Of a stretch of DNA of 31,691 nt, positions 1 to 31,691 are shown piece after piece. The DNA comes from a virus. The notes below the pieces were generated by a model that had not been told where the DNA came from, did no database searches, and saw only the letters and a program-made list of their open reading frames with translations. The DNA lies in IMG/VR virus record IMGVR_UViG_3300047357_000301, positions 1 to 31,691 of that record; one strand, given 5' to 3'. How positions within the stretch are numbered: the stretch's first letter is position 1; every line of letters starts with the position of its first letter. The position numbers were made by a program, and so were the translations under genes.

Positions 1-558
1 GTAAAAGGCACAGACGGCAAACAGTATCGCATAATGACCAGTTATGGTAACCAACACTTTGAAGATGGCGAAGTTTATTTAGACGGTGTTACTGACCCTG
101 AATATTTAGACACAAACGGCTATCCAGATGCCGCAGAACTGTTATACTATCATAGTCCAACAGGGCATTATGTAGAAGAAAATTTTGCCGACGGTAAGAA
201 GAAAGGCAAAAGCAGACCAGGTAGAGTAAAACGTAGTGGAGCAAGTTGCAATGGTAGTGTTACAGCATTACGCAAACGTGCTAAAAACAGCAGTGGTGAA
301 AAAGCAAAAATGTATCACTGGTGTGCTAACATGAAGGGCGGAAAGAAAAAGAAAAAAGCAAAAGAAAGTTTAGCAGATTTAGAATACTACAGACAACGTA
401 GAAAAGAACGTAGTAAAATTTCACCAGAAGAATTAGAGAAACGTACATTCGAAAAGTTTGCAAAAATACATGGCGAAGACAAAGCAAGAGCAATGATATT
501 TAGAATGAAACAGGGTAAGCCAAATTATTTTATTGATAAAGCGAAGCAAAATGGATAA
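1..558 (+). CDS. Lysine-rich phage protein, 5' end outside window
   Basis: The frame is open from base 1, so the gene is truncated at its 5' end; an internal ATG at 34 is unlikely to be the real start. The product begins acidic and Tyr-rich and becomes very basic in the middle (KSRPGRVKRSGASCNGSV, then an Ala/Lys-rich stretch around AKMYHWCANMKGG followed by a KKKKK run). The C-terminus has a charged helical part. I recognise the SRPGRVKRSGASCNGS...MYHWCANMK pattern as one shared by proteins of marine T4-like phages; no function is established from it. The strong positive charge fits a DNA- or nucleoid-associated internal virion protein, but that is inference. Its stop codon lies inside the late-promoter box of the next gene. 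Confidence 0.8.
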   Translation, partial: VKGTDGKQYRIMTSYGNQHFEDGEVYLDGVTDPEYLDTNGYPDAAELLYYHSPTGHYVEENFADGKKKGKSRPGRVKRSGASCNGSVTALRKRAKNSSGEKAKMYHWCANMKGGKKKKKAKESLADLEYYRQRRKERSKISPEELEKRTFEKFAKIHGEDKARAMIFRMKQGKPNYFIDKAKQNG

Positions 559-561
559 ATA
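555..561 (+). promoter_or_regulatory. T4-type late promoter box, 5 nt before ATG
   Basis: The box ATAAATA overlaps the stop codon of the preceding gene and is followed by five bases (GTATT) and then the ATG at 567. No Shine-Dalgarno sequence is visible upstream. In T4 the late start point is about six bases past this box, which here is the A of the ATG, so a leaderless transcript is predicted. Confidence 0.65.
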
Positions 562-566
562 GTATT

Positions 567-884
567 ATGCTTATAAACGATATTATAAAAGAAACAACAA
601 CCAGTGGTGCAATATCCGTTGGTGCAATGAGTGGTGGCCCTATGCATAAAAGGCCAAACCCTAGTATTTTCCCAACAGGCAAAAAGAAAAAAGTAAAAGA
701 AGAAGCACAATTCAATCCAGAAGTACATGCCAAATTTGCTAATGTATTAGATGCAAATAGACCAAAAGCAATATATGATTGGGCAAAGGCAAATGGCATC
801 AGTTCACATGATGCAATGATAATGGCAGGCTATGAAAAGAGGTTCGGGCAGAACATGTATGACTATCTGCCACCGAAGCAGTAA
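567..884 (+). CDS. Hypothetical virion-type protein
   Basis: This 105-residue protein has no recognisable enzymatic motif. It starts with MLINDIIKE, a short amphipathic stretch resembling the starts of other genes here (MLISEVISS at 2880). Next comes a Gly/Ser-rich segment (SGAISVGAMSGG) and a basic patch (GKKKKVKEE). The C-terminal half looks helical and ends in YDYLPPKQ. It is placed directly behind a late-promoter box, so late expression and a structural or head-internal role are plausible. The N-terminal stretch could be a prohead-targeting peptide like those of the T4 internal proteins, but this is inference. The antisense open frames over it are shadows. Confidence 0.7.
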   Translation: MLINDIIKETTTSGAISVGAMSGGPMHKRPNPSIFPTGKKKKVKEEAQFNPEVHAKFANVLDANRPKAIYDWAKANGISSHDAMIMAGYEKRFGQNMYDYLPPKQ

Positions 885-886
885 CA

Positions 887-1111
887 ATGAAAGCAGTTAA
901 ATGCAAAGATGGACACCTAAGTTTTATCAGTTCGCATGACGCAAGACTCTTCAACAAAATAGACTTTGACAAATTTTTAGATATAAATACATTAGACGAA
1001 ACAACTTTACATCAATGCGAAGAGATGTATAAGCAAAACGTCATTCGTAAAATAACTACAAAGGAAGGAAAAGTTGGCTACAAGACATACCCGCAAAAAA
1101 CCAAAGTTTAA
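887..1111 (+). CDS. Small hypothetical phage protein
   Basis: This 74-residue protein starts at an ATG two bases after the previous stop. It is mixed in charge, with no transmembrane segment or motif that I recognise. Its 3' end overlaps the next gene by 38 bases in another frame. Compact packing on both sides and a phage-like composition support it as real. Function is unknown. Confidence 0.6.
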   Translation: MKAVKCKDGHLSFISSHDARLFNKIDFDKFLDINTLDETTLHQCEEMYKQNVIRKITTKEGKVGYKTYPQKTKV

Positions 1112-1535
1112 TAAAGCACAGAAGCAAGTACTAGCAGTAAAACTAGATAAACTTGCCCTGAATGTGTCTAAACGTGGTGCCTATGTGGTTATGCAATCAC
1201 CGGGTGGAGACTTTTACACCATTGTAGACGCATTGCATAAACAAAAGGTGGTATTGACACACATATTCCAAAAAAGTGTTGCTAAGGCGCTCTGTGTACG
1301 TCTAAACCACCGAAATAAGCCCAGTAACGGCTATGAACCAGTAACAGAATCTCAATTAAGTAAATGCCAAAGTTACTTAGATAGATATGCTGATCTGTAC
1401 ACAGAATCTGTATTTCACAAATACACAATCAAAACTACAAAAAGAGAGTTTATGAGAAACGTAGCATTTGTGAGATTACACGAAACCATATTAAAACTAA
1501 AGTATATTTCCCAGCAACTAAAACATCAGTTATAA
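1074..1535 (+). CDS. Basic hypothetical phage protein, probable TTG start
   Basis: The 153-residue frame opens with TTG at 1074, about five bases after the strong purine-rich ribosome binding site AAGGAAGGAA. There is no ATG in frame close to it, so I accept TTG. The protein is basic (TRKKPKFNKAQKQ at the start) and has a segment reading GAYVVMQSPGGDFYTIVDALHKQKVV. The C-terminal half is helical. I recognise it as a type found near structural genes of T4-like marine phages, without a known role. It overlaps the preceding gene by 38 bases, which suggests translational coupling. Confidence 0.65.
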   Translation: MATRHTRKKPKFNKAQKQVLAVKLDKLALNVSKRGAYVVMQSPGGDFYTIVDALHKQKVVLTHIFQKSVAKALCVRLNHRNKPSNGYEPVTESQLSKCQSYLDRYADLYTESVFHKYTIKTTKREFMRNVAFVRLHETILKLKYISQQLKHQL

Positions 1536-1561
1536 AACTTTTTATAAATTTCACTTAAATG

Positions 1562-1568
1562 ATAAATA
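1562..1568 (+). promoter_or_regulatory. T4-type late promoter box with leader
   Basis: The sequence GATAAATAAG lies 33 bases before the ATG at 1602. The predicted start point leaves a leader of about 28 bases containing AGGAAA as ribosome binding site. This is the conventional leadered type of late promoter, in contrast to the leaderless type at 555. Confidence 0.6.
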
Positions 1569-1601
1569 AGTGTAATAACTAACTTATAACAGGAAATCAC
1601 T

Positions 1602-2876
1602 ATGTTTTTGAATGAATTTAATCAAACACAAATTGGAAGAGTAGCATCTTTAAATGAAATGCTCTCTAAAGAATTTGGTATAAAAATCAATCCAGGAACA
1701 GTCAACCTAGAAAAGTTAATGAAAATTAACGAAACAGCCAAAATGGCTTTATATAAGATTCGAGGTAGTAAGAAGAAGTTCCAGTTAGAACCAGAATATG
1801 CAAAATATCTAGGTCTAAAGGATATTTCAGAAACAATGATTGTTGAAGGATACTATGAGTCAAGTCCAGGCTACAAGGCACTGGAGGCTAAAATCTATGA
1901 AAGAATTATGGAACTTTGTAATTCAGGCTATACTGCCGAAGAGGCTAGAAGTCAATGCATGAATGAAGTCAGACAAGACCCATCTCATTGCTATGAAGAT
2001 TCTTGCACAGAAGGTATGGTAATGGCGGCAATTAATAAGTTTGAAGAATCATGTGGTTCAAAGCATGAATCAATTGAAGAAGGACCAGTTACAGATTTAA
2101 GTCCAGCATTGTTAAGAGAACTTTCCAAAGAAATGGGAATGGAACTTGCAACTATGGAAGACTATAGTGCTATTGAAGAAAAACTAAATGGATTTGCTGA
2201 AGTTAGTGGCAAAAGCAGAGATGCAGTTGTTGGTTTCCTAAATGGTTTAGAAGAAGACTCAGTTGCTGGCGGTATTCAAATGTTTGGCAGAAAGATTGCT
2301 GAGCAAAATAAATTTACTGGTGCTAGAAAAGATGCTATTGCACAAGGCAAAGATTCTTTTGAAGTAGATGGTAAAACATATAAAGTAACTGGTGATACTT
2401 CCGATGAAGAGGAAGCAGTAGAGGAAAGTACAATGTTTGATGAATTAATAAATGAAATACTTGCAGAAGAAGTAAACGTCGAAGAAGCAGAAGTTGTTAT
2501 GGCTGTTAGAGCATTAGCAGATGACATTCAAGACCAAGTTGAAAGAATTGGTAGAATGATGAACGAAGACCTACCTGCAATAGCAGATTCAATGAGAAAT
2601 GAAATGGGTGCCGATGTTGCACAATCATTCTCTGATAGTGTTTCACAATTACTATCAGCACACTTAGAAGCAGTTAGAGGTGTTAAGATGGGAATGGATC
2701 AGCAGATTGATTCACTAGCAGGTGGACAAATGCCAAGTGGTTTAGGTGATACTGCTATGGATGTTCCTGCAGAAGAACCAGCATTAGATGATTTAGGCAT
2801 GGACGAGCCAGTAGCAGACAACGTACCTGCAATGGCAGGACCAGAAGATGAGCCACTAGGTCGAGCAGAGGTCTAG
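1602..2876 (+). CDS. Acidic virion structural protein
   Basis: This 424-residue protein is acidic. The first third includes a Cys-containing helical segment (EARSQCMNEVRQDPSHCYEDSC), and the middle is Glu-rich. Residues about 300-370 form a long helical stretch (AVRALADDIQDQVERIGRMMN onward), a pattern I know from large structural proteins of T4-like marine phages. The C-terminus is Ala/Pro/Asp-rich and low in complexity. An internal segment, MFDELINEILAEE, resembles the amphipathic starts of neighbouring virion proteins. A late promoter and a good ribosome binding site precede it. The exact position in the particle is not deducible. Confidence 0.75.
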   Translation: MFLNEFNQTQIGRVASLNEMLSKEFGIKINPGTVNLEKLMKINETAKMALYKIRGSKKKFQLEPEYAKYLGLKDISETMIVEGYYESSPGYKALEAKIYERIMELCNSGYTAEEARSQCMNEVRQDPSHCYEDSCTEGMVMAAINKFEESCGSKHESIEEGPVTDLSPALLRELSKEMGMELATMEDYSAIEEKLNGFAEVSGKSRDAVVGFLNGLEEDSVAGGIQMFGRKIAEQNKFTGARKDAIAQGKDSFEVDGKTYKVTGDTSDEEEAVEESTMFDELINEILAEEVNVEEAEVVMAVRALADDIQDQVERIGRMMNEDLPAIADSMRNEMGADVAQSFSDSVSQLLSAHLEAVRGVKMGMDQQIDSLAGGQMPSGLGDTAMDVPAEEPALDDLGMDEPVADNVPAMAGPEDEPLGRAEV

Positions 2877-2879
2877 TAA

Positions 2880-3227
2880 ATGCTAATTTCAGAAGTCATA
2901 AGTTCTGAAAGAGAAGATACGGCAGATGAATTATTGGCGGCTGTTAAAAACGTATTAAGTTTTCATATTGCAGACCCAGATGATGAAGTAGATATTCCTA
3001 CAGATCAGTTCCAGCAAGATGTTGAAATGGAAATTAACAGACCTGTAAATATAGATACTCTAATGAAAGCAGTTAGAGATAGTGAATTTGCTGTAAGTAT
3101 TAATAAAAGTAGGCTAAGAGCAAAAGGTGATCTAGATCAAGACGTAGATACAGAAGCAGAGCCAACAGTAGATGTTAGTAAGATGGCTGGTAATCAAGCC
3201 ATGAAGGATATTAAGGCAGATTTATAA
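2880..3227 (+). CDS. Acidic hypothetical virion-type protein
   Basis: This 115-residue acidic protein starts three bases after the previous stop and ends in a TAATG overlap with the next gene. It opens with MLISEVISSERED, similar to the start of the gene at 567. The middle is DPDDEVDIPTDQFQQDVE, and the last 40 residues are Asp-rich. No enzyme motif is seen. Its place in a late structural run suggests a head-associated or assembly protein. Confidence 0.65.
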   Translation: MLISEVISSEREDTADELLAAVKNVLSFHIADPDDEVDIPTDQFQQDVEMEINRPVNIDTLMKAVRDSEFAVSINKSRLRAKGDLDQDVDTEAEPTVDVSKMAGNQAMKDIKADL

Positions 3228-3547
3228 TGGCAAGTATATTTTCTAATGCGGCAACGGCTCGTAAAGATACTAGGAACAATTCAGTGATTCATTCTGAAGT
3301 TCGCAGTATTGAGACAGCAGTTTTAGGTAATATTGATGCTGGCGTACTATATGCAAATGTATCTTCAGGTACAACAATGACAGACAGTAATGCATACTAT
3401 AAAGCATATTTCGGAGTAACCACAGACTCCACTAAAAAAGACCAAGTAGACTATGTTGCTAAGTATTTTAAAGACTTAGGATATGGTATCAAAATAGCAC
3501 AAAACTTAACAACCACAGATACAATAACCTGGAATATTAGTTGGTAA
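3227..3547 (+). CDS. Hypothetical virion-type protein
   Basis: This 106-residue protein overlaps the preceding stop (TAATG). It is rich in Ser, Thr, Asn and Tyr and looks mainly beta-stranded near the end (LTTTDTITWNISW), a composition usual in phage structural proteins. I do not recognise a family. It is the last gene before a new late-promoter box. Confidence 0.65.
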   Translation: MASIFSNAATARKDTRNNSVIHSEVRSIETAVLGNIDAGVLYANVSSGTTMTDSNAYYKAYFGVTTDSTKKDQVDYVAKYFKDLGYGIKIAQNLTTTDTITWNISW

Positions 3548-3559
3548 TCTAACGTACAC

Positions 3560-3566
3560 ATAAATA
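3560..3566 (+). promoter_or_regulatory. T4-type late promoter box, 5 nt before ATG
   Basis: ATAAATA is followed by AGTGT and then the ATG at 3572. No Shine-Dalgarno sequence is present. The spacing equals that at 555, 12792, 24806, 29414 and 31051. Confidence 0.65.
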
Positions 3567-3571
3567 AGTGT

Positions 3572-4333
3572 ATGGAAAGAGTCGACATATGGTTTGGTGA
3601 CAGTTGGACTATTGGCAGTGAATTGCAAAGCAAGTTAAGTTCAGCAGAAGTAAGATCATTTAGCAAAACTAACATACCAAATTTAAGAGACAACACACAA
3701 AATCCTTTCTTATCATATCCTTACCTAGTATCACAACACAGAGGTACAAAATACGAAAACTTTGCTATAGCAGGTGGTAGTTACGAATTTATGTACTTTC
3801 AAATGTGTAATTGGTACAATAATGGGCACTTCAACGGAGAGAATGAATACACTTTTTGGCTTCAAACCACAGCATCATCTAGGGGATTTGGCATAGACTA
3901 TAATTTCAAAAGACATCATTTTCAAGGTATTAGACAGTTTTCTCGTGGTGAGTTATTAGATTTTCAGAGAGCAAAAGGTTCACCAGAATTTGTAGATTTC
4001 GATGCAAACATGATGCTTAATGCAATATGGACTTTTTGTAAAGCAAACTATATTAAACTTAAAATACTTCCGTTATGGACTGGTATTAATTTGTTACCAG
4101 AAGTTAATATAGTACCAGAAGGTAAATTTTTTGAACATCACAATACAAATATGTTAAGAAATATATTCGGCGAAAACGTTTTTCCAGATGGTGGTATAGA
4201 TACTACTGATATGGAGAATGAGGATATTATAAAACAAATACAACAATATGATTATATAGCACCCAATGATTGTCATCCAAATAAAGGCGGACAACAACGT
4301 ATAGCGGAATATATAATTAACAAACTCGGATAA
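3572..4333 (+). CDS. SGNH/GDSL-type hydrolase-like protein
   Basis: This 253-residue protein shows block I of the SGNH hydrolase superfamily as FGDSWT with Ser11. A block V Asp-x-His appears near the end as NDCHPNKGG (Asp233, His235). Family members are esterases, lipases or carbohydrate acetyl-esterases. The likely substrate is an acyl or acetyl group on a host surface glycan, but this is inference. No signal peptide is seen. It is expressed from its own leaderless late promoter between structural genes, so it may be a particle component, for example a tail-associated deacetylase. A second member of the superfamily lies at 20579. Confidence 0.75.
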   Translation: MERVDIWFGDSWTIGSELQSKLSSAEVRSFSKTNIPNLRDNTQNPFLSYPYLVSQHRGTKYENFAIAGGSYEFMYFQMCNWYNNGHFNGENEYTFWLQTTASSRGFGIDYNFKRHHFQGIRQFSRGELLDFQRAKGSPEFVDFDANMMLNAIWTFCKANYIKLKILPLWTGINLLPEVNIVPEGKFFEHHNTNMLRNIFGENVFPDGGIDTTDMENEDIIKQIQQYDYIAPNDCHPNKGGQQRIAEYIINKLG

Positions 4334-4345
4334 AAGATCTAATTT

Positions 4346-5020
4346 ATGTTAGTAGAAAAATATGAGTACCCAGCATTAAAGAGGGTAACAGCCAAAAACG
4401 GTCAGAGACAATACAGCGAAGACGGTGAAGCAGGTGTTCCAAGTGTAACAACAGTACTTTCGGAAACAGGTGATAAATCAGCCTTAATAGCCTGGCGTAA
4501 ACGTGTAGGAGATGCAGAAGCAACTCGCATAAGCAAAGAAGCCGCAGGCCTTGGTACTAAAGTACATAATGCATTAGAAAAATATGTATTAAACGAAGAA
4601 TACGATATCAAAGGCAACAATCATATAAGCATAATGGCTAAAACTATGCTAGACGAAATGATAGACAAAGGTTTAAGTCAAGTTGATGAAATATGGGGTG
4701 TTGAAGTAGCCTTAATTGCAAAAGGCTTATACGCAGGTACAAGCGATGCTGTGGGCATGTTTAACGGTGTTGAGAGTATTATTGACTTCAAGACTGCTAA
4801 AAAAATTAAAAAACGTGAATGGATTGAAGATTATTTCATGCAAGGTTGTGCTTATGCATTAGCACACAATGAAATGTTTGGTACAAACATTAAACAAGTT
4901 GCTATTTTAATGATTGACAGAGAAGGCAAATATGCTGATTTTGTTATTGAAGGCGACGAGTTTGAAGAGTACTGTCATAAGTGGGCACAGAGGCTGGCCG
5001 ACTACTATAATAAAGTTTAA
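4346..5020 (+). CDS. PD-(D/E)XK superfamily exonuclease
   Basis: This 224-residue protein has the motif order of RecB-like or Cas4-like nucleases: GTKVH (His74), GVEV (Glu120), GTSDAVG (Asp134), IIDFKT (Asp147 and Lys149, the D-x-K pair), then a QGCAYALAHNE helix. These residues bind the metal and cut the phosphodiester bond. Similar proteins are common beside structural genes of marine T4-like phages, where they are annotated as exonucleases. The role could be DNA processing during recombination or packaging, or host DNA breakdown. It begins 12 bases after the SGNH gene with no clear ribosome binding site, so it is probably co-transcribed. Confidence 0.85.
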   Translation: MLVEKYEYPALKRVTAKNGQRQYSEDGEAGVPSVTTVLSETGDKSALIAWRKRVGDAEATRISKEAAGLGTKVHNALEKYVLNEEYDIKGNNHISIMAKTMLDEMIDKGLSQVDEIWGVEVALIAKGLYAGTSDAVGMFNGVESIIDFKTAKKIKKREWIEDYFMQGCAYALAHNEMFGTNIKQVAILMIDREGKYADFVIEGDEFEEYCHKWAQRLADYYNKV

Positions 5021-5032
5021 CTGCTAAATGTG

Positions 5033-5039
5033 ATAAATA
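5033..5039 (+). promoter_or_regulatory. T4-type late promoter box with leader
   Basis: TGATAAATAC is followed at about 5045 by the predicted start point, leaving a leader of about 19 bases that carries AGGAG nine bases before the GTG start at 5064. Confidence 0.6.
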
Positions 5040-5063
5040 CTGTTAAGTCAGGAGACATTAACA

Positions 5064-8000
5064 GTGGCAGAAAACGATAAAACAATAGTATCAAGAATTC
5101 AACACCGAAGAGGCTTAAAGCAGGATCTTCCTCAGCCTTTACGACCAGGTGAAATAGGACTGGCTACAGACAGTAGACAACTCTATATCGGTGGTGACCC
5201 AACTAACCCTGCAACAGCAGACTATCATAGTGTAAGTTACTATGAAAATACTTTAAGTGCAAAAGACCATGTGGCAAGTATTGCCAACAATAACATTGTT
5301 GCATTTAACGTTCCTTCAATTAGATATGTTGAAGGTGAATTTAATGGTACCAGCAAAGTTAAGAGCTGGCAACCAACTGATGCTAGAAGCATATTAGCAG
5401 GCTCGGCCGCTAGTGCTTTTTCAGATTCCACATACCCTGTTTTCTCTCCAGTATCCACAGCATCAATTTCAAGTACATTACATGCAACTAAAGTTGCTGG
5501 TAGTTTTGAAATGCAAATTTCAATAGTATCAGGTACAGATGCTACAGGTAATATCAGAGTAAATGATGAAATTATTATTTCAGGATACAATGGTACGAGA
5601 CCAAAAGTTAATACAGTAAGTAGACATTCGAGTGGTAATTATTATATTATAACCATAGACCAGTCTATTTCAGAAATATCAAATGGAACAGCAATACAGT
5701 TTATTCCTAAGCATCAAAAAAATATTTTTACTAACGAAGCATTCAATTCTAAAGATGTTACAGTTGTTAAAAACTCTATCCAATTATCAGGAGAGTCAGA
5801 TAAAACAACTTACACACCATCTGCAAACGTAGACTTTGCTATAGACGGTAGTAATGTTGCTAGTACAGGTTCACATAGTTTAACACTTAGAACAGCACCA
5901 ACAGTTTATGATTCAGTAGCATTAACATATTATTCAAATGCAAATGTTATTTCAGCAATCGAAGGTGTACAATCAGGAACACATAAAGGAAATATTTCTG
6001 CACATGTTCCTATGCCAAGTTTTTATGACAATGATGCATTATGGGGTGCCGGTAAAACATTACCATCATACAAGCATTTCAAGAAAGAAAATATTCAAAT
6101 AAGTAAGTCAACTGGAGTTGGTTACGTTGGTATGGATCTAATCCATATTTCAGCAACAGCAGATGGTTCTAATATCACAGCAACAACAGGACTTACACTA
6201 GGTAATTTATATATTGCTAGAGAAGATGAACAATTAGGATTAGCAAATGTAATTTCATCAAACGATGGTGAAACTTATGTAGTAACATTTAGTTCATCAA
6301 CAGACGCAGGCAAGTTTCAAACAGAAGCCGCCGCAGGTGATTACAAATATGATTCAATGATGTTTATTGGTAGTACTGGTAACGATGATGAATATTTACA
6401 CAGAGCCAGATTTGCTGTAGCAGGCACAAGTGGCTCAGCAGTAACAATAGCAATGCCATCTCTACCATATACAATTTCTAGATCAGCAAGTGCTAACGTT
6501 GAAGTAGACCCTGTATTCCCAGGAAACGGATTTACAAATGCTCAACCTACAACATGTGTTATTAGAATTTATGATAACACATTAAGAGCAGACGAAGTCA
6601 AAGCAGGTGACCATGTTAGAATTATTGATAACTTAGGCAATGTAAGTGCTTGTCAATTACACGATACAGTATTTAAAGTTGTTTCTACAAAAGTTGGCAG
6701 TCATTTTAATATCAGAGTAAACTCAAACGATATTTTAGCAGGTAACAGTAATGTTACGTTTACAGCAAATATTGCCGCAGGTGGTATTAAGTATGTTAAC
6801 CATGGTAGTTCAGCAAGTGATGTGAATAAAACTATTCAGGTTATAAGTAAAGGCCATGGAATAGGTACAGGAACTTCTAATGTTAGAATTAATGGACCAG
6901 CAGTATTTCCTATAGGATCACCTCCAACAGCATATGATATAAAGAGTGTTGCAAGTGATATCACAGAAGATACTTTTTATGTTGAGAATTATCCATTCAA
7001 TATGTCAACAGCGGCAACGTTATTAACAGAATCAGGTGCTGGTGGATTAATTTCTGCTAATGCACAAGGTATTAGACCACAGTCAGCATTAACATTTGCT
7101 TCAACTGTATTCAGTGCTGTGCCAGTACTAAACATTAAATTATCTGCTAACTCAACAGTAGAGAGTGCTATAGTTACAGTTAATAAAAACTTAGTACCAA
7201 TATCAGGTGCTAATGTACAAATATTTCCACAAATGAATTGGATACCACAAGATGATGAAGCCAAAAATGCTGTTTACATTTATCAAAGACCTGCATATTC
7301 ATCAGTAGCAACAGGTGGTTTAGAATTTACATTGTTTGAAGATAAAACACAACCAACATTATCTGTACTAGGATTAACTCCTAAACTATACGATAGAGCA
7401 AATAATACTGTAAAAGCAAAATTTGAACAATGGTTAAACTCCACAGTAAACAGCAGAGATGTAAACTTATTCAGCAATGTATTCCCAGGTGATAGTGCCA
7501 CATACGCAACACTAAGTCCTAAGAGTACAAACATATCTACTCAGTACAGTTTAGCAATCGACAATACATTTAATGAGATTACATTCGGTAGCAGAGAAGA
7601 AGCAGGAATATTTAACAACATTGTAAACAGAATTTATGGTACAAGTTTATATGATAAGTTACTTGATACAAACAAAGGTTCTAGAGGACTTGTAAATCTT
7701 AAAAACAACATTGAGATCTCTACTAGAGAAGCCGCAACATTTGGTAACAAAGTTACAAGTTTCAACAGTATGGAACAGGTTGTACTTATACCAGGTGACA
7801 ATGGTATTCCAGGCGTAGGTGCAGTAACACAATCACAATTAGGTGCGGCAAAACTAGTTGCTTCATTTGATGCTGGCTCTTCATATAATGTTTATAAGGT
7901 TGAATATAGTATTGCAGAAAGCTCAGGTTCTTCTGCTAACAAGTATATCAGAACAGGTGTATGGACTATTGCTGGTAGAAAAGATTTTACTGATCAAGCA

Positions 8001-8228
8001 AATGCTGTTATTTTTAATGACTCATTCTCAAGTCACTCAGAAATTACAACACATACTAACCAGTTAGTTGAGCCTAAGTTTAGAGCTCAAATGGATAATA
8101 CAGGTCTAATTAAATTGTTCTTAGTAAACGATCAATTAGAAGCAGAATCAAATACAAATATTACGCATAATTTAGGTGTACAGTTAAAAGTAAAATACGT
8201 TCAAGACCGTTGGTCAGCAACAAGTTAG
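5064..8228 (+). CDS. Large fibre-like virion protein
   Basis: The start is GTG, supported by AGGAG upstream. The 1054-residue product begins with a conserved module (IQHRRGLKQDLPQPL, then RPGEIGLATDSRQLYIGG, residues about 12-44). This kind of module, similar to the N-terminal domain of major tropism determinants, anchors many tail-fibre and receptor-binding proteins to the virion. The rest is Ser/Thr/Asn/Val-rich and beta-stranded in character, with many repeats of the type N-x-x-I/V-T. I see no enzymatic motif and no collagen-like repeat. A role as a fibre, baseplate or neck appendage component is likely. It is the longest gene of the left block and has its own late promoter. Confidence 0.8.
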   Translation: MAENDKTIVSRIQHRRGLKQDLPQPLRPGEIGLATDSRQLYIGGDPTNPATADYHSVSYYENTLSAKDHVASIANNNIVAFNVPSIRYVEGEFNGTSKVKSWQPTDARSILAGSAASAFSDSTYPVFSPVSTASISSTLHATKVAGSFEMQISIVSGTDATGNIRVNDEIIISGYNGTRPKVNTVSRHSSGNYYIITIDQSISEISNGTAIQFIPKHQKNIFTNEAFNSKDVTVVKNSIQLSGESDKTTYTPSANVDFAIDGSNVASTGSHSLTLRTAPTVYDSVALTYYSNANVISAIEGVQSGTHKGNISAHVPMPSFYDNDALWGAGKTLPSYKHFKKENIQISKSTGVGYVGMDLIHISATADGSNITATTGLTLGNLYIAREDEQLGLANVISSNDGETYVVTFSSSTDAGKFQTEAAAGDYKYDSMMFIGSTGNDDEYLHRARFAVAGTSGSAVTIAMPSLPYTISRSASANVEVDPVFPGNGFTNAQPTTCVIRIYDNTLRADEVKAGDHVRIIDNLGNVSACQLHDTVFKVVSTKVGSHFNIRVNSNDILAGNSNVTFTANIAAGGIKYVNHGSSASDVNKTIQVISKGHGIGTGTSNVRINGPAVFPIGSPPTAYDIKSVASDITEDTFYVENYPFNMSTAATLLTESGAGGLISANAQGIRPQSALTFASTVFSAVPVLNIKLSANSTVESAIVTVNKNLVPISGANVQIFPQMNWIPQDDEAKNAVYIYQRPAYSSVATGGLEFTLFEDKTQPTLSVLGLTPKLYDRANNTVKAKFEQWLNSTVNSRDVNLFSNVFPGDSATYATLSPKSTNISTQYSLAIDNTFNEITFGSREEAGIFNNIVNRIYGTSLYDKLLDTNKGSRGLVNLKNNIEISTREAATFGNKVTSFNSMEQVVLIPGDNGIPGVGAVTQSQLGAAKLVASFDAGSSYNVYKVEYSIAESSGSSANKYIRTGVWTIAGRKDFTDQANAVIFNDSFSSHSEITTHTNQLVEPKFRAQMDNTGLIKLFLVNDQLEAESNTNITHNLGVQLKVKYVQDRWSATS

Positions 8229-8234
8229 AGATAG

Positions 8235-8672
8235 ATGTTCACAAACACACAGGACGGTGACGCCCGACTTCGTGCATGGCGGCACTTCAGAGATAACTTC
8301 CCACAAGATGGTAGTATGCTTGATGTTGCTCAAGGTTTCAAGGATGTCAAACCCAAGCAACGTTATATAGATTACTACACTCCCAAAAGTTGGCCTAATG
8401 TATTTGAGATAGTCAAAGAAGGCTATTTATGTCAGACAGGCCTGTCAATTGTAATGGCTTCTACCTTACATTATTTCAACTTCATAAACTCAGAATCTGT
8501 TAAATTTGAGATGATAAGTAATCATATAACAGGAATGGAAGGAGCAATATTTGAAGTAGACGGCTCATTTTTTAACTTCAGTCCAGGCGAAATTGCTAGT
8601 GAAAAATTTGTTAGAGACAACTCAGTAACGTTTCATTCCAGTATAATAACACTAGATAAATTATATGCTTGA
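8235..8672 (+). CDS. Hypothetical phage protein downstream of fibre gene
   Basis: This 145-residue protein starts six bases after the fibre-like gene. It has aromatic-rich stretches (KSWPNVFEIVKEGYLCQTG; TLHYFNFINSES) and no transmembrane segment. The 3' end runs into the sigma70 promoter of nrdA. It may be a fibre-associated or assembly protein judging only by position; the family is unknown to me. Confidence 0.65.
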   Translation: MFTNTQDGDARLRAWRHFRDNFPQDGSMLDVAQGFKDVKPKQRYIDYYTPKSWPNVFEIVKEGYLCQTGLSIVMASTLHYFNFINSESVKFEMISNHITGMEGAIFEVDGSFFNFSPGEIASEKFVRDNSVTFHSSIITLDKLYA

Positions 8673-8697
8673 CAAACTAAATAATAGCATGTATAAT
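8669..8697 (+). promoter_or_regulatory. Consensus sigma70 promoter for nrdA with nested late box
   Basis: TTGACA (8669-8674) and TATAAT (8692-8697) are perfect -35 and -10 hexamers with an optimal 17-base spacer. The spacer itself contains CTAAATA (8677-8683), close to the late box. The host polymerase should transcribe nrdA early, and the modified polymerase could keep using the site late. A leader of about 35 bases with ACAGGAAC precedes the ATG at 8737. Confidence 0.8.
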
Positions 8698-8736
8698 AAA
8701 GTATAGAACTACAACATCTAACACACAGGAACATGC

Positions 8737-11049
8737 ATGTCAAAAGAAATTTTAATCACTAAACGGGACGGAAGAAAAGAACCATTAGAGTTAGACAAGT
8801 TACACAAAGTAGTCTTCCATGCCTGTGAGAACATTACAGGAGTTAGTGAATCAGAAGTTGAGATAAAATCACACATACAGTTTTACACTGGAATCACCAG
8901 TGCAGAAATCCAAGAGACACTTATCAAAAGTGCGGCAGATCTAATCACAGAAGAAACTCCTAACTATCAATTTGTAGCAGGTAGACTAATTAACTACCAT
9001 TTGCGTAAACAAGTATATGGAACATTTACACCTCCTTGTCTGTGCGATATTATTCAAGATAATATAGACAGAGGTTTTTATGATCCTGAAATCTTAGAAC
9101 TTTACACAAAAGATGAAATCGACGAACTAAGCAACTACATCGTACACGAACGTGACGAAAGTTTAACGTATGCCGCGATGGAACAGTTTAGAGGAAAATA
9201 TTTGGTGCAAAATCGTACAACAGGGGAGATATTTGAAACTCCTCAGGTTGCTTACATGTTGATTTCTGCTACATTGTTTAGTGCATATCCAGAAGAAACT
9301 AGATTGCAGACTGTTAAAGAATACTATGACGCAGTTAGTATGCACTATATTAGTTTGCCTACACCTGTAATGGCTGGTGTACGCACACCGCAAAGACAAT
9401 TTAGTAGTTGTGTACTAATTGAAACAGACGATAGTTTAGACAGCATTAATGCAACTACAACAAGCATAGTTAAGTATGTAAGTCAGAAAGCAGGTATTGG
9501 TATTGGCGCAGGAAAAATTAGAGCAATTGGTTCGCCTATTAGGAGTGGAGACGCAACTCATACAGGAGTTATCCCCTTCTATAAATTATTTCAATCAGCA
9601 GTTAAGTCATGCTCACAAGGTGGAGTAAGAGGTGGAGCGGCCACACTATACTATCCTATTTGGCATTCAGAAATAGAAGATATGCTTGTACTAAAAAATA
9701 ATAAAGGTACAGAAGAGAATCGTGTTAGACACATGGATTATGGTGTACAGTTTAATAAACTAATGTATGAACGTCTAATACAAGGTGGCGACATCACATT
9801 GTTTTCACCACATGATGTTCCGGGTTTATATGAGGCTTTTTATGCAGACCAAGATAAATTCCAAGAACTGTATGAAACAGCAGAACGTAATACAAGAATT
9901 AAAAAGAAAACTATTAAAGCAATTGATCTATTCAGTGCATTTGTTACTGAAAGAAAAGACACAGGTAGAATTTATTTAATGAATGTTGACCATGCTAATA
10001 CACATGGTTCATTTAAAGAAGAAATAGCACCAGTTAGAATGAGTAACTTATGCTGTGAAATTAACCTGCCCACAAAGCCATTAATGAGCAGTAATGATGA
10101 AGATGGCGAAATAGCATTGTGTACATTGTCAGCAATTAACTGGGGAAGAATTAAGAGCCCACAAGAGTTCCAGAAGCCTTGTGAACTTGCTGTAAGAGGC
10201 TTAGACGCACTCTTAGACTACCAGAAATACCCTGTTATTGCGGCACAGTTGGCAACAGAAAAACGTAGACCTTTAGGGGTTGGTATTATTAACTTTGCAT
10301 TTTGGTTAGCAAAGAACGATAGTAATTATCAAGATCCTAATTTAGAATTAGTAGACGAATATGCAGAAGCATGGAGTTACTACTTAATTAAAGCAAGTGC
10401 CGACTTGGCAGTTGAAAAAGGTGCATGTCCAGGTACTAGTGAAACTAAGTACGGAGATGGAATAACACCCAACCAAACTTATAAAGAAGATGTTAACGAA
10501 TTAGTAAAACACAAAGAGAGAATGGACTGGAAAGGATTGCGTAAACAACTCAAAAATACCGGTATTAGAAACTCTACTTTGATGGCATTAATGCCTGCAG
10601 AAACGTCTGCTCAGATAAGTAATAGCACGAACGGAATCGAGCCACCTCGTAGTTTTGTTAGTGTTAAACAAAGTAAACATGGTGTACTCAAACAGGTAGT
10701 TCCGCAGTATGCTAAATTAAAAAATAAGTATGACTTACTTTGGGATCAGACTTCCCCAGAAGGATACTTAAAAATTATGGCAGTTCTACAAAAATACATC
10801 GACCAAGGTATTTCTGTGAACACAAGTTATAACCCTGAACACTTTGAAGATGAAAAAATCCCAATGAGTGTTCTACTACAGCATATCATCATGTTTTATA
10901 AATATGGTGGCAAACAGTTATACTATAACAACACTTACGATGGGCAAGGCGAGATTGATATTGATAAAGAAGAAAATGTCAAAAACGTTCAAGCAAACTT
11001 TGTGACTTCTGTTGTTGAAGATGATGACTGTGACAGTTGTAAGATTTAA
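8737..11049 (+). CDS. nrdA: Ribonucleotide reductase class Ia, large subunit
   Basis: This 770-residue enzyme reduces ribonucleoside diphosphates to deoxyribonucleotides for phage DNA synthesis, together with the NrdB radical subunit encoded next. The N-terminus carries an ATP-cone (ILITKRDGRKEPLELDKLHK). Catalytic residues fall at almost the same numbers as in E. coli: Cys225 (FSSCVL), Asn437, Cys439 and Glu441 (SNLCCEINLPT), Cys462 (ALCTLSAINW), Tyr729-Tyr730 (QLYYNNTY), and the C-terminal thiol pair Cys765/Cys768 (DCDSCKI). It is complete, with no intein or intron. It opens a four-gene operon from a strong sigma70 promoter, which fits early expression. Confidence 0.97.
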   Translation: MSKEILITKRDGRKEPLELDKLHKVVFHACENITGVSESEVEIKSHIQFYTGITSAEIQETLIKSAADLITEETPNYQFVAGRLINYHLRKQVYGTFTPPCLCDIIQDNIDRGFYDPEILELYTKDEIDELSNYIVHERDESLTYAAMEQFRGKYLVQNRTTGEIFETPQVAYMLISATLFSAYPEETRLQTVKEYYDAVSMHYISLPTPVMAGVRTPQRQFSSCVLIETDDSLDSINATTTSIVKYVSQKAGIGIGAGKIRAIGSPIRSGDATHTGVIPFYKLFQSAVKSCSQGGVRGGAATLYYPIWHSEIEDMLVLKNNKGTEENRVRHMDYGVQFNKLMYERLIQGGDITLFSPHDVPGLYEAFYADQDKFQELYETAERNTRIKKKTIKAIDLFSAFVTERKDTGRIYLMNVDHANTHGSFKEEIAPVRMSNLCCEINLPTKPLMSSNDEDGEIALCTLSAINWGRIKSPQEFQKPCELAVRGLDALLDYQKYPVIAAQLATEKRRPLGVGIINFAFWLAKNDSNYQDPNLELVDEYAEAWSYYLIKASADLAVEKGACPGTSETKYGDGITPNQTYKEDVNELVKHKERMDWKGLRKQLKNTGIRNSTLMALMPAETSAQISNSTNGIEPPRSFVSVKQSKHGVLKQVVPQYAKLKNKYDLLWDQTSPEGYLKIMAVLQKYIDQGISVNTSYNPEHFEDEKIPMSVLLQHIIMFYKYGGKQLYYNNTYDGQGEIDIDKEENVKNVQANFVTSVVEDDDCDSCKI

Positions 11050-11060
11050 GGAAAAAGTTA

Positions 11061-12188
11061 ATGTCAGTATTTAATTCCAAGCCTAAGGATCATACTAAGG
11101 CTACTATGTTTCTCGACCAGAGTGGTGGAGTAAATGTACAGCGATATGATACTTTAAAATATAGGCAGTTTGATAAACTAACTGATAAGCAGTTAGGATT
11201 CTTTTGGCGGCCAGAAGAAGTAGATATAACTAAAGATACAAAAGATTTTAGAGATTTAACTAATCACGAACAGCATATTTTTACTAGTAATTTAAAAAGA
11301 CAAATTATTTTAGATAGTGTTCAAGGACGTTCACCTAACTTAGCATTGTTGCCTATTGTTAGTATTCCTGAATTAGAAACATGGATTGAAACATGGGCAT
11401 TCTCAGAAACAATCCATAGCAGAAGTTATACACATATTATTAGAAATGTGTACTCAGACCCAAGTAGTGTATTTGATGAAATGTTAAACATCAAAGAAAT
11501 AACAGATTGCTCAGACACTATTAGCAAACACTATGATGAACTCATAGAAGGTGTAAGTTATTTAAACTTATTAGGCATAGGTACTCATACAGTAAACGGC
11601 AAGAAAGTTACAGTTGACTTATATGATATCAAAAAGAAACTGTGGTTATGCTTAATGAGTGTAAATATACTTGAAGGTGTACGTTTTTATGTATCATTTG
11701 CATGTAGTTGGGCCTTTGCAGAACTTAAAAAGATGGAAGGTAATGCAAAGATTATTAAACTTATTGCTAGAGATGAGAACGTTCACTTAGCAAGTACTCA
11801 GCAAATGTTAAAACTGTTAAAAACAGATGACAAAGATTTTGCCAAGATTGCAAAAGAAACTGAAGGTGCCTGCTTAGAAATGTTTATGGAAGCCGTACAA
11901 CAAGAAAAGGCTTGGGCTGATTACTTGTTTGAAGGTGGCAGTATGATAGGACTAAATGCCGAACTACTCAAAAATTACATTGAGTGGATAGGTGCTAAAC
12001 GTATGAGAGCAGTTGGATTAACATGCCCTTATACAGTTAGTGCAAGTAATCCTTTACCATGGACACAAAAATGGATTAGTGGTGGCGAGGTACAAGTAGC
12101 ACCACAAGAGACAGAAATTAGTAGTTATGTTATTGGTGGTACTAAACAAGACGTAACAGAAGACACATTTAAAGGATTGAGTTTATAA
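11061..12188 (+). CDS. nrdB: Ribonucleotide reductase class Ia, small subunit
   Basis: This 375-residue diiron protein generates and stores the tyrosyl radical used by NrdA. The ligands are present one residue later than in E. coli: Asp85, Glu116, His119, Glu205, Glu239 and His242 (ARDENVHL). The radical Tyr123 sits in SRSYTHIIRN. Long stretches are almost the same as in the enterobacterial enzyme (SIPELETW, HSRSYTHIIRN, GSMIGLN, VQVAPQE). The presence of the tyrosine argues against a class Ic or tyrosine-free form. Eleven bases separate it from nrdA, with AAGGA as ribosome binding site, and it overlaps the glutaredoxin gene by one base. Confidence 0.97.
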   Translation: MSVFNSKPKDHTKATMFLDQSGGVNVQRYDTLKYRQFDKLTDKQLGFFWRPEEVDITKDTKDFRDLTNHEQHIFTSNLKRQIILDSVQGRSPNLALLPIVSIPELETWIETWAFSETIHSRSYTHIIRNVYSDPSSVFDEMLNIKEITDCSDTISKHYDELIEGVSYLNLLGIGTHTVNGKKVTVDLYDIKKKLWLCLMSVNILEGVRFYVSFACSWAFAELKKMEGNAKIIKLIARDENVHLASTQQMLKLLKTDDKDFAKIAKETEGACLEMFMEAVQQEKAWADYLFEGGSMIGLNAELLKNYIEWIGAKRMRAVGLTCPYTVSASNPLPWTQKWISGGEVQVAPQETEISSYVIGGTKQDVTEDTFKGLSL

Positions 12189-12418
12189 TGATAGTAGAAA
12201 TTTATAGCAAACCTGCTTGTCCCTTTTGTGTACAAGCAAAAGCATTAGCAGAAAGAGAAGGATACGAACTAACATATAAAATGTTAGATGAAGATTTTGA
12301 TAGAGAAACACTAATGGAAACATTTCCAGGTGCAAGAACTTTCCCACAAATTATAGTTGATGGAGAGAAAATAGGTGGCTTTACAGAATTTAAAGCAATA
12401 GTGGATGCGACTAAGTAA
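12188..12418 (+). CDS. Dithiol glutaredoxin
   Basis: This 76-residue thioredoxin-fold protein has the active site CPFC (Cys11 and Cys14), the cis-proline segment TFPQI and the glutathione-binding GGFTEF. It most likely reduces the C-terminal cysteines of the phage NrdA using glutathione. It is translationally coupled on both sides (TAATG at 12186 and TAATG at 12416). It is distinct from the monothiol CGFS glutaredoxin at 25326. Confidence 0.93.
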   Translation: MIVEIYSKPACPFCVQAKALAEREGYELTYKMLDEDFDRETLMETFPGARTFPQIIVDGEKIGGFTEFKAIVDATK

Positions 12419-12729
12419 TGTTTAAAGAAATGTTAAATGACTTAATAACAAAAACAGTCACAGTAAGAAGTATTAATAATGATGAGTTTATTGGTAAACT
12501 AATATCAATAGACGACAAGTACATTGTTATCCAAAACCCAAGATCAGTTTTAATTAATGGGCCAGATGTTATTTTAGGACCATTTGTTTTAACTGCTAAA
12601 GCAAATATTGTTCCCATGCAGTTAAACAACATTTTATGTGTTGTTGAAACATTAGCAGACGCGGAAAAAGATTACTTGGAATCTATTCTAGAAGAAGAAG
12701 ATGCTGAGGCATCTACTGAAGAAGATTAA
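12418..12729 (+). CDS. Sm-like small protein
   Basis: This 103-residue protein has a pattern typical of the Sm/LSm fold: KTVTVRSINNDEFIGKLISI, then DDKYIVIQNP, then IVPMQLNNILCVV. An acidic tail (EEEDAEASTEED) follows. Similar small proteins occur in marine T4-like phages without an experimentally established role. An RNA-binding or oligomeric scaffold role is inference from the fold resemblance. It is the last gene of the nrd operon and is followed by a probable terminator. Confidence 0.7.
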   Translation: MFKEMLNDLITKTVTVRSINNDEFIGKLISIDDKYIVIQNPRSVLINGPDVILGPFVLTAKANIVPMQLNNILCVVETLADAEKDYLESILEEEDAEASTEED

Positions 12730-12743
12730 CGGTACTCATTTGG

Positions 12744-12770
12744 GTATAGCAGTTATGTTGCTGTATTTTT
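12744..12770 (+). terminator. Probable Rho-independent terminator after nrd operon
   Basis: GTATAGCA and TGCTGTAT form an eight-base stem (two wobble pairs) around a seven-base loop, followed by a run of T. It would separate the sigma70-driven nrd operon from the late PAAR gene. Confidence 0.5.
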
Positions 12771-12791
12771 ACATGGCAGTATTTTTATTAG

Positions 12792-12798
12792 ATAAATA
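12792..12798 (+). promoter_or_regulatory. T4-type late promoter box, 5 nt before ATG
   Basis: ATAAATA, then ATAGT, then the ATG of the PAAR gene at 12804. There is no Shine-Dalgarno sequence. The arrangement is the same as at 24806, where even the five-base spacer is identical. Confidence 0.7.
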
Positions 12799-12803
12799 AT
12801 AGT

Positions 12804-13088
12804 ATGTTCGGAATAGGTAAAGTAGGTATGTCAATGTGCGGGCCAGGTGGTATTGTAACAGGTCCAGGTGCTCCTATGGTACTTGCCGAAGGTATGCCTG
12901 TAAGTGTAGCCGCAGATGGTGTTAAACCACACGGTGAGAATATGCATGCCAAACCAACTATTCTTCCACCAACATGTAGTAAAACTGTATTTGCAATGGG
13001 TAAACCAGTTGCAATGCAAAAACAAACTACAGCCACATGTGGTGATCCACTGACATTAGGTGCTGTTACTGTTAAAGTTGGTATCTAA
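12804..13088 (+). CDS. PAAR-domain spike tip protein
   Basis: This 94-residue protein has the repeated PAAR pattern: GPGAPMVLAEGMPVSV, HGENMH, TVFAMGKPVA and CGDP. His43, His48, Cys58 and Cys79 are candidates for zinc binding at the apex. In T4 the corresponding protein gp5.4 caps the needle of the central tail spike and helps pierce the outer membrane. The gene is transcribed from its own leaderless late promoter, as expected for a virion part. The last four bases overlap the convergent gene on the other strand. Confidence 0.92.
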   Translation: MFGIGKVGMSMCGPGGIVTGPGAPMVLAEGMPVSVAADGVKPHGENMHAKPTILPPTCSKTVFAMGKPVAMQKQTTATCGDPLTLGAVTVKVGI

Positions 13089-14125
13089 CTAAAGTACGAT
13101 TGTACTTTTCTTTTTTCTAAAAACTCTTGATCAAACTTTTGTGCGTAGTATAATGTCTTTAAGGCATATTCATCTGTGATACCTATTTTAGACACAGTTT
13201 TGTTTGTCATTTTCCAATCCGGACTTAGCATGTTTACAAACATATAAAATTCTTCACCATTTTCTGCAACATGTCCAGACGGTGTAATATGTATATCTTC
13301 TTTGTTAGGATTGTCAAACTTTTGTAGTTGTTGATGTTTAATTAAATGACTTACCATAGGAGAATCTAATAAACCTCTTCCTTCCCTTTCAGCAACAAAA
13401 GTTCTTAAACTGTTATAGTTTGCTAAATGTCTTTGTAAAGGTACAGGTTTTAAATTTGCAAACTTGTCTTTAATTTCTCTGAGTTGCACATGGTCGTGAT
13501 CGTCATCTAACATTTCTGTTTCTAAATCAACAGGCACTACATCATATAACCAATTACCTTCTTGATCAATTACTACAGAACCTACATTATCATTCTTTAT
13601 GCCTGGTGTAAATTTTATTTTAACACTTCTCTGAGCACAGAACGTTGTTATAAAAGGTATTTGATGTTTGTTATGTTCATACACAAAGAACTCTACCATT
13701 GCGTTAGAGTTTGCTAAACTAAGCACATTAGCAACTGATTCCCAGGTTTGTCCTAAAAATATTTTACCACACTCTTGTTCAAAGCCATCGCAAAATACAT
13801 GTATCATTGCTTGGTGTTGTTTTAATGTTTGTACTGTCTTTGATGGTATCATACCATATGTAGATATTGTAAGCATACCACCTACTAGTTTAGATATACG
13901 AGTTGCGTCTTTCCAAAGTCCTGCATCGCCGTATGTACTTTTTAAATATATAGGCTCGTCAAACACAAAGAAGCCCTCTGAGATACTGTCTAAACTGTGT
14001 AGTACAGTTTCTAAGTCTAAGTTAAGTTCTGGGTAGTCTCTTTTGCCGAAGCGATGTTGTGCCCATTGTCCTTGCGAACTTAATGGATTATAAACTGTGC
14101 TGTGTGTTGTAGGATCTATATTCAT
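13085..14125 (-). CDS. Unknown protein, possible radical-SAM-like fold without cluster cysteines
   Basis: I do not recognise a named family for this 346-residue protein. The first 180 residues follow the rhythm of a radical SAM barrel: FDEPIYLKSTYGDAGLW followed by a helix; GGMLTISTYGMIP; MIHVFCDGFEQ; GQTWESVANVLSLAN; VEFFVYEHNKHQI. No CxxxCxxC motif is present, so it cannot bind the usual iron-sulfur cluster. The C-terminal part is charged and helical. It could be a degenerate member acting as a binding or scaffold protein, or an unrelated alpha/beta protein. It lies downstream of the subtilase, and its probable promoter lies within a terminator hairpin. Confidence 0.7.
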   Translation of the reverse strand: MNIDPTTHSTVYNPLSSQGQWAQHRFGKRDYPELNLDLETVLHSLDSISEGFFVFDEPIYLKSTYGDAGLWKDATRISKLVGGMLTISTYGMIPSKTVQTLKQHQAMIHVFCDGFEQECGKIFLGQTWESVANVLSLANSNAMVEFFVYEHNKHQIPFITTFCAQRSVKIKFTPGIKNDNVGSVVIDQEGNWLYDVVPVDLETEMLDDDHDHVQLREIKDKFANLKPVPLQRHLANYNSLRTFVAEREGRGLLDSPMVSHLIKHQQLQKFDNPNKEDIHITPSGHVAENGEEFYMFVNMLSPDWKMTNKTVSKIGITDEYALKTLYYAQKFDQEFLEKRKVQSYFS

Positions 14126-14126
14126 A

Positions 14127-14159
14127 AAAAAACCGTACTAGTATTTAGCACGGTTTTTT
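14127..14159 (-). terminator. Terminator hairpin after subtilase gene
   Basis: AAAAAACCGT and ACGGTTTTTT are perfect inverted arms around a 13-base loop, starting 15 bases past the stop of the subtilase gene. It has a T-run on both strands, so it could work in both directions, although no plus-strand gene ends here. Confidence 0.75.
14142..14148 (-). promoter_or_regulatory. Late-type box inside terminator loop
   Basis: On the minus strand the hairpin loop reads GCTAAATACTAGT, which includes a CTAAATA late-type box. A start six bases past it (about 14136) would give a leader of about 11 bases, mostly T, without a Shine-Dalgarno sequence before the ATG at 14125. Confidence 0.4.
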
Positions 14160-14174
14160 ATTAATTAAAACTTA

Positions 14175-15728
14175 TTACGGTTTCTGGTTGTAAGCAGACT
14201 CGTAGTTTACAACTTCATCATATGACGTATCATCTGAATCATAATAGAATGTTTTAGGATTTTGATCTATGTCAAGTTCTGAAACATTTGTTGTGTAAAG
14301 TCCTACTGAGTATTCTTCTACCATTGTTGCCGCTGTAGTATCTGATCCTGTTCCTGGAACACTACCTCTAATAGCAAACAAGTATATACCTGGTGCTCTA
14401 TCTGCCGGGCAATTAGATGTTGAATCAATAGTAACAACACCTGTGTTTAGATCAACACTTATCCAAGGTGGACATGGAGCAAAGTCAAGTATCTTCTTGT
14501 TAGTAGCATTTGAATTTAATCCTAAGTCTACTGTACTTGCTGTAGCACCGTGTTTTACGTTTGCAATTCTTCCTGATGGTACAGTTGTTAGTACTCTTGA
14601 ATCTACGTTCTTAGTTGTAATAGCAGATTTATAAACACCTGCATAGTCAACGTTTGGATCTGAGTTATCAAAAGTTAAGTTGAAAATACCTGTGGCGTGA
14701 CCTGCCATTAGCATTTCTTCTTTAATCTCACTTGAGGATGCCGCTGTATCTCTTTCAACATAGTGTGTTGTGATACCTGCAACTAATCCTGCTGATAGAC
14801 TTGTTCCTGTACTACCAACATAATTTGATACGTTTGAAAAATCTGCAACATCTATGCCTACACCGTATGCAAAAATATCAAGTTCAGCACCATAGTTAAT
14901 AAAACTATTGCTTGAACTGTAAGGTGCGTTAGTAAATGATGTTACTTGTTCATCTGAGTTATAAGAACCTACTGTTACGATTTGGTCAACACCTGCTGGA
15001 GATTTAGTATTAACGTTGACACCATCGTTACCTGCCGCCGCTACAACAACTAGGTTACTTGCATTCATTTCTAAAACCTTTGCATCAACAAATGCATTAG
15101 TAGGTATTGTCCATGGCAGACATACTGATTTAACATTTGATTGTGTATTAGCCTTGTGGTGTACAAGTACAGCACTTAATGAATTAATAATATCACCGAT
15201 TGTTACAGTACCACCGTTTGCGTTAAACAGTTTTACGTTCTGTAAAATACAGTCTTTTGCAGAACCAATGTTCTTACCAACAATCATTGAGGCAACTGCT
15301 GTTCCATGACCGGCTTCATCACCGTAGTCACTTATTGCATCATTGTCGCCAAAGTTTGTCCATAAGTTTTGAATTTGTCTTCCGTCGAATTCTGCGTGGG
15401 AAGTGTTGATGCCTGTATCAACTAAATATACGAATTTACCACTACCAGTTCTTGCAGGATTCCAAGGTCTCTCACCTGATGAGTGAATACATCTGTCTAA
15501 GTGTGACGTAGAAAATGTAGCACCTGCTTGTACTGTAAGTGTTACTGATTCAGATGCATCTTGGCTGGCAGTTACACCAACTATAGCATCTTTCTGTGCC
15601 TCTGTAGCCTCTATTTCGTACGTTAAGTTAAAGCCTAATGTACTAACTACACTGGCACCTGCTGTAGTAATCGCACTTTGGGCCGCCGTATCATCGGCAC
15701 TATTCATGCTCACTAAGTATCTTGCCAT
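14175..15728 (-). CDS. Subtilisin-like serine protease (S8) with Ig-like C-terminal domain
   Basis: This 517-residue protein has the full catalytic triad: Asp104 (YLVDTGINTSH), His141 (GHGTAVASMIVG) and Ser310 (GTSLSAGLVAG), with oxyanion Asn234 (AAAGNDG). Residues about 1-68 resemble an I9-type propeptide, so autoprocessing is likely. Residues about 405-480 (PPWISVDLNTGVVTI, GIYLFAIRG) look like a putative Ig/cadherin-like domain of the kind found on extracellular and virion proteins. No signal peptide is seen. A late box lies upstream, and GGAGAT is the ribosome binding site. It is probably a virion-bound protease acting on host surface proteins or in particle maturation; which of these is undetermined. 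Confidence 0.9.
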   Translation of the reverse strand: MARYLVSMNSADDTAAQSAITTAGASVVSTLGFNLTYEIEATEAQKDAIVGVTASQDASESVTLTVQAGATFSTSHLDRCIHSSGERPWNPARTGSGKFVYLVDTGINTSHAEFDGRQIQNLWTNFGDNDAISDYGDEAGHGTAVASMIVGKNIGSAKDCILQNVKLFNANGGTVTIGDIINSLSAVLVHHKANTQSNVKSVCLPWTIPTNAFVDAKVLEMNASNLVVVAAAGNDGVNVNTKSPAGVDQIVTVGSYNSDEQVTSFTNAPYSSSNSFINYGAELDIFAYGVGIDVADFSNVSNYVGSTGTSLSAGLVAGITTHYVERDTAASSSEIKEEMLMAGHATGIFNLTFDNSDPNVDYAGVYKSAITTKNVDSRVLTTVPSGRIANVKHGATASTVDLGLNSNATNKKILDFAPCPPWISVDLNTGVVTIDSTSNCPADRAPGIYLFAIRGSVPGTGSDTTAATMVEEYSVGLYTTNVSELDIDQNPKTFYYDSDDTSYDEVVNYESAYNQKP

Positions 15729-15775
15729 GTTTTTATCTCCAATAAAGTTCTTTGTTGAAACTAATTTATACTAAG

Positions 15776-15782
15776 TATTTAT
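15776..15782 (-). promoter_or_regulatory. T4-type late promoter box for subtilase
   Basis: On the minus strand, TGATAAATAC lies 47 bases before the ATG at 15728. The leader carries GGAGAT as ribosome binding site. A second weaker match, TATAAAT, follows it. It occupies the divergent gap to the plus-strand gene at 15810. Confidence 0.6.
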
Positions 15783-15809
15783 CATAAACGTCGAGGAATC
15801 AAACCTTTA

Positions 15810-16916
15810 ATGGAAAATACAACTGTTACAATTGGCAACACTAAAACTGTAGAACTAGACTTTGAAACAGGTACAACTGATATCTATTTAGAAAAACCTA
15901 GCCAACCTAACCTAATGAACTTGTTTGAGGAACAGTTAGGAAAGTTAGAGGGTGTCACTGTTTGTTTGAGTGGAGGTCTTGACAGTCAGTTTTCAGCAAA
16001 CTTGGCTAAAAAGTTTTGCAAAGACGTAAATGCAGTATGTTTTAGATTTATGTGGAACGATATTGTAATGAATGCAGATGATGTTGTAACAGCACAAGAA
16101 TTTGCAAATAAAATAGATTTAGAATTGCATTATGAAGATATAGATGCAAAAGATCATTTAGAAAACAATTTAGTTGAGTACACTAGAAAGTATGCAACAT
16201 TGAGTCCTCAAATATCTTTACAGTTAGCGGCAATTAAAAATTCTAAGTTCAATGACAGAATACTAATGCTAGGCGGAGAAGCACCTAAGTGTGTTGTAAG
16301 CAAAGATCAAAACTCAGTATATTTAGAACGTAAAAACTATTTCGATGATGAGGGCAAACCTATAACTCCAAGTGGTGTATCGTCATCTTTCTATTTTATT
16401 TTCAATGCACCGTTTATTAATTTAGAACAGGAGCACGGCTTACATATTATAAAAGATCCGTTTTTGCTTACACCTGAAATATTGTATGCAGGTTACTATC
16501 AAAACAAATACGCAATAGAGTCTTTTGGACAATGCCTACAAACAGCAAATGGACAAAAACGTAATGGAGAAATATACAAGCAAAACTATTATAAGTCTTT
16601 TGAAGATTTTGAATATGTATTCCCACTTGCAAAACGTACAGGTTTTGAAAACTTAAAATTTTATCTTGCATCACAAACAGGAAACTTTGACGAGTTTGAT
16701 GAATTATATAGAGTGCCTCTACTTAATATTGCAAGAGAAACATCTTGGTACAATCCTAGACTGTTTGACGCAGGAAGTAGAAGTGCATTTTCTAGAAAAG
16801 TAAATCCTATAAATTTTTATAGCGAAGATTCTGCAACTGAACTAGAAGATATTGTTTTGAATAGTGTTAGAGAAACTGAGCCAACGTCTTGCAACGTTTA
16901 TAACTTTGATTGGTGA
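15810..16916 (+). CDS. PP-loop ATP pyrophosphatase, asparagine-synthase-like
   Basis: This 368-residue protein has the PP-loop VCLSGGLDSQFSANLAKKF (residues 51-69), which binds ATP and activates a carboxylate or carbonyl by adenylation. Family relatives are the synthetase domain of asparagine synthase, QueC and related enzymes. There is no N-terminal glutaminase domain, since Cys2 is absent, so any ammonia would be free or supplied by a partner. The C-terminal half is aromatic-rich and not recognisable. It is coupled by TGATG to a zinc peptidase gene. Possible roles include amidation or modification of a small molecule, a nucleobase or a protein; the substrate is unknown. Confidence 0.8.
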   Translation: MENTTVTIGNTKTVELDFETGTTDIYLEKPSQPNLMNLFEEQLGKLEGVTVCLSGGLDSQFSANLAKKFCKDVNAVCFRFMWNDIVMNADDVVTAQEFANKIDLELHYEDIDAKDHLENNLVEYTRKYATLSPQISLQLAAIKNSKFNDRILMLGGEAPKCVVSKDQNSVYLERKNYFDDEGKPITPSGVSSSFYFIFNAPFINLEQEHGLHIIKDPFLLTPEILYAGYYQNKYAIESFGQCLQTANGQKRNGEIYKQNYYKSFEDFEYVFPLAKRTGFENLKFYLASQTGNFDEFDELYRVPLLNIARETSWYNPRLFDAGSRSAFSRKVNPINFYSEDSATELEDIVLNSVRETEPTSCNVYNFDW

Positions 16917-17296
16917 TGTTAAACATTTACTTGTCAGGACAAATCAAAAACAAAAAACAAGTAGAAGATTTTTGCTACAAAGTATTACATCACTTTTTTA
17001 AGAATAGAATAAAAAGAGAAATTGATATAGACATTAGGTTATGTAAATATCTCCCAGATGGTTCTGCAGGTGGTTGTTATGGCGACCATGAAAACATTGT
17101 TATTGAAGTAGCCAAAGGCACACAGATACCTAATCAAAGATACATGTTATACGATTACAAAGAAGTAATTGTAACACTTGCACATGAACTAGTACATGCA
17201 AAACAGCATATAAGAAAAGAAAAGTTTAAATGCCCCCAACGTGAGTTTGAAGCATATAACTTGGAATATGATTTATATGATTTGTATTGGGACTAG
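16916..17296 (+). CDS. Small zinc metallopeptidase-like protein (HExxH)
   Basis: I choose the ATG at 16916, which overlaps the preceding TGA, rather than the TTG and GTG codons just before it. The 126-residue product has the zinc motif HELVHAKQH (His90, Glu91, His94) in a hydrophobic helix, and a downstream Glu110 or Glu112 (QREFEAYNLE) as likely third ligand. This is the layout of SprT-like or gluzincin peptidases. The tail is rich in Tyr and Asp (YDLYDLYWD). It lies in an operon with the PP-loop enzyme. The target is unknown. The end overlaps the convergent small gene. Confidence 0.8.
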   Translation: MLNIYLSGQIKNKKQVEDFCYKVLHHFFKNRIKREIDIDIRLCKYLPDGSAGGCYGDHENIVIEVAKGTQIPNQRYMLYDYKEVIVTLAHELVHAKQHIRKEKFKCPQREFEAYNLEYDLYDLYWD

Positions 17297-17469
17297 ACTA
17301 TATATTCTTGTCTGCTTTTCTTAGCAGTATGTAACCTACCACTTTTTGTAGTATAAGGCTTTGTAATACCTTTAGTACCGCCTTCTGAATTAGCAACAAA
17401 CAAAAGCATTTGGAACAATGCTACTAGAATAGGTATGACTATTGCAACTAAAATAACACCATCAATCAT
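17293..17469 (-). CDS. Small single-span membrane protein
   Basis: This 58-residue frame starts with ATG overlapping the stop of the upstream gene by eight bases. Residues 5-27 (VILVAIVIPILVALFQMLL) form one transmembrane helix. The rest is basic (KKSRQE near the end) and probably cytoplasmic. The compact overlap and the clear membrane segment support it as real. Function is unknown; small membrane proteins of phages may act in lysis control or exclusion, but nothing here proves that. Confidence 0.6.
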   Translation of the reverse strand: MIDGVILVAIVIPILVALFQMLLFVANSEGGTKGITKPYTTKSGRLHTAKKSRQEYIV

Positions 17470-17668
17470 TGGTTGGTGTTTTCCATACTAATTTAATGCC
17501 ACGTCTATCCAATTCATTTCTACATTTTTGTTTGACCTTAGGCTTTTGTCCCTTGTTGATATAATCTATCAATTCCTCTTTGGGAGTATTTTTAATATAA
17601 AAGTTTTGTGTCTTTTTACCTTGCCCTTTAACAAAGGTAGTTTGACTTGGTTTAAATTTTACTGGCAT
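17462..17668 (-). CDS. Small basic phage protein
   Basis: This 68-residue basic protein reads MPVKFKPSQTTFVKG at its start, with a C-terminal part KQKCRNELDRRGIKLVWK. I recognise it as a small protein recurrent in marine T4-like phages, with no known role. A ribosome binding site (AAGAGAAG) lies just before the ATG, and a late box lies about 45 bases upstream. It is the first gene of a two-gene minus-strand unit. Confidence 0.7.
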   Translation of the reverse strand: MPVKFKPSQTTFVKGQGKKTQNFYIKNTPKEELIDYINKGQKPKVKQKCRNELDRRGIKLVWKTPTND

Positions 17669-17712
17669 CTCTTCTCTTAGTTACACTACAAATTAAGTTT
17701 TGTAGTTGCGAT

Positions 17713-17719
17713 TATTTAT
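17713..17719 (-). promoter_or_regulatory. T4-type late promoter box
   Basis: The minus strand reads GATAAATAATC, 45 bases before the ATG at 17668. It is paired back to back with a plus-strand box at 17761. Confidence 0.5.
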
Positions 17720-17760
17720 CAAAAACTTAAAACTATGCTTAACCAAAATGGAGACGAACG

Positions 17761-17767
17761 ATAAATA
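17761..17767 (+). promoter_or_regulatory. T4-type late promoter box
   Basis: CGATAAATATT lies 50 bases before the ATG at 17817. The leader contains AAAGGATT as ribosome binding site. The 148-base region between the two divergent genes holds this box and the one at 17713 and nothing else that I can identify. Confidence 0.5.
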
Positions 17768-17816
17768 TTGGTATAGAAATAATTTGTTTACAATTATTAT
17801 AAAGGATTAAAAAAAC

Positions 17817-17984
17817 ATGTCAAAAACACCTTATGAAATTAGGTTAGACTTAGTAAAAGAAGCAAAAGAAATATTACAAGCAAAGGCCAAAAACCCTGAG
17901 GATATGCCTACCACAGAGGAAGTTCTCAAAGAAGCAGAGCGTCTTAACGAATTTGTATCCAAGAAGCCATTCGGCGAAAGATAA
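17817..17984 (+). CDS. Small helical phage protein
   Basis: This 55-residue protein (MSKTPYEIRLDLVKEAKEIL at its start) is strongly helical and charged. It ends in FVSKKPFGER. AAAGGATT gives a proper ribosome binding site. Small proteins of this pattern occur in many T4-like marine phages, with unknown function. It lies upstream of the tRNA pair and may share a transcript with it. Confidence 0.7.
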   Translation: MSKTPYEIRLDLVKEAKEILQAKAKNPEDMPTTEEVLKEAERLNEFVSKKPFGER

Positions 17985-18044
17985 ACACCAAAATATTCCA
18001 CCCACCACTTCACCTAGATGTAAATACAACTATATCAATTTAAG

Positions 18045-18120
18045 GCTCGGATAGCTCAGTTGGTAGAGCAGGGGTTTTGTAAACCTCAGGTCGTAGGTTC
18101 GAATCCTATTCCGAGCTCCA
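18045..18120 (+). tRNA. tRNA-Thr (anticodon TGT)
   Basis: The cloverleaf is complete. Acceptor arms are GCTCGGA and TCCGAGC; the D arm is GCTC/GAGC; the anticodon stem GGGGT/ACCTC closes the loop TTTGTAA; the T arm is GTAGG-TTCGAAT-CCTAT. The discriminator is T and the CCA end is encoded. It reads ACA codons, which are very frequent in the genes around it. Confidence 0.95.
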
Positions 18121-18126
18121 TTTTGT

Positions 18127-18202
18127 GGGGCGGTAGCTCAGTTGGGAGAGCGTCTGGTTTGCATCCAGAAGGTCGCAGGTTCGACCCCTGTTCGCTCCAC
18201 CA
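18127..18202 (+). tRNA. tRNA-Ala (anticodon TGC)
   Basis: Acceptor arms GGGGCGG and TCGCTCC pair with two wobbles. The D arm is GCTC/GAGC; the anticodon stem TCTGG/CCAGA closes the loop TTTGCAT; the T arm is GCAGG-TTCGACC-CCTGT. The discriminator is A with encoded CCA. It lies six bases after tRNA-Thr, so both are probably cut from one precursor. It reads GCA, the preferred alanine codon here. Confidence 0.95.
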
Positions 18203-18280
18203 TTTTGTTTACCAAAATCACCACAAAATTTCCTTGCAATTTATTAAATACTATTAACACATACTTTAAAGTAGGACACA

Positions 18281-19168
18281 ATGGCAAAGAAAAAACAAAA
18301 AACACATAAGAAGCCTCAACAAGCATCAGATGATTTAATGCATAAACTTCTTGATCAAAAGATTGAGATACCTGTTGGGTTACTTAGACAAAAGCATATC
18401 TTTATAGCAACACCTTGTTACGGTGGACAGTTGGGCGAGCCATACTTCAGAAGTATGATGAGACTTGCTATAATGTGTAACAAATATGATATTCCTTATA
18501 CTATTAGTACACTAGCAAACGAGAGTTTAATCACAAGAGGCAGAAATACACTTGTAAGTTTCTTTATGGAAAATCCAGAAGCAACACACTTGTTCTTTAT
18601 TGATGCTGATATTGAGTTTGAGCCTGAAGACGTTTTAAGAATGGTTGCATATGATAAACCAATTACTGTAGGTGCATATCCTAAAAAGGCAGTTAATTGG
18701 GAAAGTATTATACATGCCGCCAGAGCAAATCCAGATGAAACAGCACAAACTATTGAAGGACACAGTTCTAACTATGTTGTAAACTTTGACTTCTTGAGAG
18801 ATGAAAAAGGCGAGAAAACACCACAAGTGCAAATCTCAGATAACTTAATTAAACTTAAAGATGCTGGTACAGGTTTCATGTGTATTAAGAAAGAAACTAT
18901 ACAAGAGATGTTTGATAAACATTCTGATTTAAAATATGCTAACGACATTAACGTAGATCAAAAATTTGAGAAACACATGTACGCATTGTTTGACTGTATG
19001 ATTGATCCAGAAAGTAGACGTTACTTATCTGAGGATTATACTTTTTGCAGACGTTGGCAACAAATGGGCGGAGACGTTTGGCTTGATCCAAGAACAGCAC
19101 TCAATCATGTTGGACATTATACATTCAGAGGAAATATCAGAAAACTATTAACCGGAGAAGCATACTAA
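18281..19168 (+). CDS. Glycosyltransferase-like protein, GT-A fold
   Basis: This 295-residue protein has a basic N-terminus (MAKKKQKTHKK), a first strand HIFIATPCYGG, a nucleotide-region helix (ITRGRNTLVSFFM), and the metal-binding motif FFIDADIEF (Asp108-x-Asp110) typical of GT-A transferases that use nucleotide sugars. A later segment, DAGTGFMCIKKE, and a C-terminal DYTFCRRWQQMGG are usual in this group. It may glycosylate phage DNA, virion proteins or host surface polymers; the acceptor is not deducible. It overlaps the next glycosyltransferase by one base. Confidence 0.85.
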   Translation: MAKKKQKTHKKPQQASDDLMHKLLDQKIEIPVGLLRQKHIFIATPCYGGQLGEPYFRSMMRLAIMCNKYDIPYTISTLANESLITRGRNTLVSFFMENPEATHLFFIDADIEFEPEDVLRMVAYDKPITVGAYPKKAVNWESIIHAARANPDETAQTIEGHSSNYVVNFDFLRDEKGEKTPQVQISDNLIKLKDAGTGFMCIKKETIQEMFDKHSDLKYANDINVDQKFEKHMYALFDCMIDPESRRYLSEDYTFCRRWQQMGGDVWLDPRTALNHVGHYTFRGNIRKLLTGEAY

Positions 19169-20055
19169 TGTCAGAGCAAGTTGAAACCATAGAAAGTAAA
19201 GTAGATAAAACAATTATATCTGTGTTGTTGCCTACAAGAGGCAGAACAGATGTTCTAAAGAAAAGTTTAAAAAGTTTAATTGATAATGCAAATGATCCAA
19301 CAAGACTAGAGATACTTTTAGGACTAGATGATGACGATGAAGCAACTAGACCTTATATCGAAAAACATATTGCACCATATATGCAAGAAAAAAGTGTTGA
19401 ATGTAGAGCAAATATATTTGAACCTTTAGGCTATGAAAAATTAAACATTTATGTAAACACACTGGCCTCATCAGCAACAGGACAATGGATATTCTTTTGG
19501 AACGATGATGCAATAATGGAAACTAAGGGTTGGGACGATATCATTGAAAGCAAAAATGGTGAGTTCAAATTATTTGCACCTAAGGATAATCATGACGGTC
19601 ATCCTTATGCAATACTGCCTATACTACCTATGGATTGGTTTAGACTATTAGATCATTTAAGTATGAATGCACAAAACGATGCATGGTTAAGTCATATTGC
19701 ATACATGTTAGATATTTTTGAAAGAATAGACATACAGTTTTTACATGACAGAGCAGACTTAACAGGTAACAATGATGATGAAACTTTCAAAAATAGAAAG
19801 TACATGGAAGGTAATCCAGACGATCCAGCAGACTTCTCACATCCAGATATGCAACAAGCAAGAGTTAGAAGTGCATACAAACTAGCATGGTTCTTAGATA
19901 GAATTGGCAAACACTCAGACTGGTGGGATAAAGTTGTAGCAGGAGAACAAGATCCATTTGAGAAAATGGTATTCCCTGAAGGCGTTAAAGGTGCAGGGCA
20001 GTTAGAAGCAAACAAGGAACCAGAAATATCGGATGACGAAATTATAGAGTTGTAA
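19168..20055 (+). CDS. Family 2-like glycosyltransferase
   Basis: This 295-residue protein begins with the first strand of GT2 enzymes (ISVLLPTRGRTDVLKKSLKS, residues 17-36), followed by LLGLDDDDEAT (50-60) and the metal motif FFWNDDAIM (Asn112-Asp113-Asp114). The C-terminal third is charged and ends in a very acidic tail. It is coupled to the transferase before it and sits two bases from a 2OG-Fe(II) oxygenase, so the three may act on one glycan or glycoconjugate. That pathway is inference. Confidence 0.85.
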   Translation: MSEQVETIESKVDKTIISVLLPTRGRTDVLKKSLKSLIDNANDPTRLEILLGLDDDDEATRPYIEKHIAPYMQEKSVECRANIFEPLGYEKLNIYVNTLASSATGQWIFFWNDDAIMETKGWDDIIESKNGEFKLFAPKDNHDGHPYAILPILPMDWFRLLDHLSMNAQNDAWLSHIAYMLDIFERIDIQFLHDRADLTGNNDDETFKNRKYMEGNPDDPADFSHPDMQQARVRSAYKLAWFLDRIGKHSDWWDKVVAGEQDPFEKMVFPEGVKGAGQLEANKEPEISDDEIIEL

Positions 20056-20057
20056 TT

Positions 20058-20582
20058 GTGCATCAAGTTTTTAGAAATGTATTTTCGCAAGAAGAACTTG
20101 AAGAAATAAGATTCCAATTTATATCTAAATGTAAAGAAGAGTCTCAAGACGATGATATTTTTAATAGAAGCAAGTTGACACTTTTAGGCACTAAGTTCAA
20201 AGGTCCTTACACTAACAAAATAAAAGACAGTATCCTAGAAGCAAACAAAACATTCAATATGACATTGTTTGAAGATACACCGTTTGAAAAATGGAATCTA
20301 AGTACTTACACCGATGGCGGATTTTGTACTAGTCACAATGATATAATAGAGGGTGTAGATTGGCAAAGAAAACTAACAGTTATTGTAGAAATTTTTAGAG
20401 ATTGTGAAGGCGGGGAACTTGAGATGAGTGATCAAGATTTTGTAACAAATAAACTACCTTTAAATTTACAACCAGGAGATGCTGTAGTTTTTCCTAGTTT
20501 TGTAAATCATAGTGTTACACCTATAACATCAGGAACAAGACAATCACTTACTGGTTGGATAAAAGGACCAGCACTAACATGA
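20058..20582 (+). CDS. 2-oxoglutarate/Fe(II)-dependent dioxygenase, P4H-like
   Basis: The start is GTG at 20058, two bases after the previous stop. The 174-residue product has the iron triad His93 and Asp95 (SHNDIIEG) and His151 (NHSVTPI), with Arg161 positioned to bind 2-oxoglutarate. LQPGDAVVFPSFVNHSVTPI is the usual prolyl-4-hydroxylase-like pattern. The enzyme would hydroxylate a protein side chain or a small molecule using oxygen. T4-like marine phages often carry several such genes of unknown substrate. It ends in an ATGA overlap with the SGNH hydrolase gene. Confidence 0.88.
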   Translation: MHQVFRNVFSQEELEEIRFQFISKCKEESQDDDIFNRSKLTLLGTKFKGPYTNKIKDSILEANKTFNMTLFEDTPFEKWNLSTYTDGGFCTSHNDIIEGVDWQRKLTVIVEIFRDCEGGELEMSDQDFVTNKLPLNLQPGDAVVFPSFVNHSVTPITSGTRQSLTGWIKGPALT

Positions 20583-21244
20583 GAATATTGTGTTTCGGAG
20601 ATAGTTTTACTTACGGCGTAGGTATGCCTGATTATGTAGAGCATGGACCTAATAGTTTGTATGCATACCCTCAATTATTAGGAGAGAATTTTAAAACTTC
20701 TGCACTAAACTATGCGGCTCCAGGAGCAAGTAACAAAGAGATTTGGAATATTATATTACAAACTAAGTTTAGTCCTGCCGATGCTGTAGTTATTATGTGG
20801 TCACATCCTTCTAGAACATGTGTTATCAATACACCACAAGAAGATCCTTATACTACAGAGAAATGGAAAATTGCTGATAACATGACAGGAAAGTTTTGGA
20901 CTGAACATCAAACAGCATTAGGCTCATGGCATGAAACAGAACAAGCAGAAGCATACTATAAACACATACACAATGATGTAGATGCTGAAATAAGTACACA
21001 ATTATACATGTCACATATTGATTTGTACCTCAGATCAATAGGCATAAGCATTATTGTACATGCTATGATACCACATGTAGGTATAAGAAGAACGCATTGG
21101 AATAACCTAAAAGTGTTAAAATTCTTCCCTAGTGATACAACACCAGACGGTCATGCCGGCATAGCCTCTCATAAGAATTTTGCTAAAATAGTCTCACGTC
21201 AAATAACAAAACACCAAATACCTCCAAAAGTTATACAAAAATAA
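20579..21244 (+). CDS. SGNH/GDSL-type hydrolase
   Basis: I place the start at the ATG overlapping the previous stop, which gives 221 residues beginning MRILCFGDSFTYG. Block I has Ser9 in GDS; block III is probably GASNKE; Asp190-x-His192 (PDGHAG) completes the triad. No signal peptide is seen. Its place at the end of a glycosyltransferase and oxygenase operon suggests esterase or acyl-transfer action on a glycan. It is only distantly similar to the SGNH gene at 3572. Confidence 0.82.
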   Translation: MRILCFGDSFTYGVGMPDYVEHGPNSLYAYPQLLGENFKTSALNYAAPGASNKEIWNIILQTKFSPADAVVIMWSHPSRTCVINTPQEDPYTTEKWKIADNMTGKFWTEHQTALGSWHETEQAEAYYKHIHNDVDAEISTQLYMSHIDLYLRSIGISIIVHAMIPHVGIRRTHWNNLKVLKFFPSDTTPDGHAGIASHKNFAKIVSRQITKHQIPPKVIQK

Positions 21245-21247
21245 CAC

Positions 21248-21275
21248 TTGACAAATATCTGTTTTCTAGTATAAT
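21248..21275 (+). promoter_or_regulatory. Sigma70-type promoter for exonuclease gene
   Basis: TTGACA (21248-21253) and TATAAT (21270-21275) are separated by 16 bases. The leader to the ATG at 21297 includes AAGGAGT, a strong ribosome binding site. Early transcription by host polymerase is expected. Confidence 0.8.
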
Positions 21276-21296
21276 TAATATTTAAGGAGTATTCGT

Positions 21297-21833
21297 ATGG
21301 CCACACATGCTATGATAGATATAGAAACACTAGGCACAGAGCCTGATTGTGTTGTGCTGTCTGTTGGTGCAGTAAAGTTTGATCCTTGGACATTACACGA
21401 ACCTCATGCTAAAACACTATGGCGTCCTGATGCAAGTGTACAAATGGACAACGAACGTAGTGTATTAGAAGACACTTTACAATGGTGGGCAAAACAACCA
21501 GAGCATATTCAAGCAGAAGCATTCAGTGATGATAATCGCATAGAACTAAACAGTTTTATGGGAGAACTAAACAAATACTTAGTAGGTTGTGATAAGATAT
21601 GGTGTCAAGGACCACAGTTTGATATGGTAATACTTGAAAACTTGTACTCACAATTCAATCATCATAAAGGTTGGGCATTTTGGCAAATAATGGATTGTAG
21701 AACACTTTTTAACATTATGCCAGTTGATCCTCGTAAAGCAATACAGCAAAATCTACATAGTGCTGACGAAGATGCATACTACCAAGCAGTATGCGTACAG
21801 CAGTCTTACAAGCACTTTAACGTAAGTCAATGA
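21297..21833 (+). CDS. DEDDh 3'-5' exonuclease
   Basis: This 178-residue protein carries the exonuclease motifs Asp8-x-Glu10 (IDIETLG), Asp109 (GPQFDMVILE) and His154 with Asp159 (HSADEDAYYQA). These bind two metal ions. The nearest named relatives I can suggest are T4 DexA-like and other phage DnaQ-like exonucleases. Proofreading is unlikely because T4-like polymerases have their own domain, so DNA or RNA breakdown or recombination is more plausible. It has its own strong early promoter and overlaps the next gene by four bases. Confidence 0.88.
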   Translation: MATHAMIDIETLGTEPDCVVLSVGAVKFDPWTLHEPHAKTLWRPDASVQMDNERSVLEDTLQWWAKQPEHIQAEAFSDDNRIELNSFMGELNKYLVGCDKIWCQGPQFDMVILENLYSQFNHHKGWAFWQIMDCRTLFNIMPVDPRKAIQQNLHSADEDAYYQAVCVQQSYKHFNVSQ

Positions 21834-22156
21834 GTCAATACACAGATAAAATTAATAAAATAGCAGAAGATTTTGCAGAAATAGAATACTACGAATCAGT
21901 AAATGCATTAGAGGCCAGGAACGGTATGATGATTCTTCATTATCAGCATGGTGGTAAAAAAATAGAGTTCACCAGAGACAGTGAGTACGAAGAAACAGTA
22001 GGTAAAGCAGGTGATATTATTGTATTGCCTCCTACAGACAAAGACTACCTAATACTCAAAGATCGATATACATCAGAAACTTGGGGACACAAAATAGGTA
22101 AATGGTGGAAGAAATTTAGGAATATAAAGTACTCAAGAGGATTTTGGACCGATTGA
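21830..22156 (+). CDS. Hypothetical phage protein
   Basis: This 108-residue protein is coupled to the exonuclease by an ATGA overlap. It reads mostly as a small alpha/beta protein (MMILHYQHGGKKIEFTRD; AGDIIVLPPTDKDYLILKD) with a basic, aromatic C-terminus (KWWKKFRNIKYSRGFW). I recognise no family. It may assist the exonuclease, inferred from coupling only. Confidence 0.6.
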   Translation: MSQYTDKINKIAEDFAEIEYYESVNALEARNGMMILHYQHGGKKIEFTRDSEYEETVGKAGDIIVLPPTDKDYLILKDRYTSETWGHKIGKWWKKFRNIKYSRGFWTD

Positions 22157-22181
22157 CAAAGATCATAAATACATGTACAAT
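22153..22181 (+). promoter_or_regulatory. Sigma70-type promoter with nested late box
   Basis: TTGACA (22153-22158) and TACAAT (22176-22181) are separated by 17 bases. The spacer contains ATAAATA (22165-22171). The layout closely resembles that before nrdA. It overlaps the stop of the preceding gene and drives the small gene at 22210 and the desaturase. Confidence 0.7.
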
Positions 22182-22209
22182 ATGCTTTTAACTTCGAAGA
22201 GGTGATAAT

Positions 22210-22389
22210 ATGGACCCAGTACTATTTTTTATACCATATGTAATTGGTACATTGCTAGGACTACATTGGGGATTTAAGAGTGGTATCAGAAATGGTTCTG
22301 AGGCTACAATTGATGCACTAATGGAAAAAGGTTTTTTAAAGTGGAAGAAAGGGAGGGAAGGCATAGTTGAATTCATAAAGGTAGACTGA
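22210..22389 (+). CDS. Small membrane-anchored phage protein
   Basis: This is a 59-residue frame with GAAGAGGTG as ribosome binding site. The N-terminus, PVLFFIPYVIGTLLGLHWG, forms a transmembrane helix; the rest is a cytoplasmic amphipathic and basic part (MEKGFLKWKKGREG). The stop overlaps the desaturase start (TGATG), so the two are coupled. Small proteins of this pattern recur in marine T4-like phages. A membrane-associated helper of the desaturase is possible but unproven. Confidence 0.65.
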   Translation: MDPVLFFIPYVIGTLLGLHWGFKSGIRNGSEATIDALMEKGFLKWKKGREGIVEFIKVD

Positions 22390-23141
22390 TGCTTTTTAAA
22401 CTCTTAGGAAAATATAATGGACCAATTCACACAGCAATTTTTATGTTGTGTAGTGTTGCATTCGCATATTTAACATTCTTTGAGTTTACACTTACACAAT
22501 GGTTAGCCATATTTATAAGTGGTTCCATATTTACAGGATATACCACTTCAGGATTTTTGCACAGATATTGTGCTCATAGAAGTTGGAAAATACCCCGTTG
22601 GTTAGAAGTATTTCTCTTAGGTAGTACCACAGCATTACTAAATCAACCTGCAATGGGTTGGGCGGCAATACACTTATCTCACCATAAACACACAGACAAA
22701 GAGGGAGACCCTCATGGTCACGTGCATAGTATATGGGAAAACTTTTGTGTATTCAACAAAGTACCACCATTAAGATTTGTACCTAGATGGATGTTTAAGG
22801 ATAGATTGTATGGCTTTCAAGCAAGATGGTATTGGGAAATAGCAATAGTGCTACAAGCAATAGTTTGTCTTACACTAGGATGGCAAGTGCTAGTATCATT
22901 CATTGCATTGTCTTATTTGTTCCAAATATTTGTAAATCTAGTAGGACATTCCAAGGCTAGAATGGAACCTCGTAATAGTGAAATAGGTGCATTCCTTTGG
23001 ATGGGCGAAATGTACCACAAAAATCACCACTGGAATCCAAGCAATCCTAGGTTTGGAAAGTGGGACGGAACCTACTATTTGCTCATAAAATGGGTACAAA
23101 TGTTCGTTTCTGAGCCAAAATTACCTAAAAAAATCTTATAA
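22389..23141 (+). CDS. Membrane fatty acid desaturase
   Basis: This 250-residue integral membrane protein has the three histidine clusters of acyl desaturases: HRYCAH (58-63), HLSHHKH (95-101) and HKNHH (210-214). These hold the diiron centre. Hydrophobic segments lie at about 13-35, 37-56, 70-88 and 150-188. The enzyme would introduce a double bond, most likely delta-9, into host acyl chains and so alter membrane fluidity. Electrons must come from host ferredoxin or a similar donor. Desaturases are known auxiliary genes of marine phages. It is expressed from a sigma70-type promoter via the small gene at 22210. Confidence 0.92.
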   Translation: MLFKLLGKYNGPIHTAIFMLCSVAFAYLTFFEFTLTQWLAIFISGSIFTGYTTSGFLHRYCAHRSWKIPRWLEVFLLGSTTALLNQPAMGWAAIHLSHHKHTDKEGDPHGHVHSIWENFCVFNKVPPLRFVPRWMFKDRLYGFQARWYWEIAIVLQAIVCLTLGWQVLVSFIALSYLFQIFVNLVGHSKARMEPRNSEIGAFLWMGEMYHKNHHWNPSNPRFGKWDGTYYLLIKWVQMFVSEPKLPKKIL

Positions 23142-23179
23142 ACCCAGTAAAAACAAGCGGTTACACCCTACTAAAACGG

Positions 23180-23207
23180 TTGACAAATGGCCAGAATTTG
23201 CTATAAT
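23180..23207 (+). promoter_or_regulatory. Sigma70-type promoter for the alarmone hydrolase operon
   Basis: TTGACA (23180-23185) and TATAAT (23202-23207) are separated by 16 bases. The ATG at 23241 follows with GTAGGAG as ribosome binding site. It heads a four-gene run with one-base overlaps ending at 24809. Confidence 0.8.
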
Positions 23208-23240
23208 AGTTGTATATTAAATAAAAAGGTAGGAGTTTTT

Positions 23241-23669
23241 ATGTTAGCAAACGAAGTAAAAATAGCAGGCGATACGGTTCGTAAGCAACGTTTTGGTATG
23301 GCTAGTGTTCATGACGAGAACAAGACGTTTACAGGCGATGTTCTTTTCACAAATCAACTTAAAGCAGACCCAAATGGTAACATTTGGAATAAGAGTATTG
23401 AGATGAAATTCGAAGATACTGCTCAGGTTGATGGACTTACAGTTTGGAAATCAAACGGTGAAGTTCCTTTCGCAGACATGCTGTTGGACTTTGTTCAAAT
23501 TGGTGCTATCACTTTTGAACAAGCAGAGTTTTCTTTACTGCAAAAGCAGAAGGACGATTCAGCATCATTGGATACTCTTTACAGAGCAGACGATGGTAAC
23601 ATCTACTTAGGCGAAGGTGCTCTTGCTTATAGAGACGAGCGTCTTGCAAAAATCCAGGAGGCAGTATAA
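23241..23669 (+). CDS. Hypothetical phage protein
   Basis: I start at the ATG after TAGGAG; an in-frame ATG at 23187 lies inside the promoter and cannot be used from it. The 142-residue product is soluble and mixed in charge (FTGDVLFTNQLKADPNGNIW; ADDGNIYLGEGALAYRDERL). I recognise no family. It is the first gene of an early operon with a second unknown protein, the HD hydrolase and the SWIM protein. It overlaps the next gene by one base. Confidence 0.65.
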   Translation: MLANEVKIAGDTVRKQRFGMASVHDENKTFTGDVLFTNQLKADPNGNIWNKSIEMKFEDTAQVDGLTVWKSNGEVPFADMLLDFVQIGAITFEQAEFSLLQKQKDDSASLDTLYRADDGNIYLGEGALAYRDERLAKIQEAV

Positions 23670-23992
23670 TGTTGACAGTAGAAATTCATAACGAAGCGGT
23701 ACAGAATGCCGCACAGGCAACTCAACATTATATTGATACGGTTGGTGAACATCCGTTCAATTGTGGATTTGCATGGGTAACTGCCAATGTTAAAGGCAAC
23801 ACCAAAGTAGGCAAGAGTTTTATTGAACAGGGTTTTGAGAAAAGTTACAATGGAGGTTACCAAATTTGGAATCCAAGTGGTAACTACACTCAAGACGTTG
23901 GTGCTAAAATGGCTGGTGCTGATGCTTATGTGACTACAGTCAAAAAGTATCTTCCAGAAGCACCACTTTACACAGGATCAAGGTTAGATTAA
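23669..23992 (+). CDS. Hypothetical phage protein
   Basis: This 107-residue protein is coupled to both neighbours by TAATG overlaps. Features are a helical N-terminus followed by HPFNCGFAWVTANVKGNTKVG and NGGYQIWNPSGN, an arrangement of small beta strands with aromatic residues. It is of a type seen in marine phages without known function. Tight coupling to the alarmone hydrolase is its only functional hint. Confidence 0.65.
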   Translation: MLTVEIHNEAVQNAAQATQHYIDTVGEHPFNCGFAWVTANVKGNTKVGKSFIEQGFEKSYNGGYQIWNPSGNYTQDVGAKMAGADAYVTTVKKYLPEAPLYTGSRLD

Positions 23993-24489
23993 TGTTAGAC
24001 AAAGCAGTCCAATTTGCCACTAAGGCACACGGTAGCCAGGTACGAAAGTACCATGGCACTCCGTACATTTCGCATCCTTTAGCAGTTGCAGAAATTGTTA
24101 AGTCAGTTCCGCACACTGAAGAGATGTTAATGGCGGCTGTTTTGCATGATGTTGTTGAAGACACACCTGTAACTATTGAAGAGATCAAGCAAGAGTTTGG
24201 TGATACAGTTGCAGAGATTGTTTACTTTTTAACAGACATATCCAAGCCAGAAGATGGTAACAGGGCTCATAGAAAGCAGTTAGATGCTGAGCACAATGCT
24301 AACGGTCCTGCAGAAGCACAGACTGTTAAGGTTGCTGATTTGATACATAACAGTTCAGATATAGCCGCACATGATCCAAGGTTTTGGAGAACATACAAGA
24401 TGGAGAAGTTGAACACTTTGAACATGTTGGATAAAGCAGATGAGACTCTTAAAGCAAGAGCATTTGCACAAATTATGGAAGGTAAGTAA
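23992..24489 (+). CDS. SpoT-type HD hydrolase (small alarmone hydrolase-like)
   Basis: This 165-residue protein consists of the HD hydrolase domain of RelA/SpoT enzymes without synthetase or regulatory domains. Motifs are HGSQVRKYHGTPYISHPLA (13-31, with His28), AAVLHDVVEDT (48-58, with His52-Asp53 and Glu56-Asp57) and VKVADLIHN (112-120, with Asp116). The metal ligands His28, His52, Asp53 and Asp116 are all present, so (p)ppGpp hydrolysis is plausible. That would relieve the host stringent response during infection. A different nucleotide pyrophosphohydrolase activity is possible. It sits in a sigma70-driven early operon. Confidence 0.87.
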   Translation: MLDKAVQFATKAHGSQVRKYHGTPYISHPLAVAEIVKSVPHTEEMLMAAVLHDVVEDTPVTIEEIKQEFGDTVAEIVYFLTDISKPEDGNRAHRKQLDAEHNANGPAEAQTVKVADLIHNSSDIAAHDPRFWRTYKMEKLNTLNMLDKADETLKARAFAQIMEGK

Positions 24490-24809
24490 TGATACAGATA
24501 CTGCAAGAAGTAACTGATTGGGGTAAGTTTAAAGTCAATAACGGCATTTATCATATCAATGGTGCTGGTAGTTTAGTAGCATATCAAGTTAATGCAGACT
24601 CTGTAGTACAAGTTCTTAAAACACCTAGCAAACAGTTCTCTAAAAGCAGACGTAAGTTTGTTAAGATTGGTGAAAGGCCTGAGGAACTTGCAAGTCACAT
24701 CGTTGAAGTTAAAGGTTCTAAAGGCAATGTTTACTTTGTAGACACAGAAAAGAACACTTGTACTTGCCCAGGTTTCACATTCCGCGGACATTGTAAGCAT
24801 ATTAAATAA
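24489..24809 (+). CDS. SWIM zinc-finger protein
   Basis: This 106-residue protein ends in a SWIM-type finger: Cys91-x-Cys93, Cys102-x-His104 (TCTCPGFTFRGHCKHI). The preceding part is a basic beta-rich stretch (KQFSKSRRKFVKIGE). SWIM domains bind DNA or proteins. It is the last gene of the alarmone hydrolase operon. Its 3' end runs into the late box of the deformylase gene. Confidence 0.82.
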   Translation: MIQILQEVTDWGKFKVNNGIYHINGAGSLVAYQVNADSVVQVLKTPSKQFSKSRRKFVKIGERPEELASHIVEVKGSKGNVYFVDTEKNTCTCPGFTFRGHCKHIK

Positions 24810-24812
24810 ATA
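24806..24812 (+). promoter_or_regulatory. T4-type late promoter box, 5 nt before ATG
   Basis: ATAAATA overlaps the stop of the SWIM gene and is followed by ATAGT and the ATG at 24818. No Shine-Dalgarno sequence is present. It predicts leaderless late transcription of the deformylase, glutaredoxin and GH6 genes. Confidence 0.7.
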
Positions 24813-24817
24813 ATAGT

Positions 24818-25339
24818 ATGTTAGTACAACCAAACCACCCAGCATTACACAAGGTAGCAGATATAGATCCGTTTACTGTTGAAGGTATTGATTGGGTAGA
24901 AAGACAAAAAGAAATGATCCAAATTATGCATGACAAATTTGGAATAGGTTTAGCGGCTCCTCAATTAGGTGCAAGTTACAATATGTTTGTAATGACGCAT
25001 TCTACTCTAGGTGATATAGGGGTATATAACCCTCAAATAATTTCGCAATCCGAAGAAACTGCTTGTCAAGAAGAAGGTTGTTTAACATTCCCACTACTGT
25101 TTTTTATGGTTACACGACCTGCAAGTTGTGTTGTAAAATTTCAAGATGCATTCCAAAAAGAACATGAAATGGAACTTACTGGTAGAGATGCACAATGTTT
25201 CCAGCACGAGTTTGATCACTTACAAGGCTTATTGTTTTTAGAATATGCCAGTGATATGAAACTGCAACGTGCAATGAAAAAACGTGACAAGACAGTAAAA
25301 AAACTACTAAAGATGCAGAAAAATAATGAATACAGTTAA
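24818..25339 (+). CDS. def: Peptide deformylase
   Basis: This 173-residue metalloenzyme removes the formyl group from new proteins. All three family motifs are present: GIGLAAPQ (42-49), EEGCLT with the metal-binding Cys88, and QHEFDHLQG (129-137) with His130, Glu131 and His134. The C-terminal helix is basic (RDKTVKKLLKMQK). Phage deformylases are known from marine T4-like phages, where they may speed maturation of formylated proteins. It is preceded by a leaderless late promoter and overlaps the glutaredoxin gene by 14 bases. Confidence 0.93.
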   Translation: MLVQPNHPALHKVADIDPFTVEGIDWVERQKEMIQIMHDKFGIGLAAPQLGASYNMFVMTHSTLGDIGVYNPQIISQSEETACQEEGCLTFPLLFFMVTRPASCVVKFQDAFQKEHEMELTGRDAQCFQHEFDHLQGLLFLEYASDMKLQRAMKKRDKTVKKLLKMQKNNEYS

Positions 25340-25631
25340 AGAACAAATCAAGGAAATGATTTCATCTAACGATGCAATCCTGTTTATGAAAGGCACACCA
25401 CACCAACCAAATTGTGGGTTTAGTGCAAAGGTAATACAAATACTTATTGAAGTAGGTAAACCTTTTAGTTATGTAGACGTATTAGCAGACCCTGATATTA
25501 GAGCAAACTTACCTAGTGTTAGTGATTGGCCTACATTCCCTCAACTGTTTATCAAAGGTGAACTAGTTGGAGGGTGTGATATAATTACCGAAATGCATGA
25601 CGTTAATGAACTTGCTCCCTTATTTGAATAA
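25326..25631 (+). CDS. Monothiol CGFS glutaredoxin (Grx4-like)
   Basis: This 101-residue protein shows the class II signature: KGTPHQPNCGFSAKV with the single active cysteine in CGFS, then WPTFPQLFIKGELVGGCDII. Proteins of this class bind a [2Fe-2S] cluster with glutathione and deliver it to other proteins; they are poor thiol reductants. It is thus functionally different from the CPFC glutaredoxin at 12188. It overlaps the deformylase gene and precedes the GH6 gene by nine bases, in a late operon. Confidence 0.92.
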   Translation: MNTVKEQIKEMISSNDAILFMKGTPHQPNCGFSAKVIQILIEVGKPFSYVDVLADPDIRANLPSVSDWPTFPQLFIKGELVGGCDIITEMHDVNELAPLFE

Positions 25632-25640
25632 GGCAAGTTT

Positions 25641-26483
25641 ATGGATTATCCATTCTTTGTTAATAACTTCGACAGAGTTAAAGACCATAAACTAACACAC
25701 CCAGAAGTAGGCGAAATATTTAAACACCCAGTATCCTTTTGGTATGGTCAACGTAATGGTAAAAGTTGTAAAGACTTGCACAAAGGCATAGAACGTTTAC
25801 TAAAAAGAACATTACCACAACTGCCTGTATTTGTTATATATAATTTACCCTCACGTGACATGGGCCATTACAGTAAAGGTGGTGCTAGTGGTGAAGAAGA
25901 ATACTTAGACTTCTTATTCCAATTCTGCAATGGTATTGGAGAACACAAACCTATTGTTATATTTGAGCCTGATGCTTTACCTCATAGTACACTAATGGAC
26001 AAAGAGGATAAAGAGTTTCGCATAAGACTAATGAAAGCAGGCATAGACATATTAACTACAAAGAGTAATGCTATTGTTTATGTTGACATAGGACATAGTA
26101 ATTGGCTAGAACCAGACGTTGCAGGAAAACTTTTAAACTCGGTTACTAACAGACATGTACGTGGATTTAGTGTTAATGTAAGTAACTTTAGAAGTACTGA
26201 AGAGAGCATTAAATGGGCTCTTAGAGTTACAGAGAACACGTCTAACAAACGTTTTGTTATCGATACGAGTCGTAATGGCAATGGTCCTTATGGAAACGAG
26301 TGGTGTAATCCTCCGGGAAGAGCATTAGGAATACCTCCTACTTGTGATACTGGAATAGATCAATGTGATGCTTTCTTATGGATTAAAATACCAGGAGAAT
26401 CAGACGGAACTGGTAATGGCGGTCCTAGAGCAGGTAGATTTTGGCCTGAATATGGTGCTGAATTAGTTAAGAATAAAGGTTAA
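25641..26483 (+). CDS. Glycoside hydrolase family 6 (cellulase-type)
   Basis: This 280-residue protein matches GH6 along its length: FVIYNLPSRDMGHYSKGG (64-81, Asp73), VIFEPDALP (106-114, Asp111 as probable catalytic acid), VYVDIGHSNWL (146-156), FVIDTSRNGNGP (205-216), EWCNPPGRALGIPPT (220-234) and WIKIPGESDG (247-256). Cys222 and Cys235 or Cys242 could bridge. GH6 enzymes cut beta-1,4-glucan with inversion. There is no signal peptide and no cellulose-binding module, so it is released by lysis or carried on the virion. The likely target is cellulose or a similar beta-glucan around the host. It is expressed with deformylase and CGFS glutaredoxin from a late promoter. Confidence 0.93.
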   Translation: MDYPFFVNNFDRVKDHKLTHPEVGEIFKHPVSFWYGQRNGKSCKDLHKGIERLLKRTLPQLPVFVIYNLPSRDMGHYSKGGASGEEEYLDFLFQFCNGIGEHKPIVIFEPDALPHSTLMDKEDKEFRIRLMKAGIDILTTKSNAIVYVDIGHSNWLEPDVAGKLLNSVTNRHVRGFSVNVSNFRSTEESIKWALRVTENTSNKRFVIDTSRNGNGPYGNEWCNPPGRALGIPPTCDTGIDQCDAFLWIKIPGESDGTGNGGPRAGRFWPEYGAELVKNKG

Positions 26484-26911
26484 CTTACACCGCTTGGGTC
26501 TAAGTCATCTGCATAGTCTGGATCGACTACATCAACTGAACCTTGTGATCCATCGTCAGTCATGTCATCACCAGGTGGTACTTCTAAACTATTTTCTAAA
26601 TAATGTTTACAATCGCCTATATAGGTTTTTGATTTAGTAAGTTTAGCCTGCCACCAATGTGGGAAATCTGAATCTGGTAAGCCATCTAGCATTTTGTATA
26701 GTTCTACGCAATATGAACCCATTTCAAATAAGTCTCTTTTAATCATGTCTCTTTCATTGTCAACATGACCTACTGCTAGTTTTTCATTATCACTATCACC
26801 TGCGTCTTTTTCATTGACGTCAACTTCTGATAATAATGTAGTTGAACGAGGTTGCTCTACGATGTGAGGAGTAATACCTGCTAGTTGTTGTAATTTTTCT
26901 ATTTCGTTCAT
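26480..26911 (-). CDS. Acidic virion-associated protein with LxxLAGI start
   Basis: This 143-residue protein opens with MNEIEKLQQLAGI, the same short motif that recurs three times in the 831-residue product upstream of it. The middle segment (MIKRDLFEMGSYCVELYKML, then PHWWQAKLTKSKTYI) is a helical pair that I know from structural proteins of T4-like marine phages. The C-terminus is Asp-rich and probably disordered. It follows the nucleotidyltransferase fusion by one base and its end overlaps the GH6 gene on the other strand. Confidence 0.75.
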   Translation of the reverse strand: MNEIEKLQQLAGITPHIVEQPRSTTLLSEVDVNEKDAGDSDNEKLAVGHVDNERDMIKRDLFEMGSYCVELYKMLDGLPDSDFPHWWQAKLTKSKTYIGDCKHYLENSLEVPPGDDMTDDGSQGSVDVVDPDYADDLDPSGVS

Positions 26912-26912
26912 T

Positions 26913-29408
26913 TTATAATCCTGCTAGTTTTTTAAGTTCTTCAACAGTTTCATCTAAAGCATTTTCTATTGCTTGATCAACTGATTCTTCTTTACGTCTT
27001 AGATTGTATCCACCTTTTAAATTAAGTTCGCCTTGAGTAGGACCACTATCTGGCATAGGTAAGTTTAATTCTTGTTGTCCTTTTGGTCCTGATCCAACAA
27101 TTTTTAATCCTATTTCTGCTAACCTGTCTTGTGTAACTTTATTAATTTTACCTTTAGCATCTTTGATCATAGCAAATGCTGGTTGGTCTCCTGTTGGAGG
27201 AGATACGGATATAAATTGATTAGGTCTCATTAATCCAGGTACCTCTTGAAGCATTTTAATTTCTACTCCTGCTTTGTCTACCAACTTATACTGGTCATCT
27301 GGTTCACCAAAGTCTGGCTCTGGCTCTTGAAACTCATCTAATTCTTTTGATTCATATTCAGCATGATCCATACTGACTTCATTTGCACAAGGTATTAATA
27401 CATCTTGTCTATATTTTTCTTTAACTTCATCAGTTACATCTTGGACTTGATAATACTCTTTCATGTCCATCTCACACTCTTCAGGTGTAACACCACAGTA
27501 ATCACATAAATCATCAAAACTCATTTGACCTACTGTTGGCTCATTGTCATACTTGTTATCGTAGTCATCTTCACCTATAATCTCTTCTATAACTGTTGCA
27601 AGGTCAACATTTTCAGTAACACTTTCTTTTTTGCTATCTCTGTGCTTCTTATAAATTTCATATGCATCTGCATGAGCCTGTATCTCATCATCGCTTGGCT
27701 CTCTTCCATCATCGTCGTATTGAACATATCCGGAACCGTTGCATTGTGGACAATCTTCATCAGCACCATCACATTGATAGCATTCTCCACCTTCATTAAG
27801 TCCTGCAAGTTTTCTAAGTTCTTGCATAGATTCATTTTCATTATAACCTTTCATACCTTTATGACGTTTTTCGTAGTCGCTCCACATGTCATTGGTTGCA
27901 ATATCACTATATTCTGTACGCACAATATCCCAATATTGGCCATACTCTAAAGGAGCACCATTTACATCAAACGGCTCACCGTTTAACACGGTAAATTTAA
28001 TTTCTTCGCCTTTATTATTTTTAATTGACTGTACTTCTAAATTTGGATTTGCTTCTTCGATTGCTTCTTCTGGGTTACCATATGTTTCACATGGGTTTTT
28101 ACCACAGCCACAATTTTTAGGCTCGTCTTTTTTGGCTTCCATTTCTAACTCATCTTCTGGAGCATCAAATTCTGGATCATCTAAACTTACCATTTCAGGC
28201 TCGTCCATATCTACTTCTGGTTCTGGCTCTGCTTCTAAATCATCAAACTTATCTAGTTCTGAATCTTTTCTATGCAATTCCATATTGTTGATTGCATTGT
28301 TTACAAGTTCAATAGTCCACTTACGATCTGCATCGCCTAGTCCCATTATACCACCTTCTGGTAAATTATCTACTATTGCACTTAATCTATCACTGACTGC
28401 AAATCCTTCTTCGTCATTTGCCAGTCTTGCATTAATCTCACCTAGCACATATCCTGGAGATTGTGCTAAAAGTTTTAAAAACATTTCTTTTTTAACTGCT
28501 GGATCATTTACATCAGCACCATCTGGAAACTGATTAGCCATACTTCTTGCTCTTTGTCTGCTGTTGATAGGCTTACCTGTGTCAACACTGATCATATCTT
28601 CTGGAGCAATTTTAGTAAATCCTACTGAAGCAGGATTACTTGCCGCCGCCTTCTCAGGTCTTTCTGCGGCCGCTTTCTGATCCTTTTTGCTTATTCCAGG
28701 TTCGTAGTCCATGCCACCTTTACCTGGTTTAAAATTAACAGGCGCTTCGTCTAGCAAGCCTGCCAGTTTCTTTAAAATGTCTAAGTTCTCTTTCATAATT
28801 TTGCCTGTTATTTTGTCGTAAACCAAGTTAAATATCTCTTGGTTAAATTCCCCCATATAACTAGTATATGTTTCTTTAGCACTATCTAAGTCTGGAGCAC
28901 TAAGTAAAGCACTTCTAAAAGCACTTGCACTTGCTACATCTCCGCTTATGCCTGGTACATTAGGTGCTTGTATTACATAACCGTGCCTTACCATAGGCTG
29001 TGCGTTATTAGTATTTATCACATCTTCACCATTTTGAAGATAACTCTTGCTACCATCTTTTAAAGGTTTGAACTGAAATCTAGCATCTCCAGACTGCATA
29101 TCCTTTTCACCTACTGCAAAAAACAACGAATGTTCTTCTGCTGGTGAAAATGCATCTATGTAAGAGTCTTTGTTGTATAAGTTATTACCTGCCGCAATAA
29201 TTATTCTATCTTGAGGAATGTCATGTTGCTGAGTCATAATGCTGAGTTTTTCTTGTGCATCAAATGGTGATTTACCTGGCTCTACTTTGTTTGCTGTAGC
29301 AATAAACACTTCAGCATCAGTATGTTCTGCTTGTAACTTACGAAATACTTCCGCATGGTGCGGTAGCATAGGTTGGAATCTTCCTGGATATATAATAACC
29401 TTTTTCAT
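26913..29408 (-). CDS. Nucleotidyltransferase domain fused to long acidic virion-type tail
   Basis: I start at the ATG at 29408, five bases after a late box; an upstream in-frame start at 29435 would lie before that promoter. The first 200 of 831 residues resemble NMN/cytidylyl-transferases: VIIYPGRFQP (4-13) and an ISSTxxR-like SASAFR (160-165). The usual HxGH reads LPHH (15-18), with the first histidine replaced by Leu. Residues 390-430 are Asp/Glu-rich. A DnaJ-like finger lies at 543-560 (Cys543, 546, 553, 556), with further Cys at 433-440 and 635-645. LKKLAGL or LRKLAGL occurs at 212, 531 and 825, the last forming the C-terminus. The late promoter suggests a virion protein. Confidence 0.82.
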   Translation of the reverse strand: MKKVIIYPGRFQPMLPHHAEVFRKLQAEHTDAEVFIATANKVEPGKSPFDAQEKLSIMTQQHDIPQDRIIIAAGNNLYNKDSYIDAFSPAEEHSLFFAVGEKDMQSGDARFQFKPLKDGSKSYLQNGEDVINTNNAQPMVRHGYVIQAPNVPGISGDVASASAFRSALLSAPDLDSAKETYTSYMGEFNQEIFNLVYDKITGKIMKENLDILKKLAGLLDEAPVNFKPGKGGMDYEPGISKKDQKAAAERPEKAAASNPASVGFTKIAPEDMISVDTGKPINSRQRARSMANQFPDGADVNDPAVKKEMFLKLLAQSPGYVLGEINARLANDEEGFAVSDRLSAIVDNLPEGGIMGLGDADRKWTIELVNNAINNMELHRKDSELDKFDDLEAEPEPEVDMDEPEMVSLDDPEFDAPEDELEMEAKKDEPKNCGCGKNPCETYGNPEEAIEEANPNLEVQSIKNNKGEEIKFTVLNGEPFDVNGAPLEYGQYWDIVRTEYSDIATNDMWSDYEKRHKGMKGYNENESMQELRKLAGLNEGGECYQCDGADEDCPQCNGSGYVQYDDDGREPSDDEIQAHADAYEIYKKHRDSKKESVTENVDLATVIEEIIGEDDYDNKYDNEPTVGQMSFDDLCDYCGVTPEECEMDMKEYYQVQDVTDEVKEKYRQDVLIPCANEVSMDHAEYESKELDEFQEPEPDFGEPDDQYKLVDKAGVEIKMLQEVPGLMRPNQFISVSPPTGDQPAFAMIKDAKGKINKVTQDRLAEIGLKIVGSGPKGQQELNLPMPDSGPTQGELNLKGGYNLRRKEESVDQAIENALDETVEELKKLAGL

Positions 29409-29413
29409 ATTAC

Positions 29414-29420
29414 TATTTAT
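29414..29420 (-). promoter_or_regulatory. T4-type late promoter box, 5 nt before ATG
   Basis: The minus strand reads TGATAAATA, then GTAAT, then the ATG at 29408. It overlaps the stop of the SDR gene. No Shine-Dalgarno sequence is present. Confidence 0.7.
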
Positions 29421-29959
29421 CAGAAAGGTCGCCAAATACTTAATTCACCTATTTCTACATGTTGTGGTTGATTTATTGCAAAAGCAATTGGTTGTACACT
29501 CTCTTCGGGTGTTAGCATGTTTACTTTTCCATGGTTACTAGATGTCATGTCTGTTTCTACATAACCTGGATTTACATTTATCATTCTGCATTTGCGTTGC
29601 CTATCAGAGAACATTAACAAGAATGCTTGATGACTTAGTGCGGCCTTGTGTGCTGAATAACCTGATTCATTTCCACTTAGTCCTGGGTACTTGCTCATAC
29701 TACTGATGTTTACAATAGTCTTAGTTTCATCGTATTTCCATTTTTGCCACAAACCATTTAGAATGTCTACTTGTTTAAAATCAAAGAATGCATTGTTTAC
29801 AAAAACATCAAAACCTTTTACTGCTCTAATTATAATATTTGAATTTTGTATGTCAAATCCATTGCTTCTACTAAAGCCTTCTACTTCGTGATCCACAGAC
29901 AAGGTATCATACAATGCTTTTCCTATGCCTCTACTATGACCAGTTATTGCTATTTTCAT
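29420..29959 (-). CDS. Short-chain dehydrogenase/reductase
   Basis: This 179-residue protein has the Rossmann motif TGHSRGIG (6-13), NNAF (55-58), the serine segment NISSMSK (84-90), the catalytic YSAHK (Tyr101, Lys105) and NPGYVETDM. It is shorter than usual (about 240), since the C-terminal substrate region is reduced. It would reduce or oxidise a carbonyl or alcohol with NAD(P)H; the substrate is unknown. The ribosome binding site GGAGAA lies in the end of the AOX gene, two bases away, so both are in one operon. Confidence 0.9.
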   Translation of the reverse strand: MKIAITGHSRGIGKALYDTLSVDHEVEGFSRSNGFDIQNSNIIIRAVKGFDVFVNNAFFDFKQVDILNGLWQKWKYDETKTIVNISSMSKYPGLSGNESGYSAHKAALSHQAFLLMFSDRQRKCRMINVNPGYVETDMTSSNHGKVNMLTPEESVQPIAFAINQPQHVEIGELSIWRPF

Positions 29960-29961
29960 TA

Positions 29962-30531
29962 TTATTCTCCATCTGCGTATCTGTGATTGACTACACTATG
30001 ATGCTCTTCGTCTGCTCTAACTTTTTTAATTAAATCAGATAGTTTTGCATTCTTTTTCATTTTGTAGTAGTCTATTGCTAATTGAGGTGCAGAAACATTC
30101 TCTACTTCTCCATTTTCTACCATTGTTAGATAGTCAGTGTAACTTCTAACTGCTTCTTCCTCAAAGTACCCAATCATTCTGTGTGCTGTTTTATAATCTA
30201 TTATGTATAACAAAGTATAAAATATAATAAAAATTAACTGAGCAAATAATACTAACCATCTTTCAAACCAATTTGGTTTTGCTATTGCTATAAAAAACAT
30301 CAAATGCATTCTTTCATTTTCTGCTTCTGCTAACATTTCTCTGATGTCTGGTCCATAGCCTGTTTTCATTTTACGCAGACTTTTAAAGTGTAACATCATG
30401 CCTGCTACCATACCAGGTACTCCAGCCACAGTTTCTAATACTACTGCTCTGTGTCCATAACGTTTTGCAAAGAATGTATCAGCCATAAAGCGAAAAAACT
30501 TTGTCATGCTCATTGCTAGTTTATTTCTCAT
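29962..30531 (-). CDS. Alternative oxidase (AOX), ubiquinol:oxygen oxidoreductase
   Basis: I prefer the ATG at 30531, with GGAG seven bases upstream, to the TTG at 30543. The 189-residue product has all four diiron motifs: LETVAGVPGMV (32-42, Glu33), NERMHL (72-77, Glu73, His76), FEEEA (123-127) and RADEEHH (172-178, Glu175, His178). The hydrophobic stretch WLVLFAQLIFIIFYTLLYII (92-111) anchors it to the inner membrane. It would pass electrons from quinol to oxygen without pumping protons. The motifs match mitochondrial and proteobacterial AOX rather than cyanobacterial PTOX. It lies in a late-promoter operon with a hydroxylase-like gene and an SDR, overlapping the former by 11 bases. Confidence 0.92.
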   Translation of the reverse strand: MRNKLAMSMTKFFRFMADTFFAKRYGHRAVVLETVAGVPGMVAGMMLHFKSLRKMKTGYGPDIREMLAEAENERMHLMFFIAIAKPNWFERWLVLFAQLIFIIFYTLLYIIDYKTAHRMIGYFEEEAVRSYTDYLTMVENGEVENVSAPQLAIDYYKMKKNAKLSDLIKKVRADEEHHSVVNHRYADGE

Positions 30532-31045
30532 ATCTAACTCCAACTATATGATATCTATCTTTCCATCCAAAGTTAATTGCACTATGTAATCCTGTGGTGT
30601 TTACTTGGTATGTGCTACCTACTTCTAAATGATACATTTTAGGCTCTGTTCTTTCGTCAAAAAACATTAAGTATGCATCTGGATTTGTTTCAACAGGTAT
30701 ATGCAATCTAATATTTATTTTACCATTGTCGCTATCAGAATGAATACTATAGTTGTTATGTGATGGTAACTTTAACAGTCTCCAACGTGTATATTCGGGA
30801 AACTGATTTATAAGTTCTTCAAAGTAAGTGCCTTTAAGGCGTTCGTTGATTTCGCAATATGCTTTTTCAGGATACTGCAAATGCTGTATTTTGCCTGTGC
30901 TTTCCTGCCATTGATTGTTGCCAAGTACACTGGTTAGTGTTAATTGATTTGGATTTTGAAACCCTACGTCTTCCAATAGACTATCAAAGTCTTTCTTTAA
31001 ACGAACTGGGTCTGTTTGATAATCAAGTTTAGCAACATGGGACAT
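30521..31045 (-). CDS. Aspartyl/asparaginyl beta-hydroxylase-like 2OG oxygenase
   Basis: This 174-residue cupin-type protein has NYSIHSDSDNG (His102, Asp104) followed by NIRLHIPVETNP with Arg113, and GLHSAINFG with His154. This is the order of the Asp/Asn beta-hydroxylase group. It would hydroxylate a side chain using 2-oxoglutarate and oxygen. Such genes are common in marine T4-like phages, with no known target. The ATG lies five bases after a late box, so a leaderless late mRNA covering this gene, AOX and SDR is predicted. Confidence 0.83.
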   Translation of the reverse strand: MSHVAKLDYQTDPVRLKKDFDSLLEDVGFQNPNQLTLTSVLGNNQWQESTGKIQHLQYPEKAYCEINERLKGTYFEELINQFPEYTRWRLLKLPSHNNYSIHSDSDNGKINIRLHIPVETNPDAYLMFFDERTEPKMYHLEVGSTYQVNTTGLHSAINFGWKDRYHIVGVRYEK

Positions 31046-31050
31046 GCTAC

Positions 31051-31057
31051 TATTTAT
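31051..31057 (-). promoter_or_regulatory. T4-type late promoter box, 5 nt before ATG
   Basis: The minus strand reads CTATAAATA, the full T4 late consensus TATAAATA, then GTAGC, then the ATG at 31045. No Shine-Dalgarno sequence is present. Confidence 0.75.
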
Positions 31058-31063
31058 AGGATA

Positions 31064-31691
31064 CTATTCCCACCAATACTTTTTGCCGGCTTGTTTAGGA
31101 GTCCAACTTTCGCCCATTGGCATTGTTCTAGCCATTTGATTTCTTCTACGTCTTAACAAGTCTTGACCTATTTTAGTACTTATGTCTACTCTCTCAGGTC
31201 CACCTGGCTCAGCAGTATTGGTTGAAACAAACATTTTTTTATCTTTGTTAAAGATATATTCTTTGCCATTTGCTCCAACTACTATATCAGCGGCACCTTG
31301 GTCTCTGTACTTTCTTTCGTTTGTAGGTTCTGGTAACTTTGCTTGTTTTCTCAAAAACTCCTCAACGTCTGTTCTAGTAGGATCGTATTTTACTCTGTTA
31401 GTTTGGAAATCTGGATTGAATTTGATGTTTAGATTTATTAATGTTCTCTGATCACTTTGATCTGCATAAAAATCTAAATTTTTGTAATAATATTTTGCTA
31501 AGTCTGTATCTTCGACACTTTGTTGAATGTGAGACTGTAAAGCCTTACCTAGTTTGCCGTCTTGTGCTGTAGGAGCCAAAGAATTTATACCTAGTAGCAT
31601 TGCAATTACACCTCCGGCAACCGCGGCTTTTTTAAGTGTATCTTTAATACCTTCTTCAAGATTTACTTCGTATTGGTTAAGTGCAACATCT
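31064..31691 (-). CDS. Virion-type protein, 5' end outside window
   Basis: The frame continues to the window edge, so the gene is partial; the ATG at 31600 is internal. The visible part starts with NQYEVNLEEGIKDTLKK, then one hydrophobic segment (AAVAGGVIAMLLGINSLA) that could span a membrane. A charged, helical body follows, with many Arg near the end (LLRRRRNQMARTM) and a final GKKYWWE. I do not recognise a family. It could be a head-associated or lysis-related protein, and I would not choose between them. Its stop is 18 bases from the next ATG on the same strand. Confidence 0.65.
   Translation of the reverse strand, partial: DVALNQYEVNLEEGIKDTLKKAAVAGGVIAMLLGINSLAPTAQDGKLGKALQSHIQQSVEDTDLAKYYYKNLDFYADQSDQRTLINLNIKFNPDFQTNRVKYDPTRTDVEEFLRKQAKLPEPTNERKYRDQGAADIVVGANGKEYIFNKDKKMFVSTNTAEPGGPERVDISTKIGQDLLRRRRNQMARTMPMGESWTPKQAGKKYWWE

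Follow-up and report, generated by a model that had tools for sequence, protein, structure and literature searches.

The DNA analysed here (the window, meaning the whole stretch of 31,691 bp) is a virus record, a fragment without gp23, and it carries on its plus strand a 280-aa ORF with an ATG start that is predicted, from Pfam, PDB, fold and residue conservation, to encode a GH6 beta-1,4-glucanase. The glutaredoxin ORF ahead of it overlaps the deformylase ORF and ends 9 bp before GH6, whose 3' end in turn overlaps the convergent gene p143 by 4 bp. The features that matter for what follows are these:

12804-13088, plus strand: PAAR-motif protein (phrog_281, E 1.1e-4), with a TAAATA-N5-ATG promoter, which supports the late class
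18281-19168, plus strand: 295-aa conserved protein, glycosyltransferase-like (phrog_1574), at 30 loci in the first scan
19168-20055, plus strand: GT2 glycosyltransferase, conserved upstream of GH6 (PF00535, E 4.6e-6; 33 loci)
24805-24812, plus strand: late-promoter element AATAAATA, with TAAATA at 24807-24812 and a gap of 5 nt to the deformylase ATG; predicted leaderless start
24818-25339, plus strand: peptide deformylase, opening the GH6 unit (PF01327, E 4.1e-35)
25326-25631, plus strand: CGFS monothiol glutaredoxin (PF00462, E 2.1e-19; site QPNCGFSAK)
25641-26483, plus strand: predicted GH6 beta-1,4-glucanase, catalytic domain only
26480-26911, minus strand: p143, convergent to GH6, with the N-terminus MNEIEKLQQLAGI; a conserved neighbour
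26913-29435, minus strand: p840, with an N-terminal cytidyltransferase-like part (phrog_395, E 6.3e-7)
29962-30543, minus strand: alternative oxidase (AOX; Pfam E 4.1e-68)

The only Pfam family found in the ORF was Glyco_hydro_6 (PF01341), with an E-value of 6.8e-48 and a score of 164.5 bits (cut-off 27 bits), covering positions 17-298 of the 305 in the profile, while a PHROG search gave no match, so that the gene is absent from that phage family library. Among PDB sequences, phmmer matched Mycobacterium tuberculosis (Mtb) Cel6 (1up0, E 5.5e-55) and also Thermobifida fusca Cel6A, and a profile built from 23 viral sequences retrieved the same set. An AlphaFold2 model (mean pLDDT 77, pTM 0.83), weakest at the active-site loops 75-78, 212-227 and 251-267 (pLDDT below 50), had Mtb Cel6 1uoz as its top Foldseek match (TM 0.83, 36% identity), with T. 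fusca Cel6A 1tml also matched at TM 0.83, and the distorted-barrel fold of the GH6 family is thus present in the model of the phage ORF. With these enzymes it shares the common fold, the four catalytic aspartates, the glucan subsites and the size of an endoglucanase domain of about 280 aa, at about 30-36% identity to bacterial GH6 endoglucanases by structural alignment.

Relatives of this GH6 occur on at least 110 IMG/VR contigs, the best 80 of which were kept. The aligned viral sequences fall into clade 1 (71 sequences, including that of the window) and clade 2 (10 sequences), about 45% identical to each other. A maximum-likelihood tree from a quick search groups the two clades together (SH-aLRT 95), apart from all cellular copies except that of L139, and the nearest cellular GH6 are 40-46% identical to the viral ones. 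The viral copies of both clades therefore appear, from the tree, to form one virus-only clade apart from the long-branched L139, a Pacebacteria MAG whose GH6 (9935-10762) has neither signal peptide nor the usual Cys pair and lies near a 705-aa GT2 synthase. The GH6 of Streptomyces phage Gilgamesh and that of a faecal phage sit instead among cellular sequences, which argues for separate acquisitions. Two side features of individual relatives were also seen: in a clade 2 phage (L233, 1094-2261) a glucosamine-6-phosphate isomerase-like gene and a PIG-L deacetylase stand upstream of GH6, and the GH6 of L026 and L035 carry a C-terminal extension of 30-35 aa with the zinc-ribbon-like Cys/His pattern HRC...KKCxxCGLK.

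The catalytic residues of the phage enzyme are Asp73, Asp111 (acid), Asp149 and Asp255 (base), together with Glu253. The four aspartates align with Asp79, 117, 156 and 265 of T. fusca Cel6A, whose sequence, 100% identical to 1tml, was the guide for residue numbering, and they are invariant in 81/81 viral sequences. The same holds for the glucan-subsite residues Trp41, Tyr73, Arg78, Trp162, Lys259 and Glu263 and for Asn190 (T. fusca numbering), and Trp231 is kept in all 71 sequences of clade 1 and replaced by His in all 10 of clade 2. Furthermore, dN/dS values of 0.066-0.083 against the four nearest relatives show, at the sequence level, strong purifying selection, and the phage GH6 very probably cleaves some beta-1,4 glycan.

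Typical traits of secreted cellulases, namely a signal peptide and disulfides, were not found in this enzyme. The ORF has no N-terminal extension ahead of the domain and hence no signal peptide, and Pfam shows a single domain with no binding module. The Mtb and T. fusca enzymes, unlike the phage one, are secreted and carry disulfides: Cys80 and Cys125 (T. fusca numbering) are each present in 77/80 cellular and 0/81 viral GH6, and the Cys directly after the GESDG motif, part of a second disulfide, in 77/80 cellular versus 18/81 viral. In the alignment, every viral copy checked has thus lost the structural disulfide known from secreted GH6, a loss that fits folding in a reducing cytoplasm. The initial annotation had described an end-to-end GH6 match with catalytic aspartates, lacking signal peptide and binding module and lying in a phage late operon; the description of the enzyme is confirmed, the ORF opening directly with the GH6 domain, and a late operon is supported.

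Evidence for late expression comes from the spacing of TAAATA before start codons. The bare octamer TATAAATA is not enriched in the window, and the promoter becomes visible only by position-specific counting: TAAATA stands exactly 5 nt ahead of the start codon in 6 of the 37 window ORFs (567, 3572, 12804, 24818, 26913 and 30521), whereas none of the other spacings between 0 and 29 nt occurs more than once. A T4-type late unit, with a TATAAATA-like element at a fixed distance, is thus found here as TAAATA with a 5-nt gap. In relatives the arrangement recurs in 15/341 ORFs of G016 and 7/113 of G010, over a background of about 0-1 per position, and 32 of 59 deformylase starts carry an in-frame TAAATA-N5/6-ATG. 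Since the genes with the 5-nt gap include the terminase large subunit, the tail tube, a virion-structural-family match and PAAR, the class can be read as one of late genes. T4 late promoters start transcription about 6 nt past the element, and with a similar start the messages are predicted to begin at or beside the ATG, i.e. to be leaderless. The positional counts therefore support late expression of the deformylase-glutaredoxin-GH6 unit, probably from leaderless messages, in line with the leaderless late promoter that had been proposed for it. More widely, TAAATA-N5-ATG seems to be the mark of a late gene class, probably leaderless, across the jumbo-phage clade (the window and the G016 loci L046-L061).

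The immediate neighbours differ in how constant they are. Deformylase and p143 are frequent around the GH6 of relatives, while glutaredoxin occurs there only occasionally (10 matching ORFs). p143 was present in 42/43 loci of the first scan and had no match in Pfam or PHROG; its N-terminal MNEIEKLQQLAGI motif is conserved across the family and the remainder is variable. A packaging motif common to the N-termini of p143 and GH6 was considered and rejected, since LQQLAGI marks p143 alone. p840 has a separate TAAATA-N5-ATG promoter, which lies before an internal ATG and gives an 831-aa form.

The window comes from an uncultured jumbo phage of the T4 superfamily. The contig of its largest relative (G016, the same as locus L027) measures 339,794 bp, beyond 200 kb, and encodes a gp23 capsid protein (E 2.3e-81). 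This protein reaches 71% identity to its counterparts in Pseudomonas jumbo phages of the PA5oct type and about 62% to those in Rak2-type phages, and the terminase is 56% identical to that of PA5oct. The PA5oct- and Rak2-like isolate records resemble this relative in gp23 and terminase, but no GH6 was found in them, unlike in the clade of the window. Stand-alone lysozymes are encoded by several relatives, of the GH24 type in G016, G017, G015, G031 and G004 and of the GH19 type in G008 and G020; in G016 the lysozyme lies about 10 kb from GH6. As to other gene content, the AOX of the window shares 70% identity with that of the 340-kb relative, and C48C1 is the only isolate phage record with a relative (58%). 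The same fragment carries a fatty-acid desaturase gene (22389-23141) and a subtilase gene (14175-15728), and in the 340-kb relative an open frame (L060, 2213-19999) that spans no fewer than 5929 codons runs past the edge of the fetched piece and may encode a giant virion protein.

Whether GH6 belongs to the core of this clade was judged by probing with the neighbouring 295-aa protein, at the 80 loci most similar to the window. GH6 was visible in 36/80, and 8 loci with at least 8 kb downstream had no GH6 in the fetched piece. Five of these 8 (L249, L250, L257, L259 and L285) are on contigs that do carry GH6 farther off, beyond the 10-kb flank (L169, L204, L178, L180 and L185), and the remaining 3 contigs stop short of the deformylase-p143 site, so that no clear absence was found among the probe contigs reaching the GH6 locus. 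By this count GH6 appears to behave as a core gene of the clade, and since the 80 loci are the most window-like ones, this core status speaks for the clade and not for all jumbo phages.

Clues to the host are fewer. The GH6 scan pointed to no host, as no cellular or MAG contig exceeded about 46% identity: the nearest cellular GH6 (Patescibacteria, Myxococcota, Actinomycetota) reach 40-46% at best and lie, except for L139, on the opposite side of the tree. AOX was not decisive either, with 18 matches in 399 Pseudomonadota genomes and the best at 56-59%. A cyanophage reading is not supported, as psbA is absent from 26 related contigs and the AOX is not close to cyanophage PTOX. Two contigs on a side branch, L224 and L226, have a GH6 56% identical to that of the window, and here a Bacteroidota host is suggested by a TonB-dependent receptor with a CarboxypepD_reg domain on the same contig as the phage-type GH6 of L226 (92-5771), together with the missing Shine-Dalgarno signal in both (12 ORFs only). 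The same host is not favoured for the main clade, given that clade 1 uses Shine-Dalgarno sites (33-43% versus 9-14% in shuffled sequence), whereas L224 and L226 do not. GH6 would then be present in phages of apparently differing host types, which a widespread substrate fits as well as a host-specific coat does.

Enzymes acting on bacterial surface glycans offer points of comparison. The Streptomyces GH6 CslZ is active on cellulose, on chitin and also on peptidoglycan; when its catalytic Asp is replaced (D120A), degradation of both peptidoglycan and CMC is lost (PMC9040799). Encoded in the cslA-glxA-cslZ cluster, CslZ resembles the phage enzyme in being a GH6 without CBM and works on a bacterial surface glucan, but it is a cellular lipoprotein with a role in glycan deposition. 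Gilgamesh gp72 is likewise a phage GH6 (36% identity), from a phage whose host genus, Streptomyces, makes the CslA glucan (PMC9040799), and differs in being a 444-aa fusion of CBM_4_9 and GH6 that lies among minor tail genes and groups with cellular GH6. Erwinia phage S6 has an active GH5 cellulase and a predicted GH48, and its infectivity is tied to host cellulose synthesis (PMC9544554); its gp094 and gp095 are thus phage beta-1,4-glucanases linked to host cellulose, although they are multi-domain GH48 and GH5 enzymes of an N4-like podovirus. By analogy, Gilgamesh gp72 and phage S6 can be taken as precedents for a coat-directed role.

The explanation we favour, and hold only tentatively, is that GH6 is a late, cytoplasmic, phage-specific endo-beta-1,4-glycanase that cuts a glucan coat of the host at lysis. 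The enzyme would be produced in the cytoplasm of the host at a late stage of infection and would build up inside the cell, and since it is synthesised late and without export, its substrate would most simply be met when the cell opens. It would then cleave a beta-1,4-linked glucan, such as cellulose or a cellulose-like exopolysaccharide or sheath, on the host and its neighbours, and removal of this glucan would help very large virions to escape and spread. Cutting of the wall would be left to the ordinary GH24 or GH19 lysozyme that several relatives own, so that GH6 would serve a different beta-1,4 glycan. On the other hand, GH6 may itself cut the beta-1,4 bonds of peptidoglycan, as an accessory, second lysin released by the holin beside the GH24 or GH19 endolysin. 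CslZ and its inactive mutant lend weight to this, and the missing signal peptide, late expression, core status and varied host types suit a universal wall target, which would explain core status in different hosts without any special coat. Although this is the most serious alternative, we regard it as rather unlikely, given that the endolysin role looks filled by the lysozymes of the relatives (which also weakens the idea of GH6 as the only endolysin), that the subsite aromatics are those of glucan-binding GH6, and that activity of GH6 on peptidoglycan comes from a single paper (PMC9040799).

An action at adsorption, with GH6 as a free-standing enzyme, carried by the virion outside or inside, for breaching a glucan coat, is compatible with the late promoter common to the GH6 unit and virion genes and with the position of gp72 among the minor tail genes of Gilgamesh. 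It is made improbable by the architecture, a lone catalytic domain to which neither a tail-binding part nor a beta-helix or CBM is joined, and by a location outside any tail module, among deformylase, glutaredoxin, p143 and p840. Very improbable is an intracellular action on a glycan made by phage or host, for example the products of the two neighbouring glycosyltransferases. Two conserved glycosyltransferase-like genes do lie upstream of GH6 in many loci, and the cytosolic-type GH6 of the Pacebacteria MAG lies near a GT2 synthase; the 295-aa glycosyltransferase-like gene, however, is found as well in T4-like isolates that have no GH6, and we know of no cytoplasmic beta-1,4-glucan in such hosts. 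Most improbable of all is an auxiliary metabolic gene (AMG) with which the phage would help the host, or its released contents, to digest environmental beta-glucan for carbon. Viral GH6, GH9 and GH39 from Mariana Trench sediments have been named carbon-degradation AMGs (PMC8725595), and that GH6, compared here by description only, is also on viral contigs; but without an export signal the enzyme would be of no outside use to a living host, its promoter is late, and the gene is core-like and not patchy as an accessory gene would be.

Returning to coat cutting at release, the initial annotation had proposed removal of a cellulose-like coat at release or entry and, with it, a host that makes such a polymer. 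The first part is plausible and partly supported, by the phage origin, the intact glucanase active site, the absence of export and the late promoter, and for a late enzyme that is not secreted it is reasonable to suppose that it acts after lysis or from the virion. The second is not strict, because GH6 enzymes such as CslZ also cut chitin and peptidoglycan, and GH6 need not imply a cellulose-making host. In a broader formulation, possible though on the whole doubtful, the virus-only subfamily, a core late gene handed down through the jumbo-phage clade and found in other phage lineages too, would be a dedicated "second lysin": at release it would breach some layer of beta-1,4-glycan in the envelope or matrix, and this may be peptidoglycan or an undescribed cellulose-like layer of common aquatic bacteria.

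The GH6 family, phage cellulases and viral GH6 as a carbon AMG (PMC8725595) are already known, and a search of open-licence papers found no description of this viral GH6 clade. What appears new is a GH6 subfamily that is confined to viruses, is not secreted and belongs to the core late genes of aquatic jumbo phages. This calls for caution in reading viral cellulase genes as carbon-cycling AMGs, as GH6 here behaves as core infection machinery. Moreover, a fixed, selected and unsecreted glucanase in widespread aquatic jumbo phages would point to a barrier of glycan that they have to breach; on the side of the hosts this would be a surface trait that has gone largely unrecorded and that can be tested.
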